From contig DRKP01000023.1 of assembly GCA_011051715.1 (NCBI GenBank), forward strand, positions 1-64,000: a stretch of DNA of 64,000 bases. The letters are read 5' to 3'. A program made the translations under genes and the position numbers. The notes under the pieces were generated by a model. That model made no database searches, was not told the origin of the DNA, and worked only from the letters and a program-made list of their open reading frames with translations. How positions within the stretch are numbered: the first letter of the stretch is position 1; each line of letters starts with the position of its first letter. Below, piece by piece: positions 1-64,000 of this stretch. The DNA is from Sedimenticola thiotaurini. Lineage in GTDB: Bacteria; Pseudomonadota; Gammaproteobacteria; Chromatiales; Chromatiaceae.

Positions 1-440
1 GCCTCCGTGACCGCCGACCAGGGGATCTGTATGCGCTCGCGTGAGATCGAGACGAGGCCGGCCCCCGCGGCCCCGGGACTGGCGGCGAGCAGGCCGGCGA
101 CCACCGCGAAGCGCGCCAGCACACGGCCCCGGCGGTCGAGCGCCTGGTAGGCGACCCCCCGCTCCGAGACCTGGAACCGGGCCCGGTAGCGATTCCCGAA
201 GACCAGCCACAGGATCGCCAGGCCGAGGAGGAACACCCCACCCACGACCAGGGTGAAGATGCCTGCCATCCAGGGCAGCCGATCGAGGCCATCGGCGGCC
301 GCCGCTATCCCTGTGAGGACCACCAGGGAGGTCAGCCAGGTGGCCCCCATGGCCCTGGCCCAGGCGCCGACCACCAGGGGATTGGTCACCAGCGGGAACT
401 CCGCATCCCAAACGAACACCCCGGCGGGCGACCCGTTCAC
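1..440 (-). CDS. Partial membrane protein of unknown function, coupled to the giant surface-protein gene
   Basis: An open frame runs without a stop from a GTG at 440-438 to the window edge, giving 146 codons; the C-terminus lies outside. The GTG overlaps the TGA (439-437) of the upstream giant gene as GTGA, a typical translational-coupling junction. The protein shows hydrophobic stretches at about residues 35-48, 58-82 and 115-135, separated by a basic, polar stretch around residues 84-112, so it looks like an integral membrane protein. No family is recognised. The coupling suggests it is made in proportion to the giant protein and may help anchor or export it, which is inference. There is no ATG start, so simple gene callers could miss it. 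Confidence 0.7.
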   Translation of the reverse strand, partial: MNGSPAGVFVWDAEFPLVTNPLVVGAWARAMGATWLTSLVVLTGIAAAADGLDRLPWMAGIFTLVVGGVFLLGLAILWLVFGNRYRARFQVSERGVAYQALDRRGRVLARFAVVAGLLAASPGAAGAGLVSISRERIQIPWSAVTE

Positions 441-3400
441 CGGGTCTCCTCCGTGCAGCCCCCCCGGTCCACCAGGGTCATGCCGTAGAACAGCGCCACA
501 GCGGAGGCATCGCCCCACTTGGGGGCGTCGAGCAGCTCGAGCCGGACCCGGTCGACCCGCATGGGCGGAAACGAAAACCGGGTCAGGAACAGGCGGTTCT
601 CATAGGTGACCGCATCGTTCACGCCGTCGGTGTGGACGCTGACCCCGGGGGCCGGGTCGATGTGGCCGCCGTTCCACTCGGCGGTGTGGCGGCCCACGAC
701 CATCTCGAAGGAGCGACTGCCCCGGTCCCCGTGCACGGTCACCCGAACCGCGGGCTTGCCCGCGAGCCTGTCGTCCCACCAGGCCAGGCTGGAGGAGAGC
801 CAGATCTGGTCGGCACGCACCCCGGGCACCGTCCACTCCATCTGTTCCGGATAGCAGACGCCGTCGTTGGCGGGGGTGTGACAGCGACTGAGCCACACCA
901 TCGGGGCATTGCCATCCCCGTGCCCGGAGACCGGTATGCCATCGACCCAATAGGGCCTGACCGAACGCCCCTGGCTCGACTTGCGGGTGAAGTCCACCTG
1001 GTGATAGCGGGGCGCCGGCTGCGCCGACGGGCGGTCCGGGGGGCAGCGCCAGAGCCGGCGCAGGCGCCCACTGCTGTGCTCGACCCCCTGGGGATCGACG
1101 TCGACACCGGCAAAGGGCCCCGCCCCCCGCCCCAGGGGATAGCGACTGCTGTAGCCATTGGACCAGGCCAGATGCAGGACGTCACCCTCCAGCCACCAGC
1201 GACCGTGGTTGTTCGGTTCGCGCTGTGACCGGGCCCGGCCGTCCGCAAGAAGGTAGGTTCGGTCGCGATAGCTGCCACTGACATACAGCCAGGTACCGAC
1301 GACGTCCCGCACCCGGGTACCACTAGGCGCGGAAGAACCGGTACCCCCTCCGGCCGGCGGCGCCGCATCCTCGAATTCGACGAGGAAACCGCGCACCGGC
1401 GCGTCTGCGCTGATGTCGTTCCAGGTCGGCGCCTGGAGGCGGCCCTGGCCGAAGAACTGCAGGTGGTCCTCGTGGCCGCCGAAGTTGTCCGGCTGTCCCG
1501 GGGACCAGGCGGTGAAGCCCCAGGGGGTCCCGCCGATCCAGGTCCAGCCCTGGTCATGCGGCCCTTCCTTGGCGCTGCGGTAGCCCCCGAGCCAGGGTCC
1601 GATCCCGTTGCCGTAGCCGTCGATGAACCAGGCGCGCTTGTCCGCGGCGGCGACGGCATAGGCTGCAGCGTTCTCCTCGGCGCTGGTGATCACCGCCAGG
1701 TGGCCACCCATGGCCGCGGCGCGCCGTTGCGCCTCGGCGAAACCGATACCCTCGGGCACAGTGACCAGGAGGAAGCGCTCCCGCGCTCCAGTGGGGGCGG
1801 GATGGCCGGTACCATCCCCTACCGGTGGCGTCGCGTCCTCGAATTCGACGAGAAAGCCGCGCACCGGCGCGTCGGCGCCGATGTCGTTCCAGGTCGGCGC
1901 CTGGAGCCGGCCCCGGGCGAAGAACTGCAGGTGCTCCTCGTGGCCGCCGAAGTCGTTCGGCTCCCCTGGGGACCAGGCGGTGAAGCCCCAGGGGGTCCCG
2001 TCGACCCAGGCCCAGCCCTGGTCCGGTGGCCCCTCCTTGGTGGCGCGGTAACCCCCGAGCCAGGGTCCGATCCCGTTGCCGTAGCCGTCGATGAACCAGG
2101 CGCGCTTGTCCGCGGCGGCGACGGCGAAGGCCGCGGCGTTCTCCTCGGCGCTGGTGATCACCGCCAGGTGGCCACCCATGGCCTGGGCGCGGCGTTGCGC
2201 AGCCGCGAAACTGATGCCTTCGGGTACCGTCACCAGACGAAAGCGGGGGCGATCCGTTCCGTGTTCGCCGGGTCCGGTGGCGGTATCCCGTGGTGTCCGG
2301 GCAGCGGGGGGCGAATCACCGCCTCCGCTTGAAACCGCCTCCTGCAGCCCCTTCCGCGCCTGGTCGAGCCAGGAATGGACCATCCTGTCGTCGTGTTCGG
2401 AGAGCTCCCAGGAGGCCAGCGCCTCGCGCGCATTGTCGAGCATCGCCTGCCACGCCTTCTGTTCGAAGCTGCGGCTGTGGCGCTGGGTGTGCTCCAGAAT
2501 GAACGCATTGTATTCGGCCACGGCCCGGTTGAAACGGTCCATGACCCGTTCGGACAGGGGGTTGGCCATACCCCCAGGCATCTCCCGCTGCAGTTCGTCC
2601 ATGCGCAACATGGCCCGCTGCGCCGACCAGAGACGCCGTTTCTCCATCAACCGCTCGAACTCCGCCGCAGCCGCCTCCACCCGGGGCCAGGAGCGGGCAG
2701 CCTTTTCGGTGATCTCCAGCCGTCCTGCGATCCACTGGTCGCCGGGCGCCAGTTGGACGGCCCGCCGCAGATCGTTCAGAGCGTTGTCGAAGTCCCGCCG
2801 GTAGACCGCCTCCCAGCCGGTTTTGGCCAGGGCCCGTGCCACCGCACCGGCCAGCCGGTCGGCACGATCCCGGTCGAGACGGCGCAGCTGCTCCAGGATG
2901 GGCAGCGCGGCCCGCGGCTCCTTGCGGCGCAGATGATCGCGGACTTCCCGCTCCAGGCGCGCAGTCTCGCCAGCCGTGTCCCTGGTCCGGTCCGTTCCCG
3001 TCTGGCCGGGGGGTGGTGTCGGCTCGACCACCACGACCCGCACTTCCGCCTCCCCGAGGGTCCGCCCATCCCGGTCCGCGGCGGTGACCCGGGCGTGGAT
3101 CGCCCCGGGTTCACTGCGCGACACCCAGGGCTGCGTCGCACCGGCGTTACTGATGCTCGTCCCCGGGTTCACCTGCCAGGACCAGCGCAGCCCCCTGGGC
3201 GACGGGCCGCCTTCGAGCGCCGCCTCCAGGGTGATCTGCTCCCCGGTGAGTCGGGTGCCGCGGGGAACGGGGACCAGGCCTCCCACCTCCGGATCCCAGG
3301 TCAGTGGTTGGACCGGTGGAGGGACCACCCGGGCCCGGACCTGGTAGGCGACCCCGGTGTAGCGCCCGGTCACCGTTGCGATCTCGTCGCCGTGGAAGGG

Positions 3401-6400
3401 AACCCGCGCCAGGGCCTCCAACTCCATCGGCCGGGTGTCCGGCACGGTGAAACGGATGCGACGGCCATTCAGATCCAGGTGAAAACGGTTGCTGACGGGC
3501 TCGATCCAGCGGAAGTCGATGAGTGCATCGGGTACCGCCGGCCGTGACTGGATCCGGGCGACGACCTTCTGCCCGACCCTGGCCTCACCGTTCGGGGGAT
3601 CGAATACCAGGCTGAACCGGGGCGGGCGCACCTGAACCCTCTGTTGTGGACATTCGCCGACGGTATGGAATTCACCCTCGATGCGCTGCAGTACCTCGCA
3701 CCAGATCTTCACTTCGCCGATGCGGTCGAAGGTCACCCGGGTCCGGCCGTCGTCACTGGTGGAGGGGGTGAATGTAAGGCCGGGTTCGGACTGCCAGATC
3801 ACTCGCCACTCGCCGCTCTGGACCAGCGCAGGGGGCGCCAGCTGCGGGACGTCCTCGCTGTCCGGATCGGGTGGGATCACGGTGAGTGGTGGCGATGACG
3901 GGGCGGCGCCCCGGGTCGATGCCCCATGGGCGACCCCGACCTTGCAGTCGGGATCGAAGGGGCCGGTACAGGGACCACCGGCCGCCACCGGCCGGGCCGA
4001 CGGGGCCGGGAGATCGGCACGGAGGATGCGGTCGCTGCCATAGTACACCTCCGAATCCAGGCCGCTGAACGCGAATTCCCGGCCACTCACCTGGATGGTG
4101 ACACTGCCTTCCGCCTGTCCGCCCCCGGCATCCGACACCCGCAGCCGGACCGTCCAGGCACCGGCCCAGGGCGGAGTGAGGCGGGCGCTGGCGCCCTTCC
4201 CTTCCGCGCCATCCCAGTCGTAGCGATAAGGCGCCTTGCCCCCCTCGACCAGGGCGGTGACGATCACCGGAACACCCATGGGCAGGGTACCCTCCGGCGC
4301 CCGCAGCCGGATGTTGAGCTGGTCGGAAGGCGGCCTGGTGGCAGTCGCCGGCCCGTCGTCCAGGCAGGGGCTCTGGTAACGGAGCCTCGGCACCACCGGC
4401 TTGGGATAGGGATAGGGCAGGTGATAGGTCTTTATCAACTGCTCCAGTTCAGCGAACCAATCGGCGTGGTCATAGCCGCCGCTCTCCAGCCGCGCCACCC
4501 GTTGCGGCAGCTCCTCCAGGGAGCGACGGATCAGGCGAACCTCGGCCCAATGCCTGGCTTCCAGTCCGTCCAGGCAGGCCTTTTCATAGCGGCTGGCCTC
4601 CTCGGCGCAGCGTTGCAGACAGGCCTGGTCGGTGGGATCGCAGGCCCCGCTGCAGTCGCCCTGGCGCTGATCGCGCCGCTGTCCGATGGCCTGTTTCAGC
4701 TTTCGCCAGGCAGCGTCCGTCACCGGACCGAGCCGCTGGAGATAGGGCTTCCAGCCGGTCGCCAGCCACACCAGGCGGGCCCTTTTCAACGCCGTCAGCG
4801 CCTCGTCGATCAGGGCGATACGCTGCTGGTACCGGTCAGGCGGCCAGCGGTCCCGCTGCGCCCGTTCCCGTTTCCGCAATTCGATCAGGCGGCGCCACGC
4901 CCCGTTCTCCCGGGCCGCCGCCACCTGTGCCGCGAGTGTCCCGGTGTCGTCGGCTCCCGGCGCCTTCGACTGCGGCCCGGCGACCCCGCCCTCATCATCT
5001 TTCCCCTCCCCCGGTGGCGCCCCATCCTGGTCGCCCGCGGATCCCCCGGTGACACCGGCCACTTCGATGAAGGCCGACGCCTCTCCCCGGCGCCCGCTTC
5101 CGTCCCGTGCCAGTACGGTCACCGTGTAGGTGACGCCGGCATCCCCCGCTTTCCAGACCAGCCGACGGCTCGATGCCCCGGACCAGTGGGCACCATCGTC
5201 CCACGAGTACTCGACCCCGCCGGAGGCGGCTCCCGCAGCCACGGCAGCGGAGAGAACCAGGGGTTCGCCGGGCTTCACGCGGGCGGTTTGCGGCGCGAGG
5301 GTCACGGGGAGGGGTTCGGGAGCACTCCGGTCGAGGACCTTCAGACGGGCGGTTGCGTGACCGCTGCGCCCGTCCCGGTCCTGCACATCGACCCGGATCT
5401 CCAGGGTCCGGCCGACATACTGCCGCCCCACCACCAGCTGCTGATGGAGATCCTCGCCCGCCTGGTGGAACAGCTCCTTGCCGTTCTCGTCACGAATCGA
5501 CCACGTGTAGTGCACGCCGGCCCCCGGTGCCGGCGCCGGCTCCACCACCGCGAACCGCTCCTGCTCGTCCCGGTGAATCCGGTCGCGGTGCCGGGCGAAA
5601 CGGACCTGGAGGGGTCGGCCGTCGACGATGCGGAGCGGTATGCGGGCCGCCGCCTCCCGCCCAAGGTCGTCCTGGACGTAGCAGGCGATCTCCACCTCGC
5701 CCGGTTCCCGGCCGGTACCCTGAAACCAGAGCGTGGCCGCGCCCTCTCCCTGTAACAGCACCTCGTCGCCCAGGGTCCACCGGTAACGAATGGCCCCACT
5801 GTCCGCCGGGGCGGCCACCGTGGCCCGCAACGCAAGCAGACTGGCGTTTCCCCGGGTGGTGACCAGCGCCGGGGTGCGATCCGCGGTCAGCGCCACGGCC
5901 AGGACCTGCCCGTCCCCTGGCGCGCGAAACCACACCGCCAGCTCACGTGATCCGGGGTGGTCGCCGATCTCCAGCTCCAGGTCGGCCGCCTCGTCCCCCG
6001 TTTCCGTGACCAGGCCGGGGGCCGTCACCTGCAGCCGGTAGCGGCCCGGCTGCACACCACGGACGACATAGAGGCCGGGTCGAAGGGTGGTGAATCGGCT
6101 GTCGAGCGGTTGGCCATTGTCATCCTGCAGCGTCAGGGAAGCGCCGGTGACCGCGCGGCTGGCAGCCGTCTCATCCTGCCGCTGCCGCACCCGGACCAGA
6201 AGGGCGCGCCCGGCGTTGAGATAGTGGCGGGCATAGTCGGCATAGAGTCTCTCGACGGCACTTCGGTGGGCCGCGTGGGCGCGTCGATAGGCCCGCTGGG
6301 CAATCAGGGGCACCCGGGCCGTCTCGAGGGCGATGACCCAATAGCGTTCGACGGCAATCCGGGCCCGCATCTCCCGATCGTAATCCGGCTCTTTCCGTGC

Positions 6401-9400
6401 GCCTGGCGCCATCTCCGTCCGGATGGCTTCGAGCCGCCAGTCGATCTCCGTGGCGAGCCCACCGATACGCTGGCGCAGGCGTGCGGCCAGGGCGGTATCC
6501 TGCCCGGGCACGCCGCGCAGGAACGGCAGACCGGTCAGGAGCTGCAACCGGTGCTGTTCCAGGGGCGGCGGCGGCAGTCCCGCCTCCTCCACCAGCCGGG
6601 TGAACTGCCGCTCGATCGCGCTGCGCGCCTCCAGCACCTGTCGGTAGGCCTCCAGGTAGCGACGCAGGATGGTGACCGCCCGGACCTGTTCGCTCTCCGG
6701 CGGGGCCTCGCCACCCAGCCAGCGCTTCTCCGCCTTGAGCCATACCCAGAGGCGCTGCAGATTGCTGGAGCCCCACTCCCGGCTCATCGCCTTCACCAGC
6801 CGTTCCCTGATCCAGAGGGCATCGGCGATCTCCATCAGCTCGTGGAACAGCCGCGGCGCCTCCCCGTTGGCCACGACCGCCTCGGACTGCCTGCGCTGTT
6901 CGAACCGCTCGATCAGGCTCCGCCCGAAATCGACCTTGATCTGCTTCCAGCGCTGGTCGATCTTCTTCTGGAAGTGCTCCCGCACTTTCCAGACAACGAG
7001 CCCCTGCCATTTTTTCATCAGGGACAGGAAAGGATCCATCCGGCCCATGTTGTTCCAGAGCGCCTCGTTGATCCGGGGGAGGTCCAGCAGATCCGTTGAA
7101 CCGGCTTCGATCGCGGCACGATCGACGCGGACCCTGCCCCCGGGCGCGGTATATTCGATCGCGGTCAGGCGGTAGCGGCCGTTGCCGTCCGCCGCCTCCA
7201 CCCGCTCGAATACGGCGCCCTGGTAGAGGGTGTCGATCTGTCGCTCCAGCTCCAGCGACCAGCTCCAGCCCTGATAGCTGTCGTACACGGAATTGGCCAG
7301 GCCGTACAGACCTTCCGGCACCGCCAGGGGTGGAAACAGGAGGTACGCCACCTCGATCCCGGCGCGCAGATAGTTCTCCATCACCACCGCCTCCACCACC
7401 GAGCCACCCGGCACCCGCTGGCGGAACAGCTCCGTGGCGAGGTTCTCGAACGCCTCGCGGGGATCCTTCGCATTCATGACGGCGTCGTAATAGGTCTTTC
7501 CCTCCTGGCCCAGTTGGAACAGCTTGAATGCCCGGTTCTCGGCCACTTTGCCCAGGATGCTGTCATTGAGACGCTGGTTGATGGCAGCCAAACGGGGAAA
7601 CTCGAGCACCACGACCCGGCCTTCTTCCCCGGACCCGCCCATCTCCAGCCTGAGGACACCGGTCTTGCGGATCGACTCCAGGGTGGCTTCGCCGAGCTGA
7701 TCCAGGGCCGAATCCAGCATTTCGGTGGCAGCATAGGCAACACCGGCAACGGAACGCACCGAATGAGGAAGCCGGCCCACCAGGGCATCGTACCGGGCCG
7801 CCAAAGCGTCGTACCGGGCCGCGAGGAAACGGTCGATGCGATCGACCGTGATCCCCAGCTGCAGTACCAGGGCACCCTCCCGGTGGGCGGACGCCTCCAG
7901 CATCTCGACCAGCCGGCGGGTCTCGTCCGGCGGCAGCCTGAAGGCGCTGCGCCTGGCATAGTGCTCCATCGACTTGATCAGGATGGAGATGCGCCGGCTG
8001 ACGTCGGCGGGAATGGCGGCGTGATCCTCCGTCATCGCGGCGATCCCCTCGCTGAGCATCCTGACCACGTCCTGCAGGTGGGCCTCGTCGAGCTGACCGG
8101 CGACGACGATGTCCCGGTTGTCCGGCCTGTTGATGGCGAGGATGAGGGTATGGATGCGACGATCGAGGCCGGCGCGCACGTTGTCCCAGATCAACGTGCG
8201 CACCTGGTCGAGGAATTCCCGCGCCCCCTCGGCGGTAGGCTGCAATCCGACCACCCGGCCATCGTCCCGCTGAACCTCGAACAGGCCGGGTCTGCCGAGG
8301 TCGCGCAGTCCCTGATCGATGAACCGGACCAGCTCGTCGGTGCTGGCCGTCCGCGCCTTCTCGTCCACCTGTTCGACGAATGCGGCCCAGGCCGGATCGG
8401 CCGGATCCAGATGCAGTTCCGCCGAGATCTGATCGTTGCTGCGGCGCAGATACTTGGCACCCTTCTTGACCAGATCGATCCCCTCGAACACATCCATGTT
8501 GCGGATGATGTCGTGCTCCAGGTGCCGGACCATCTCCATCGACAGCATGGGCTCGACGATCTGCTGCCGCCGCCTCTGCCAGGCCTTTTCGAACTCCTCG
8601 TAGAAGACGCGGCTGCGGGTATCGTGGCCCTGCTCCTGGTAACGGATTGCGATCTCTTCGCTCACCACCGTCCGCAAGGCATGTTCGCCGCTGAACACCA
8701 CGGCGGCGTCGGTGCCGATGATGTCCGGGCGTCTGAAATCGATCAGCTCCAGCCCCTTGGGCGACGCCACCATGGCGTCGTCCCCGTACTTGCGCCCCTG
8801 GATGCCCACATAGACCATCTTCTCCGCCGCGCCGTGGGCGGTCGCGACCGAGTCGATCTCGACGGCGATCAGCCCGGTGCGCTCCCGCAAGTGGCGAACA
8901 AAGGCATCGCGCAGGGCGATGACCACCTCCGGGCGCGCCCCGACGAAGGAGAAATCGATATCCCCGGCGAACACCAGCATCTCCGGTTTCTGCACCGCCC
9001 ACTTGCCGATCCTGGCCAGAAACACCGAACCGGTCCGGTGGGTGCCAAAACGCTTGCCCACTTCCGCCACCGCGGAACGGATGCACTCGTTGGTGACCTG
9101 GCGGCGGTAGCTCAGCAGTGCCTTCTCCACCGGCGTGCCCCCGCCGCTGTAACGCTGCCCCAGGAACATCTCGGCCGCGCCCTGCCCGCGCAGCACCTCC
9201 TTCAGCCGGTTCAGTTCGGACATCGGGGTCTTCAGGCCCAGGCGGGCCAGGTCATTGAAGAACCGGTGAGCAGTCTCGTCCGGCGCCTCACCCCGATCCA
9301 GGCCATGTTTCACCTGAAGCAGCAGGCGCGCCAATGACTGCTGGTCCTTGGGCAGACGTTGCAGTACCGCATCGGCGGCGGCAGTGGCGGCCTCCTCCAC

Positions 9401-9607
9401 CACCCCGGGTTCGGGACCGCCCACCGGGGTGGCCGGGTCGGCTGGAAACGACAGTCCGGTGACGAGCAGAAGCGGCAGGGCCAGCAGCAGGTACCACCAG
9501 CCACGCCTACTCTGGAGCGGGGAAGAGACCGGATCCCACCATTGGCGGGGGATCACGGGGGAGAAGGAATGGGGTTTCCCACGGGTTGTCGAAGCCTGAT
9601 CAACCAC
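437..9607 (-). CDS. Giant multidomain surface protein with PKD/Ig-like, TPR-like and tandem C-type lectin domains
   Basis: About 3,056 residues. The chosen GTG start (9607) has AAGGAA six bases upstream; an in-frame GTG at 9682 lacks any ribosome binding site. After about 35 residues comes one membrane segment (about 37-54, preceded by RR), so the bulk is probably outside the cytoplasm. Then follow a GDIDF segment (about 215-219) resembling nucleotidyltransferase active sites, long helical Arg/Glu-rich stretches to about 1150, a prealbumin-like segment (about 1150-1210), three PKD/Ig-like domains (about 1250-1515), a Cys cluster (about 1650-1685), further PKD-like domains (about 1760-1845 and 2100-2195), a TPR-like part (about 2210-2295), two C-type lectin-like domains (about 2450-2590 and 2610-2748), a small beta-rich domain and an unknown C-terminus. 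The first lectin domain has EPN (2549-2551) and WND (2573-2575); the second has QPD (2705-2707) and WND (2729-2731). An adhesin or glycan-binding role is inferred. Confidence 0.75.
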   Translation of the reverse strand: MVDQASTTRGKPHSFSPVIPRQWWDPVSSPLQSRRGWWYLLLALPLLLVTGLSFPADPATPVGGPEPGVVEEAATAAADAVLQRLPKDQQSLARLLLQVKHGLDRGEAPDETAHRFFNDLARLGLKTPMSELNRLKEVLRGQGAAEMFLGQRYSGGGTPVEKALLSYRRQVTNECIRSAVAEVGKRFGTHRTGSVFLARIGKWAVQKPEMLVFAGDIDFSFVGARPEVVIALRDAFVRHLRERTGLIAVEIDSVATAHGAAEKMVYVGIQGRKYGDDAMVASPKGLELIDFRRPDIIGTDAAVVFSGEHALRTVVSEEIAIRYQEQGHDTRSRVFYEEFEKAWQRRRQQIVEPMLSMEMVRHLEHDIIRNMDVFEGIDLVKKGAKYLRRSNDQISAELHLDPADPAWAAFVEQVDEKARTASTDELVRFIDQGLRDLGRPGLFEVQRDDGRVVGLQPTAEGAREFLDQVRTLIWDNVRAGLDRRIHTLILAINRPDNRDIVVAGQLDEAHLQDVVRMLSEGIAAMTEDHAAIPADVSRRISILIKSMEHYARRSAFRLPPDETRRLVEMLEASAHREGALVLQLGITVDRIDRFLAARYDALAARYDALVGRLPHSVRSVAGVAYAATEMLDSALDQLGEATLESIRKTGVLRLEMGGSGEEGRVVVLEFPRLAAINQRLNDSILGKVAENRAFKLFQLGQEGKTYYDAVMNAKDPREAFENLATELFRQRVPGGSVVEAVVMENYLRAGIEVAYLLFPPLAVPEGLYGLANSVYDSYQGWSWSLELERQIDTLYQGAVFERVEAADGNGRYRLTAIEYTAPGGRVRVDRAAIEAGSTDLLDLPRINEALWNNMGRMDPFLSLMKKWQGLVVWKVREHFQKKIDQRWKQIKVDFGRSLIERFEQRRQSEAVVANGEAPRLFHELMEIADALWIRERLVKAMSREWGSSNLQRLWVWLKAEKRWLGGEAPPESEQVRAVTILRRYLEAYRQVLEARSAIERQFTRLVEEAGLPPPPLEQHRLQLLTGLPFLRGVPGQDTALAARLRQRIGGLATEIDWRLEAIRTEMAPGARKEPDYDREMRARIAVERYWVIALETARVPLIAQRAYRRAHAAHRSAVERLYADYARHYLNAGRALLVRVRQRQDETAASRAVTGASLTLQDDNGQPLDSRFTTLRPGLYVVRGVQPGRYRLQVTAPGLVTETGDEAADLELEIGDHPGSRELAVWFRAPGDGQVLAVALTADRTPALVTTRGNASLLALRATVAAPADSGAIRYRWTLGDEVLLQGEGAATLWFQGTGREPGEVEIACYVQDDLGREAAARIPLRIVDGRPLQVRFARHRDRIHRDEQERFAVVEPAPAPGAGVHYTWSIRDENGKELFHQAGEDLHQQLVVGRQYVGRTLEIRVDVQDRDGRSGHATARLKVLDRSAPEPLPVTLAPQTARVKPGEPLVLSAAVAAGAASGGVEYSWDDGAHWSGASSRRLVWKAGDAGVTYTVTVLARDGSGRRGEASAFIEVAGVTGGSAGDQDGAPPGEGKDDEGGVAGPQSKAPGADDTGTLAAQVAAARENGAWRRLIELRKRERAQRDRWPPDRYQQRIALIDEALTALKRARLVWLATGWKPYLQRLGPVTDAAWRKLKQAIGQRRDQRQGDCSGACDPTDQACLQRCAEEASRYEKACLDGLEARHWAEVRLIRRSLEELPQRVARLESGGYDHADWFAELEQLIKTYHLPYPYPKPVVPRLRYQSPCLDDGPATATRPPSDQLNIRLRAPEGTLPMGVPVIVTALVEGGKAPYRYDWDGAEGKGASARLTPPWAGAWTVRLRVSDAGGGQAEGSVTIQVSGREFAFSGLDSEVYYGSDRILRADLPAPSARPVAAGGPCTGPFDPDCKVGVAHGASTRGAAPSSPPLTVIPPDPDSEDVPQLAPPALVQSGEWRVIWQSEPGLTFTPSTSDDGRTRVTFDRIGEVKIWCEVLQRIEGEFHTVGECPQQRVQVRPPRFSLVFDPPNGEARVGQKVVARIQSRPAVPDALIDFRWIEPVSNRFHLDLNGRRIRFTVPDTRPMELEALARVPFHGDEIATVTGRYTGVAYQVRARVVPPPVQPLTWDPEVGGLVPVPRGTRLTGEQITLEAALEGGPSPRGLRWSWQVNPGTSISNAGATQPWVSRSEPGAIHARVTAADRDGRTLGEAEVRVVVVEPTPPPGQTGTDRTRDTAGETARLEREVRDHLRRKEPRAALPILEQLRRLDRDRADRLAGAVARALAKTGWEAVYRRDFDNALNDLRRAVQLAPGDQWIAGRLEITEKAARSWPRVEAAAAEFERLMEKRRLWSAQRAMLRMDELQREMPGGMANPLSERVMDRFNRAVAEYNAFILEHTQRHSRSFEQKAWQAMLDNAREALASWELSEHDDRMVHSWLDQARKGLQEAVSSGGGDSPPAARTPRDTATGPGEHGTDRPRFRLVTVPEGISFAAAQRRAQAMGGHLAVITSAEENAAAFAVAAADKRAWFIDGYGNGIGPWLGGYRATKEGPPDQGWAWVDGTPWGFTAWSPGEPNDFGGHEEHLQFFARGRLQAPTWNDIGADAPVRGFLVEFEDATPPVGDGTGHPAPTGARERFLLVTVPEGIGFAEAQRRAAAMGGHLAVITSAEENAAAYAVAAADKRAWFIDGYGNGIGPWLGGYRSAKEGPHDQGWTWIGGTPWGFTAWSPGQPDNFGGHEDHLQFFGQGRLQAPTWNDISADAPVRGFLVEFEDAAPPAGGGTGSSAPSGTRVRDVVGTWLYVSGSYRDRTYLLADGRARSQREPNNHGRWWLEGDVLHLAWSNGYSSRYPLGRGAGPFAGVDVDPQGVEHSSGRLRRLWRCPPDRPSAQPAPRYHQVDFTRKSSQGRSVRPYWVDGIPVSGHGDGNAPMVWLSRCHTPANDGVCYPEQMEWTVPGVRADQIWLSSSLAWWDDRLAGKPAVRVTVHGDRGSRSFEMVVGRHTAEWNGGHIDPAPGVSVHTDGVNDAVTYENRLFLTRFSFPPMRVDRVRLELLDAPKWGDASAVALFYGMTLVDRGGCTEETR
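1366..2245 (-). repeat. Tandem duplication of the C-type lectin domain coding sequence
   Basis: Two copies of a roughly 400-bp segment (about 1366-1777 and 1834-2245) are offset by exactly 468 bp (156 codons) and nearly identical over long stretches. They encode the two lectin-like domains of the giant protein. The copies differ at the sugar-specificity triplet: codons at 1955-1963 give EPN and at 1487-1495 give QPD. High nucleotide identity indicates recent duplication or ongoing conversion. Confidence 0.9.
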
Positions 9608-9684
9608 CGGTACTTCCTTCGACGGTGCGCTGCACTCCGGCCACGGCGCCCGCCTGTCACGGACCGGCCACGACCTGTTCACTC

Positions 9685-9976
9685 AAACTATTAACCCGGC
9701 AACCTAATATATCGTGTTCAGCCGTGCTGTGCGCGTTCGCGGCAAGGCGTCGAAACGCCGCTGTAGCACTTCTACAGCCAGTTTCGACAACGCAGTCCGC
9801 GGACGCGCACAGCACGGCCTGTCATTTGATTTCAACAGGTTAGGAGCCTCAGGCATCTCCCCTCTCGGCGTTGCGTGCCTTGCCAAGGGAACCACCCTTG
9901 CCTGCGGCACGCGCCTTGATAGGGAAGATGCCTGAGGCTCTGAATACGACATATTAGGTTGCCGGGTTAATAATTT
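9685..9976. repeat. 292-bp element with 35-bp terminal inverted repeats and two long internal hairpins
   Basis: The left end (9685-9719) and right end (9942-9976) are inverted repeats matching at 32 of 35 positions, with the core TTAACCCGGCAACCTAATAT. Inside are two further long inverted repeats: 9721-9742 with 9797-9818 (21 of 22), which has nested complementary arms closing on a CTGTAG/CTACAG tip, and 9844-9863 with 9921-9940 (19 of 20), also with nested complementarity. Folded, this gives a three-way junction. There is no coding sequence of note. It resembles a MITE or a complex REP-type element; no clear target-site duplication is seen. It lies between the 3' end of liuR and the start of the giant gene. 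Confidence 0.8.
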
Positions 9977-10225
9977 AAGCACCCGGATCCCGGAAAAACC
10001 AGTGGCCGACGGCCCCGTGGACAGAGCCTTCGATGGAGGCGATTTCCTGCCGCTGCCTGGCCCACTGCATCCCGGCCGCGTCTCTCCGGTGGGTGGACGA
10101 CACCGCACGCCAAACGGCTCCCCTGTGCCACAGACGACCATGGCCGGCAGTGTGTCCCGGGAGCCTGTCGGACCCGATGCTGTCTGGTTGCAAATCCGTC
10201 CATGGCGATCAAATTCGACAGGTTG
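9977..10225. other. Intergenic stretch without a supported gene
   Basis: This 249-bp stretch between the inverted-repeat element and the 3' end of liuR has only short open frames without a convincing ribosome binding site or recognisable protein. No strong terminator or promoter was identified. Confidence 0.5.
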
Positions 10226-10612
10226 CTAGCGCCCGCGGATCTCCTTCAGCGCCTTCTTCACCCGCCGCTCCACGCTCTTCATGTCCTGCAGGGTATCCTC
10301 GATGTCCTGCATCTGCTGTTCCAGGCTGGCGCGACGCTGGCGGATCTTGTCCAGAAAATAGACCAGCTGCTTCTCGCCGCCGGACTCCATGTCGTAGAGC
10401 TCGATGATCTCCTTGATCTCGGCCAGGGTGAAGCCGAGGCGCTTGCCACGCAGGATCAGCTTCAGGCGTACGTAGTCGCGATCCCTGAAGACGCGCTGAC
10501 GCCCCTTGCGCACCGGCGACAGCAGGCCCTGGTCCTCGTAGAACCGGATCGAGCGGGGGGTGATGTCGAATTCCTTGGAGAGATCGGAGATGCTGTAGGT
10601 CTTGCCTTTCAT
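10226..10612 (-). CDS. liuR: LiuR-type MerR family transcriptional regulator
   Basis: The protein has 128 residues if started at the ATG at 10612, which gives an N-terminus (MKGKTYSISDLSKEF) like known LiuR proteins; an ATG at 10666 would add 18 residues, and neither start has a strong ribosome binding site. The winged-helix MerR domain is at the N-terminus, with the hallmarks ITPRSIRFYEDQGLLSP and LKLILRGKRLGFTL. A coiled coil of about 60 residues follows, as expected for a dimer. LiuR proteins control branched-chain amino acid and fatty acid breakdown in proteobacteria. It is divergent from icmF, and a 20-bp perfect palindrome between the two genes (10750-10769) is the likely operator, so autoregulation is plausible. 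A second, nearly identical palindrome precedes livG. The effector ligand is not evident. Confidence 0.85.
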   Translation of the reverse strand: MKGKTYSISDLSKEFDITPRSIRFYEDQGLLSPVRKGRQRVFRDRDYVRLKLILRGKRLGFTLAEIKEIIELYDMESGGEKQLVYFLDKIRQRRASLEQQMQDIEDTLQDMKSVERRVKKALKEIRGR

Positions 10613-10682
10613 ACCTGCGCTGTCGCTGGCGGCGGAGAATCCGTAGCGGCTGTCGTTCTGTTCCATGACTGGGTGGGCCCTC

Positions 10683-10688
10683 ATTATA
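10683..10688 (-). promoter_or_regulatory. Candidate -10 box for liuR
   Basis: The minus strand reads TATAAT here, about 70 bases before the preferred liuR start. A -35 match about 17 bases upstream (GTGATT) is weak, as expected for an activator-dependent MerR-type promoter. If it is used, a start at the 10666 ATG would leave only about ten bases of leader. Confidence 0.4.
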
Positions 10689-10749
10689 GTCGGGGCGCCC
10701 CCCCGAATCACCGGGCCGCCCGGCAGTGCAGTCCGCGCCCCAGTATAGT

Positions 10750-10769
10750 TGACGTTTACGTAAACGTCA
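10750..10769. promoter_or_regulatory. LiuR operator between liuR and icmF
   Basis: The perfect 20-bp palindrome TGACGTTTACGTAAACGTCA lies between the divergent liuR and icmF genes, directly after a TATAGT hexamer (10744-10749) that could serve as the icmF -10 box. Its core, ACGTTTACGTAAACGT, is identical to the palindrome before livG and matches the known LiuR-type operator pattern. Confidence 0.8.
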
Positions 10770-10812
10770 TGTAGGTTTTCGGGCATCCGTTTCCATCGGG
10801 AATCCACGCGCA

Positions 10813-13800
10813 ATGCCGGATACGACCGGGACACAGGCCGAACTGACCAGCGACAGCTACCAGCCGCGCCACAAGATCCGGTTCGTCACCGCCGCCAGCC
10901 TGTTCGACGGCCACGACGCCGCCATCAACATCATGCGCCGGATGCTGCAGGCAGCCGGTTGCGAGGTGATCCACCTCGGCCACAACCGGTCGGTGGCGGA
11001 GATCGTCGACGCCGCCCTGCAGGAGGACGTGCAGGGCATCGCCGTCAGCTCCTACCAGGGTGGCCATGTGGAGTATCTCCAGTACATGGTCGACATGCTG
11101 CGCCAACGCGGCGGCGACGCCATCCGCATCTTCGCCGGCGGCGGCGGCGTGATCATCCCGGAGGAGATCCGGCAACTGCAGGAGTATGGCGTCACCCGCA
11201 TCTACTCCCCCGCCGACGGCCAGTCCCTGGGCCTGCGCGGCATGATCCGTGACATGGTGAGCCGGTGTGACTTCGACCCCTCGGAGCAACCGCCCCCGGG
11301 CCTGGACGCACTGCGGAACGGGGACAGAAGCGCCCTCGCCCGCACCCTCACCGCGATCGAGAACGACACCCTGGAACCGGCCCTGGGAGCGGCGATCGAC
11401 ACCGCGGCCGCCACCCTGGAACGGCCGGTTCCGGTACTCGGCATCACCGGCACCGGCGGCTCCGGCAAGTCGTCCCTCACCGACGAGCTGATCCTGCGCT
11501 TCCGCCTCGGCCAGCGGGAGCGGCTGAGGATCGCCATCCTGGCGGTGGACCCCACCCGCCGCAAGACCGGCGGCGCCCTGCTCGGTGACCGCATCCGCAT
11601 GAACGCGATCCAGCACCCGGGCATCTTCATGCGCTCGATCGCCACCCGCGACGCCGGTGGCGGGATCCCGGCCTCGGTGCCGCGCATGGTGAGCGCCTGC
11701 CGCCTGGCCGGCTTCGACTTCGTCGTGCTGGAGACGCCGGGAATCGGCCAGGGCGACGCCGGCGTGGTACCTCTGGTGGACCTCTCCCTCTACGTCATGA
11801 CCCCGGAGTTCGGCGCCCAGAGCCAGCTGGAGAAGATCGACATGCTGGACTATGCCGACTTCGTGGCCATCAACAAGTTCGACCGCAAGGGAGCGGAGGA
11901 CGCGCTGCGCGACGTCAGCAAGCAGGTGCAGCGCAACCGCGAGGCGTTCGACACCCCGCCGGAACGGATGCCGGTCTATGGCACCATGGCGGCCCGTTTC
12001 AACGACGACGGCGTCAGCGCCCTCTACCATGGCCTGCTGGAACGGCTGGGCGAGCTCGGCGTGGCGCTGGAGGAGGATGCCCTGCCGCGGGTCCGGACCC
12101 GCCACTCCACCAGCCGCAGCGTCATCGTGCCCTCCAACCGGGTGCGCTACCTGGCCGAGATCGCCGAGACCGTGCGCGACTACAAGCGCCGCGCCCGGGA
12201 ACAGGCCGGTATCGCGCGCCAGCGCCAGCAGTTGCTGGAGTCGGCGCGAATGCTGGAGGCTGCAGGCGACACTGCCGGCCGCCTGCAGCCGCTGATCGAC
12301 GAGCGCGAGCAGCGCCTCGACCCGGCCAACAGGGAGCTGCTGGAACAGTGGCCGGCCCTGGCGGAGCGCTACCGCGCCGACGAGTTCGTGGTGCGCATCC
12401 GCGACCGGGAGATCCGCACCGGTCTCTACCGCACCAGTCTCTCCGGCAACCGCATCCCCAAGGTGGCCCTGCCCCGTTACCACGACCACGGCGATCTGCT
12501 GCAGTGGCTGCTGCTGGAGAACCTGCCCGGCCACTTCCCCTTCACCGCCGGCGTGTTTCCGTTCAAGCGCGAGGGGGAGGATCCCACCCGCATGTTCGCC
12601 GGCGAGGGCGATCCGTTCCGCACCAACCGCCGCTTCAGGCAGCTGTCGGAGCACGCCAGCGCCACCCGCCTCTCCACCGCCTTCGACTCGGTCACCCTGT
12701 ACGGCTGTGATCCGGACGAGCGCCCGGACATCTACGGCAAGGTGGGCAACTCCGGTGTCTCCATCGCCACCCTCGACGACATGAAGGCGCTGTACGACGG
12801 CTTCGACCTGTGCGACCCGACCACCTCGGTCTCCATGACCATCAACGGCCCGGCACCGATGATCCTGGCCATGTTCCTGAACACCGCCATCGACCAGCAG
12901 ATCGACCGCTTCCGCGCCGAGCACGGTCGCGACCCGGACCCAGAGGAGCGGGAGCAGCTGCGCGAAGGGGCCCTGCAGGCGGTGCGCGGGACGGTGCAGG
13001 CGGACATCCTGAAGGAGGACCAGGGACAGAACACCTGCATCTTCTCCACCGAGTTCGCCCTCAGGCTGATGGGCGACATCCAGGAGTACTTCGTCGCCCA
13101 CCGGGTACGCAACTTCTATTCGGTCTCCATCTCCGGCTACCACATCGCCGAGGCCGGCGCCAACCCGATCTCCCAGCTCGCCTTCACCCTGGCCAACGGC
13201 TTCACCTACGTGGAGGCCTACCTGGCCCGGGGAATGCACATCGACGACTTCGCCCCCAACCTCTCCTACTTCTTCTCCAACGGCATGGACCCGGAGTACA
13301 CGGTGATGGGACGGGTGGCACGGCGCATCTGGGCAGTGGCCATGCGCGACCGCTATGGTGCCAACGAGCGCAGTCAGAAGCTGAAGTACCACATCCAGAC
13401 CTCCGGCCGCTCGCTGCATGCCCAGGAGATGGACTTCAACGACATCCGCACCACCCTGCAGGCGCTGATCGCCATCTACGACAACTGCAACAGCCTGCAC
13501 ACCAATGCCTTCGACGAGGCCATCACCACCCCCACCGCGGAGTCGGTGCGCCGCGCCCTGGCGATCCAGCTGATCATCAACCGGGAGTGGGGCCTGGCCG
13601 GCAACGAGAACCCGAACCAGGGTGCCTTCATCATCGAGGAGCTGACAGAACTGGTGGAGGAGGCGGTGCTGGCGGAGTTCGAACGCATCTCCGAGCGCGG
13701 CGGTGTCCTCGGCGCCATGGAGACGGGCTACCAGCGCGGCCGGATCCAGGACGAATCGCTCTACTACGAGCAGAAGAAACACGACGGCAGTCTGCCCATC

Positions 13801-14082
13801 ATCGGTGTCAACACCTTCCTCAACCCCGATGGGCGCGAGGAGGTGGAGATCGAACTGGCCCGTTCCACCGACGAGGAGAAGCAGAGCCAGATCCGCCGCC
13901 TGCGCGAGTTCAAGCAGCGCCACCGGAAGGAGTCCGGCGCGGCGCTGGAGCGGGTGCGCCAGGCGGCGATGAACGGGGAGAACATCTTCGAGGCGCTGAT
14001 GGAGGCGGTGCGCTTCTGCACCCTGGGGGAGATCTCCAACGCACTGTACGAGGTGGGCGGGCAGTATCGGCGGAATATGTAG
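10813..14082 (+). CDS. icmF: Fused isobutyryl-CoA mutase (IcmF)
   Basis: The 1089-residue protein combines three parts that are separate in other acyl-CoA mutases. An N-terminal cobalamin-binding domain (about 15-150) carries the DGHDAAIN signature, whose His would ligate the B12 cobalt. A MeaI-type chaperone GTPase follows, with P-loop GTGGSGKSS at about 213 and NKFD at about 353. The C-terminal substrate-binding TIM-barrel mutase part runs from about 530 to the end. Known IcmF enzymes interconvert isobutyryl- and n-butyryl-CoA, and some members also isomerise isovaleryl/pivalyl-CoA; which applies here cannot be read from the sequence. The product n-butyryl-CoA would feed the dehydrogenase and hydratase genes just downstream. 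Full length for the family, with no frameshift. Confidence 0.93.
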
Positions 14083-14120
14083 GAAACAGAGGTTCCATGC
14101 ACCAGGCTTCGGGTACGGGG

Positions 14121-14169
14121 GGACAACCCGTCATCCGGCCAAGGCCGGAAGGAAAAACGGGAGTTGTCC
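14121..14169. repeat. Two-tier palindromic hairpin downstream of icmF
   Basis: Outer arms GGACAAC (14121-14127) and GTTGTCC (14163-14169) enclose an inner TCCGGCC-AA-GGCCGGA stem (14134-14149). There is no T-tract. It resembles the dispersed 'GTCATTCCGGCC' palindromes seen elsewhere in the window and may stabilise the icmF mRNA end. Confidence 0.5.
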
Positions 14170-14198
14170 AGACACTCCCCCCGACCCCGGGACCATCC

Positions 14199-14240
14199 AA
14201 CCCGGAACCTCTTCCCTGAAACCTGAAACCTGGAGAGAAC
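14199..14240 (+). repeat. Heptanucleotide repeat array before the 3-hydroxyacyl-CoA dehydrogenase start
   Basis: Degenerate 7-base units (AACCCGG, AACCTCT, TCCCTGA, AACCTGA, AACCTGG, AGAGAAC) run to two bases before the ATG at 14242. The last two units contribute GGAGAG, so the array supplies the ribosome binding site. Confidence 0.55.
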
Positions 14241-14241
14241 T

Positions 14242-15090
14242 ATGGAGGTGACATCGGTAGGCGTGGTCGGCGCCGGCACCATGGGAAACGGCATCGCGCA
14301 GGTGTTCGCGGCGGCCGGGTTCGGTGTGGTGCTGCACGACATCAGCGAGGAGCGGGTCCGGGCCGGCCTGGCCGCGGTGGAGAAGAGCCTCGACCGCCTG
14401 CTGAAAAAAGAGAGGATCAGCCAGGCCGACCGGGACGCAACGCTGGCCAACATCCGCACGGCGACGGAGCTGGAGGCGCTGGCCGGGGTGGACCTGGTGG
14501 TGGAGGCGGCCAGCGAGGAGCTGGCGATCAAGGCGCAGATCTTCCAGTCCCTGGATCGCATCTGCCGACCCGGTGCGGTGCTCGCCTCCAACACCTCGTC
14601 CATCTCCCTGACCCGCATCGCCCGCGAGACCACCCACCCCGGGCGGGTGATCGGCATGCATTTCATGAATCCGGTGCCGCTGATGAAGCTGGTGGAGGTG
14701 ATCCGGGCCCTGCAGACCAGCGACGAGACCTATCGCCTGATCGAGGAGCTCTCCCGCAGGATCGGCAAGACACCGGTGGAGGTCAACGACAGTCCCGGGT
14801 TCGTCTCCAACCGCATCCTGCTTCCCATGATCAACGAAGCGGTCTATACCCTGTACGAGGGGGTGGCCGACGCCGAGGCGATCGACCAGGTGATGAAGCT
14901 GGGAATGAACCACCCCATGGGGCCGCTGGCCCTGGCCGACCTGATCGGCCTGGACACCTGCCTGGCGATCATGGAGGTGCTGCACGAAGGCCTGGGCGAC
15001 AGCAAGTACCGCCCCTGCCCGCTGCTGCGCAGGATGGTGGACGCCGGCTACCTGGGGCGCAAGTCCGGCAGGGGTTTCTATACCTATTGA
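14242..15090 (+). CDS. 3-hydroxyacyl-CoA (3-hydroxybutyryl-CoA) dehydrogenase
   Basis: The 282-residue length is typical of the single-domain enzyme. It oxidises 3-hydroxyacyl-CoA with NAD. The N-terminal Rossmann fold opens with [11 protein letters not shown] near residue 10. [15 protein letters not shown] carries the catalytic His of the family, and [10 protein letters not shown] marks the start of the C-terminal helical dimerisation domain. It lies between icmF and an enoyl-CoA hydratase, consistent with butyryl-CoA oxidation after the mutase step. It could equally serve polyhydroxybutyrate or phenylacetate-type pathways (PaaH is similar), so no gene symbol is given. The start has GGAGAG eight bases upstream. 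Confidence 0.9.
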
Positions 15091-15238
15091 TCCAGCCTGC
15101 CACGGATGAACACGAACAATCGCAGCGTGGCACTGCGGGTCGATCCGGGTCGCGGAGTGGCGATCACCCTCCGGGGTTGAACAGCGACAGCCACCCGTAT
15201 CCGATCCGGCCACGACAGAACGATCGCGGGAACGATCC

Positions 15239-16024
15239 ATGAACTATGAAAACATCCTGCTGGAACAGATCGAGCCGGCCATCTGGCTGCTCACCGTCAA
15301 CCGGCCGCGCAGTTTCAACGCCCTCGACGCGCTCACCCTGAAGGAGATCCACCGGGCGGCCCTGGAGGTGGGGGAGAAGGAGGACGCCCGGGTGCTGCTG
15401 GTGACCGGTGCCGGCGGCAAGGCCTTCGTCGCCGGTGCCGACATCGCCGCCATGCAGGGGATGAGCGGCATCGAGGGGCGCCAGTTCTCCCGCATCGGAA
15501 TGGAGGCCTTCCGGGCCCTGGAACTGCTGCCGATCCCGGTGATCGCCCTGGTCGACGGCTACTGCCTGGGCGGCGGCTGCGAGCTGGCGATGGCCTGTGA
15601 CTGGATCCTCGCCTCGGACAGGGCGGTGTTCGGCCAGCCGGAGGTGAACCTGGGCGTGACCCCCGGTTTCGGCGGCAGCCAGCGGCTGCCACGCCTGATC
15701 GGCCGCGCCCGGGCGATGGAACTGCTGGTGACCGGGCGCCGGCTGACGGCGGACGAGGCCCTCGCCTGGGGGCTGGTCAACCACGTCCATCCCGCCGACC
15801 GGTTGCGGCAGGAGGGCCTGGCCATGGCCCGGGGTATCCTGGAGAAGGGACCGCTGGCGGTGAAGCTGGTGAAGGAGGCGGTGCAGCGGGGACAGGACCT
15901 GGACCTGGACAACGCCTGCGCCCTGGAGAGCGAGGTGTTCGGCCTCTGCTTCTCCAGCGAGGATCAGAAAGAGGGCATGAGCGCCTTCCTGGAGAAACGC
16001 TCACCCGACTACAAAGGACGCTGA
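15239..16024 (+). CDS. Enoyl-CoA hydratase (crotonase family)
   Basis: The 261-residue protein has a complete crotonase fold. It hydrates trans-2-enoyl-CoA to 3-hydroxyacyl-CoA. The oxyanion-hole segment is FVAGADI, and both catalytic glutamates of true hydratases are present, in GGGCELAMAC and FGQPEVNLG. The C-terminal EKRSPDYKGR-type tail is usual for the family. Together with the preceding dehydrogenase it would convert crotonyl-CoA to acetoacetyl-CoA. A gap of 148 bp separates it from that gene, so it may have its own ribosome binding control; the universal stress gene starts only 10 bp downstream. Confidence 0.9.
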   Translation: MNYENILLEQIEPAIWLLTVNRPRSFNALDALTLKEIHRAALEVGEKEDARVLLVTGAGGKAFVAGADIAAMQGMSGIEGRQFSRIGMEAFRALELLPIPVIALVDGYCLGGGCELAMACDWILASDRAVFGQPEVNLGVTPGFGGSQRLPRLIGRARAMELLVTGRRLTADEALAWGLVNHVHPADRLRQEGLAMARGILEKGPLAVKLVKEAVQRGQDLDLDNACALESEVFGLCFSSEDQKEGMSAFLEKRSPDYKGR

Positions 16025-16034
16025 GGAGAATCCC

Positions 16035-16868
16035 ATGTCGCTGCGAGACATCCTGGTGCACGTCGACGACGGCCCGCACAGTGAGAAACGCTTCCAGCTG
16101 GCGCTGCGGCTGGCCCGGCGCCAGAACGCCGAGCTGTTCGCCCTGTTCAGCCAGACCGCCCCGCGGGGGCTGTCGCTGACGACCCGCACCAAGGAGAAGA
16201 AAAAGAGATACAAGAAGATCGCCCAGGCGGTGGAGCAGCGCTGCCAGGACCTGGCCGACAAGGCGCTGGTCAATCTGGACTGGAAGACCGCCAGGTACCC
16301 GCGCTCGGACGAGATGGTGACCAGACAGTTGCTGCACTACACCCAGCACATGGACCTGGCCATCGTCGGCCAGCACGATCCGGACCGAAGCGACGGCACC
16401 CTTCCCCACGACCTGGCCGAGCGGCTGGTACTGGAGAGCGGCCGGCCGATCCTGGTGATACCCTACGCCGGCGAGTTCAAGGCCCTGTGCCGGCGTGTGA
16501 TGGTGGCCTGGAATACCGGCCGTGAATCGGTGCGGGCGGTGAACGATGCCATCCCCCTGATGCGGGACGCGAAGAAGGTCCACATCCTGGCCATCGACCC
16601 CCGCAAGAAGGGCAAGCGCCACGGCGCCATCCCCTCCGCCGACATCGCCGACCACCTGAAACGGCATGGCATCAAGGCCCATGCCGACTACCTCAACACC
16701 AGGGAGCTGGACCCGGGCAACACCCTGCTGTCGATGGCGGCGGACGAGAGCGCCGACCTGCTGGTGATGGGTGCCTACGGCCACCATCCGCTGACCGAAT
16801 GGATGCTGGGCGGCGTCACCCGCGACATCCTGCGCCACATGACGGTACCGGTGCTGATGTCCCATTGA
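16035..16868 (+). CDS. Tandem-domain universal stress protein (UspA family)
   Basis: The 277-residue protein has two UspA-like domains. The first starts at residue 1 with ILVHVDDGPHSEKRFQLALRLARR; the second starts near residue 150. The second ends with GAYGHHPLTEWMLGGVTRDIL, close to the ATP-binding G-x2-G-x9-G pattern of nucleotide-binding Usp proteins. It starts 10 bp after the enoyl-CoA hydratase with GGAG before the ATG, so it is likely co-transcribed. Usp proteins act in stress and starvation; its job in this catabolic group is unknown. Confidence 0.85.
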   Translation: MSLRDILVHVDDGPHSEKRFQLALRLARRQNAELFALFSQTAPRGLSLTTRTKEKKKRYKKIAQAVEQRCQDLADKALVNLDWKTARYPRSDEMVTRQLLHYTQHMDLAIVGQHDPDRSDGTLPHDLAERLVLESGRPILVIPYAGEFKALCRRVMVAWNTGRESVRAVNDAIPLMRDAKKVHILAIDPRKKGKRHGAIPSADIADHLKRHGIKAHADYLNTRELDPGNTLLSMAADESADLLVMGAYGHHPLTEWMLGGVTRDILRHMTVPVLMSH

Positions 16869-16945
16869 GCCAGGCAGAAGTTCATGCCGGGAGCGGTGTT
16901 CCGGTGCGGTCACGGCGGAGAGGGCCACGACAATAACCACACCGG

Positions 16946-16989
16946 TTGACCCTAAACCGGCCTTTGTATTAACGTTTACGTAAACGTAA
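16946..16989 (+). promoter_or_regulatory. Promoter region and LiuR operator of the livG operon
   Basis: The palindrome ACGTTTACGTAAACGT (16972-16987, flanked by TA and AA) shares its entire 16-bp core with the liuR-icmF operator. TTGACC (16946-16951) upstream is a plausible -35 box, with TATTAA (16967-16972, spacing 15) as a poor -10. The operator therefore overlaps the promoter, consistent with repression by LiuR. livG starts 48 bases downstream. Confidence 0.75.
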
Positions 16990-17036
16990 CCACAACGATA
17001 CAACAGCGGTTGCGTACGGCAGGAGGAGCCCGCACG

Positions 17037-17864
17037 ATGAGTGAGTCCACCCCGATCATCGACGTCAGGGATGTCACCCTGACCTTCGGTGGCGTCCGGG
17101 CCCTGGTCGACGTCAGCTTCCAGGTCGGGGCGGGCGAGATCTACTCCATCATCGGTCCCAACGGTGCCGGCAAGACCTCCATGCTGAACTGCATCTCCGG
17201 CCGCTACAGCCCGAACCAGGGCAGCATCCTGTTCCGGGGCCGGGACATCACCCCGCTGCGACCCAACGACCGCTGCACCCTGGGCATGGGCCGCACTTTC
17301 CAGAACCTGGCCCTGTTCAGCCACATGACGGTGCTGGACAACATCATGGTCGGCCGCCACCATCTGCTGAAGAACAACTTCCTCACCGGCCCCCTGTACT
17401 GGTTCTCCGGCGCCCAGAAGGAGGAGCTGGCCCACCGCCGCGAGGTGGAGGACATCATCGACTTCCTGGAGATCAGCCACATCCGCAAGGCGGTGGCGGG
17501 AACCCTCTCCTACGGCCTGCGCAAGCGGGTGGAGCTGGCCCGGGCGGTGGCCCTGAAGCCGGACCTGATCCTGCTGGACGAGCCGATGGCGGGCATGAAC
17601 CTGGAGGAGAAGGAGGACATGGCCCGCTACGTCATCGACCTCAACGAGGAGTGGGGCATGACGGTGATCATGATCGAACACGACATGGGAGTGGTGATGG
17701 ACATCTCCCACCGGGTGATGGTGCTGGACTTCGGCAAGAAGATCGCCGAAGGCCTGCCCGCCGAGGTGATGGCGGATCCCTACGTGAAGAAGGCCTACCT
17801 GGGCGAGGAGATCGAAGAGGACGGGACCACCGGGAAGAAAGAGGCCGAGGTGACCGAGATATGA
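17037..17864 (+). CDS. livG: ABC transporter ATP-binding protein, LivG type
   Basis: The protein has 275 residues from the ATG at 17037, which is preceded by GGAGGAG at 8 bases; an upstream in-frame ATG (17010) is less likely. It powers uptake through the LivH/LivM permeases. Walker A is GPNGAGKTS, the signature segment is LSYGLRKRVELARA, and Walker B is LILLDEPMAGMN. The C-terminal 15 residues are unusually acidic. It is the first gene of an operon that begins 48 bp after a LiuR-type operator and overlaps the next gene by ATGA. The family name reflects similarity; the substrate need not be an amino acid given the ligase genes in the operon. Confidence 0.92.
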   Translation: MSESTPIIDVRDVTLTFGGVRALVDVSFQVGAGEIYSIIGPNGAGKTSMLNCISGRYSPNQGSILFRGRDITPLRPNDRCTLGMGRTFQNLALFSHMTVLDNIMVGRHHLLKNNFLTGPLYWFSGAQKEELAHRREVEDIIDFLEISHIRKAVAGTLSYGLRKRVELARAVALKPDLILLDEPMAGMNLEEKEDMARYVIDLNEEWGMTVIMIEHDMGVVMDISHRVMVLDFGKKIAEGLPAEVMADPYVKKAYLGEEIEEDGTTGKKEAEVTEI

Positions 17865-19795
17865 GCGCCGGCACTGTCCAGTATCCCGATATCACCCGTT
17901 ACGATACCTTTCCCAAGCTGCTCGCCCACAACGCCGAACAGTGGCCGGACGAAGTGGCCATGCGCGAGAAGGAGTTCGGTATCTGGAACGAGTTCACCTG
18001 GCGCGACTACCACGACCGGGTGAAGATGATCGCCCTGGGCATGCACCGGCTGGGCATCGGCCGTGGCGACGTGGTCGGCATCATCGGCGACAACCGTCCG
18101 GAATGGCTCCACTCGGAGCTGGCGGCCCATGCCCTCGGCGCCATGAGCCTGGGCATCTACCAGGACTCCATGAACCAGGAGGTGGCCTACCTGATCAACT
18201 ACGCCGAGGCGCGCATCATCCTGGCCGAGGACGAGGAGCAGGTGGACAAGCTGCTGGAGCTGGCCGGGGAGTGCCCCTGCGTTGAGCACATCGTCTACCA
18301 CGACCCCCGCGGCATGCGCAAGTACGAGGACGACCGGCTCATGAGCCAGGCCGACCTGATCGCCCTGGGAGAGGAACTGGACCGGGAGCGGCCCGGCCTC
18401 TACATGGAACTGGTGAACCAGGGCAGGGGCGAGGACGTGGCCATCCTCTGCACCACCTCGGGCACCACCTCCAATCCCAAGCTGGCCATGCTCCAGGCCG
18501 GACCCTTCCTCGACCACTCCCTGGCCTACCTGCGCGCCGACCCCAAGTACCCGGACGACAACTATGTCTCCATGCTGCCCCTGCCCTGGATCATGGAGCA
18601 GGTGTACGCCGTCTCCCAGGCCCTGATCAGCCGCATCACCGTCAACTTCGTCGAGGAGACGGAGACCATGATGAGCGACATGCGCGAGATCGGGCCCACC
18701 TTCATCCTGTTGGCACCACGGGTATGGGAGTCCATCGCCGCCGACGTGCAGTCACGCATGATGGACGCCACCCCGCTGAAACAGAAGCTGTTCAACCTGG
18801 GCATGAAGATCGGCATGGAGGCACTGGAACAGGGACGCCGCTCGAAGCTGGCCCACTGGCTGCTGTTCCGCGCCCTCAAGGACCGCCTCGGCTTCACCTA
18901 CCTGCGCTCGGCCGCCACCGGCGGTGCCGCCCTGGGACCGGACACCTTCAAGTTCTTCCTCGCCATGGGCGTACCCCTGCGCCAGCTCTATGGCCAGACC
19001 GAACTGGCCGGTGCCTACACCATCCACGCCCCGGACGATGTCGATTTCGACAGCGTCGGCGTCGCCTTCGACAACTCGGAGATCCGCATCCTGGAGCCGG
19101 ACGACCAGGGGGTGGGCGAGATCGTGGCCCGCAACAGCGGCATGTTCCTCGGCTACTACAAGAACGAGGAGGCCACCAGGGCGGACCTGCGTGACGGCTG
19201 GATGCACACCGGAGATGCCGGTTACATCAAGCAGGAGAACGGCCATCTGGTGGTGATCGACCGGATCAAGGATATCGCCACCACCGCCGGCGGCATCCAC
19301 TTCTCCCCCCAGTTCATCGAGAACAAGCTGAAGTTCTCCCCCTATATCGGCGAGGCGGTGATCCTGGGGCACGACAAGCCGTTCCTCACCGCCATCGTCT
19401 GCATCCGCTACGGCATCGTCGCCAAATGGGCGGAGCAACGCGGCATCGCCTTCACCAACTACACCAACCTGTCGGCCCAGGACGCGGTCTACGACCTGAT
19501 CGAACAGGAGATCGAAAAGGTGAACGCCACCCTGCCCCCGGCCCACCGGATCCGCCGTTTCCTGCTGCTGTACAAGGAGCTGGATGCGGACGACGGCGAG
19601 TTGACCCGCACCCGCAAGGTGCGCCGCGGTGTGATCAACGAGAAGTACGAGGAGATCATCGACGCCATCTACGGCGACAGCGACAGCGTCCATGTCGATA
19701 CGGTGATCACCTTCCAGGACGGCACCCGCTCGCGCATCGTCACCGATCTGCGGCTGGTGACCCTGCCGGACAGCGGTGAATCGTCGGCGGCCTGA
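17861..19795 (+). CDS. Long-chain-type acyl-CoA synthetase (AMP-forming)
   Basis: The 644-residue protein starts at the ATG that overlaps the livG stop. It belongs to the ANL superfamily and would activate a carboxylic acid with ATP and CoA. The P-loop reads TSGTTSNPKLAML, with Ser-Asn where most members have Gly-x. YGQTELAG and GWMHTGDAGYI are the adenylate and hinge motifs, and DRIKDIATTAGG corresponds to the region before the catalytic lysine domain. Its position inside a LIV-type transporter operon, between ATPase and permease genes, implies that the imported substrate is trapped as a CoA ester. Fatty, aromatic or branched acids are all possible. Confidence 0.9.
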   Translation: MSAGTVQYPDITRYDTFPKLLAHNAEQWPDEVAMREKEFGIWNEFTWRDYHDRVKMIALGMHRLGIGRGDVVGIIGDNRPEWLHSELAAHALGAMSLGIYQDSMNQEVAYLINYAEARIILAEDEEQVDKLLELAGECPCVEHIVYHDPRGMRKYEDDRLMSQADLIALGEELDRERPGLYMELVNQGRGEDVAILCTTSGTTSNPKLAMLQAGPFLDHSLAYLRADPKYPDDNYVSMLPLPWIMEQVYAVSQALISRITVNFVEETETMMSDMREIGPTFILLAPRVWESIAADVQSRMMDATPLKQKLFNLGMKIGMEALEQGRRSKLAHWLLFRALKDRLGFTYLRSAATGGAALGPDTFKFFLAMGVPLRQLYGQTELAGAYTIHAPDDVDFDSVGVAFDNSEIRILEPDDQGVGEIVARNSGMFLGYYKNEEATRADLRDGWMHTGDAGYIKQENGHLVVIDRIKDIATTAGGIHFSPQFIENKLKFSPYIGEAVILGHDKPFLTAIVCIRYGIVAKWAEQRGIAFTNYTNLSAQDAVYDLIEQEIEKVNATLPPAHRIRRFLLLYKELDADDGELTRTRKVRRGVINEKYEEIIDAIYGDSDSVHVDTVITFQDGTRSRIVTDLRLVTLPDSGESSAA

Positions 19796-19891
19796 GGGGA
19801 ACTGGAGAGGTCGGCCGCAAATGAACGCTGATGCATGCAAATCGCAGAAGGTTCATCACTGTGGTGATGCAACCCGCACGGGAAATCGATC

Positions 19892-20785
19892 ATGAACTAT
19901 GAACTGCTGGGCAATCTGCTGGTCAATGGCGCCATCGTCGGCACCCTGTACGGGGTGGTGGCGATGTGCTTCGTGCTCATCTACAAGTCGACCCAGGTGG
20001 TCAATTTCGCCCAGGGTGAGTTCCTGCTGATCGGCGCCTGGGTCTGCTGGGCCCTGCTGGTGAAGTTCGGACTGCCGTTCTGGATCGGCTTCCCGATCAC
20101 CCTGCTGTTCATGTTCTTCTTCGGCGTCCTGCTGCAGCTGGTGGTGCTGCGGCCGATGATCGGCGAGCCGATCATCTCGGTGATCATGCTCACCATCGGC
20201 CTCTCCATCTTCTTCCAGGCCAGCATGTCCTGGATCTTCGGCGTCTTCGTCAAGCCGTTCCCGCAGATCTTCGAGACCGAGTCGGTCTCCATTCTCGGCC
20301 TGCAGGTGCAGACCGCCTACGTCATGAGCATGATCATCTCGGTGATCATCATGGTCGGCTTCTACTACTTCTTCAAACACTCGCGCGCCGGCCTGGCCAT
20401 GCGCGCCACCGCCTTCGACCAGCAGGTGGCCCAGAGCCTGGGCATCTCGGTGCAGAAGGCGTTCGCCCTCTCCTGGGCCATCTCCGCCATGGTGTCGGCC
20501 CTGGCAGGGGTGGTGGTGGGCATGGTCAACGGTGTCTCCTCCGCCCTCTCCTTCTTCGGCATCAAGGTGTTTCCGGCGGTGATCCTGGGGGGCCTCGATT
20601 CGATCGTCGGCGCCATCGCCGGCGGTCTCATCATCGGTCTGCTGGAGAACTTCGCCGAGTTCCTCGACAGCCAGTACTTCCACGTCGGCAACATGTACAC
20701 GGTGGCGCCGTTCTACATCCTGGTGATCATCCTGATGATCAAGCCCTACGGCCTGTTCGGCACCAAGGACATCGAAAGGATCTGA
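19892..20785 (+). CDS. livH: ABC transporter permease, LivH type
   Basis: The 297-residue integral membrane protein has about eight hydrophobic segments and begins NYELLGNLLVNGAIVGTLYG, the usual LivH start. STQVVNFAQGEFLLIGAW is the conserved early motif. The segment RATAFDQQVAQSLGI with the following helices forms the cytoplasmic EAA-like loop that meets the ATPase. It forms the membrane pore together with LivM, whose ATG follows one base after the stop. A 96-bp gap with a small CATCAC/GTGATG hairpin (19854-19869) precedes it. Confidence 0.93.
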   Translation: MNYELLGNLLVNGAIVGTLYGVVAMCFVLIYKSTQVVNFAQGEFLLIGAWVCWALLVKFGLPFWIGFPITLLFMFFFGVLLQLVVLRPMIGEPIISVIMLTIGLSIFFQASMSWIFGVFVKPFPQIFETESVSILGLQVQTAYVMSMIISVIIMVGFYYFFKHSRAGLAMRATAFDQQVAQSLGISVQKAFALSWAISAMVSALAGVVVGMVNGVSSALSFFGIKVFPAVILGGLDSIVGAIAGGLIIGLLENFAEFLDSQYFHVGNMYTVAPFYILVIILMIKPYGLFGTKDIERI

Positions 20786-20786
20786 C

Positions 20787-21848
20787 ATGAGCGGCCACTC
20801 CATGATGCGCTGCGGCGAGTTCCGCACCGACTACAAGAGCGACACCACCATCTTTCCGACACCGCGCTCGCGCTATGCTGCCATCGCCGGGGTGCTGTTC
20901 CTGCTGGTGGCGGCGCCGTTCCTGAATCCCTACTACCTCAATCTGCTGATCCAGATCGGCTACTACGGCATCGCCGCCCTGGGCCTCAACATCCTGGTGG
21001 GGTTCACCGGCCAGATCTCCCTCGGCCACGCCGCCTTCTTCGGCTTCGGCGCCTTCGCCTCGGCCTGGATCAACAACACCACCGGCATCCCGGTGTTTCT
21101 GGCCATCCCCCTGGCCGGCCTGATGACCACGGCGGTGGGACTGATCTTCGGCATCCCGGCGGGTCGCATCAAGGGCCTCTACCTGGCCATCGCCACCCTC
21201 GCCTCCCAGTTCATCCTGGAGGATTTCTTCGCCCGCGCCGAGTGGTTCACCGGCGGCACCTATGGCTCCATGGCCAACCCGGTCTCCCTGTTCGGTTACG
21301 AACTCGACACCGAGCAGAGCTTCTTCTACGTGGTGCTGTTCTGGACCGTGCTGATGTTCGTCCTCGCAGCCAACCTGCTGCGCACCCGTGACGGCCGTGC
21401 CTTCATCGCCGTGCGCGACCACTACCTGTCGGCGGAGATCATGGGCATCAACCTGACCAAGTACCGGATCCTGTCGTTCGGCATCTCCTCGTTCTACGCC
21501 GGCATCGGTGGTGCCCTGTTCGCCCACTACCTGGGTTTCGTCTCCGCCGAGGGCTTCACCATCCTGCTGTCGATCCAGTTCCTCGGCATGATCATCATCG
21601 GCGGCCTCGGGTCGGTCATGGGCACCCTGCTCGGCACCGCCTTCATGGTGCTGCTGCCCGAGGTGATGGAGGGAATCGTCAGCAATCTGCAGTGGCTCGG
21701 CAGCGGTGTGTCGGAGGCGCTGGTCTATATCAAGGAGATGGCCATCGGGCTGGCCATCATCCTGTTCCTGATCTTCGAGCCGGATGGACTGGCGCACCGC
21801 TGGCAGATGATCAAGTCCTACTGGAAACTCTACCCCTTCTCGTACTAG
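20787..21848 (+). CDS. livM: ABC transporter permease, LivM type
   Basis: The 353-residue membrane protein has a hydrophilic N-terminal extension of about 30 residues and roughly nine membrane segments. The LivM motifs LGLNILVGFTGQISLGHAAFFGFGAF and, later, AVRDHYLSAEIMGINLTKYRILSF are clear in outline. It pairs with the LivH-type permease. Its stop is followed by a 232-bp gap with two stem-loops before the binding-protein gene. Confidence 0.93.
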   Translation: MSGHSMMRCGEFRTDYKSDTTIFPTPRSRYAAIAGVLFLLVAAPFLNPYYLNLLIQIGYYGIAALGLNILVGFTGQISLGHAAFFGFGAFASAWINNTTGIPVFLAIPLAGLMTTAVGLIFGIPAGRIKGLYLAIATLASQFILEDFFARAEWFTGGTYGSMANPVSLFGYELDTEQSFFYVVLFWTVLMFVLAANLLRTRDGRAFIAVRDHYLSAEIMGINLTKYRILSFGISSFYAGIGGALFAHYLGFVSAEGFTILLSIQFLGMIIIGGLGSVMGTLLGTAFMVLLPEVMEGIVSNLQWLGSGVSEALVYIKEMAIGLAIILFLIFEPDGLAHRWQMIKSYWKLYPFSY

Positions 21849-21853
21849 GGAAG

Positions 21854-21984
21854 CTCTGGACGAGTCATGAACCCGCAGCCCGCATCCGAATCGTCCGGAC
21901 CCGTCCAGAGATTCCCGGGACGGTGGTTTGCCGGGGGACCGAATTGACGTAATGTGGAGCGGACACGACCCGCCGGTCGTGTCC
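21854..21984 (+). other. Intercistronic stem-loops between livM and the binding-protein gene
   Basis: A 9-bp inverted repeat, CTCTGGACG (21854-21862) with CGTCCAGAG (21902-21910), is followed by a perfect 10-bp stem, GGACACGACC (21961-21970) with GGTCGTGTCC (21975-21984). Neither has a T-tract. Such structures before solute-binding-protein genes commonly protect the downstream mRNA and raise its dose, which is inferred here. Confidence 0.5.
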
Positions 21985-22080
21985 GGTCGCGACCAATGCT
22001 GTCATGGCATGAAAAAGGGGAGGAAAGGAGACGCCCCGGATAACAACAGCCCGGATGGGCGACAACACTTGGAGAATGAA

Positions 22081-23328
22081 ATGATGAACAAGCTCTCGTT
22101 ATCGATCGGCGTCAGCGCCGCCATCGGCCTGCTGACCCTGGGCGCGGCCCAGGCCGCGGAGAAGATCCCGGTCGGCCATCTCGCTGCCTACACCGGGCCC
22201 ACCTCCGCGGTGGGCAAGCCCTATGGCCAGGGCGTGGACGACGCCATGGACTACATCAACAGGAACGGCGGCATCGACGGCCGCATGCTCGACTACGAGA
22301 CGGTGGACTATTCCTACAATGCGCCCCGCGCCATCTCCACCTACAAGAAGTGGAAATCCAGTCTGCGCCCGGTGGCGATCCAGGGCTGGGGCACCGCCGA
22401 TACCGAGGCGCTGGTGAAGTTCGTGGCCAAGGACAGGATCTTCTTCATGTCCGCCTCCTACTCCGGCCACCTCACCGACCCCAAGGGCAAGTCGCCGCGC
22501 ACCAAGGCGCCGGCCCCCTACAACTTCTTCTACGGCCCCTCCTACTCCGACGGCTGCCGCGGCCTGGTGCAGTGGGCGTCCGAGGACTGGAAGAGCAAGG
22601 GTGGCTCGGGCAAGCCGAAATTCATCCACATGGGCGACAACCACCCCTACCCCAACGCCCCCAAGGAGGCGTGCGCGGAATACGCCAAGGAGCTGGGCTT
22701 CGAGGTGCTGAATCCGATCGTCTACTCGTTGAAACCGGGTGACTTCAAGGCCCAGTGCCTGTCGCTCAAGGACTCCGGTGCCAACTACGCCTACCTGGCC
22801 AACACCTCGGGCTCCAACATCTCCCTGCTCAAGTCGTGCAATACCGTCGGTGTGAACACCCAGTTCCTGACCAACATCTGGGGCTGGGACGAGAACGCGA
22901 TGAAGGCCACCGGCGCGGTGGGCAACGGCCTGGTCTGGGTGGTGGGAGCCGCCACCTGGAACGACGACGTGCCGGGCATGAAGACGGTACGAGAGATCTC
23001 GAAACTGTCCGATCCCTCCGGCGGCAAGCACCGCGTGCTGCACTACATGCGTGGCGTCTGCACCGCCATGTTCATGCGTGACGCAATGCAGATGGCGGGC
23101 AAGACCGGCGAGATCAACGGCACCACCATCAAGGCTGCCATGGAACAGATGAAGGATCATGTGCCGGCCGGCATGGAAGGGGTCTGCACCCCCTCGACCT
23201 GGACGCCCGACGACCACCGCGGCACCATGCAGGTGATGATCTATCGCAGCGTCGACGGCGACAAGCAGCAGATGGAGAAGATCTACACCGCCAACCTGCC
23301 GCGCCGCGAGGAGTGGCTGGGCTGGTAA
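22081..23328 (+). CDS. Periplasmic solute-binding protein of the LIV-type ABC transporter
   Basis: The 415-residue precursor starts at the ATG at 22081 (GGAG six bases upstream); a second ATG follows immediately. The signal peptide is clear: a Lys after the start, a hydrophobic core of about 17 residues, and cleavage after AQAA near residue 24. The mature part begins with IPVGHLAAYTGPTSAVGKPYGQG, typical of type I periplasmic binding folds of the branched-chain amino acid/amide group. Several Cys residues in the mature part could form disulfides. It delivers substrate to LivH/LivM. The ligand is not deducible, though aromatic or aliphatic acids fit the neighbouring CoA ligases. Confidence 0.9.
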   Translation: MMNKLSLSIGVSAAIGLLTLGAAQAAEKIPVGHLAAYTGPTSAVGKPYGQGVDDAMDYINRNGGIDGRMLDYETVDYSYNAPRAISTYKKWKSSLRPVAIQGWGTADTEALVKFVAKDRIFFMSASYSGHLTDPKGKSPRTKAPAPYNFFYGPSYSDGCRGLVQWASEDWKSKGGSGKPKFIHMGDNHPYPNAPKEACAEYAKELGFEVLNPIVYSLKPGDFKAQCLSLKDSGANYAYLANTSGSNISLLKSCNTVGVNTQFLTNIWGWDENAMKATGAVGNGLVWVVGAATWNDDVPGMKTVREISKLSDPSGGKHRVLHYMRGVCTAMFMRDAMQMAGKTGEINGTTIKAAMEQMKDHVPAGMEGVCTPSTWTPDDHRGTMQVMIYRSVDGDKQQMEKIYTANLPRREEWLGW

Positions 23329-23343
23329 CCCTTCTCCATACTG

Positions 23344-23373
23344 TTAACCCGGCATAATGGGTTGCCGGGTTAA
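23344..23373. repeat. Short hairpin built from the same repeat as the 9.7-kb element
   Basis: TTAACCCGGCA (23344-23354) and TGCCGGGTTAA (23363-23373) form a perfect 11-bp stem with an 8-base loop, just after the binding-protein stop. The arms equal the core of the termini of the 292-bp element at 9685-9976, as if only the two ends were present. Confidence 0.7.
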
Positions 23374-23476
23374 TGGTCAACCCCAGCAGGAGCGGCGCCG
23401 CGGCACGAATGATGCCGGCCCAGGCCATTCGCGCCGGCGGCGCCGCTCCCTCGGATCCAAACCGGATATCCAGATC

Positions 23477-24304
<828 letters not shown>

Positions 24305-24334
24305 GTTAGGGCCGAGGGCAGAGGATCGGAACTT

Positions 24335-24397
24335 CTCACTCCTCACCCCTCACCCCTCACTCTTTACTCCTCACTCTTCACCACTGACCAGTCACCA
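24335..24397 (+). repeat. Heptanucleotide repeat array before the PaaK-like gene
   Basis: Nine consecutive 7-base units, mostly CTCACTC or CTCACCC and drifting to TTCACCA, CTGACCA and GTCACCA, end eight bases before the ATG at 24406. No Shine-Dalgarno sequence is present between the array and the start codon. Confidence 0.8.
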
Positions 24398-24405
24398 CGA
24401 ACACC

Positions 24406-25641
24406 ATGAGCGAATACTACGACGAGCTGGAGATCCGCGACCCGGAGCAGCGGCAGCAGGCGCTGATCCGGGCGGTGGCGGCCCAGGTGGCGCACGCGAA
24501 GGAGCGGGCGCCGGCCTACCGGGAACGCCTGGCGCAGGTCGATCCGGCCGCCATCGACTCGGCGGCGGCGATTGCGCGGCTGCCACTGACGCGCAAGTCG
24601 GAGCTGCTGGAGGAGCAGCGCAGGAACCCGCCCCTGGGTGGCTTCTGCGCCGTCTCCGGCCCCGAGCTGGCGTGGCTGTTTGCCTCACCGGGACCGATCT
24701 ATGAGCCGGGCACCCGGCGCCCGGACTTCTGGCGCTTCGCCCGTGCCCTGTTCGCCGCCGGCTTCCGCCGCGGCGATCTCATCCACAACTGCTTCTCCTA
24801 CCACCTCACCCCGGCCGGGGCGATGATCGACAGCGGCGGACATGCCCTCGGCTGCACCCTGATCCCCGCCGGCGTCGGCCAGACCGAGCTGCAGGTGCAG
24901 ACCATCGCCGACCTGCGGCCAAACGGTTACGTGGGTACCCCCTCGTTCCTGAAGATCATCCTGGAGAAGGCGGACGAGCTGGGCACCGGCATCGGCAGCC
25001 TGACCAGGGCGCTGGTGAGCGGCGAGGCCCTTCCCCCCTCCCTGAGAGAGGAGTTCCTCCACCGCGGCATCCGCTGCCGTCAGTGCTACGCCACCGCCGA
25101 TGTCGGCGTGATCGCCTATGAATCGGAGGCCGAAGAGGGGCTGATCGTGGACGAAGGGGTCTACCTGGAGATCGTGCGGCCGGGAACGAACGAACCGGTG
25201 CCGGACGGCGAGGTGGGCGAGGTGGTGGTCACCAGCCTCAATCCCGACTACCCCCTGATCCGCTTCGCCACCGGCGACCTCTCCGCCATCCTCCCGGGCA
25301 CCAGCCCCTGCGGCCGCAGCAACCGCCGCATCCGGGGCTGGATGGGCCGCGCCGACCAGACCGCCAAGGTACGGGGCATGTTCGTTCATCCGCACCAGAT
25401 CGCCCGCATCGTGGCACGCCACGACGAGGTGGTGCGGGCGCGGCTGGTGATCGACTGGGTCGACCAGCGGGACGAGATGGTGCTCCAGTGCGAGGTGGAG
25501 CAGCCGTCCGAGGCCCTGGCCGAAGCGGTGGCCGGCACCATCCGCGATGTCTGCAAGGTACGCGGAGCGGTCGAGTTCGTGGTCATCGGCACCCTCCCCA
25601 ACGACGGCAGGGTGATCGACGACATCCGCCGCTACGACTGA
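24406..25641 (+). CDS. PaaK-like phenylacetate-CoA ligase family protein with an altered ATP-binding motif
   Basis: The 411 residues are close to PaaK length. The fold markers are visible: ERAPAYRERL near the start, a GCTLIPAGVGQTELQVQTI segment matching the PaaK region after the first motif, and VRGMFVHPHQIARI in the C-terminal domain. However, where PaaK has SSGTTG for ATP-phosphate binding, this protein reads ASPGPIYEPGT. LIV-linked relatives seem to share this change, so it marks a subfamily rather than decay. Activity as a ligase is therefore uncertain; it may use another acid or be regulatory. It is the last gene of the transporter operon. The start has no ribosome binding site and abuts heptamer repeats. 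Confidence 0.8.
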   Translation: MSEYYDELEIRDPEQRQQALIRAVAAQVAHAKERAPAYRERLAQVDPAAIDSAAAIARLPLTRKSELLEEQRRNPPLGGFCAVSGPELAWLFASPGPIYEPGTRRPDFWRFARALFAAGFRRGDLIHNCFSYHLTPAGAMIDSGGHALGCTLIPAGVGQTELQVQTIADLRPNGYVGTPSFLKIILEKADELGTGIGSLTRALVSGEALPPSLREEFLHRGIRCRQCYATADVGVIAYESEAEEGLIVDEGVYLEIVRPGTNEPVPDGEVGEVVVTSLNPDYPLIRFATGDLSAILPGTSPCGRSNRRIRGWMGRADQTAKVRGMFVHPHQIARIVARHDEVVRARLVIDWVDQRDEMVLQCEVEQPSEALAEAVAGTIRDVCKVRGAVEFVVIGTLPNDGRVIDDIRRYD

Positions 25642-25736
25642 GGGACCGAACCAGTACCGCCGGTTCGAATCGAAGGCCGCCCCCGCCGCTGAGAGTGGAG
25701 CGGGGAACAGCTCCCGCAGTGGCTGGTTCCCGGTCC

Positions 25737-26537
25737 TCAGAACGGGGGATCGGGCGGCAGCTGATACCCGGCCGGATAGTCGACCCCGACCAGATACAGC
25801 CCCTGGGGCGGTGCCGTGACTCCGCCCAGGGTCCGGTCACGGTACTCCAGCACCTGCCGGCTCCACTCCACCGGCCGCTCCCCCTGGCCAATGGTGATCA
25901 GCACACCGGCGATGTTGCGCACCATGTGGTGCAGAAAACCGTCGGCGGTGACGTCGATCCGGATCCGTTCCCCCTCCCGCCGCACCGTCAGGCTGTGGAT
26001 GGTTCGCACCGGGCTCTTCGCCTGGCAGCCCAGGGCACGGTAGGAGGAAAAGTCGTGGGTCCCGAGCAGATATCCGGCCGCCGCCTGCATCCGCTCCGCG
26101 TCCAGCGGCCGGTGCACCCAGACGGCACGGTCGCGCCAGATGGCCGAGCGGGTCGGGCGGTTCAGGATGAGGTAGCGGTAACTGCGCGACAGGGCGGAGA
26201 AGCGGGCGTGGAAGCTGTCCGGCACCTGCTGTGCCCAGGCAATGTTGATCTGCGGCGGCAGATTGACATTGCAGCCGAGCACCCAGTTGCGCGGCGTGCG
26301 CCGGGCGGTGGTATCGAAGTGAACCACCTGGCCGGTACCATGGACACCGGTGTCGGTGCGACCGGCACAGTGCACCCGCACCGGGTGATCGGCCACCTGC
26401 GCCAGCGCCCGTTCCAGCCGCTCCTGCACGGTATCGGCGTGATCCTGGACCTGCCAGCCGTGGAACGAGGCGCCGTCGTACTCAACCCCCAGCGCCACCC
26501 GCTGCCGAACCGGTTCCCCTGCCGTCTCCCCTGTCAT
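25737..26537 (-). CDS. truA: tRNA pseudouridine(38-40) synthase TruA
   Basis: The protein has 266 residues from the ATG at 26537; an upstream in-frame start at 26591 would overlap the terminator stem and is unlikely. It converts U38-U40 in the anticodon arm to pseudouridine. The catalytic Asp sits in GRTDTGVHGTGQVVHF at about residue 60. LNRPTRSAIWRDRAVW and DGFLHHMVRNIAG are the other conserved blocks. It follows fimV, as in pseudomonads, but a terminator hairpin lies between them. Convergent with the PaaK-like gene; trpF, which often follows truA in related genomes, is absent. Confidence 0.95.
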   Translation of the reverse strand: MTGETAGEPVRQRVALGVEYDGASFHGWQVQDHADTVQERLERALAQVADHPVRVHCAGRTDTGVHGTGQVVHFDTTARRTPRNWVLGCNVNLPPQINIAWAQQVPDSFHARFSALSRSYRYLILNRPTRSAIWRDRAVWVHRPLDAERMQAAAGYLLGTHDFSSYRALGCQAKSPVRTIHSLTVRREGERIRIDVTADGFLHHMVRNIAGVLITIGQGERPVEWSRQVLEYRDRTLGGVTAPPQGLYLVGVDYPAGYQLPPDPPF

Positions 26538-26581
26538 CGATTCCCGCCCCTTCTGTGCTGAACCCGTACCCCTGAACGGAA

Positions 26582-26605
26582 AGAGGCGCACCGAAGTGCG
26601 CCTCT
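26582..26605 (-). terminator. Terminator hairpin between fimV and truA
   Basis: A perfect 10-bp stem (AGAGGCGCAC with GTGCGCCTCT) closes on a tetraloop that reads TTCG on the minus strand, where it is followed by TTTCCGTT. The T-tract is weak, so part of the transcripts probably continue into truA. Confidence 0.6.
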
Positions 26606-26611
26606 CCGATA

Positions 26612-26626
26612 CTATTAACCCGGCAA
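26612..26626. repeat. Solo copy of the CTATTAACCCGGCAA repeat
   Basis: This 15-mer is identical to bases 9688-9702 in the left terminus of the 292-bp element. It lies between the fimV stop and the terminator hairpin, without an opposing arm. Confidence 0.6.
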
Positions 26627-26633
26627 GCCCCTC

Positions 26634-29600
26634 TCAGCCGAGGGCCTCCATCAGCTTGCGGGCCTCGTCCTGCTGGGTCTCGTTGCCCTCCTCGACCACT
26701 TCGTCGAGGATGCTGCGCGCCCCTTCCGAGTCGCCCATGTCGACATAGGCCCGGGCCAGATCGAGCTTGGTGTTGACCTCGTCGGCCTCCTCTTCCCCGA
26801 CCTCGCCTTCCAGCTCGGAGATGGTCTCGTCCACTTCGAGCTCGTCCAGGGAGATCACCTCGTCGGATGTGGCGTCGGCGGTTCCCGCTCCGGGCCCGGA
26901 TGTCTCTTCCTGCGCCGGCTCCAGCTCGATCCCGTCCAGGGAGAGGGTCTCCTCCTGCTGCCCTGCCTCGGTGGCGGGTTCGGTGGAGAAGTCGAGGACC
27001 GTGGATTCCAGCTCCTCCACCTCCTCCTGCGGGGGCGGAGCGGCGGCTTCCGAATCCTCCCCGCTCTCCACCAGCTCGCTGGCGAGATCGTCCAGGCTCA
27101 GGGTGCCGGTGTCCTCCAGCGAGGCCAGATCGAACTCCGGTTCCTCCTCGCTCTCCGTGTCCCGGCTCGCGCCTGCCTCGCTCTCCGCTGCAGCCTGGGT
27201 GCCCAGGTCCAGATCGAAGTCGAGGCCACCGGCCAGCGGCTCCTCTTCCCCGGCCTTCTCCGCCGGATCCTTCGTCTCGCCGTTTCCGGCCAGTTCGCCA
27301 AGGTCTCCCAGATCCAGGTTGTCCAGGTCGTCCAGGCCTTCGAAGGCGTCGCCCAGGGACTCCGCGGTCTCCGCACTGGTGTCACCGGTCTGCTCTTCCG
27401 GTGTTGCGGCAGCGCCGCCGGCAGCGATGCCGCCGGCGAGGGCCCCGGCCGCGAACAACTGGCTGCTGGGCGCGATCTTGCTGCCCATGGAGACCAGCTT
27501 CTCCCAGGAGGCCGGATCCTTGTCCGGCATCCCCGTTTCGGAGGCGCGTTCGGCCAGCCGGGTGAAGCCCTCCTCGTCCTTGGTGGCATACAGCACCTCG
27601 GCCAGCTTGAGCATCAGGTCGGTCCGCTCCGGCTCCCGCTCCAGCGCCTGGCCGATCAACTCCTCGGCCTGCTTGTAGCGGCCATAGGCGATATAGACGT
27701 CCGCCTCGGCCACCGGATCCACCTCGCCGGTCTCCTCCTGCAGGGCATCGATGTCGCTGGGCGAGAAATCGCTCAGGAAGGAGGTCTCCTCGGTGGGATG
27801 GGAGGCGGGTCCCTCACTGGCCAGCGCCGTCTCGTCTCCCTCCTCCTCCATGGTATTGACCAGGATGCTCTCCTGGAACTCCTCGTCCCGGGCGCGGCGG
27901 CGACGGCTCACCGCCGCCCAGATGATCGCCAGCAACAGCACGCCACCACCGGCCGCCGCCCCCATCATCAGGTTGGGATCCGACATCAGGCGATCCAGCA
28001 GGGCCGGCTTCTTCGGCGGCACTGCCGCCACCGGCGCTTCCGCTTCCGTCCCGGTCGGCTCCGCTTCGGCGGTGACCGGCTCCGCCGTGTCGGTCGCGGC
28101 CGGTGCCGGCTCGGTGATGTCACCGCTCTCCATCCCGACGGCGGCACCGGTCTCCCCCTCCTCGACCACCACGGTCTCCTCGTCCGTGGCCGGCACCTCC
28201 TCTTCGCCGCTGGCGCCGGCTTCTTCGTCCGCGCCGGCTCCGGCAGCGGCGATCACCGTCTCCGTCCCGGCCTCCATCTCCGGGGTGGCCTCTTCGCCGG
28301 CCGCCGCAGTGGTGGTGCCGCTCTCTTCCGTCATCTCTCCGGCGGCAGTGACCGTCTCACCGGTTTCACCCTCTGCCGCCGCCTGGTCGATTCCTGCGGC
28401 CTCGGTCCCGGCTCCGGCGGCCGCTCCCTCCTCTTCAGCGGCAACCGGCTCCATGCCGGGCCCGGGCTGTTCCGTGCCGGCGGCACCCTCTTCCCCGGTG
28501 TCGGCGAGCGGCGCCGATTCCCCGCCACCCTCTTCCGGCATCACCTCTGCCGTGGTGGTGGTCTCGGCGGCCATGCCCTCCTGTTCCACGTCCCCGGTCT
28601 CGCTGAGGGCGGCCTGCAACTGTGCCAGCTGGTTGTTCTGCAACGTCACCAGGCGTTGCAGATCGGCCAGCTGCGCCTCCAGGTCCTTCACCCGGGACTG
28701 CAGTTCCCGCCCCTCTTCCAGGGCACTCTGCCGCGCCTCCTCCGAGGCGAGCAGTTCCTGTTTCAGCTGGGCGACGACGGCGGTCGGATCCTTGCTCTCC
28801 GCCGGTCCCGCCTCACCCTCTCCGGCCGGCCGTGCGGTGGCGATCTTCAGCTCCGCCTCCGGTACCGGTTCGGCCGGTGCCGTGGTGGTGCCGGCGGCGG
28901 GGGCCTGAGCGGTCGCCGGCGCCGCAGCCGGCTGCGGACCGGCCGCCACGGCCGGTCGCGCGGCGCGCCATTCGTTGACCTGGTCCCTGAACGCCTGGCG
29001 CGCCTGGGCCGGCGTCATCGCCAGGATCTGCTCGCGCGCCGGAACCCGCAGGATCTGTCCCACCTTCAGATTGTTGATGTTGCGTCTGATGAAGGCCTCA
29101 GGATTGGCCTGGAACAGGGCCATCATCATCTGTTCCTGGGTCGCTCCCTGGGGGCGGAGCCGGCTGGCGATGCCCCACAGCGTATCGTTGCGCCGGGTCG
29201 GGCCGTACTCACCGGCGGCCCCATAGCCGCCGGCCGCGCCCGTCCCCGCGGTGGCGGCGGGGGCCGCAGGCCGTGCCAGCTCCGCGGCGGGACGCGATAC
29301 CGGGGCCGGCCGTCGCGCCAGGGTCACCGGTGGATCCAGCAGCACGGTGTATTCACGCAGCAGCCTGCCCTTGGGCCAGTTCACCTCGAGCAGGAAATCG
29401 AGGAAGGGCTCCACCACCGGGTCCCGGCTGGTCACCCGGATGACACCGCGGCCATCGGGCAACCGCATCGGCTTGAAGCGGAGCTGGGAGAGATAGTAGG
29501 GACGCTCGATGCCCGCCTTGCGGAAGGCCTCGGCGTTGGCCAGATTGACCCGGATATCCTCGATCTCCTCGTTGCCCAGTGACAACAGCTCGATCTCGGC

Positions 29601-29717
29601 GTTGAAGTATTCGTTCAATGCCGATTTGGATCGAAGTTCCCCAAGACCCAGGGCGTTGGCCCCGAACGACGAGACGCCCAGTGCAACGGCGATTGCCAAG
29701 GAAAGTTTACGAACCAT
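26634..29717 (-). CDS. fimV: FimV-like pilus assembly/peptidoglycan-binding hub protein
   Basis: The 1027-residue protein is built like FimV, which organises type IV pili and polar proteins. A signal peptide (cleavage near GANA-LG, about residue 22) is followed by the conserved FimV N-terminal domain (to about 130), a LysM domain (about 176-230, DTLWGIASRLRP), a short coiled coil (about 330-365), a very acidic Ala/Glu/Gly/Thr-rich linker (about 380-570), one membrane helix (about 586-603), a cytoplasmic TPR-like segment (about 660-720) and the FimV C-terminal domain (about 985-1027). The linker is low complexity and probably variable in length. It sits downstream of asd, as in pseudomonads. 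GAGGGGG precedes the ATG, after a GACCGGCA/TGCCGGTC hairpin (29738-29757). Confidence 0.93.
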   Translation of the reverse strand: MVRKLSLAIAVALGVSSFGANALGLGELRSKSALNEYFNAEIELLSLGNEEIEDIRVNLANAEAFRKAGIERPYYLSQLRFKPMRLPDGRGVIRVTSRDPVVEPFLDFLLEVNWPKGRLLREYTVLLDPPVTLARRPAPVSRPAAELARPAAPAATAGTGAAGGYGAAGEYGPTRRNDTLWGIASRLRPQGATQEQMMMALFQANPEAFIRRNINNLKVGQILRVPAREQILAMTPAQARQAFRDQVNEWRAARPAVAAGPQPAAAPATAQAPAAGTTTAPAEPVPEAELKIATARPAGEGEAGPAESKDPTAVVAQLKQELLASEEARQSALEEGRELQSRVKDLEAQLADLQRLVTLQNNQLAQLQAALSETGDVEQEGMAAETTTTAEVMPEEGGGESAPLADTGEEGAAGTEQPGPGMEPVAAEEEGAAAGAGTEAAGIDQAAAEGETGETVTAAGEMTEESGTTTAAAGEEATPEMEAGTETVIAAAGAGADEEAGASGEEEVPATDEETVVVEEGETGAAVGMESGDITEPAPAATDTAEPVTAEAEPTGTEAEAPVAAVPPKKPALLDRLMSDPNLMMGAAAGGGVLLLAIIWAAVSRRRRARDEEFQESILVNTMEEEGDETALASEGPASHPTEETSFLSDFSPSDIDALQEETGEVDPVAEADVYIAYGRYKQAEELIGQALEREPERTDLMLKLAEVLYATKDEEGFTRLAERASETGMPDKDPASWEKLVSMGSKIAPSSQLFAAGALAGGIAAGGAAATPEEQTGDTSAETAESLGDAFEGLDDLDNLDLGDLGELAGNGETKDPAEKAGEEEPLAGGLDFDLDLGTQAAAESEAGASRDTESEEEPEFDLASLEDTGTLSLDDLASELVESGEDSEAAAPPPQEEVEELESTVLDFSTEPATEAGQQEETLSLDGIELEPAQEETSGPGAGTADATSDEVISLDELEVDETISELEGEVGEEEADEVNTKLDLARAYVDMGDSEGARSILDEVVEEGNETQQDEARKLMEALG

Positions 29718-29931
29718 GCAGCCCCCTCATTGCCCCCGACCGGCACCCTTGCCGGTCCCGGGCTGTTCAGATGTCCATCTTCCAATGCCCCCCCGGTCGA
29801 CCCGGGACGATTCCAGAAAATACATGATATAGAGTCTTCAACTCACCGTCTTCAGACGATCGATCTACAGCAAACAGGGAACATGCAAAGGCCTCGTGCA
29901 GCACCATCCCTTGGCCCTGCTGCCGCTGTGC

Positions 29932-31053
29932 TCAGCGCTCCAGCAGTATTCTCAGCATGCGCCTGAGGGGTTCGGCCGCGCCCCAGAGCAGCTGATCGCC
30001 GACGGTGAAGGCGGACAGATAGCTCCCCCCCATCGCCAGCTTGCGCAGGCGGCCGACCGGTACCGAGAGCGTCCCGGTCACCGCCGCCGGCGTCAGTTCC
30101 CTCGTGCTGGCCTCCCGCTCGTTGGGGATCACCTTCACCCAGTCGTTGGCGGAGGCCAGTATCCCTTCGATCTCATCTATCGGCACGTCGCGCCGCAACT
30201 TGATAGTCAGGGCCTGGCTGTGGGAGCGCATGGCGCCGATACGGACGCAGATCCCGTCGATCGCCACCGGATCGGACTGGCGGCCGAGGATCTTGTTGCT
30301 CTCCACCCCGCCCTTCCACTCCTCCCGGCTCTGGCCATTCTCCATCGCCACGTCGATCCACGGGATCAGGCTGCCTGCCAGGGGGACACCAAAGTGCTCA
30401 CGGGGAAACCCCTCGCTGGCGAGGGCCTCGGTGACCCGCCGGTCGATATCCAGGATGGCCGAGGCCGGATCGGCCAGCAACGGCTCCGCCGCCCGGTGCA
30501 GGTAGCCCATCTGCTGCAGCAGTTCGCGCATGTTGCGGGCACCGGCACCGGAAGCGGCCTGGTAGGTCATGGCCGTGGTCCACTCCACCAGGTCCTGGCG
30601 GAACAGCCCGCCCAGGGCCATCAGCATCAGGCTGACGGTGCAGTTGCCACCGATGAAGTCTTTCACACCGCTGTCCAGAGCGTCTGTGATCACGTTCATG
30701 TTCACCGGATCCAGCACGATCACGCTGTGATCGGCCATGCGCAGGGTGGAGGCGGCGTCGATCCAGTAGCCGTCCCAGCCGCTGCTGCGCAGCCGGGGGA
30801 ACAGCGACTGGGTATAGCCGCCACCCTGGCAGGTGACGATCACGTCCATCCGGCGCAGCTCGTCCAGGTCCGCGGCATCCTTCAGCAGCGGGATGTCGCG
30901 GCCGATGTCCGGCCCCTGCTGGCCCACCTGGGAGGTGCTGAAGAAGACCGGCTCCTCGACCAGATCGAAATCGTTCTCCGCCCGCATGCGCTCCAGCAGG
31001 ACCGAGCCCACCATGCCGCGCCATCCAACAAACCCTATGTTTTTCAGTTTCAT
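29932..31053 (-). CDS. asd: Aspartate-semialdehyde dehydrogenase
   Basis: The 373-residue enzyme reduces aspartyl phosphate with NADPH on the way to lysine, threonine, methionine and diaminopimelate. NADP binding is shown by [14 protein letters not shown] at the N-terminus. The catalytic Cys lies in [10 protein letters not shown] at about residue 137, and the His-containing substrate region follows in the second half. This is the gammaproteobacterial Asd type. It lies 53 bp after leuB and 214 bp before fimV. Confidence 0.96.
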
Positions 31054-31106
31054 GACTAGATTTCTTGAGAGTTTAGATTATATGTATTCAACGCCACGCC
31101 CCCACC

Positions 31107-32201
31107 TCAGTGATGGCCCGGATCCTGGAGCAGGGCCGTCACCACCGCATCCCCCATGGCCTCGGTGCCCACCTCGGTGGCCCCCGGCGACAGGATGTCG
31201 GGTGTGCGCAGACCGTCGTCCAGCACCTGCTCCACCGCCCGCTCCACCCGGTCGGCCAGCTCTCCTTCGTTCAGCGAGTAGCGCAGCATCATCGCCACCG
31301 ACAGGATGGTGGCCAGGGGATTGGCCACTCCCTGACCGGCGATGTCCGGGGCAGAACCGTGGATCGGCTCGTACATGCCGCGACCGTTTTCGTCCAGGGA
31401 GGCGGACGGCAGCATGCCGATGGAGCCGGTCAGCATGGCGGCGCAGTCGGACAGGATGTCACCGAACATGTTGGTGGTGACCATCACGTCGAACTGCTTG
31501 GGGGCGCGCACCAGCTGCATGGCGGCGTTGTCCACGTACATGTGGCTGAGTTCGATCTCCGGGTGATCCCGCCCGATCCGGATCGCCACTTCGCGCCACA
31601 GCTCGGTGCACTCCAGCACATTGGCCTTGTCCACCGAACAGACGCGGCCGCCGCGCTTGCCGGCGATCTCCATCGCCACCTTCATGATGCGTTCGATCTC
31701 GGACTCCCGGTAGACCAGGGTGTTGAAACCCTCGCGCTCGCCGTTCTCCAGCTCCCGAACGCCACGCGGTTGACCGAAATAGATGCCGCCGGTGAGCTCG
31801 CGCACGATCATGATGTCCAGTCCCGACACCACTTCCGGCTTCAGGGTGGAGGCATCTGCCAGCTGCGGATAGAGGATCGCGGGGCGCAGGTTGGCGAACA
31901 GCCCCAGCTCGGAACGCAGCCCGAGCAGCCCCTTCTCCGGGCGGACCGAGATCTCCAGTGGCTCCCACTTGGGGCCTCCCACCGCCCCCAGCAGGATGGC
32001 GTCCGCCTCCCGCGCCAGCGCCAGGGTCGCCTCCGGCAGCGGATGGCCGGCCGCGTCGTAGGCGGCGCCCCCCACCAGGGCCTCGTCCAGCTCCACGTCC
32101 AGGCCGTGGTGGTCACGCAGGGTGGCCAGCACTTTTACCGCTTCGTGCACGATCTCGGGACCGATGCCGTCTCCGGGGAGGATCAGGATATTCTTGCTCA
32201 T
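31107..32201 (-). CDS. leuB: 3-isopropylmalate dehydrogenase
   Basis: The 364-residue enzyme oxidatively decarboxylates 3-isopropylmalate in leucine synthesis. It opens with [21 protein letters not shown]. The Arg-rich substrate site ([21 protein letters not shown]), the Lys/Tyr pair region (VDKANVLE) and the metal site ([27 protein letters not shown]) are intact. The NAD-binding segment [14 protein letters not shown] identifies it as the NAD-dependent isopropylmalate type rather than isocitrate dehydrogenase. Third gene of leuCDB. Confidence 0.97.
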
Positions 32202-32330
32202 GGTTGTCGACTACCTGAAAGGATGGATTGAAACGAAATCTTTAAACAGGCGCCGCGCCGGCGCGGCCCGGCCCCGTCGGGACCCGGTCGTCGGCACCGG
32301 CACGGCGCTGCGGTGGAGATGGACCGGTGC

Positions 32331-32975
32331 TCATCCGCTCCCGAACAGCCACGGCGCCTGTTCCCGGCGGCGCGCCTCGTAGGCACGAATTTCCTGCTCA
32401 TGTTGCAGGGTCAGACCGATATCATCAAGCCCTTCCAGCAGGCAGTGCTTGCGGAACGGATCGACATCGAACGGGATCGGCTCTCCCCCGGCCGGCAGCA
32501 GTCGCTGGTCGGCCAGGTCGACGGTCATCTCCAGGGCATGCTCCCCGCTGCTCATCCGGAACAGCCTGTCCACTGTTTCAGACGGAAGAACAATAGGTAA
32601 CAACCCATTCTTGAATGAATTGTTGAAGAAGATGTCGGCAAAACTGGGGGCGATCACCACGCGGAATCCGTAGTCGGTGAGGGCCCAGGGCGCATGTTCC
32701 CGCGACGAACCGCAGCCGAAGTTGTCCCGCGCCAGCAGGATGCTGGCATCGCGGTAGCGCGGGTCGTTGAGCACGAAGTCCGGATTGAGCGGACGCCGGC
32801 TGTTGTCCATGCCGGGCTCGCCGTGATCCAGGTAGCGCCATTCGTCGAACAGGTTGGGGCCGAAGCCGGTGCGCTTGATCGACTTCAGAAACTGCTTGGG
32901 GATGATGGCGTCGGTGTCCACGTTGGCACGGTCCAGGGGTGCCACCACGCCGGTAAAGGTCTCGAACTTGTCCAT
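32331..32975 (-). CDS. leuD: 3-isopropylmalate dehydratase small subunit
   Basis: The 214-residue protein starts at an ATG that shares one base with the leuC stop (TGATG). It is the swivelling domain that completes the LeuC aconitase-like active site. [19 protein letters not shown] at the N-terminus and [15 protein letters not shown], which holds substrate-binding Ser and Arg residues, are conserved. A GC-rich 129-bp gap separates it from leuB, so there may be an internal control point. Confidence 0.96.
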
Positions 32976-34390
32976 CACGCCTCCTCCTGCAGTTCTCTGA
33001 CATCGGTGAAGCGGCCGGTCACCGCCGCTGCGGCCGCCATGGCCGGTGAAACCAGGTGGGTGCGCCCCCCCTTGCCCTGCCGTCCCTCGAAGTTGCGATT
33101 GGAGGTGGAGGCGCAACGGTCCCCCGGGGCAAGCCGGTCGGCGTTCATGGCCAGACACATGGAGCAGCCGGGGTCGCGCCACTCGAAGCCGGCCTCGATG
33201 AAGATCCGGTCCAGTCCCTCCGCTTCCGCCTGTCTCTTCACCAGTCCCGAGCCTGGCACCACCAGTGCCTGCCGCACGCCCTCCGCCACCCGGCGTCCGC
33301 GCGCCACCGCGGCGGCGGCGCGCAGGTCCTCGATGCGGGCATTGGTACAGGAACCGATGAAGACGTGATCGACCGGGATCTCGCCGATCGGGGTATCCGG
33401 CTCCAGTCCCATGTAGGCCAGGGCCCGGCGCATCCCCTCCGCCCGCACCGGATCGCTCTCCCGGGCCGGGTCCGGCACCCGGCCGTCGACCGGGGCCACC
33501 ATCTCCGGGGAGGTGCCCCAGGTGACCTGGGGGACGATGCGGGAGGCGTCGATCCGGACCTCCCGGTCGAAGCGGGCCCCGGGATCGGAATGGAGCCGGC
33601 GCCAGTCCGCCTCCGCCCGTTCCCAGAGTTCCCCCGCCGGCGCATGGGGACGTCCCCGCACATAGTCGATGGTGGTCTCGTCCACCCCGATCAGGCCGGC
33701 GCGGGCACCGGCCTCGATGGTCATGTTGCAGACCGTCATGCGCCCCTCCATGGAGAGACTGCGGATCACCTCGCCGGCATATTCGATGACGTGACCGGTG
33801 CCGCCGGCGGTGCCGATCTCGCCGATGATCGCCAGCACCAGGTCCTTGGCGGTCACCCCCGGCCCCAGTTCACCGTCGATGGTGATGCGCATGGTGGGTG
33901 ACTTCTTCTGGATCAGGCACTGGGTGGCCAGCACGTGCTCCACCTCGGAGGTGCCGATGCCGAAGGCCAGGCTGCCCAGGGCGCCATGGGTGGAGGTGTG
34001 GGAATCGCCGCAGACCACGGTCATTCCCGGCAGCACCAGCCCCTGCTCCGGGCCGATCACGTGCACGATCCCCTGGCGCACGTCGTTCATGCCGAACTCC
34101 GGGATGCCGAAGGTCTCGCAGTTGCGGTCCAGGGCCTCGACCTGGATGCGGGCGATCGGATCCCGGATCCCCTGATCGCGGCCACTGGTGGGCACATTGT
34201 GGTCCGGCGTGGCGATGGCCGCGTCGGGCCGCCACGGCCGGCGGCCGCTCAGGCGCAGGCCCTCGAAGGCCTGGGGCGAGGTCACCTCGTGAACCAGGTG
34301 GCGATCGATGTAGATCAGGCCGGTGCCATCCTCGTCGCTGCGCACCAGGTGATCCTCCCACAGCTTGTCGTACAGTGTCTTTGCGCTCAT
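32975..34390 (-). CDS. leuC: 3-isopropylmalate dehydratase large subunit
   Basis: The 471-residue protein is the aconitase-type [4Fe-4S] subunit that isomerises 2- to 3-isopropylmalate. The three cluster ligands are visible: [13 protein letters not shown] at about 347 and [11 protein letters not shown] at about 408/411. [28 protein letters not shown] is the conserved substrate region. First gene of the leu operon, divergent from a LysR-type regulator with a LysR-type palindrome between them. Confidence 0.97.
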
Positions 34391-34468
34391 GGTTCCGTCA
34401 TCCGTAGCAGTGGAGTGGACAGCTTAGGCCCGGGTTCTATATAAAACAAATTCATCTTTTTCATATAT

Positions 34469-34489
34469 ATTATTCTTATCGAGAATAAT
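34469..34489. promoter_or_regulatory. LysR-type operator between leuC and the regulator gene
   Basis: ATTATTCT-TATCG-AGAATAAT is an interrupted palindrome of 8-base arms with the T-N11-A core typical of LysR-type binding sites. It lies in an AT-rich island (about 34437-34489) in otherwise GC-rich DNA, suited to divergent promoters for leuC and lysR. Confidence 0.7.
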
Positions 34490-34530
34490 CCTGTTCCCCG
34501 TGGCGGGGACAGCCGACCCGGGGGCCTGCC

Positions 34531-35421
34531 ATGGAGATCAACGAACTCGCCGCCTTCGTCGCCGTCGCCGAGACCGGCTCTTTCTCCCGCGCCGCCGAGC
34601 GCCTGTTCCTGACCCAGCCGGCGGTGAGCAAGCGTATCGCCGGCCTGGAGGGCAAGCTCGCGACACGACTGTTCGACCGCATCGGCCACCGCATCCACCT
34701 GACCGAGGCCGGTCGTCAGCTGCTGCCCCGGGCCCGCTCCCTGCTGCTGGAGATCCGCGACATCGAGCGCGGCATCACCAACCTCAGCGGCGAGATCGGC
34801 GGCACCCTCCGCATGGGGACCAGCCACCACATCGGCCTGCGGCGGCTGCCGCCGGTGCTGAAGCACTACAGCCGCTCCTTCCCCCGGGTGAAACTGGACA
34901 TCCGCTTCCTGGATTCGGAATCGGCCTGCGCCGCGGTGGAACAGGGGGAGCTGGAGCTGGCGGTGGTGACCCTGCCACCGGCCCCCTCTCCGGTACTGGA
35001 ACTGACCCGCATCTGGCACGACCGGCTGCGCTTCGTGGTGGCCGCTGATCATCCGCTGGCGGGGCGCAGGCGTGTCACCCTGGCGGACCTGGCCGGCTTC
35101 CCGGCGGTACTGGCGGCTCACGGCACCTACACCCGCGGCATCCTGGAACAGGCGATGGCGCCACTGGGGCTGTCGCTGCAGGTGGGGATGGCCACCAACT
35201 ACCTGGAGACGCTGAAGATGATGGTGAGCATCGGCCTCGGCTGGAGCCTGTTGCCGGAGAGCATGCTGGACGATCCCGGCCTGCGGCCACTGCAGCTGCC
35301 GGAGATGGCCCTGTCACGGGAGCTCGGCGTGGTCGTCCACCGCCATCGCGTGCTCTCCAACGCCGCCCGGGAGATGCTGGAGAGCTGCCGTCGGTTCCGG
35401 GATCCCCCGGACCGGGGATGA
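34531..35421 (+). CDS. LysR-type transcriptional regulator, divergent from leuCDB
   Basis: The 296 residues are the normal LysR-type length. The N-terminal helix-turn-helix is clear (ETGSFSRAAERLFLTQPAVSKRIAGLE), followed by the linker helix and an effector-binding domain of two alpha/beta lobes. The divergent position and the shared palindrome make leuC the likely target, with an intermediate such as isopropylmalate as a possible co-inducer; this is inference by analogy with LeuO/LysR pairs. Its last 108 bp overlap, tail to tail, the end of the toroid-protein gene on the other strand. Confidence 0.88.
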   Translation: MEINELAAFVAVAETGSFSRAAERLFLTQPAVSKRIAGLEGKLATRLFDRIGHRIHLTEAGRQLLPRARSLLLEIRDIERGITNLSGEIGGTLRMGTSHHIGLRRLPPVLKHYSRSFPRVKLDIRFLDSESACAAVEQGELELAVVTLPPAPSPVLELTRIWHDRLRFVVAADHPLAGRRRVTLADLAGFPAVLAAHGTYTRGILEQAMAPLGLSLQVGMATNYLETLKMMVSIGLGWSLLPESMLDDPGLRPLQLPEMALSRELGVVVHRHRVLSNAAREMLESCRRFRDPPDRG

Positions 35422-36540
35422 GGCGGGCGCTCCCCGTCGACCCGGGATCCCGCCCCGTTCGAGCTTGAGCAGGGCGGAGAGGCAGTGCTGGGTGGAATCG
35501 ATCCGCAGCTGGGGGCGGTGGGCGCCGTCGAGGAACCCCCCCCGGTAACGGGGCAGTTCGGGCGCCACCAGGTAACGGCCCTGGCCGAAGACGATGCGAT
35601 CCTGGCCGGGACGCAGCTGCAGCGCCAGGTTCTTCTCCATCTCGGCCGCCACCCGCTCGCGCACCCGGTCCAGCAGTTCGTCGTCACCGCCCGCGGCCAG
35701 CACCCCCGCCCCCGCCACCAGCCCCTCCACCGAGTAGCAGCTGTTGGAACGGGGATTGACCCGTGGCCGCAGCGAGTCCAGAAAGAACCGCATCTGGTCG
35801 GCGGCGAAACGGCGGAAGCGCGCTTCCCCGGTGGTGTGGTAGCGCACCGCCGCCGCCATCACGCCCCAGTGGAAGAAACCGATCCCGGGATTGCGGCGAT
35901 AACGCTCCATCAGGCCCCTGTCAGCCTGCTGCAGCGCCACCGCCACCCGGTCGTCGAGCGGATGGCGGCGGTGGTAGCTGGCCAGCGCCAGCCAGGCCTC
36001 CCCGTCGGAATAGGGCGAGGCCCGCTCCACCCCGGGCCGGCTGCGGAAACCGCCATCGGCCCGCTGCAGCGCCAGCAGGCCACGCAGCCAGGCATCCAGC
36101 CGGCGCTGCATCTCCGGTCCCGTCAGCCCCCCCTGGAGGAGGGCCAGCAGCGCCAGCGCCGTGGCGCCGGTCTTGGCCCCCGCGGTGGTACCGTCCAGGC
36201 TCACCAGGCGACCGTCACGCCAGGGGATGGAGCGTCGGTCCAGGGCAGCGAGCGCCCGGCGCAGCGCCGCCTCCACGCGGGGATCGGAGCCGCCATCGAG
36301 GTACTCTCCCAGGGCGTAGGCGGCGCCGGCCTGGCGCACGATGTTGTTGCGGCGGGAATCACGCCCGTCGATGAAGTCGTGGCGATAGCGGAACAGGCCA
36401 TCCTCGAGCTGGGCCTCGAGCAGGAAGTCGATGGCCCGGCCGACGCGCTCCCCGGCGACGACGGAGGCGGCTGTCAGGAGCAGGACGAGGAGCAACACCC
36501 CCGCGTGCCAGTGGCCCCGGGCGCGGATTCCCGCCTCCAT
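35314..36540 (-). CDS. Secreted alpha/alpha-toroid (prenyltransferase/squalene cyclase-like fold) protein
   Basis: The 408-residue protein has an N-terminal signal peptide (hydrophobic core about 12-27, ending AASVVA). Helical repeats carry motifs such as EDGLFRYRHDF and RADGGFRSRP, spaced like those in the terpenoid-cyclase/prenyltransferase toroid. No catalytic DxDD motif is evident, so an enzyme function is not claimed; toroid domains also act in protein or glycan binding. Its ATG overlaps the stop of the lipoprotein gene by one base (TGATG), so it belongs to the ECF sigma operon. The last 36 codons are antisense to the end of lysR and look unlike the repeat domain, which may be a read-through extension. 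Confidence 0.75.
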   Translation of the reverse strand: MEAGIRARGHWHAGVLLLVLLLTAASVVAGERVGRAIDFLLEAQLEDGLFRYRHDFIDGRDSRRNNIVRQAGAAYALGEYLDGGSDPRVEAALRRALAALDRRSIPWRDGRLVSLDGTTAGAKTGATALALLALLQGGLTGPEMQRRLDAWLRGLLALQRADGGFRSRPGVERASPYSDGEAWLALASYHRRHPLDDRVAVALQQADRGLMERYRRNPGIGFFHWGVMAAAVRYHTTGEARFRRFAADQMRFFLDSLRPRVNPRSNSCYSVEGLVAGAGVLAAGGDDELLDRVRERVAAEMEKNLALQLRPGQDRIVFGQGRYLVAPELPRYRGGFLDGAHRPQLRIDSTQHCLSALLKLERGGIPGRRGAPASSPVRGIPEPTAALQHLPGGVGEHAMAVDDHAELP

Positions 36541-37463
36541 CAGCTGTTGCGGCCGGGAACCCGCCAGCGTCCCTGGCCGCCGCGACAGACGATGCCGGCT
36601 CCGACCCGGTCACCGCCTGCATCCCCCACCAGGATGCGGTAGCTCCGGCAATAGTGTCCATCCTTCAGCTTCATGGTCCGCAGCGGGGTGATCCCCACCT
36701 GCCGGTGGCGCCCGGCCTGCGGAAGCCAGAGGGTGGAACCGGCCGGCTGGTGTTCCATCGCCCACTGGAAGCGTTCGTCAAAGGCGCGGCGCTGCGCCTC
36801 GCCGAGGTGCTCCAGGGAGGGATGGAAGGCGAGCAGTTCGCGCCGGCGGATGGGTCGACCGGGGGACTCGGTCACCTGCAGCACCACCTGCTCCAGCTCC
36901 GGGGCGTAGTACCAGTAGCGGCGCTGGCGGAACTGTCCCATCCTGTTGCTGCGCTCACACACCACGCGATAGGTGGAGAAGGTGCCGGCCGCCAGATCGA
37001 GCCGCCAGCTGCCGTCCACCTCGCAGTGAAAGTCACGACTGGAGCTCTTTCTCTGCCCGCTGCGCTTGTCCAGGGAGCTGCGCCGGCTGGCAAAGCGGCC
37101 GCTGTTCCCCTGCTGCAGCGGCCACAGCAGATCTTCGGCCACGTCGGACAGGTTGGTCACCCGGTAACGGCGCCCTTCCCGTTCCAGTTCGGGGAGGATG
37201 AAGTTGCGGCCGGTGCGATAGCGGGTCCCCCCGGAGGTGCGCCAGGTGACCGTATCGCCATCGACGGCGATCACCTCCTCCCAACGGCCATTGTCGAGCC
37301 GGCGCCGGTCACCGACACGATGGCGTGGCAGGGGGGCGGGCGCCAGTCCGGAGAGCGCCTCGCTCTTCACCCCTTCTGCCACCGGCATGATGCAGCCGGC
37401 AAGCAGCCCCGAGGCGAGCAGCGGGAGCACGACACGCCTGACCGTCGCCCCAATCCCCTTCAT
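36540..37463 (-). CDS. Lipoprotein with a Cys-Cys-Trp surface-antigen-like C-terminal domain
   Basis: The protein has 307 residues from the ATG at 37463, which overlaps the anti-sigma stop (TGATG). The N-terminus VLPLLASGLLAGC is a lipobox, so the protein is predicted to be lipid-anchored. The middle part is beta-rich with two Cys. The end, LRTMKLKDGHYCRSYR and then IVCRGGQGRW, has two Cys 21 residues apart and Trp seven residues later. The anti-sigma factor encoded directly upstream ends with the same pattern, and Rickettsia-type 17-kDa surface antigens have a related tail. A sensory partner for the anti-sigma factor is a reasonable inference. Confidence 0.8.
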   Translation of the reverse strand: MKGIGATVRRVVLPLLASGLLAGCIMPVAEGVKSEALSGLAPAPLPRHRVGDRRRLDNGRWEEVIAVDGDTVTWRTSGGTRYRTGRNFILPELEREGRRYRVTNLSDVAEDLLWPLQQGNSGRFASRRSSLDKRSGQRKSSSRDFHCEVDGSWRLDLAAGTFSTYRVVCERSNRMGQFRQRRYWYYAPELEQVVLQVTESPGRPIRRRELLAFHPSLEHLGEAQRRAFDERFQWAMEHQPAGSTLWLPQAGRHRQVGITPLRTMKLKDGHYCRSYRILVGDAGGDRVGAGIVCRGGQGRWRVPGRNS

Positions 37464-38161
37464 CAAAACAGTTCGTTTCCCTTTTTCTCCGGAATGATCA
37501 GGCGGGTCTGCCAGCGCTCCCGGCCGAGCCGGCACGACAGACCACGCCGCTCTTCCCTGACGCCGTCGATGACCAGGGTCTCGCGATACTCCCTGCAGTA
37601 GCGGTCGTCACCCATCTTCAGAGTCCGCACCGGCTGCAGTTCCGCCGAGGCATTATAGCGGCTGCTGGCCCAGTTGACAGTGGTGCCGCTGGGGGTGTAC
37701 TCCAGGGCCCTGGCGAGGGCCGACCTGGCCTCCGCCCGGGAGGCCTCGGCCGCCGCCAGGCGCGCATCGAAACGGGATGTGGTGGTGGTCACCCCGAGGC
37801 CGTAGCCGACCGCCAGCAGCAGCACGCCCGCCGCCAGCGCCCCCAGGGGACGCCACCAGGTGCCGCCTCTGTGGTCAGGCACCGGCACCGTTCCCTCCTG
37901 GCGCTGGCGGATCTGCTCCAGGGTCGCGCCGAGCCCGGGGTCGACGGGACGATGGAACGCCTCGTCCAGTGCCTCGCGGCAGCGTGAATCGACCCCGCGC
38001 AGCAGCTCCAGGCAGGCGGCGGCTTCGGGGTCCTCCCGGATCCAGCGTTCCACCCGGTCCGGTTCGTCCCCGTCCAGCTCCCCGTCCAGGTAGGCGTTCA
38101 GTCTCAGCCCATCCTCCACCGACAGGGCATCACAGGGGGTCCGGTCACGTTCTTCGTTCAT
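37463..38161 (-). CDS. Membrane anti-sigma factor with a periplasmic surface-antigen-like domain
   Basis: The 232-residue protein starts at an ATG overlapping the sigma factor stop (ATGA). The N-terminal cytoplasmic part (LNAYLDGELDGDEPDRVERW) looks like an anti-sigma domain. One membrane helix lies at about 103-124, then a short coiled coil, then a periplasmic domain with VRTLKMGDDRYCREYR and LSCRLGRERW. The two Cys are 21 apart with Trp seven residues on, exactly as in the downstream lipoprotein. A zinc-binding HxxxCxxC motif is absent. It should hold the sigma factor inactive until an envelope signal, perhaps redox via the Cys pair, relieves it; the signal is inferred. Confidence 0.85.
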   Translation of the reverse strand: MNEERDRTPCDALSVEDGLRLNAYLDGELDGDEPDRVERWIREDPEAAACLELLRGVDSRCREALDEAFHRPVDPGLGATLEQIRQRQEGTVPVPDHRGGTWWRPLGALAAGVLLLAVGYGLGVTTTTSRFDARLAAAEASRAEARSALARALEYTPSGTTVNWASSRYNASAELQPVRTLKMGDDRYCREYRETLVIDGVREERRGLSCRLGRERWQTRLIIPEKKGNELF

Positions 38162-38661
38162 GGTTCATCGTCCTTCGGATCGGATGTCATCCATCGCACC
38201 AGCTGACGCCTGGCCCTGGCCACCCGGCTGGTCACGGTGCCGATCGGCAGGTCGAGCATCCGGCTGCATTCCCGGTAGGAGAAACCCTCGACCCCGATCA
38301 GCAGCAGCACCTCCCGCTGCTCCGGCGGCAGCTGCTGCATCAGGGCCCGGACCTCATCGAGTTCGATCGAGGCCTCCGTATGCCGGCTGCCGACACGTTG
38401 ATCGTTCTCAGCCTGGACCAGTCTGTGCCGGTAGCGCTCGCTCACCTGTCGGCTGCGCAGGCCGTCCACATGCAGGTTGCGGATGGTGCGGAACAGCCAG
38501 CGGTCCAGGTAACCCTCCTTGTCCCCGGCACTGGCCAGCAGGCGGGTGCAGGCCTCCTGCACCAGATCCTCCGCCGCCTCCATGGAGCCACACAGGCCAT
38601 AGGCAAACCGCCGCAGGCGGGGGAGCAGCTGCACCACTGTCTGATACTCGGACTCACTCAC
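38158..38661 (-). CDS. ECF-family RNA polymerase sigma factor
   Basis: The 167-residue protein starts with GTG. Sigma region 2 is at about 10-80 (AEDLVQEACTRLL, then DRWLFRTIRNLHVDGLRSR), and region 4 at about 105-158 (LPPEQREVLLLIGVEGFSYRECSRMLDLPIGTVTSRVARAR in outline). No region 3, as usual for ECF factors. It heads an operon of four genes joined by start/stop overlaps: sigma, anti-sigma, lipoprotein, toroid protein. A 15-bp palindrome lies 30 bp upstream. The divergent Asp-rich secreted protein is a candidate target. Confidence 0.93.
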   Translation of the reverse strand: MSESEYQTVVQLLPRLRRFAYGLCGSMEAAEDLVQEACTRLLASAGDKEGYLDRWLFRTIRNLHVDGLRSRQVSERYRHRLVQAENDQRVGSRHTEASIELDEVRALMQQLPPEQREVLLLIGVEGFSYRECSRMLDLPIGTVTSRVARARRQLVRWMTSDPKDDEP

Positions 38662-38690
38662 TGCTCACACCCGTCCGTGCTCCATGATCC

Positions 38691-38705
38691 GTTCAACGGT
38701 TGAAC
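38691..38705. promoter_or_regulatory. Palindrome upstream of the ECF sigma gene
   Basis: GTTCAAC-G-GTTGAAC is a perfect 15-bp palindrome 30 bases before the sigma factor start. The minus strand reads GGAATA about 12 bases further upstream, reminiscent of an ECF -35 box. It could be an operator or part of an autoregulated promoter. Confidence 0.35.
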
Positions 38706-38924
38706 CGGTGGTTTTATTCCCGCCGGCCGGAAAAATCGATGCCGCCTGCCCAGGGGACTGTTGTAGAGTATACGGAGGATGGCTGAAACGAGAATGAACC
38801 TCCCCGCCACCGGCTGGCGGGAGGGAGACGGTACGATAGCAGGGGAACAAGGGATTAATTCCGGCGACCAACCGTTATTCCAGGTAACCACGAAGTGAAT
38901 CACCGACCCGCTGGAGCAGTAGTC

Positions 38925-39569
38925 ATGTCGAGCCAGTCCACCCACCACGCGGTCAGCCCGCCACGGCAGCGCCCCTCCCTCATCCGGCGGGGCACGCCGT
39001 TCCGCCTGTGTTTCAGGCCACGGCCCCTGCATGCCGCCCTGCTGCTGTTGCTCCTGCTCATGGTCCTGGCCCCCATCCGTTACGATCCGGTCCACCATAC
39101 GCTGGCTGTCCACCAGGCCTACGCCGATGATGGCGGCGATGGGGATGGCGGCGATGGTGGTGGCGACGACGATGACGACGATGACGATGATGACGACGGC
39201 GGCGGCGGTGCAGGGGGTGCCGGCGACGATGACGACGACGATGACGACGATGACGGCGGCGGCGGGGGTGCCGGCGACGATGACGATGACGATGATGATG
39301 ACGGCGGTGCGGCGGGTGCCGGCGGAGACGGTGATGACGACGACGACGGGGACAGCGGCGCCACCGGTGATGACGATGACGGGAAGGGCAAATCCAGGGA
39401 AGGCGACGACCATGCCAATGGGTCGCCGGTGGGGGGCAACCAGTCGGGGACCCCGTCAGGCGGCGGTGAGGGTGCTGATGACGCTATCGGCTTTGGCGAC
39501 CTGAAAGGGATGACCGAGGTGCCGCCGGAAGAGGAGCGGGGCCTGCTCGGCTCCTGGGGTGACAAATAG
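38925..39569 (+). CDS. Secreted, extremely Asp-rich low-complexity protein
   Basis: The protein has 214 residues from the ATG at 38925 (GGAG eight bases upstream); an in-frame GTG at 38895 is less likely. A basic N-terminus and an eight-Leu-rich core (about 38-48) form a signal region with a likely cut after HQAYA at about 67. The mature part starts with Asp/Gly mixtures and then Asp runs of 11, 10 and 9, separated by Gly/Ala spacers, with further shorter runs, and ends in an ordinary acidic tail (EEERGLLGSWGDK). No family is recognised. Such polyanions bind Ca or other cations and can modulate mineral growth or adhesion; that is inference. Divergent from the ECF sigma operon. Confidence 0.7.
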   Translation: MSSQSTHHAVSPPRQRPSLIRRGTPFRLCFRPRPLHAALLLLLLLMVLAPIRYDPVHHTLAVHQAYADDGGDGDGGDGGGDDDDDDDDDDDGGGGAGGAGDDDDDDDDDDGGGGGAGDDDDDDDDDGGAAGAGGDGDDDDDGDSGATGDDDDGKGKSREGDDHANGSPVGGNQSGTPSGGGEGADDAIGFGDLKGMTEVPPEEERGLLGSWGDK

Positions 39570-39688
39570 ACCCGGCACCGGATGCCCGCATCGGGCCGGG
39601 GAGGCAGTGACACCGTAGCCCGCCCCGGCCCGGTCCGACATGCCCCCTTGCGGACCACCGGGTCGGCCATCGCCCCTGCCGAAGACCT

Positions 39689-39755
39689 GTCGTTCCGGTG
39701 CCGGCCGGAATCCAGGCAGCGGAGTCTACCGGCTTCCCGCCGGCACCGGAACGAC
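39689..39755. repeat. Long inverted repeat between convergent genes
   Basis: GTCGTTCCGGTGCCGGC (39689-39705) pairs perfectly with GCCGGCACCGGAACGAC (39739-39755), a 17-bp stem with a 33-base loop. It belongs to the widespread 'GTCATTCCGGC' palindrome type. Lying between the convergent ends of the Asp-rich and DUF3501 genes, it could block read-through in both directions. Confidence 0.75.
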
Positions 39756-39767
39756 GCAGGGAGACTC

Positions 39768-40358
39768 CTAGACCGCGACCAGATCCTCCACCAGGGAGTC
39801 GCGCACCGCATCCGGCAGGTTTCTCACCTCGTGGCGGTATTCCGGGTGATCCACACCCATCGCCAGGGCGGCGCCCTGCTTCAGGGCCCGCACCATCTCC
39901 GGGGTCAGTTCGAAGCGGAGGAAATGGACCGACGAGGTCTTCTCGTCGGTCTCCCGCTCCAGGTCCTCGTTGGCGATCGGGAACACCTGCTCGAAGTCCG
40001 CCACCTGCACCCAGACCCGCCTCTCGATACCGATCAACCGCGCCAGCGCGGCCTTGCGCTGCTCCGGATCGGGATACTCGATCATGAAGGTGGCCTTCCA
40101 GTTGCTCCCGTCCGGGATCAGCGGGTTGTAGGCCGCCAGTTCCTCCTGGATCCCCGCCTCCTCGAAGATGCGTTCGATGCGCAGCATCTCCTGGATCTGG
40201 TACTGCATGGTCAGGCGATCCTCGAAATAGAGGGTTGCATGGGGCCCCAGGGCCACCTGCCGGCTCTTCTTGTGGGCCATCACCCGGGCGCGGAAGTCGG
40301 GCCGGATGCGGGCGTACTCCTCCAGGGAGTAGAGATCGTCTCTGGTCAGCTGGGTCAT
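39768..40358 (-). CDS. DUF3501 family protein
   Basis: The 196-residue soluble protein starts with MTQLTRDDLYSLEEYARIRPDFR, characteristic of DUF3501. The function is not established. It is encoded 71 bp after a CCG-type Fe-S protein, which itself follows rubrerythrin; the three genes recur together in many proteobacteria, so a role in peroxide or iron-sulfur redox metabolism is inferred. No cofactor-binding motif is visible in the protein itself. Confidence 0.88.
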   Translation of the reverse strand: MTQLTRDDLYSLEEYARIRPDFRARVMAHKKSRQVALGPHATLYFEDRLTMQYQIQEMLRIERIFEEAGIQEELAAYNPLIPDGSNWKATFMIEYPDPEQRKAALARLIGIERRVWVQVADFEQVFPIANEDLERETDEKTSSVHFLRFELTPEMVRALKQGAALAMGVDHPEYRHEVRNLPDAVRDSLVEDLVAV

Positions 40359-40429
40359 TTCTGCTACCTCTCGGAATCGGTTACCGGCGACGGGACCGCA
40401 CCTGCCCGGTCCCGTCGCCGTTGCTGGGT

Positions 40430-41770
40430 TCAGATGCCATAGGCCTTGCGCAACAGGCTGATCGGGTGTTCCGGCGCCTGGCCGCTGTCGAGGCCGTTCT
40501 CGATCTGGTGTCCGGCCATCGGGCAGTCACTGCCGTAGTGGTCGGGCTGCTCCTTCTTCACCCGGTTGACCACCGGCCGGCCGATCTTCATCGAGATGTC
40601 GTGGTACTCGCGTTTCACCGCGTAGGTGCCGTCGTGGCCGGAGCAGCGTTCGATGATGGTCACCTCGGTATCGGGGATCAGGGCGAGAATCTCCCGTGTC
40701 TTCTGGCCCACGTTCTGCACCCGCTGGTGACAGGCGGCGTGGTAGCTCACCTTGCCCAGGGGCTGCTTGAAATCCGTGTTCAAGCGGCCCTCCTTGTGGC
40801 GCCGGATCAGGTACTCGAACGGGTCGAATATCGCCTTCGCCACCTTCTGCACCCGGGGATCGTCCGGAAACAGCAGCGGCAGCTCCTGACGGAACATCAG
40901 GGCACAGGAGGGAACCGGGGCGACGATGTCCCAGCCCTCATCCACCAGCCGGGCCAGCACCGGGATGTTGGCCTCCTTGGCCCGCTCGATCGACTCCAGG
41001 TCCCCCAGCTCCAGCTTGGGCATGCCGCAGCACTGCTCCTTGTCGGCGATGGTCACCGGGATACCGTTGTGCTCGAACACGGCCACCAGGTCCTCGCCAA
41101 GATGGGGCTCGTTATAGTTGCCGTAGCAGGTGGCGAACAGGGCCACCTTGCCGCTGGTGCCGTTGGCGGGCTCGCCCTGGGCGGTGCGGTTGCGCCGCTC
41201 CTTCAGGCGATCGCGCAGGGTGCGGCTGTGGTACTCGGGCAGACGGGCGCCGGCCGATACACCCAGGGTGTTCTCCAGCAGCCTGCGCGCAGGACCGTTC
41301 CGGTTGACCGTGTTCACCAGGTTGACCACGATGGGGATCCCGGCGAGCCGGCCCACGGTGTCGGTACTGGAGAGCAGGCGGTCACGGAAGCCGGCGCCGT
41401 TGTTGCGGAAGTGGAACGCCTTGGCCCGCAGCATCAGGTGGGGAAAATCGATGTTCCATTCGTGGGGCGGCGTGTAGGGGCACTTGGTCATGTAGCACAG
41501 ATCGCACAGATAGCAGTGCTCCACCACCTTCCAGTAGTCCTTCTTGTCCACCCCGTCCACCTCCATGGTGTCGGATTCGTCGACCAGGTCGAACAGGGTG
41601 GGAAATGCGTGGCACAGGGAGACGCAACGGCGGCAGCCGTGGCAGTGGTCGAACACCCGTTCCAGTTCCGCGAACAGCTTGCTCTCGTCGTAGAAGTCGG
41701 GATTCCTCCAGTCGATGGGATGGCGGGTCGGCGCCTCCAGATTGCCTTCTGTCACTGTCTTGGAAACCAT
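40430..41770 (-). CDS. CCG-domain Fe-S oxidoreductase (GlpC/heterodisulfide reductase-like)
   Basis: The 446-residue protein has two 4Fe-4S cluster motifs near the N-terminus (CHGCRRCVSLC and CYLCDLCYMTKCP) and two CCG-type domains: FATCYGNYNEPHLGED with QCCGMPKLE, and SYHAACHQRVQNVG with RCSGHDG, where the second CCG reads CSG. It is thus like GlpC or HdrB-type electron-transfer subunits, but there is no membrane or flavin subunit beside it. The neighbours, rubrerythrin and DUF3501, suggest it passes electrons to rubrerythrin or handles thiol/disulfide reactions. A strong hairpin-terminator lies just before its start. Confidence 0.88.
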   Translation of the reverse strand: MVSKTVTEGNLEAPTRHPIDWRNPDFYDESKLFAELERVFDHCHGCRRCVSLCHAFPTLFDLVDESDTMEVDGVDKKDYWKVVEHCYLCDLCYMTKCPYTPPHEWNIDFPHLMLRAKAFHFRNNGAGFRDRLLSSTDTVGRLAGIPIVVNLVNTVNRNGPARRLLENTLGVSAGARLPEYHSRTLRDRLKERRNRTAQGEPANGTSGKVALFATCYGNYNEPHLGEDLVAVFEHNGIPVTIADKEQCCGMPKLELGDLESIERAKEANIPVLARLVDEGWDIVAPVPSCALMFRQELPLLFPDDPRVQKVAKAIFDPFEYLIRRHKEGRLNTDFKQPLGKVSYHAACHQRVQNVGQKTREILALIPDTEVTIIERCSGHDGTYAVKREYHDISMKIGRPVVNRVKKEQPDHYGSDCPMAGHQIENGLDSGQAPEHPISLLRKAYGI

Positions 41771-41792
41771 CTCATCACCTCACTCTGTGGGG

Positions 41793-41820
41793 AAAAAGCC
41801 GGGGCCGGCCGGCCCCGGCT
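41793..41820 (-). terminator. Intrinsic terminator between rubrerythrin and the CCG protein gene
   Basis: AGCCGGGGCCGG and CCGGCCCCGGCT form a perfect 24-bp palindrome, followed on the minus strand by TTTTT. It lies 86 bases after the rubrerythrin stop and 23 bases before the CCG gene start, so it should make rubrerythrin transcripts more abundant than the downstream genes. Confidence 0.85.
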
Positions 41821-41905
41821 GCTGCCTGCCGGCGGGACGTGGGGACATCGGCCATCCACAGTGAAAGCTGCGGGAAACGGCCAGTGCCCCGGGGTCCGCT
41901 ACCGG

Positions 41906-42319
41906 TTACAGGCTGTCCAGTGCCTTCTGGAAACGATTGGCGTGGGAGCGCTCTGCCTTGGCCAGGGTCTCGAACCAGTCGGCGATCTCGTCGAAGCCCT
42001 CGTCGCGGGCGGTCTTGGCCATGCCCGGGTACATGTCGGTGTACTCGTGGGTCTCGCCGGCGATGGCGGTCTTCAGGTTCTCCTCGGTACTGCCGAACGG
42101 CATGCCGGTGGCCGGATCGCCACACTCCTCGAGATACTCCAGGTGACCATGGGCGTGACCGGTCTCACCCTCGGCGGTGGAGCGGAACACGGCGGCCACA
42201 TCGTTCTGACCTTCGATGTCGGCCTTGGCGGCGAAGTAGAGATAGCGGCGATTGGCCTGGGATTCGCCGGCGAAGGCGTCTTTCAGATTCTGTTCAGTAT
42301 TGGAGCCTTTGAGTTCCAT
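41906..42319 (-). CDS. Rubrerythrin (short form without rubredoxin domain)
   Basis: The 137-residue diiron four-helix protein would reduce hydrogen peroxide. The iron ligands are apparent in [44 protein letters not shown] and AERSHANRF. The C-terminal rubredoxin-like domain of classical rubrerythrins is missing, so an external electron donor is needed; the Fe-S protein encoded downstream is a candidate. A well-formed promoter lies upstream. Confidence 0.93.
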
Positions 42320-42372
42320 ACCATTCCTCCTGAGTCATATTCACATGTGAGTGCGGGGATCCGCACGGTGAG

Positions 42373-42401
42373 AATGATAGGAGGCCCTTCCTGAACAGAC
42401 A
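42373..42401 (-). promoter_or_regulatory. Sigma-70-type promoter of rubrerythrin
   Basis: On the minus strand, TTGTCT (42401-42396) and TATCAT (42378-42373) are 17 bases apart, giving a good housekeeping promoter about 55 bases before the rubrerythrin ATG. Confidence 0.7.
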
Positions 42402-42516
42402 AATTGATTGTTACTAACATGGCGATAGTGTTTGCCTAACAGAGGCGGGGCCACGCCGCCCCCCTTCCACCGGCCATCCATCCGGGTCAATGGGAGTGCC
42501 GCGGAATCCGATGGAC

Positions 42517-43563
42517 TCAGCCGTCCCCTTCCAGCTCCTGCAGGCGCCGGGCCAGGGCCTCCAGCGCCCTGCCCTGCTCGCGCACCTGCTGCAACAGCTC
42601 CGGCAGTCGGGAGACCACCGCCAGCTCCCGTTTCGCCCGGCGCATGGGACGGGCGGGATATCCCATCACCCGCTCACCATCCGGAACGTCCTTGGTGACG
42701 ACGCTGTCACCGCCCACCACTACCCCGCGACCGACAGTGACGTGATCCACCACGCCCACCTGGCCCGCCAGTACCGCACGGTCACCCAGGGTGACGCTGC
42801 CGGCGGTGCCCGACTGGCCGGCGATCACCACATCTTCACCGATGCGGTTGTTGTGGGCGATGTGGACCAGGTTGTCCAGCTTGCTCCCCCGGCCGATGCG
42901 GGTGGCGCCCAGGGTGGCACGGTCGATACAGCAGTTGCAGCCGATCTCTACGTCATCACCGATCTCCACCGTCCCAACCTGGGGTACCTTGTGGTGGTGA
43001 TCCTCCCACCACAGGTAGCCGAAGCCGTCGCCACCGATCACGCTGCCGGCGTGGACCGTCACCCGGTCACCCAGCACCACCCCGTGCAGCAGGCTGACGT
43101 TGGGGCCGATGACCCCCGCCTCCCCCACCGTCACCCCCGGCCCGACATAGGCACCGGCGCCGATCCGGGTGCCGGCCCCGATGCGGGCCCCGGCCCCGAT
43201 CACGGCGCAGGGACCGACCGCGACCCCGTCGGCGAGCACGGCCTCCGGATCGATCACCGCGGCCGGTGAGATGCCCTGCTCCCGTGGCGGCTGCACCATC
43301 TGCTCGACCGCCTGCACGAAGGCCCGCCGGGGATGGTCGACATGCAACAGGTTGACACCCTCCAGACCGGGGAAATCCTGCCCCACCACCACCGCTCCGG
43401 CCGTCCCCGCCCTCACCCGCTCCAGCAGGCGCCGGTCGGCGGCGAAGGTCAGGTCCCGCGGCCCGGCCGACTCGAGTTCCGCGACTCCGTCGACCCGGAA
43501 GGAGGGGTCGCCCGCCAGCCGGGCACCGAGAAGATCCGCGAGCTGCTGCAGTGTGTAGTCCAT
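42517..43563 (-). CDS. lpxD: UDP-3-O-(3-hydroxyacyl)glucosamine N-acyltransferase
   Basis: The protein has 348 residues from the ATG at 43563, two bases after the MFS gene stop and preceded by GGAG. It N-acylates the lipid A precursor. An N-terminal UDP-binding domain (about 1-95) precedes a left-handed beta-helix of hexapeptide repeats (about 100-300) containing the catalytic-His region [12 protein letters not shown]-terminal helix (about 320-345) ends the protein. In most gammaproteobacteria lpxD sits in the bamA-skp-lpxD-fabZ-lpxA cluster; here it ends an aroC-linked operon, so it may be a second LpxD or a relocated one. Confidence 0.88.
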
Positions 43564-43565
43564 GG

Positions 43566-44729
43566 TCACTCCTGTTGCAGTTGGTCGACGATCCAGCGCC
43601 GGGCGATGACAAACGCCAGCAGGGTGAGGGTCGCCGACAGGGTGAAGGTAAAGGCCGGTCCCTGACCGGTCCACAGGTAGCCGCTGTAGAGGCTGCCCAC
43701 GGCGCCGCCGGCGCCGAAGCTGAGGCTGCTGTAGAGCGCCTGTCCCCGGCCCTGGTGACGGCCGGTGAAATAATGGTGCACCAGATGGATGGCGGACGCA
43801 TGGAAGGTACCGAAACTGGCGGCGTGCAGCGACTGGGCCGCCATCAGCAGGGGCAGGGAGTCGGGGAACCAGCCGATCAGCAGCCAGCGCAGCGCTGCCA
43901 GCAGCAGGCTGGCGAGCAGTACCCGGCGGGCGCCGAAACGCTGCAGCAGGCGGTGCATGACCAGGAACACCAGCACCTCCGCGATCACTCCCAGCGCCCA
44001 CAGCTGCCCGATCAGGGTCTTGGAATAGCCCCACTGTTCCATGTAGATCGAATAGAACGAGTAGTAGGTCCCGTGCCCCGCCTGCAGCAGGAAGCAGACC
44101 AGGAAGAAGGCGATCACCGGCGGCCGGCGCAGGATGGTCAGGATTGCCGGTTGCCGCTGTGGCACCGGCTGGGGGTGTGGATCCTTCACCAGCAGGCTGG
44201 ACAGCCAGATCGCCAGGTAGATGAGAAACAGGGCCGGAAGCACCACCGCCGGTCCCTGCCGGTCCACCGCCATGCCGAGCAGGACCACGGTGACGATGAA
44301 GCCGATGGAACCCCAGACCCGGATCCGGGCGTAACGCGCCACCCGCCGCCCCAGGTAGGCCAGGGTGACCGCCTCGAACTGGGGCAGCACCGCGTTCCAG
44401 AAGAAACTGAACAGGGCCATCGCCAGCCCCAGGGCCCAGAAGCCCTGCAACCAGAACACGCCGACGAAGATCAGGCTGGTCAGCAGCGAACCGAGGCGGA
44501 CGATGGCCATGCGGTGGCCGAGGTGATCGCCGAGCCAGCCCCAGACGTAGGGGGCGACGAACTTGGTGGCCATCGGCAGGGCCATCAGCTGGCCGATCTG
44601 GACGGCATCGAAACCGAGCTGCTTTAGGTAGAGCCCCCAGTAGGGGACCAGCGCCCCGAGGGCGGCGAAATAGAACAGGTAGAACCCGGAGAGCCGCCAG
44701 TAGGGCAGAGAGGCAGGGACCGGGTTCAC
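43566..44729 (-). CDS. MFS transporter (HcaT/3-phenylpropionate permease-like)
   Basis: The 387-residue protein has about 12 membrane segments. The N-terminal stretch [20 protein letters not shown] and [11 protein letters not shown], a variant of the MFS loop 2-3 motif, resemble the HcaT group. The substrate is unknown. It follows aroC by 22 bp, an arrangement also seen in pseudomonads, and its stop is two bases before lpxD. A role beside aromatic amino acid synthesis has not been established. Confidence 0.85.
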
Positions 44730-44751
44730 CGGGACGGCGGAAGGGAGAGGG

Positions 44752-45852
44752 TCAGTCGGCGGACGCGGGGATCACCGGCGTCTGTGGCTCGACATCGGCG
44801 TTCTGCGCCCGCTGGCGCAGCAGGTGATCCATCAGCACCAGGGCCAGCATCGCCTCCACGATGGGGGTGGCGCGGATGCCGACACAGGGATCGTGGCGCC
44901 CCTCGGTGACCACCTCCACCGGCCGTCCCTGCAGATCGATGCTGCGCCCGGGGATGCGCAGGCTGGAGGTGGGCTTGAAGGCCACGCTGGCGAGGATCTC
45001 CTGGCCGCTGGAGATGCCACCGAGGATGCCCCCCGCCTGGTTGCCGAGGAAGCCCTCCGGGGTCATCTCGTCGCGGTGCTCGGTCCCCTTCTGTTCGACG
45101 CTGGCGAAACCGGCGCCGATCTCCACCCCCTTGGCGGCATTGATGCTCATCAGCGCGTGGGCGATGTCGGCGTCCAGCCGGTCGAAGATGGGCTCACCCA
45201 GCCCCGGCGGAACGTTGCTGGCGACCACGTTGATGCGGGCCCCCACCGAGTCCCCCGACTTGCGCAGGGCATCCATGTAGGCCTCCATCTCCGCCACCCG
45301 TTCCGGATCGGGGCAGAAGAAGGGATTCTGTTCCACCTGGTCCCACTGCAGTCGCCGTACCCGGATCGGCCCGAGCTGGGCCAGGTAGCCACGGATGCGG
45401 ATGCCGCTGTGCTCACGCAGGTACTTCTTCGCCACCGCGCCGGCGGCCACCCGCATGGCGGTCTCCCGCGCCGACGACCGCCCGCCGCCCCGGTAGTCGC
45501 GGAAGCCGTATTTCCGGGTATAGGTGTAGTCGGCATGTCCCGGCCGGAACCGGTCCCTGATCCGGGAGTAGTCCTTGGAGCGCTGATCCGTGTTCTCGAT
45601 CAGCAGCCCGATGGGGGTGCCGGTGGTACGGCCCTCGAACACCCCCGACAGGATCCGGACCCGGTCCGGCTCCCGCCGCTGGGTGGTATGACGCGATGTG
45701 CCGGGACGGCGCCGGTCCAGGTCGACCTGGATGTCCGCCTCGTCCAGGGCCATCCCCGGGGGACAGCCGTCGACGATACAGCCGATCGCGGGACCGTGGC
45801 TCTCGCCGAAACCGGTGACCGTGAACAGTCTGCCGAAGCTGTTCCCCGACAT
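44752..45852 (-). CDS. aroC: Chorismate synthase
   Basis: The 366-residue enzyme forms chorismate from EPSP using reduced FMN. The conserved motifs are [18 protein letters not shown] at the N-terminus, [32 protein letters not shown] and [20 protein letters not shown]. Complete. It lies 16 bp after the tolC-like gene and 22 bp before the MFS gene, in a five-gene minus-strand run. Confidence 0.97.
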
Positions 45853-45868
45853 CCCGGACGGTCCCCGG

Positions 45869-47188
45869 TCAGGGCGCCACCAGCCACTTGTTGACCCGCA
45901 GCATGTCGTCCTCGCTGAGGGTACTCGCCGCCTGCTTCAGCAACAGGCCGTTGATGATGTAGTCGTAGCGGGCGGCCAGGTAGTTGCGGCGGGCGGCGAA
46001 CATGTTGCCCTGGACCGTCAGCACGTCCACCAGGGTACGGGTTCCCACCTCGTAGCCGGCCTGGGTCGATTCCAGGGCGCTCTGGGCGGAGACGGTGGTG
46101 GCCTTCAGCGCCTCCACCTGGCTGATGCTGGTGATGACACCGCGATAGGCGTTGCGCACCTGCTGGTTGATCGACCGGCGCAGGGAGTCCAGCGACTCCT
46201 TGGTGGCCTGGTAGTTGTACAGCGCCTGGCGCGTGCGGGAGGAGACGGCGCCACCCTGGTACAGGGGCAGGTTCAGCTGCAGCCCGATCACCCCGGTATT
46301 GCTGTCCCGTCCCAGCTCCGCACCGCTGGTGTCCAGGGAATAGGAACCGACCAGGTCCAGTTGCGGATAGTGGCCGGAACGCTGGATCTCCACCGTCTTG
46401 CGCTGGGCCTCGAGGGCGCTGCGGGCGGCCACGATGCTGTAGTTCTGCTCCAGCGCCACCTTGGCCCACTCGTCCAGGTCGGCCGGCTCCGGCTTGTTCA
46501 GGGGAATCTTCTCGGCCAGCTTGGACAGCTTGCCCGGGTGCGGACCGATGATCACGAACAGCGCCTCCCAGGCGTTGTTGACCTTGTTCTCGGTGGCGAT
46601 CACGTCCGCCCGGGAACCGTCGTACGCGGCCTGCGCCTCGTGCACGTCGGTGATCGCGATCAGGCCCACCTCGAAACGCTGTTTCGCCTGATCCAGCTGG
46701 CGCAGGTTGGCCTCCTTCTTCGCCTTCGCCACGGTCAGGTCGTCCTGCGCCGCCAGCACGTTGAAGTAGGCCTCGATGGTGCGCGCCATCAGGTCCTGCT
46801 TGGCCGCCGCATACTCGGCCTCGGCCTGGGCGATGACGCTGTCCGCCTGTTCCAGCTGCATCCAGTAGGCGCGGTTGTAGATCGGCTGCAGCAGGTTGAT
46901 GGAGAGATTGGAGGTGCTGAAGTTTTCCGAGCCCTCCTCGACGGGGAAGGGGGAATCGGTGATGTCACGGTAGTTCTGGTTCAGACGTCCGCTGATGCCG
47001 ACGTTGGGGAGCAGCAGTGCCTTGGCCTGGGGGCGGGTCTCGCGCACCGCATTCAGGTTCTCCTCCGCCTGCTTCAGCACCGGATCGCTCTCCAGCGCCA
47101 GCTGGTAGGCCTCCATGAGGTCGAGGGCCTGCGCACCGCCGGATACCACCAGGGCCAGAACGGCCAGCCAGAAACGGGGTCTGTTCAT
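45869..47188 (-). CDS. tolC: TolC family outer membrane efflux protein
   Basis: The 439-residue precursor starts at the ATG at 47188, preceded by GGAAGGGAA. The signal peptide ends near SGGAQA. The mature part begins [24 protein letters not shown] and shows the internal duplication and long amphipathic helices of TolC (for example [20 protein letters not shown] and the second-half [16 protein letters not shown]). It would form the outer-membrane tunnel for type I secretion or drug efflux. A possible partner is the ABC exporter encoded divergently 1 kb away, though that protein looks MsbA-like. Confidence 0.93.
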
Positions 47189-47314
47189 TTCCCTTCCATC
47201 CTCTGTTGTCTCGTCTCTCGAGCAGCGAACGAAGCCGTGCCGGTGCAGGTCCCGATCGCCTCTGCGGCACCGGCCACCAGTGGCTGGCGGGCCGGGCCGT
47301 GCCAAGTATACCGG

Positions 47315-48154
47315 TTAATGTTTCTTTTTCCGAACCCCGGCCTGCTGCGGCATGGGGCCGGCCAGCAACTGGGGATCGACCCGCGCCTTTCTCAGGTTCA
47401 TGCGCCAGTCCAGGTGGGCGCCGGTGACTCGGCCGCTCCGCCCCACCTCCGCCACCACCTGGCCCCGCCGCACCCGTTGCCCCGGCTTCACCAGGGTCCG
47501 CTTGAGATGCAGAAACGAGGAGGACAGTCCGTGGCCATGATCGATGATCAGGGTGACGCCGGAATAGAACATGTCGGGGTGCACCAGGGTCACGATGCCG
47601 TCGGCCGGGGCCCGCACCGGGGTGCCGACCGGCCGCGCGATATCGACCCCGTAGTGGGGGCGGCGCGGCTTGCCGTTGAGAATCCGCTGGCTGCCATAGA
47701 CACCGGAGATGGGGCCCTCGACCGGCCAGATCCAGCCAGTGAGGAAGTCGGTGCGCGGATCGTCCCGCTGGCGTGCCTTGCGCACCAGCGCCGCCTCCCG
47801 GCGGATGCGTTCATAGTCGATCTTCTTCGGCGTCACCTTGCGCTTGGGCAGACCGTCGACCCGTTGGATGGCGTAGTTCCGCTTCCTCACCTCCAGTGTG
47901 CGACTCTCCCGTCCGCCATCGGGCCGGATCAGCTCGAGGCGACTGGTGGCAGGGTGGTCGCGACCGAAGCCGAGCAGGAACACCCCCTCCTCCGACACCC
48001 GGATCCGCTCGCCGTCGAACAACACCCGGGTCCCGGGTTCGACCCGGCCGGTGACCACCCCTCCCTGGACCAGCTCGCCCTCCAGCTCCAGGGCGCCGGC
48101 CCAGGCGGGCAGCACGGCCAGCAGCAACGCCAGCGATCGAATCCAATCCTTCAT
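47315..48154 (-). CDS. Secreted M23 (LytM-type) peptidase with an HLD zinc motif
   Basis: The protein has 279 residues from the ATG at 48154; the signal peptide ends near PAWAGA. A beta-rich N-terminal region (to about 100) precedes the M23 domain (about 155-265). The first zinc motif HYGVDIA (HxxxD) and SSSFLHL are present. The second motif, usually HxH in GPHLHW, reads GAHLDWRMNL, so Asp replaces a metal-ligating His; relatives with HLDW seem to exist, so it may be a subfamily rather than an inactive enzyme. It ends with a Lys-rich tail. It lies upstream of the tolC-like gene on the same strand and is probably a cell-wall endopeptidase or an amidase activator. Confidence 0.87.
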   Translation of the reverse strand: MKDWIRSLALLLAVLPAWAGALELEGELVQGGVVTGRVEPGTRVLFDGERIRVSEEGVFLLGFGRDHPATSRLELIRPDGGRESRTLEVRKRNYAIQRVDGLPKRKVTPKKIDYERIRREAALVRKARQRDDPRTDFLTGWIWPVEGPISGVYGSQRILNGKPRRPHYGVDIARPVGTPVRAPADGIVTLVHPDMFYSGVTLIIDHGHGLSSSFLHLKRTLVKPGQRVRRGQVVAEVGRSGRVTGAHLDWRMNLRKARVDPQLLAGPMPQQAGVRKKKH

Positions 48155-48226
48155 GGTACCGATTCCCCTCCCGAAAACCCTGTCGCCGCCGCGTATGACC
48201 GCCCGGTCAAACATGGGATAATCCCC

Positions 48227-48254
48227 CACCAGTCACCACTCACCAGTCACTGCG
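48227..48254 (+). repeat. Heptanucleotide repeats directly before the ABC exporter start
   Basis: CACCAGT, CACCACT, CACCAGT and CACTGCG are four consecutive 7-base units, and the ATG at 48255 follows without a gap. No Shine-Dalgarno sequence is present. The units match the tail of the array before the PaaK-like gene. Confidence 0.75.
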
Positions 48255-50072
48255 ATGAACCGGAGCACCGCCCCCGATCTCCCCCCTGCCAGCGACGAAT
48301 ACCGCTGGCGCGACGTGGTCGGGATGGTGCTGGCACATCGCAGCGAGCTGGTGAAGGCCAACCTGATCGCCATCCTGGGTGCCCTGATCAGCGTCCCCAT
48401 CCCGCTGCTGATCCCGCTGCTGGTGGACGAGGTGCTGCTGCACCAGCCGGCGCGGGCGGTGGCGACCATGAACCGCCTGTTCCCGGATGCCTGGCACGGC
48501 CCCATTCTCTACATCACGGTGATCCTGTTCCTCACCCTGGCCATGCGCCTGCTGGCGCTGGTGCTGGGGGTGTGGCAGACCCGCCAGTTCACCATCATAT
48601 CCAAGGACGTGATCTTCCGCATCCGCCGGCGCCTGCTGCAGCGCCTGGAGCGGGTGTCGATGGCAGAGTACGAGACCCTGGGCAGCGGCACCGTCGCCTC
48701 CCACCTGGTCACCGACCTGGATGCGGTGGACAGCTTCATCGGCGTCGCCACCAGCAAGTTCCTGGTGGCGGTGCTCAGCATCGTCGGCACCGCAGTGGTG
48801 CTGATCTGGATGAACTGGCAGCTGGCCCTGTTCATCCTGCTGCTGAACCCGGTGGTGATCTGGGTCACGGTCCAGTTCGGGCGCCGGGTGAAGGAGCTGA
48901 AGCGGCGCGAGAACAGTGCCTACCAGGCGTTCCAGGAGGCCCTCTCCGAGACCCTGGACGCGATCCAGCAGATCCGTGCCAGCAACCGGGAACATCACTA
49001 CATCGCCCGCATCATCCACAAGGCCGACCGCATCCGCCACCACTCCGCCTCCTTCACCTGGAAGGCGGACGGCGCCCAGCGCCTGTCGTTCACCATCTTC
49101 CTGTTCGGCTTCGACATCTTCCGCGCCCTGAGCATGGTGATGGTGCTTTACTCCGGCCTCAGCATCGGCCAGATGATGGCGGTGTTCGCCTACCTCTGGT
49201 TCATGATGAATCCGGTCCAGGAGGTGCTGGCGATCCAGTACGCCTACAACGGCGCCCGCGCCGCCATGGAGCGTATCAACCGGCTGATGCGGATCGGCCT
49301 GGAACCGGTCTACCCCCACGAGGTGAACCCGTTCGCGGGCAGGCGCACCGTCTCCCTCGGACTGGAGAAGGTCTGTTTCCGCTACGGCGACGGCCCGCTG
49401 GTGCTGGACGACGTCAGCCTGCTGGTGCAGGCGGGCGAGAAGGTGGCCATCGTCGGTGCCAGCGGCGGCGGCAAGACCACCCTGGTGCAGGTGATCCTCG
49501 GTCTCTATCCCCCGGTCTCGGGGCAGATCTACTTCGACGGTGTGCCGGTGACCCGTATCGGCATGGACGTGGTGCGGGACAACGTGGCCACGGTGCTGCA
49601 GCACCCGGCCCTGTTCAACGACAGCGTGCGCATGAACCTGACCCTGGGCCGGGAGATCCCGGAGGAGAGGCTGTGGCAGGCCCTGGCGATCGCCCAGCTG
49701 GACCAGGTCGTGCGCGGGCTGGAGCAGGGACTGGAGACCCTGGTGGGTCGTGACGGCATCCGCCTGTCCGGTGGCCAGCAGCAGCGGCTGGCGGTGGCGC
49801 GCATGGTGCTGGGGGATCCGAAGGTGGTGATCCTGGACGAGGCCACATCGGCCCTGGACGTCCACACCGAGGAGCGCCTGCACCGGGCGCTGCAGACCTT
49901 TCTCCAGGGTCGCACCACCCTGATCATCGCCCATCGCCTCAGCGCCGTGAAACAGGCCGACCGGGCCCTGGTGTTCGAGAGCGGCCGTATCGTCGAGGAG
50001 GGCAGCCACGACGAACTGATCCGCGGCGACGGTCTCTACGCCTCCCTCTACGGGCGCCAGCTGGAGTGCTGA
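48255..50072 (+). CDS. ABC exporter with fused membrane and ATPase domains (MsbA-like)
   Basis: The 605-residue protein is a half-transporter that would dimerise. The transmembrane domain (about 30-325) has six helices and the coupling region RRENSAYQAFQEALSETLDAIQQIRA. The ATPase has Walker A GASGGGKTT, the signature LSGGQQQRLAVARM and Walker B VVILDEATSALD with a following H-loop (AHRLS). MsbA-like exporters move lipids, drugs or peptides; no substrate can be assigned. It is transcribed away from the M23-tolC run. The start codon is preceded only by heptamer repeats. Confidence 0.9.
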   Translation: MNRSTAPDLPPASDEYRWRDVVGMVLAHRSELVKANLIAILGALISVPIPLLIPLLVDEVLLHQPARAVATMNRLFPDAWHGPILYITVILFLTLAMRLLALVLGVWQTRQFTIISKDVIFRIRRRLLQRLERVSMAEYETLGSGTVASHLVTDLDAVDSFIGVATSKFLVAVLSIVGTAVVLIWMNWQLALFILLLNPVVIWVTVQFGRRVKELKRRENSAYQAFQEALSETLDAIQQIRASNREHHYIARIIHKADRIRHHSASFTWKADGAQRLSFTIFLFGFDIFRALSMVMVLYSGLSIGQMMAVFAYLWFMMNPVQEVLAIQYAYNGARAAMERINRLMRIGLEPVYPHEVNPFAGRRTVSLGLEKVCFRYGDGPLVLDDVSLLVQAGEKVAIVGASGGGKTTLVQVILGLYPPVSGQIYFDGVPVTRIGMDVVRDNVATVLQHPALFNDSVRMNLTLGREIPEERLWQALAIAQLDQVVRGLEQGLETLVGRDGIRLSGGQQQRLAVARMVLGDPKVVILDEATSALDVHTEERLHRALQTFLQGRTTLIIAHRLSAVKQADRALVFESGRIVEEGSHDELIRGDGLYASLYGRQLEC

Positions 50073-50127
50073 GCGGTGCCCGGGGACCGGCCCGGAACCC
50101 AACGGCGCCGCCACGGCCGGGCGGCCG

Positions 50128-51939
50128 TCAGTCACGCTGGGCGAGGACCGGCGGCAATGTGATCTTGGCGATGCGTTTGGCCAGGGTGTAGATGCGTCGC
50201 ATCTGGTCGACGAACGACATCTCCAGCCGCGACCGTTCCAGGTAGTCGTGATCGTCCGGGGTGAGGCGCTGGGCCTTGCGTGACAGCAGCTGCTCGGACA
50301 GATCCCTGACCCGGTCCTTCAGCATCATCACCGATTCGGCGGCGCGCTGGTCGTTGTCCCGGATCGCCTGTACCGCCAGCTCCACGGCGCCGGCCACGGC
50401 CTGGTAGAGCCCCAGCAGCAGCTCCTGGGTCCTGCCCCCGGACGACGCGCCCAGATCGGCGGACTTGTGGCCCAGGGAGACCAGATCGGTCTCGATGACG
50501 TCCGCCAGGTTCTCGATATTGTCCGTCGCCATCATCAGGCCCTGGAAGGCGAGGCTCTCCTCTTCCGTCAGTGGCTGCTGGCGGATCTTCGCCAGGTAGT
50601 TGAGGATCGCCACCTCCAGGATGTCCACCTCGTCGTCGCGGCGCTCGATATCGGCCAGGCCCTGCCGGTCCCGTTCCAGGATCGCCGGCCGGATATCCTG
50701 CAGCATGCCGAGCGTGATGCCACCGACCCGGCCCAGTTCCAGACGCACCTGCTGCAGCGCCATGGACGGTACCGCCAGGGCGGAATCGTCCAGGAACCGC
50801 GGCTCGATGATGACCCCCTCCCGGGGGGCGCGTTCGGGCACCAGCCGCTCCGCCAGGCGGGCGAACCAGCCGGTGAAGCCGATGAACAGCAGGGTATTGA
50901 TGACGTTGAAGAAGGTATTGGCGTTGGCGATCTGGCGCGGCACCTCCGATGCCGCCCGGGCCGCCCCCTCGAGCTCCGGGCTGGAGGGCGAGATCCAGAC
51001 GGCGATCTCGACCAGCAGCCAGATCAGGGGCAGCCACACCAGTACGCCCAGCACGTTGAAGGCGACATGTACCACCGATGCCCGTACCGCCTCGGTCGAC
51101 TTGGCGCTGAGGAAGCCCATCAGGGCGGTGGTCACGGCAGTGCCGATATTGGCGCCGAGCGCCAGGGCAATGCCGGCGGGAAGCGCCAGCAGCCCCTCGC
51201 TGGCCATGGCGATGGCGATCCCCACCGTGGCGGCAGAGGATTGCACGATGGCGGTGAACAGCGCCCCCGCCAGGATGCCGGCCGCCGGCCGTTCCAGGTT
51301 CTTCAGCACCTCGAGAAAGGGCCCGTAGCTGCGCAGCGGGGTCATGGCTTCGCTCATCAGCCCCATGCCGTAGAACACCAGGCCGATGCCCATGATCATC
51401 ATGCCGTAATACTTGATCCGGTCGCTCTTGGCGCTGAACAGCATGAAGAAACCGATGGCGACCGGCCCCAGGGAGTAGGCCGCCAGGTCGAAGGCCAGCA
51501 GCTGGGCGGTGACGGTACTGCCGATATTGGCGCCCATGATCACCCCCACCGACTGGGCCAGGGTCATCATGCCACCGCTGATGAAGCCGACCACCAGCAG
51601 GGTGGTCACGGTCGACGAGTTGAGGATGCCGGTGACGAAGGCGCCGGTGAGCGCCCCCATGAAGCGGTTGGTGGTGAGTCGCTCCAGCACCAGGGTCAGG
51701 GCCTGTCCCGCCGCCTTCTTCATCCCCTCCGACAGCAACTGCAGCCCGCCCAGGAACAGGGCCAGCCCGCCGAACAGGCCGAGCCCGAGCTGCAGCCAGT
51801 CGGGGGAGCCGGCCGGATCCTGCAGCACCGTCGCCTGCGCGCCTGGCCCGTGCATCAGCAGGGCGATGCCCGGGAACATCATGAAAGCGACCGGATTCGA
51901 CGCTACGAGCCATCTCCGCATGTGCCCTGAAATGCCCAT
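50128..51939 (-). CDS. Na/Pi cotransporter family protein with PhoU-like domain
   Basis: The protein has 603 residues from the ATG at 51939, which has GAGGAGAA upstream. It has two inverted repeats of the Na/Pi cotransporter II family, each with a Ser-rich core (GILNSSTVTTLLVVG and AIVQSSAATVGIAIA). About nine membrane helices span residues 35-370. The C-terminal 160 residues are helical and PhoU-like, as in YjbB-type exporters. It is probably a phosphate transporter; direction and ion are not clear. Confidence 0.9.
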   Translation of the reverse strand: MGISGHMRRWLVASNPVAFMMFPGIALLMHGPGAQATVLQDPAGSPDWLQLGLGLFGGLALFLGGLQLLSEGMKKAAGQALTLVLERLTTNRFMGALTGAFVTGILNSSTVTTLLVVGFISGGMMTLAQSVGVIMGANIGSTVTAQLLAFDLAAYSLGPVAIGFFMLFSAKSDRIKYYGMMIMGIGLVFYGMGLMSEAMTPLRSYGPFLEVLKNLERPAAGILAGALFTAIVQSSAATVGIAIAMASEGLLALPAGIALALGANIGTAVTTALMGFLSAKSTEAVRASVVHVAFNVLGVLVWLPLIWLLVEIAVWISPSSPELEGAARAASEVPRQIANANTFFNVINTLLFIGFTGWFARLAERLVPERAPREGVIIEPRFLDDSALAVPSMALQQVRLELGRVGGITLGMLQDIRPAILERDRQGLADIERRDDEVDILEVAILNYLAKIRQQPLTEEESLAFQGLMMATDNIENLADVIETDLVSLGHKSADLGASSGGRTQELLLGLYQAVAGAVELAVQAIRDNDQRAAESVMMLKDRVRDLSEQLLSRKAQRLTPDDHDYLERSRLEMSFVDQMRRIYTLAKRIAKITLPPVLAQRD

Positions 51940-52125
51940 CGATTCTCCTCGGTTGGCGTTGTTCCGTGGCCCGCGGCAGGCGAAACCGGCGATCCGCCGG
52001 GGCGCCGTCCGCCGGTGATCGGGAATTCGTGTTTCCCGAAAGCCCCCCGGGGAGTGCCTGGGTTCGTCCCCTGTTGCCACTGAGGTGACGGCAGGAGTTC
52101 CGGAGATACGGTCCGCCTGGATTCC

Positions 52126-52229
52126 GGCCTGCACCGGAATGACGGGCATACGTCGGAACGATGGGCCTGCGCCGGGACAACGGGCATGCGCCGGATCGGG
52201 GAGCCTGCGCCGGGACGACGGATCGTTCA
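52126..52229. repeat. Three tandem 38-bp repeats of the GC-rich palindromic type
   Basis: Units begin with GGCCTGC or AGCCTGC at 52126, 52164 and 52202, giving a constant 38-bp period; the third is truncated. Each contains a CCGG-rich half-palindrome related to the 'GTCATTCCGGC' family (see 39689-39755). The array lies between the 3' end of arsP and the 5' end of the Na/Pi gene, both on the minus strand. Confidence 0.75.
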
Positions 52230-52237
52230 GTGATGCT

Positions 52238-53290
52238 TCAGAAGAGCCATTCTGCCAGATATCCGGTGGTGATGGCGATGCCGAATACCGAGAACAGAAA
52301 GACGACGAGGATCGGCCAGCGAAACATGCGCTTCAGCATCACCACCTCGGGCAGGGAGGCGCCGGCCCCCCCGATCACCAGGGCGATCACCGCGCCGATC
52401 CCCATCCCCTTGGCAGTCAGGGTCAGGGCGATGGGAATCATGGTGGAACCACGCACGTAGAGGGGCACGCCGATCAGGGCCGCCACCGGAATCGCCAGCA
52501 GATTGTCCGGCCCGGCATAGCGGACCAGCAGCTCGTCGGGAACGAAGCCGTGGGCAACGGCGCCGATACCGACGCCGATGGCGATATGGGGCAGGAACGA
52601 GCGAAACTGCCCCACCGCCTCGCGGAACAGGTGTGCCGCCCTCCCCGTCCGCCGACCTCCGGTTACCGGCACTCCCATCGCCGGTGCGGTGGTGGGGAGG
52701 CCGACCGCCACCGGTTCCGGGTTCGCCGTGCAGCAGGCCTGCACCGCTGCCGCTTGCGGCGCACAGCAGGCAGCCTCGTCGACCCCCTTCCCGTCGATCG
52801 TCAGTGGCACCGGCACCGCGGCAGCCGTGCGGTGGTCGAACAGCCCCTGCTCGAGAAAGCGCTCGAAGCCGGCCCGGTCCATCGACCAGGCGACCAGGAT
52901 CGCCGCCCCGATCGCCATGGCAGCGTAGAGCAGGGTCAGTTCCAGGCCGAAGGTGACCCAGAACAGGGCAATGATGATGGGGTTCACCAGCGGCGAGGTG
53001 AACAGCAGGGTCATGGTCGGGCCGAACCCGGCACCGCTCTTCAACAGTCCCATGGTCAGGGGCACGGTGGAACAGCTGCAGAATGGAGTGACGGAACCGA
53101 TCAGGGCGCCGATCAGATAGCCATGGCCATGCCGGGCGGAGAGCCACCTGCGGGTCTTCTCCTCCGGCAGCCACTCGTTCAGCACTCCGACCAGGAAGCT
53201 GATCAGCACGAACAGGACCGCCAGCTCGGCGAACAGCTGCAGTCCGAACAGGAGGGTATCGGAGAGGCGCGCAAGAAATTCATTCATCAT
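52238..53290 (-). CDS. arsP: ArsP-type permease (organoarsenical/metalloid efflux)
   Basis: The 350-residue membrane protein has eight or so helices and the hallmark TPFCSCSTVP in helix 2 or its loop, plus SPLVNPIIIAL. A central loop of about 80 residues carries two Cys pairs (ACCAP and ACCTA), absent in many relatives, which could bind thiophilic metalloids. ArsP members export trivalent organoarsenicals; others in the DUF318 family are uncharacterised. The ArsR-type gene 50 bp upstream supports an arsenic role. Confidence 0.85.
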   Translation of the reverse strand: MMNEFLARLSDTLLFGLQLFAELAVLFVLISFLVGVLNEWLPEEKTRRWLSARHGHGYLIGALIGSVTPFCSCSTVPLTMGLLKSGAGFGPTMTLLFTSPLVNPIIIALFWVTFGLELTLLYAAMAIGAAILVAWSMDRAGFERFLEQGLFDHRTAAAVPVPLTIDGKGVDEAACCAPQAAAVQACCTANPEPVAVGLPTTAPAMGVPVTGGRRTGRAAHLFREAVGQFRSFLPHIAIGVGIGAVAHGFVPDELLVRYAGPDNLLAIPVAALIGVPLYVRGSTMIPIALTLTAKGMGIGAVIALVIGGAGASLPEVVMLKRMFRWPILVVFLFSVFGIAITTGYLAEWLF

Positions 53291-53340
53291 GTCATTTTAT
53301 TCCATTGTTCCGGAAATCATGAAATATCATGGCCAGGAAA

Positions 53341-53637
53341 TCAGCCGCTGCAGCTGCCGGCGCAGCACTCCCGGGTGAGGTAGTCGACCACCTGGTCCAG
53401 GGCGGGATACACCGGAATACAATAGAGAGTGCGACCATCGCGGCGCTGCTGCACCAGCCCCACCGACACCAGCCGGGACAGGTGATGGGAGAGAGTGGAG
53501 GCGGGAATGCCCAGGGTCTTCTGCAACTCCCCCACCGGACAGCCGTCCGGGCCGCAGCGGACCAGATGGCGGAAGATGGCCAGGCGGGTGACATGACCCA
53601 GTTCGGCGAGCCGGTTGGCGATGGTTTCGGATTCCAT
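53341..53637 (-). CDS. arsR: ArsR family metalloregulator
   Basis: The 98-residue winged-helix repressor has the recognition helix at PASTLSHHLSRLVSVGLV. The C-terminal ECCAGSCSG provides three vicinal Cys, the typical As(III)/Sb(III)-binding end of one ArsR type; two further Cys occur in RCGPDGCPVG. It is encoded directly upstream of the permease on the same strand, and an AT-rich palindrome precedes it, fitting autorepression released by arsenicals. Confidence 0.9.
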   Translation of the reverse strand: MESETIANRLAELGHVTRLAIFRHLVRCGPDGCPVGELQKTLGIPASTLSHHLSRLVSVGLVQQRRDGRTLYCIPVYPALDQVVDYLTRECCAGSCSG

Positions 53638-53663
53638 GGGTGCATTCTATGGGCGGATGCGCA

Positions 53664-53686
53664 TATTTTCAAGTTTCTAGAAATAT
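53664..53686. promoter_or_regulatory. Candidate ArsR operator
   Basis: An AT-rich segment contains the palindrome TTTCTAGAAA (53674-53683) and outer ATATTT/AAATAT arms, about 30 bases before the arsR start. Interrupted AT-rich palindromes of this kind are usual ArsR sites. Confidence 0.5.
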
Positions 53687-53727
53687 AGTCACTTGTGGAG
53701 AATCCCCCCTGCCGGAGGAGAGGCGAC

Positions 53728-53754
53728 GAAAAAAGGGGCCGAAGCCCCTTTTTC
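53728..53754 (-). terminator. Intrinsic terminator downstream of pnp
   Basis: AAAAAGGGGC-CGAA-GCCCCTTTTT forms a 10-bp stem with a tetraloop. On the minus strand it reads GGGGC-TTCG-GCCCC followed by six T. It lies 20 bases after the pnp stop and ends the translation/RNA operon; it is symmetrical enough to work in both directions. Confidence 0.9.
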
Positions 53755-53773
53755 CACGCCGGTTGCGGATGGC

Positions 53774-55864
53774 TCAGTCCTGCCCCACCGCCTTCATGCT
53801 CAGGCGGATGCGGCCCTGCTTGTCCACCTCCAGCACCTTCACCTTGATCACGTCGCCCTCGGAGAGCTTGTCGCTCACCTTCTCGACCCGCTCGTCGCTG
53901 ATCTGGGAGATGTGGACCAGGCCGTCGCGTCCCGGCAGGATGGTGACGAAGGCACCGAAGTCCATCAGCCGGGCCACCTTGCCCTCGTAGACCTTCCCCA
54001 CCTCGACATCGGCGGTGATCATCTCGATGCGCTTGCGCGCCGCCTCGCCGGCGGCCTTGTCCACCGAGAAGATCTTGATCATGCCGTCGTCGCTGACGTC
54101 GACGGTGGCGCCGGTCTCCTCGGTGATGGAGCGGATGGTGGTGCCGCCCTTGCCGATCACGTCGCGGATCTTCTCCGGGTCGATCTTGAACGAGATGATG
54201 CGCGGGGCATGCTCGGACATCTCGGCACGCGGAGCGGAGATCGCCTTGTTCATCTCGCCCAGGATGTGCAGCCGCCCGGCGCGGGCCTGGTCCAGGGCGA
54301 TCTCCATAATCTCCCGGGTGATGCCATCGATCTTGATGTCCATCTGCAGGGCATTGATGCCGTTCTCGGTGCCGGCCACCTTGAAGTCCATGTCGCCCAG
54401 GTGGTCCTCGTCGCCGAGGATGTCGGTGAGCACGGCGAAGTCGTCGCCCTCCTTGATCAGCCCCATGGCCACACCCGCCACCGGCGCCTTGATCGGCACA
54501 CCCGCGTCCATCAGTGACAGGCTGGTGCCACACACCGAGGCCATGGAGGAGGAACCGTTGGACTCGGTGATCTCGGAGACCACGCGGATCGAATAGGGGA
54601 ACTCGTCCATGCTCGGCATCACCGCCAGCACGCCGCGCTTGGCCAGCCGGCCGTGGCCGATCTCACGCCGCTTGGGACTGCCCACCCGACCGGTCTCGCC
54701 GACGCAGAAGGGAGGAAAGTTGTAGTGCAGCATGAACGGCTCGCGGTAGGAGCCGTGCAGGGCGTCGATGATCTGGGCATCGCGCTCGGTGCCCAGGGTG
54801 GTCATCACCAGGGCCTGGGTCTCGCCCCGGGTGAACAGGGCGGAGCCGTGGGTGCGGGGCAGCACGCCGGTACGGATGCTGATCGGACGCACGGTGCGGG
54901 TGTCGCGGCCGTCGATGCGCGGTTCGCCGGCCAGGATGCGGCTGCGCACCGTCTTCTTCTTCAGCTTGTCCAGCGCGCCCTTGATCTCTCCCTCGCTCCA
55001 CTTCGGCTCGTCACCGGCGGTCAGCTGCGCCACCGTCTCGGCGACGATCTGGTCCAGCCGGCCATAGCGCTCCATCTTGTCGGAGATGGTGTAGGCGTCA
55101 CGAACCGCATCGCCGGCCGCCTCGGCCACCGCCGCCGCCAGCTCCTCGTCCTCCTGCGGCACCTGGAACGGGATCACCGGCTTGCCCACCTCCGCGGCCA
55201 GCTCCTTGATCGCCTGGATCGCCACCTGCATCTGTTCATGGCCGAACAGCACGGCGCCCAGCATCACCTCTTCCGACAGCTGGTCGGCCTCGGACTCCAC
55301 CATCAGCACCGCGTTCTCGGTTCCCGCCACCACCAGGTCCAGATCACTCTCCTCGCTCAGGCCGGTGATGGCCTGATTGAGCAGGTACTCACCGTCCTTG
55401 TAGCCCACCCGGGCGGCGCCGATGGGCCCCTGGAACGGCAGGCCGGAGATGGAGAGGGCGGCGGAGGTGCCGATCAGGGCCGGGATCTCCGGATCCACCG
55501 CCGGGTTCAGCGACATCACGGTACAGATGATCTGGGTCTCGTGGGTGTAGCCCTTGGGGAACAGCGGCCGCACCGGCCGGTCGATCAGGCGGCTGGTGAG
55601 GATCTCCTTCTCCGCCGGCCGCCCCTCGCGGCGAAAAAAACCGCCGGGGATCTTGCCGGCGGCATAGGTCTTCTCCTGGTAGTCCACGGTGAGGGGAAAG
55701 AAGTCCCTCCCCTCCATGGGCTCCTTGGCGCCGACCACGGTGCACTGCACCACGGTACCCTCCATGTCGATCATGATCGCGCCGTCGGCCTGACGGGCGA
55801 TCTCGCCGGTCTCGAGTGTGACTGTGTGATCGCCAAATTGAAACTTTTTAATGATACGGGTCAC
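53774..55864 (-). CDS. pnp: Polyribonucleotide nucleotidyltransferase
   Basis: The 696-residue phosphorolytic 3'-5' exoribonuclease of the degradosome is complete. Two RNase PH domains (about 10-215 and 310-520, with [26 protein letters not shown] opening the second) flank the all-helical linker. The KH domain has [18 protein letters not shown] at about 565, and the S1 domain [21 protein letters not shown] at about 625. It follows rpsO by 30 bp, the standard arrangement in which RNase III processing and PNPase autoregulation act between the genes. Confidence 0.97.
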
Positions 55865-55894
55865 GATAGTGTCCTCTGAAGGCGAAAAGAACCG

Positions 55895-56164
55895 TTAACG
55901 ACGCAGGCCAAGGCGGGAGATCAGGGAGCGGTAGCGCTCCACATCCTTGGATTTCAGATAGTCCAGCAGCTTGCGCCGCGAACTGACCATGCGCACCAGG
56001 CCGCGACGGGAGTGGAAGTCGTGCTTGTGCTCGGCGAAATGTTCGGTCAGATCGTTGATGCGCTGGGTCAGCAGGGCCACCTGCACCTCTGGGGAGCCGG
56101 TGTCGTTGGCACCCTGGCCATACTCTTCGACGATCTTCTTCTTCTGTTCTGCGGTGATTGCCAT
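55895..56164 (-). CDS. rpsO: 30S ribosomal protein S15
   Basis: The 89-residue protein starts at the ATG at 56164 (GAGGAG eight bases upstream; the ATG two codons earlier is too close). It binds 16S rRNA at the platform. [21 protein letters not shown] is the conserved rRNA-binding stretch. It has its own promoter at 56304-56333. In E. coli S15 represses its own mRNA; a comparable leader could lie in 56165-56300 but is not identifiable by eye. Confidence 0.97.
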
Positions 56165-56303
56165 GTTCATGTCTCCTCATTGTCGAGAGAAAGTAAAAAG
56201 GCCGCCCCCCGGCAATGAGCCCAGCGGGTCGGCCACGGTCCCCGGACGGGACCCCTCGATGCCCGGCCAGCCGGCACAGCCGCCCGGGATCGCTGAACGG
56301 TGA

Positions 56304-56333
56304 ATTATGACGGTTCCGCGGGGGGGAAATCAA
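56304..56333 (-). promoter_or_regulatory. Promoter of rpsO-pnp
   Basis: On the minus strand, TTGATT (56333-56328) and CATAAT (56309-56304) are 18 bases apart in the 192-bp truB-rpsO gap, a position where rpsO promoters normally lie. Confidence 0.6.
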
Positions 56334-56356
56334 TTTTCGCCCCCTGGCCCGCCTTT

Positions 56357-57268
56357 CTACATCAGGCGCCGCGGCGCCACCCGGCCGTCGTCGAGGATCT
56401 CGCCGACGCCGATGAAACGCTGGTCGGGATCGTACAGGCGCACCCGGCCCTCGGTCGGGGCGTTGGGCACCAGCACCGGCTGGCCCTGGCGGACATAGAA
56501 GGCGCTGTCGGGCGACAGCCGGATCTCCGGCCAGTGCATCAGCGCCGATTCCACCGGCAGCAGCAGGCGGTCGAGGCCGGGCAGGCCATCCGCCTCCAGG
56601 GTGGACTGGAGCTGCTCCATGGTCACCAGGCCATCGTCGCCATAGGGGCCGACGCCGGTGCGGCGCAGCCCCACCACGTGGGCACCGCAGCCCAGTGCCT
56701 CGCCGATGTCCTCGGCCAGGGTGCGGACGTAGGTGCCCTTGGTGCAGCGCACGCTGAGCTCCAGTTCCGGTGGTTCCAGCTTCAGCAGCTCCAGTTCGTG
56801 GATCTGCACGGTTCGCGGCTCCCGCTCCACCTCCACGCCCTCCCGGGCCAGCTTGTAGAGACGCTCGCCCTTGTGCTTGACCGCCGAGTACATGGGCGGG
56901 ATCTGCTGGATCTCGCCACGGAACCGCTGCAGCACCGTCTCCACCTCCTCCTGTCCGACACCCTCCACCGGGCGCCGCTCGATCACCTCACCCTCGGCAT
57001 CCGCCGTGGTGGTGGTCTCGCCCAGACGAACCCGCACCCAGTAGCGCTTGTCGGCATCCAGCAGGAAGGCGGAGATCTTGGTGGCGGCACCGAAGCAGAT
57101 CGGCAGCAGCCCGTCCGCCAGCGGATCGAGGCTCCCGGTGTGCCCCGCCTTGCGCGCCTGGTAGAGACGCTTCACCGCCTGCAATGCACTGTTGGAGGTC
57201 TCTCCCAGCGGCTTGTCCAGCAACAGGATGCCCTGGACGTTGCGTCCCTTCTGCCTGCGCCGTCCCAT
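56357..57268 (-). CDS. truB: tRNA pseudouridine(55) synthase
   Basis: The 303-residue protein makes the T-loop pseudouridine. [19 protein letters not shown] and the catalytic Asp in [15 protein letters not shown] (about residue 48) are in place; the Ser-Asp-Gly variant differs slightly from the common GALDPLATGML. The C-terminal PUA domain covers about 245-303. It starts two bases after rbfA stops. Confidence 0.96.
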
Positions 57269-57270
57269 GT

Positions 57271-57648
57271 TCAGTCGTCGCCCCCTGGTCCGTGGCCGTC
57301 GGCCTCGACCGCCTGTTCGATCAGGCGGTCCAGCTTCTCTCCCTGCTCGATCGACCGGTCGTAGACGAAGTGCAGCTCGGGGATGGTGCGCAGCCGCATG
57401 CGCCGTCCCAGCTCGTGACGGAAGAAAGGGGCCGCCTCGTTCAGCACCTGGCAGGTCTGTGCCGCATCCAGCTCGCCGAGCATGACGGTGAAGTAGACCT
57501 TGGCGTGGGAGAAGTCACGCACCACCCGCACCTCCTGGATGGTGATCATGCCCAGGCGCGGATCGTCCAGCTCGTCGTGCACCAGCTCGGCCAGCTCCCG
57601 CTGCATCTGGGAGCCGACCCGGTCGGTCCTCTGAAATTCCCGCGGCAT
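57271..57648 (-). CDS. rbfA: 30S ribosome-binding factor A
   Basis: The 125-residue single KH-type domain protein ([21 protein letters not shown], then [22 protein letters not shown]) assists late 30S maturation and cold adaptation. It lies four bases after infB and two before truB, so translation is probably coupled. Confidence 0.95.
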
Positions 57649-57652
57649 GGGA

Positions 57653-60244
57653 TCAGATGTTCCGCGCCACTTCGGTGCGCTCGTAGACCTCGATCTGGTC
57701 GCCCACCTTGACGTCGTTGTAGTTCTTCACGCCGATACCGCACTCGGTGCCCGCCTTGACCTCGTTGACGTCGTCCTTGTGCCGCCGCAGGGACTCCAGC
57801 TCGCCCTCGTAGATCACCACGTTGTCGCGCAGTACCCGGATCGGGTTGTGGCGCTTCACCGTGCCCTCCAGCACCATGCAGCCGGCGATGGCGCCGAGCC
57901 GCGAGGAGCGGAATACGTCCCGCACCTCGGCCAGGCCGACGATCTCCTCGCGCACCTCGGGCGACAACAGGCCGGACAGGGCCTGTTTCACGTCGTCCAG
58001 CATCTCGTAGATGATGCTGTAGTAACGGATCTCCACCCCCTGCTCCTCGGCGGCACGCCGGGCGGCGGCGTCGGCACGCACGTTGAAACCGATGATGGAG
58101 GCGCCGGAGGTGACTGCCAGGTTGACATCCGACTCGTTGATGCCGCCGACGCCGGTGGCCACCAGTTTCACCTTCACCTCGTCGGTGGAGAGCTTGCCCA
58201 GGGCGTCGCGGATCGCCTCCACGCTGCCCTGCACGTCCGCCTTCACGATCAGGTTGACATAGTTGATGTCGCCCTCGGCCATCTGGCTGAAGAATTCGTC
58301 CAGTTTGGCCGCCTTCTGTGCCGCCAGGCGGCTGTCGCGGCTCTTCTCCCGCCGCACCTCCGCCAGTTCGCGCGCCTTGCGTTCGTCCGCCACCACCAGG
58401 GCATCGTCACCGGCATTGGGCACACCGGAGAGCCCCAGCACCTCCACCGGAATGGAGGGACCGGCGCTCTTCACCCGCTGACCATTCTCGTCCAGCATGG
58501 CACGTACCCGGCCGAACTCCTGGCCGGCCACCAGCATGTCGCCCTGGTTCAGGGTGCCGGACTGGACCAGGATGGTGGCCACCGGCCCCCGCCCCTTGTC
58601 CAGGCTCGACTCCACCACGATCCCGCGGGCGGGACCCTCCTGAACCGTCTTCAGCTCCAGCACCTCGGCCTGCAGCAGGATGGCGTCCAGCAGCTCGTCG
58701 ATGCCCTCGCCGGTCTTGGCCGACACCTTGACGAAGATGGTGTCCCCCCCCCACTCCTCGGGGATCACCTCCTGGGCGGCCAGCTCCTGCATCACCTTGT
58801 CCGGGTTGGCCTCCGGCTTGTCGATCTTGTTCACCGCCACGATGATCGGCACTTCCGAGGCCCGGGCGTGCTGGATCGACTCGATGGTCTGGGGCATCAC
58901 GCCGTCGTCCGCCGCCACCACCAGGATGACGATGTCGGTGGCCTTGGCACCGCGGGCGCGCATGGCCGAGAAGGCGGCGTGACCCGGGGTGTCCAGGAAC
59001 GAGATCATCCCCTTGTCGGTGTCCACGTGGTAGGCACCGATGTGCTGGGTGATGCCGCCGGCCTCGCCGGCCGCGACCCGGGTGCGGCGGATATAGTCGA
59101 GCAGTGAGGTCTTGCCATGGTCGACGTGACCCATGATGGTCACCACCGGTGCCCGTGGCACCAGATCACCCTGCAGCTCCTCCTTCAGGGCGCTCAGCAC
59201 TTCGGCCTCGATGTCGGCCTCTTTCGCCTCCACCGGCTTGTGGCCCATCTCCTCCACCACCAGGATCGCGGTATCCCGGTCCAGCGGCTGGTTGATGGTG
59301 ACCATCATGCCCAGCTTCATCAGTTCGCGGATCACCTCGGCCGCCTTCACCGACATCTTCTGGGCCAGTTCGGCCACGGTGATGCTCTCCGGGATCTCCA
59401 CCTCGCGCACCACCGGTGCGGTCGGCTTCTGGAAACCGTGCTGGCCGTCACCCACCGGGGTGACATGGCGCTGGCGGGCGGGCTTGCCCTTGCGCCGGCC
59501 GCGTTTGTCGGCGGCCACGTGCAGCTCCTTGCGGCCACGGCCCTTGGGCTTCTCCCGGGCGCCCCGCTCCTCCTTGCGCGCAGCGGGGGCCTTCTTGGCG
59601 CCCTTCTCCTGCAACGCCTGCATCGCCGCCTGCTCCGCTGCGGCCCGGCGCAGCTCCTCCTCCTGGATGCGCCGCTCCTCCTCTTCCCGGCGGCGGGCGG
59701 CCTCCTCCTCTTCCCGGCGGCGGGCGGCCGCGGCCTCCTCCTCGGCCCGGCGGGCGGCCTCCTCCGCCTCCCGGCGCTTGCGCTCCGCCTCGTGACGGGC
59801 GGCCGCCTCGGCCTCCATCTCCTGGACCTTGAGCGCCTGTTCCTCCAGCGCCTTCTGCGCCGCCTCCGCCTCCTGCTGCAGGGATTCGTCCTCGCTCAGC
59901 ACGCTGCGCTTGACGTAGGTGCGCTTGCGCCGCACCTCCACGCTGACCGTCTTGCCACCGCGCACAGCGGCCGGGCCACCACGGGTGCGGGCCGTGCTGC
60001 CGGGCTGGCGCAGCTCGCTGATGGTCTTGCGCTTCAGGGTCACCTTCTTCGGTTCGGAGACCACGCCATCCTTCTTCTTGCCGTGTTTCTCCCGCAGGTA
60101 GGAGAGCAGCTGCATCTTCTCCTCCTCGGTCACCGAATCGTCCAGCCCGCTCTTGGCCAGACCCGCCTCTGTCAGCTGCGAGAGCAGAAGCTCGGCCGGG
60201 ATGTTCACATCCTCGGCCAGCTGTTTTACCGTTACATCACTCAT
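57653..60244 (-). CDS. infB: Translation initiation factor IF-2
   Basis: The protein has 863 residues from the ATG at 60244 (GGAGG nine bases upstream; an in-frame TTG two codons earlier is too close). The N-terminal part has an IF2-N domain (about 1-50), a long Glu/Arg/Ala-rich helical stretch (about 120-215) and a second IF2-N domain (about 280-335). The GTPase domain starts near 370 with [16 protein letters not shown] and continues with DTPGHAAF and NKIDKPEAN. The C-terminal domains bind initiator tRNA. Standard position after nusA. Confidence 0.97.
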
Positions 60245-60268
60245 CGACAAGGACCTCCCAAAATCGTC

Positions 60269-61771
60269 CTAACCCTGCTGCTCGTCTGCAAACCACGGTG
60301 CCCGGGCCGTCATGATCAGCTTCCCGGCGCGTTCTTCGTCCATGCCCTCGATCTCCATCAGCTCGTCCACCGACTGCTCCGCCAGATCCTCCATCGACTT
60401 GACCCCGCGGGCGGCCAGCTCGAAGGCCAGTCCCCGGTCCATCCCCTCCATGTTCAGCAGGTCCTCCTCCGGCTCCTCGGTCAGGCTCTCCTCCCTGGCC
60501 AGGGCGCGGGTCAGCAGCACGTCCTTGGCGCGGCTGCGCAGGGCGTCCACGATCTCCGGGTCGAACTCGTCGATCTCCAGCATCTCGGTGACGGGGACGT
60601 AGGCCACCTCTTCCAGCGTGGAGAAGCCCTCCTGCACCAGGATGGTGGCCACCTCCTCGTCCACGTCGAGCTGCTCCATGAAGTTTCCGATCAGCTGGCG
60701 CGCCTCCTCCTCGCTCTGGGCCGCCGCCTCCTCCTCGCTCATCACGTTCAGCTCCCAGCCGGTCAGTTCGGAGGCGAGGCGCACGTTCTGGCCGCCACGG
60801 CCGATGGCCTGGGACAGGTTCTCCTCGGTGACCGCCACGTTCATGCTGTGACTGTCCTCGTCCACCACGATCGAGACCACGTCCGCCGGCGACATGGCGT
60901 TGATCACGAACTGGGCCGGGTTCTCGTTCCACAGGATGATATCGACCCGTTCGCCATTGAGCTCGTTGGAGACCGCCTGCACCCGCGAGCCGCGCATGCC
61001 GACGCAGGCACCGACGGGATCGATGCGGGGATCCTTGGACAGGACCGCGATCTTGGCCCGCTGACCGGGATCGCGGGCGGCGCCGATGATCTCGATCAGC
61101 CCCTCGCCCACCTCCGGCACCTCCAGCTTGAACAGCTCGATCAGCAGTTCCGGGCGGGTACGGCTGACGAACAGCTGGGGTCCGCGCGGCTCCGGCCGTA
61201 CCTCGTACAGGTAACCACGGATGCGGTCGCCGCTGCGGACCGACTCGCGCGGGATCATCTCCTCGCGCAGGATCACCGCCTCGGCATTGCCGCCGAGGTC
61301 GACGGTGACATTGCCGCGGTCGATGCGCTTGACCACACCGGTGACCAGTTCACCGACCCGCTCCCGGTAGGCCTCCACCACCTTGGCCCGTTCCGCCTCG
61401 CGCACCTTCTGCACGATCACCTGCTTGGCGGTCTGGGCGGCGATGCGGCCGAAGGCGATGGAATCCATCGGCTCCTCGATGAAGTCCCCGGGCTGGATGT
61501 CGGGATTGTCCCTGCGCGCATCCTCGAGCAGGATCTGCCGCTCCTCGTGGAAGCCCTCCTCCTCGTCCGGCTCCTCGATCACCTCCCAGCGGCGGTAGCT
61601 GGTGTAGTCGCCGGTCTCCCGGTCGATCGCCACCCGGACGTCGATCTCGCCGCCATGTTTCTTGCGGGTCGCGGAGGCCAGGGCCGCTTCGATCGCCTCG
61701 AATATGATCTCCTTGTCAACATCCTTCTCGTTGGAAACGACATCAACGACCAGCAGTATCTCTTTATTCAT
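60269..61771 (-). CDS. nusA: Transcription termination/antitermination factor NusA
   Basis: The protein has 500 residues from the ATG at 61771. The N-terminal polymerase-binding domain (about 1-125) is followed by S1 (about 135-200), two KH domains (about 230-340, with [26 protein letters not shown] and [16 protein letters not shown]) and two C-terminal acidic repeats (about 360-495), the gammaproteobacterial arrangement. It starts 18 bp after rimP and ends 24 bp before infB. Confidence 0.97.
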
Positions 61772-61789
61772 TGTCGTATCACCCAAATC

Positions 61790-62257
61790 TCAGAAATCCG
61801 GCACCAGCCGCGCCTTGTCGATCCGGTCCAGCGGCAGGCGGAAGGTCTCGCCGTCCACCTCCACCAGCACGTCGTCGCCCTCGGTGCCGCGCAGCAGGCC
61901 CTTGAAGCGCCGCCGTTCGGCGATCTTCTCGCGGGTACGCAGACTGACCCGCCGGCCGGCAAACCGGTCGAAATCCCGCTTCCCGAACAACGGCCGGTCC
62001 AGCCCCGGCGAGGAGACCTCCAGGCTGTAGTTCCCCGGAATCGGGTCCTCCACGTCCAGCAGACCGCTGACCTGATGACTTACCCGGGCACAGTCATCCA
62101 CACTTATGCCGTCGGCATGGTCGATATAGACCCGCAACACGCCGCCATGGCCCTGGTCGAGGTATTCCACCCCCACCAGCTCATAGCCCATGGGCACCAC
62201 CGCCGATTCGATCAGGCGGGTCAGACCGTCCGCTGTTCCCGTCATCTTCCAAGCCAT
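61790..62257 (-). CDS. rimP: Ribosome maturation factor RimP
   Basis: The protein has 155 residues from the ATG at 62257; a second ATG four codons on is possible. It aids 30S assembly. GYELVGVEYLDQGHGGVLRVYIDHADG, the conserved N-terminal alpha/beta domain, and VSSPGLDRPLF leading into the C-terminal SH3-like domain identify it. First gene of the nusA operon; preceded by two hairpin-T-tract structures and a promoter. Confidence 0.95.
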   Translation of the reverse strand: MAWKMTGTADGLTRLIESAVVPMGYELVGVEYLDQGHGGVLRVYIDHADGISVDDCARVSHQVSGLLDVEDPIPGNYSLEVSSPGLDRPLFGKRDFDRFAGRRVSLRTREKIAERRRFKGLLRGTEGDDVLVEVDGETFRLPLDRIDKARLVPDF

Positions 62258-62290
62258 CCGCTGCCCGCCGGCAACGGATCGGGCACCAAA

Positions 62291-62313
62291 TAAAAAATGG
62301 GCCAGAGGCCCAC
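62291..62313 (-). terminator. Leader terminator/attenuator immediately upstream of rimP
   Basis: On the minus strand TGGGCC-TCT-GGCCCA is followed by six T, 35 bases before the rimP ATG. The form and position match the pseudomonad rimP leader terminator, so it probably limits read-through into the rimP-nusA-infB operon. Confidence 0.8.
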
Positions 62314-62378
62314 TTCCGAGAACGCTCCCGTGGTGACGGGGCGCCGCCTGGGCGGAAGGACATCGTTGCCGCCCAATT

Positions 62379-62402
62379 AAAAAAACCCCGCAACCGGGGC
62401 TT
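62379..62402 (-). terminator. Strong intrinsic terminator in the rimP upstream region
   Basis: On the minus strand GCCCCG-GTTG-CGGGGT is followed by at least seven T. It lies about 75 bases after the predicted start of the transcript from the promoter at 62481-62509 and would end a short RNA there. Confidence 0.85.
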
Positions 62403-62474
62403 CCCACACTTCTCTCTACAGAGTATGAGCCGGGCCGGGACCTCCTGCCCCGCTCACTACCCCCGGTCAGATCA
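62379..62474 (-). ncRNA. Candidate short leader RNA or small RNA upstream of rimP
   Basis: A good promoter (62481-62509) and a strong terminator (62379-62402) bracket roughly 95 bases that contain no sensible open frame and do not fold as a tRNA, although a tRNA often occupies this place in gammaproteobacteria. The bases could form an operon leader regulated by termination or an independent small RNA. Confidence 0.45.
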
Positions 62475-62480
62475 GGCAGA

Positions 62481-62509
62481 ATACTACCCGATGCTGCCGG
62501 ATTATGCAA
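62481..62509 (-). promoter_or_regulatory. Promoter of the rimP-nusA-infB region
   Basis: On the minus strand, TTGCAT (62509-62504) and TAGTAT (62486-62481) are exactly 17 bases apart. Transcription would start near 62474, ahead of the two terminators and rimP. Confidence 0.7.
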
Positions 62510-62676
62510 TTCCCGGCCTATCTCCAGGCTGGCCTGCTCAGCTATGCTCCTCCACTGTATCGCCGTCGTTCGCGACGGGCCGCCTGTGGAGGCCCTCCCC
62601 GGCCATCCACTCCGGGTCAGCCGCCATCAGTGCCGACACCGAAGGCCCGGTATGACACGGTCACCACCTCCGGGCA

Positions 62677-63405
62677 TCAGCGCTTCATCTGGTCCTGGCC
62701 GTCGTCGCCGAAACGTTGCACCACCTCCTGGAATGCGGCCTCCTGCTCGAGAAATGCATCGACCACCGCGGGGGCGAAGTGGGCGCCCCGTTCCCGGCGG
62801 ATCCTGTCCACCGCCTCCCGATGGCTGACTGCGCTGCGGTAGACCCGTACCGAGATCAAGGCGTCGTAGACGTCTGCCAGCGCCATGATCTGTCCCGGAA
62901 CCGGGATCTCCTCAGCCACCAGCCCTTCCGGATAGCCGCGGCCGTCCCAGCGTTCATGGTGGGTATAGGCGATGATGCGTGCCACTTCCAGGAAATCGGA
63001 GCCACCGAAAGCGGCCTCGGCCCGCTGCAGGGCATCCCGGCCATACTGGGTGTGCCGCTTCATCTCCTCCCATTCGGTACGGTTCAGAGGTCCGCCCTTC
63101 AGCAGGATGCGGTCGGGAATCGCCATCTTGCCGATGTCGTGCAGCGGCGCGGCCAGGCGCAGCAGCTCGATCCGTCTCGGCGTCAGCCAATGGTCATAGG
63201 GCGGCCGACCGGAGAGCGCCCGCGCCAGCAGCATCGCGTACTCGCCGATACGGCGGATGTGTCCGCCACCACCCGCCTCCCTGTGCTCTGCCAGCGAAAC
63301 CATTCCGTGGATCGCTGCCTCCAGGTCGTGTCGCAGGGTCGCCAACTGCTCTCCGGCCGGCGTCCCCGCGTCGATCTCAGCCGTCCGTATCGATTCCTGC
63401 ACCAT
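62677..63405 (-). CDS. HD-GYP domain cyclic-di-GMP phosphodiesterase
   Basis: The protein has 242 residues from the ATG at 63405, which overlaps the end of the EAL gene by 29 bp. An N-terminal helical segment (about 1-60) leads into an HD-GYP domain: APLHDIGKMAIPDRILLK carries the HD metal pair and HHERWDGRGYPEG the GYP motif. It should hydrolyse c-di-GMP. There is no receiver domain, so signal input would come from the partner gene or the N-terminal segment. Confidence 0.88.
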   Translation of the reverse strand: MVQESIRTAEIDAGTPAGEQLATLRHDLEAAIHGMVSLAEHREAGGGGHIRRIGEYAMLLARALSGRPPYDHWLTPRRIELLRLAAPLHDIGKMAIPDRILLKGGPLNRTEWEEMKRHTQYGRDALQRAEAAFGGSDFLEVARIIAYTHHERWDGRGYPEGLVAEEIPVPGQIMALADVYDALISVRVYRSAVSHREAVDRIRRERGAHFAPAVVDAFLEQEAAFQEVVQRFGDDGQDQMKR

Positions 63406-64000
63406 TGCACACCTCTGCAGCTCTCTGTTCAAAGTCGGGCAGCACCAGCCGGTTTCCCTGATACTGCAATGAAGCGGCCGGCTGCGGCCGCTGAAACAGG
63501 TATCCCTGGCCCAGGTCGCACCCCATCTCACGCACCAACCGCAACTGCTCCATGCTCTCCACGCCCTCGGCCAGCACCTCCAGTCCCATCGCGTGTCCCA
63601 CCGCCACCACCGCCTCCATGATCGAGCGGTCGTTGTTGTCCACCGGCGCCCCTTCGATGAACTCCTTGTCGATCTTGATGACGTCCACCGGGAACCGCTT
63701 CAGATAACTGAGGGACGAGTAGCCGGTGCCGAAATCGTCCAGCGAGATCACCATCCCCTTGCGGTGCAGCCGTTCCAGCCCGGCCAGGGTCTCCCCGCTG
63801 GCCTCGATCAGTACCTGTTCGGTCAGCTCGATCCCGAGATCGCGGTGGTCGAGGCCGAAACGGTCGAGCATGGCCTCGATCACCGAGAACACATCGTAGT
63901 AGAAGAACTGGCGCCCGGAGAGATTGATGTCGACACGCAGATCGAGCCCCTGGTCACGCCACCGCCGGCACTGCCGGCACGCCTCCTCGATCACCCATTC
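63377..64000 (-). CDS. EAL domain cyclic-di-GMP phosphodiesterase, C-terminal part
   Basis: The frame is open to the window edge; the N-terminus is missing. The 207 codons start inside an EAL domain (EWVIEEACRQ), and the catalytic motifs are present: ELTE in the EAL position sequence line, DDFGTGYSSLSYLKRFPVDVIKIDKEF, LEVLAEGVES and GQGYLFQRP. An intact EAL activity is likely, and upstream PAS/GGDEF domains are probable by family but not seen. A 30-residue tail follows the domain, and its coding end overlaps the HD-GYP start. Confidence 0.93.
   Translation of the reverse strand, partial: EWVIEEACRQCRRWRDQGLDLRVDINLSGRQFFYYDVFSVIEAMLDRFGLDHRDLGIELTEQVLIEASGETLAGLERLHRKGMVISLDDFGTGYSSLSYLKRFPVDVIKIDKEFIEGAPVDNNDRSIMEAVVAVGHAMGLEVLAEGVESMEQLRLVREMGCDLGQGYLFQRPQPAASLQYQGNRLVLPDFEQRAAEVCNGAGIDTDG

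Follow-up and report, generated by a model that had tools for sequence, protein, structure and literature searches.

Two near-identical C-type lectin-like domains carrying EPN and QPD triplets in a giant protein of Sedimenticola thiotaurini

Introduction

The EPN and QPD triplets of animal lectins differ in that the hydrogen-bond donor/acceptor pair is reversed between them. EPN tends to accompany mannose binding and QPD galactose binding, though exceptions are documented, and the aromatic residue neighbouring the triplet also matters (PMC10377782, PMC8235521). The galactose binder CEL-IV has EPN, and changing QPD to EPN in CEL-I did not by itself convert the lectin, mannose preference requiring that the stacking residue Trp105 be changed too (PMC10377782). 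In the scallop lectin CfLec-3, mannan binding was switched by an Asn/Asp exchange, while an EPD to QPD swap left the PAMP profile unchanged (PMC4432315). Both triplets can reside in one polypeptide, as in the dual-CRD insect lectin IML-2 of Mythimna separata, with EPN in CRD1 and QPD in CRD2 (PMC8235521).

Here, we analyze a giant bacterial protein encoded in a 64,000-nucleotide stretch of S. thiotaurini DNA (GCA_011051715.1, contig DRKP01000023.1, positions 1 to 64,000), from now on referred to as the window. The original prediction, made from the sequence alone, placed a lectin-like pair at 1360-2250, one member with EPN and the other with QPD, and proposed that a recent 468-bp duplication had produced a dual-specificity glycan binder. 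The pair is real and consists of two C-type lectin-like domains (CTLDs) on the minus strand. The predicted window span was correct; the residue range of 2450-2750 was not, the domains lying within residues 2481-2770.

Results

Organization of the giant ORF and its genomic setting

The giant ORF (437..9682, minus strand) fills the left end of the window and encodes 3081 amino acids from a GTG start; codons 26 and 43 are GTG as well and offer alternative starts in frame. By codon-position G+C, the ORF resembles the real genes of the window. An N-terminal basic-hydrophobic segment (residues 58-82) includes the most hydrophobic stretch of the whole sequence, residues 61-80 following an RR pair (RRGWWYLLLALPLLLVTGLSFPA; 9443..9502, minus strand), which, judged by hydrophobicity, is a probable Sec signal peptide or anchor. 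The N-terminal third of the protein (6300-9400, minus strand) is without a Pfam domain, and searches of 57 genomes of the family, 274 of the class and plasmids returned no homologues of it; a stretch within it, FAGDIDFSFVG, resembles a nucleotidyltransferase motif by eye. Further along, Pfam detects a weak TPR match and three PKD stretches, the best of which spans residues 2146-2216 (3035..3247, minus strand). The two CTLDs are followed by a C-terminal region (residues 2771-3081; 437..1372, minus strand) that matches neither Pfam nor PDB sequences.

The neighbours of the giant ORF are ordinary chromosomal genes encoding a MerR regulator and a methylmalonyl-CoA-mutase-type fused enzyme, with truA, fimV, a semialdehyde dehydrogenase gene and leuBCD-type genes located farther away. 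None of the flanking genes checked indicates a defence, phage or secretion operon, and searches for a phage or viral origin returned zero matches in phage records and zero in IMG/VR. Elsewhere in the window, an ORF cluster (35314-38161, minus strand) contains two ORFs without a Pfam match and one with a weak match to zf-HC2 (anti-sigma-like).

Both domains match C-type lectins in sequence and predicted fold

Both domains match C-type lectins beyond chance. Scored over the whole protein, PF00059 (Lectin_C) reaches 27.3 bits in two stretches against a curated cutoff of 22.6; a genome-scale Pfam search at E<=0.001 did not report PF00059 for this protein. Matches to PDB lectins have E-values of about 1e-6. 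With phmmer, CTLD1 (residues 2481-2614; 1841..2242, minus strand) matches langerin, SP-D, Mincle, codakine and CEL-I (E about 2e-6 to 5e-6), langerin being its best solved sequence relative with EPND...WND in register. CTLD2 (residues 2637-2770; 1373..1774, minus strand), the second PF00059 stretch, matches CEL-I first (E 8.6e-7), with GQPDNF...WNDISA aligning to GQPDNW...WNDNSA of CEL-I. In these PDB alignments the EPN or QPD triplet, the downstream Glu and WND all coincide with those of the solved lectins.

The AlphaFold2 model of CTLD1, built from an 11-row alignment, is confident (pLDDT 91.8, pTM 0.88), and the fold of CTLD2 is taken from its 87% identity to CTLD1. A model of the two-domain tandem reached a pLDDT of only 45.6 with a thin alignment and was not used. 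When the CTLD1 model was compared with the PDB using Foldseek, all 50 matches listed were C-type lectin-like domains (E 2e-8 to 8e-7, TM about 0.6-0.73), headed by sugar-bound mannose receptor CRD4, Mincle, codakine and CEL-I; langerin was also matched, and both EPN lectins and QPD lectins are included. In the model, the triplet is carried by the loop that separates strand 82-84 from strand 107-114, and WND is part of strand 122-127, as in CTLDs generally. The triplet therefore falls within the long loop of a fold predicted with confidence, which removes the objection that it might lie outside this loop.

The calcium-site positions are filled in both copies

In CTLD1, the EPN triplet comprises residues 2574-2576 (1955..1963, minus strand), is followed by D2577 and F2578 and aligns with EPND of langerin. 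Glu2582 (1937..1939, minus strand) aligns with the Ca ligand Glu193 of MBP-A, and WND (residues 2598-2600; 1883..1891, minus strand) provides the positions of Asn205 and Asp206. CTLD1 thus shows, by alignment, the pattern of mannose-type CRDs, namely EPN together with the Glu193, Asn205 and Asp206 positions. In CTLD2, the QPD triplet comprises residues 2730-2732 (1487..1495, minus strand), is followed by N2733 and F2734 and aligns with QPDNW of CEL-I, with Glu2738 (1469..1471, minus strand) at the position of the Glu193 Ca ligand and WND at residues 2754-2756 (1415..1423, minus strand) in alignment with CEL-I. All five Ca-site-2 ligand positions (MBP-A 185, 187, 193, 205 and 206) are accordingly filled in both alignments, by E/N/E/N/D in CTLD1 and by Q/D/E/N/D in CTLD2, and the prediction that both domains keep WND and the acidic residue was borne out. 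The residue beside the triplet is Phe in both domains and the loop length is equal; CTLD2 has Phe rather than Trp at this position and is without the glycine-rich loop insertion. No cysteines are present between residues 2012 and 2879 of the giant protein, so neither CTLD has the four cysteines, forming two disulfides, of animal CRDs.

An in-frame tandem duplication that is not very recent

The tandem duplication (1308..2253, minus strand) is evident in the DNA, where the segment at about 1308-1785 has a matching counterpart at a distance of 468 bp, and the unit of 468 bp, or 156 codons, covers one CTLD and a linker of about 22 residues. CTLD1 and CTLD2 are identical at 116 of 134 amino acids and differ at 43 of 402 nucleotides within the domain. 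An assembly duplicate as the source of the second CTLD is ruled out because the copies differ at about 11% of sites. Three methods put silent divergence (dS) at 0.27-0.59, and dN is 0.06-0.07; therefore, contrary to the original claim, the duplication is not very recent, and amino-acid change has been constrained. The ratio dN/dS of about 0.1-0.26 indicates purifying selection overall. A run of 24 identical codons between the copies (scan p=0.006) suggests that either partial gene conversion or constraint has acted locally.

The unusual feature of the pair is the high identity of its members, owing to which the triplet is the most conspicuous functional difference between them. EPND and QPDN are separated by three first-position codon differences, GAG/CAG, AAC/GAC and GAC/AAC. 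Clustering of replacements at the triplet was rejected as evidence: the p-value is 0.008 for that window alone and 0.51 for any 4-codon window scanned.

EPN and QPD are tied to intact calcium ligands in bacterial homologues

A census of 87 non-redundant CTLDs, aligned by iterated profiles, was drawn from sampled, non-exhaustive sets of genomes of the window's phylum and class and of the phyla of a Verrucomicrobiaceae genome and a Ruminococcus genome, together with eight named genomes; a scan of contigs with conserved peptides, which were uninformative, gave 8 loci. EPN is found in 32 and QPD in 12 of the 87 domains. Among the 36 domains in which Glu193, Asn205 and Asp206 are all present, the window's two included, the triplets are EPN (27), QPD (6), NPD (2) and NLD (1), while in the 51 domains with an incomplete ligand set EPN or QPD occurs 11 times and the other triplets are scattered. 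With the window pair excluded, EPN or QPD is found in 31 of 34 ligand-intact CTLDs compared with 11 of 51 others, a large effect for which the Fisher p of about 1e-10 is only indicative because the set includes related, and hence non-independent, sequences and because the 51 contain some partial or poorly aligned domains. The triplets are thus not random among homologues, and their link to the remaining Ca ligands lends support to the Ca-site reading and strengthens the interpretation of both domains as Ca-dependent lectins.

Mixed EPD or QPN triplets are absent from the ligand-intact CTLDs, which, together with the dominance of the two canonical pairs, suggests that these pairs matter functionally. 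QPD is followed by N in five of the six ligand-intact bacterial QPD domains, the window's included. Tandem arrays with other mixtures also exist, specifically MPD/EPN, TPN/QPD and a triple array of NPD, NPD and EPN (L070, G560:C59) that is accompanied by many bacterial TSP3 repeats, which bind Ca in other proteins. As a whole, the census gives the triplet rule structural meaning across several bacterial phyla and is useful for annotating bacterial CTLDs.

Discussion

A candidate heterobivalent glycan-binding protein

We consider it somewhat probable, on the basis of sequence and modeling, that the giant protein is exported and binds glycans in a heterobivalent manner, probably as an adhesin, and that its two Ca-dependent heads, which differ in predicted preference, arose by duplication and a specificity switch. 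The protein would be exported and extended, consisting of an N-terminal signal or anchor, PKD/Ig-like spacers, the two CTLDs and the C-terminal region. Each CTLD most likely holds a single Ca2+ in canonical site 2, by way of which it binds a terminal sugar. The EPN triplet of CTLD1 predicts a preference for sugars with equatorial 3-OH and 4-OH groups of the mannose, GlcNAc, glucose and fucose type; given its aromatic neighbour, this domain could bind mannose-type sugars or others. Like CEL-I, CTLD2 combines QPD with an adjacent aromatic residue, and this predicts a preference for galactose/GalNAc, which is plausible and a weaker case than for a QPDNW lectin, Phe being at the stacking position. 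The pair arose via the in-frame 468-bp tandem duplication, with three first-position codon changes splitting EPND from QPDN and the Ca cage staying intact. Two glycan classes would then be bound at once, most plausibly by an adhesin or a biofilm- or particle-attachment protein. The dual-lectin interpretation is supported in part, namely as regards the place of the triplets in the predicted long loop, their register with the Ca-site-2 ligands and their coupling to the other ligands among homologues, but deriving specificity from the triplet alone, as originally done, does not hold, given that CEL-IV binds galactose with EPN.

It is possible, though unlikely, that both CTLDs are Ca-dependent lectins of the same or overlapping specificity, in which case the EPN/QPD difference would alter affinity rather than sugar class and the pair would confer bivalent avidity. 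The 87% identity of the domains, their shared Phe neighbour and equal loop length fit such an arrangement, as do the documented exceptions to the triplet rule, including the swap to QPD in CfLec-3 that did not change its PAMP profile (PMC4432315). However, both hydrogen-bonding residues (E/Q and N/D) have been switched together, and the ligand-intact bacterial CTLDs are dominated by the two canonical triplets, with EPD and QPN absent, a pattern suggesting that the pairs have functional weight.

An improbable alternative is that one or both domains are folded modules with a structural role, or recognize protein, ice or mineral instead of sugar. Several animal CTLDs have such ligands, the PDB matches include type II antifreeze proteins, and 51 of the 87 bacterial CTLDs, some of them partial or poorly aligned, have lost Ca ligands. 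Nevertheless, every Ca-site-2 ligand position has been retained in both copies though other positions changed, and among the homologues the triplet is statistically linked to the ligands. We regard it as very improbable that the triplet difference is functionally meaningless, resulting from neutral drift in a redundant and partly gene-converted repeat. While amino-acid changes are not exceptionally clustered at the triplet once all windows are scanned and no orthologue was found in the family and class genomes to show maintenance, drift would in most cases yield a mixed or broken triplet. Instead, CTLD2 carries precisely the other canonical triplet, QPD, with N next to it, as is usual for QPD in bacteria.

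The heterobivalent reading in its fullest form, a surface protein whose dual specificity stems from duplication and a three-codon triplet switch and which serves as an adhesin bridging mannose-type and galactose-type glycans, is put forward tentatively, as somewhat short of probable. If true, the protein would be a natural bacterial counterpart of the EPN/QPD swap done by mutagenesis in animal lectins. Should the two CTLDs bind different sugars, they would constitute an unusually clean natural experiment, in which 87%-identical, cysteine-free domains differ at the specificity triplet. The EPN/QPD rule would then become testable outside animals, and a compact heterobivalent lectin would be at hand.

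Comparison with known systems

The nearest plasmid-borne bacterial relatives of the window's CTLDs are fused CTLDs of the Alphaproteobacteria Phaeobacter and Rhizobium (31-39% identity). Unlike the window's domains, several of these have lost Ca ligands (NPD...Q or QPG...Q), and they are fused to enzyme domains. Two Rhizobium plasmid ORFs (L106, 2173-3369; L107, 2071-3396) encode a class III adenylate/guanylate cyclase, a hydrophobic segment that is probably membrane-spanning and a C-terminal CTLD, an architecture that suggests a glycan- or wall-sensing cyclase. Fusions of caspase (Peptidase_C14), peptidoglycan-binding and CTLD segments are encoded on a Phaeobacter plasmid (L105) and in a same-phylum genome (L006, L014 and L015; G152:C1 974654-998353). 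In the latter, three CTLD ORFs share a stretch of 24 kb, their Ca sites are partly degraded, and the full fusion was confirmed in two. The window's order additionally has small single-CTLD ORFs (L111, L112, L115 and L116); two species of one genus differ here, having EPND and QPDD, respectively. Their tails, composed of VPLP/VPEP, a hydrophobic stretch and basic residues, are presumably PEP-CTERM-like and therefore suggest extracellular use.

In sequence and fold, CTLD1 is best matched by langerin, mannose receptor CRD4, SP-D and Mincle. They share EPN, Glu and WND in register with it, but they are animal proteins with disulfides and about 22-24% identity over the fold. CEL-I from Cucumaria echinata (1WMY/1WMZ), a QPD lectin binding GalNAc/galactose, resembles CTLD2 in the QPD-N-aromatic motif, the triplet-to-Glu spacing and WND. 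It differs in having Trp105 where CTLD2 has Phe and in the conserved cysteines that CTLD2 lacks, and it is a single small animal lectin whereas CTLD2 is located toward the end of a giant bacterial protein.

The pairing of EPN and QPD, implied at the outset to be unique, is also found in a Clostridia dockerin protein and in the armyworm lectin IML-2. The Clostridia protein, from a rabbit-gut MAG (L041, G472:C27; 1006 aa in the stretch examined), likewise has tandem Lectin_C domains with EPN first, QPD second and Glu and WND intact. Its two domains are clearly diverged, however, and are followed by a cellulosome-type dockerin in an otherwise unrelated protein, possibly a cellulosomal dual-specificity lectin. 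IML-2 combines EPN and QPD in one protein as the giant protein does but is an animal immunolectin of two CRDs only, with conserved cysteines. The EPN/QPD mixture is widespread in bacterial C-type lectins, and the giant protein, as an added case with near-identical copies, is therefore a good test case.
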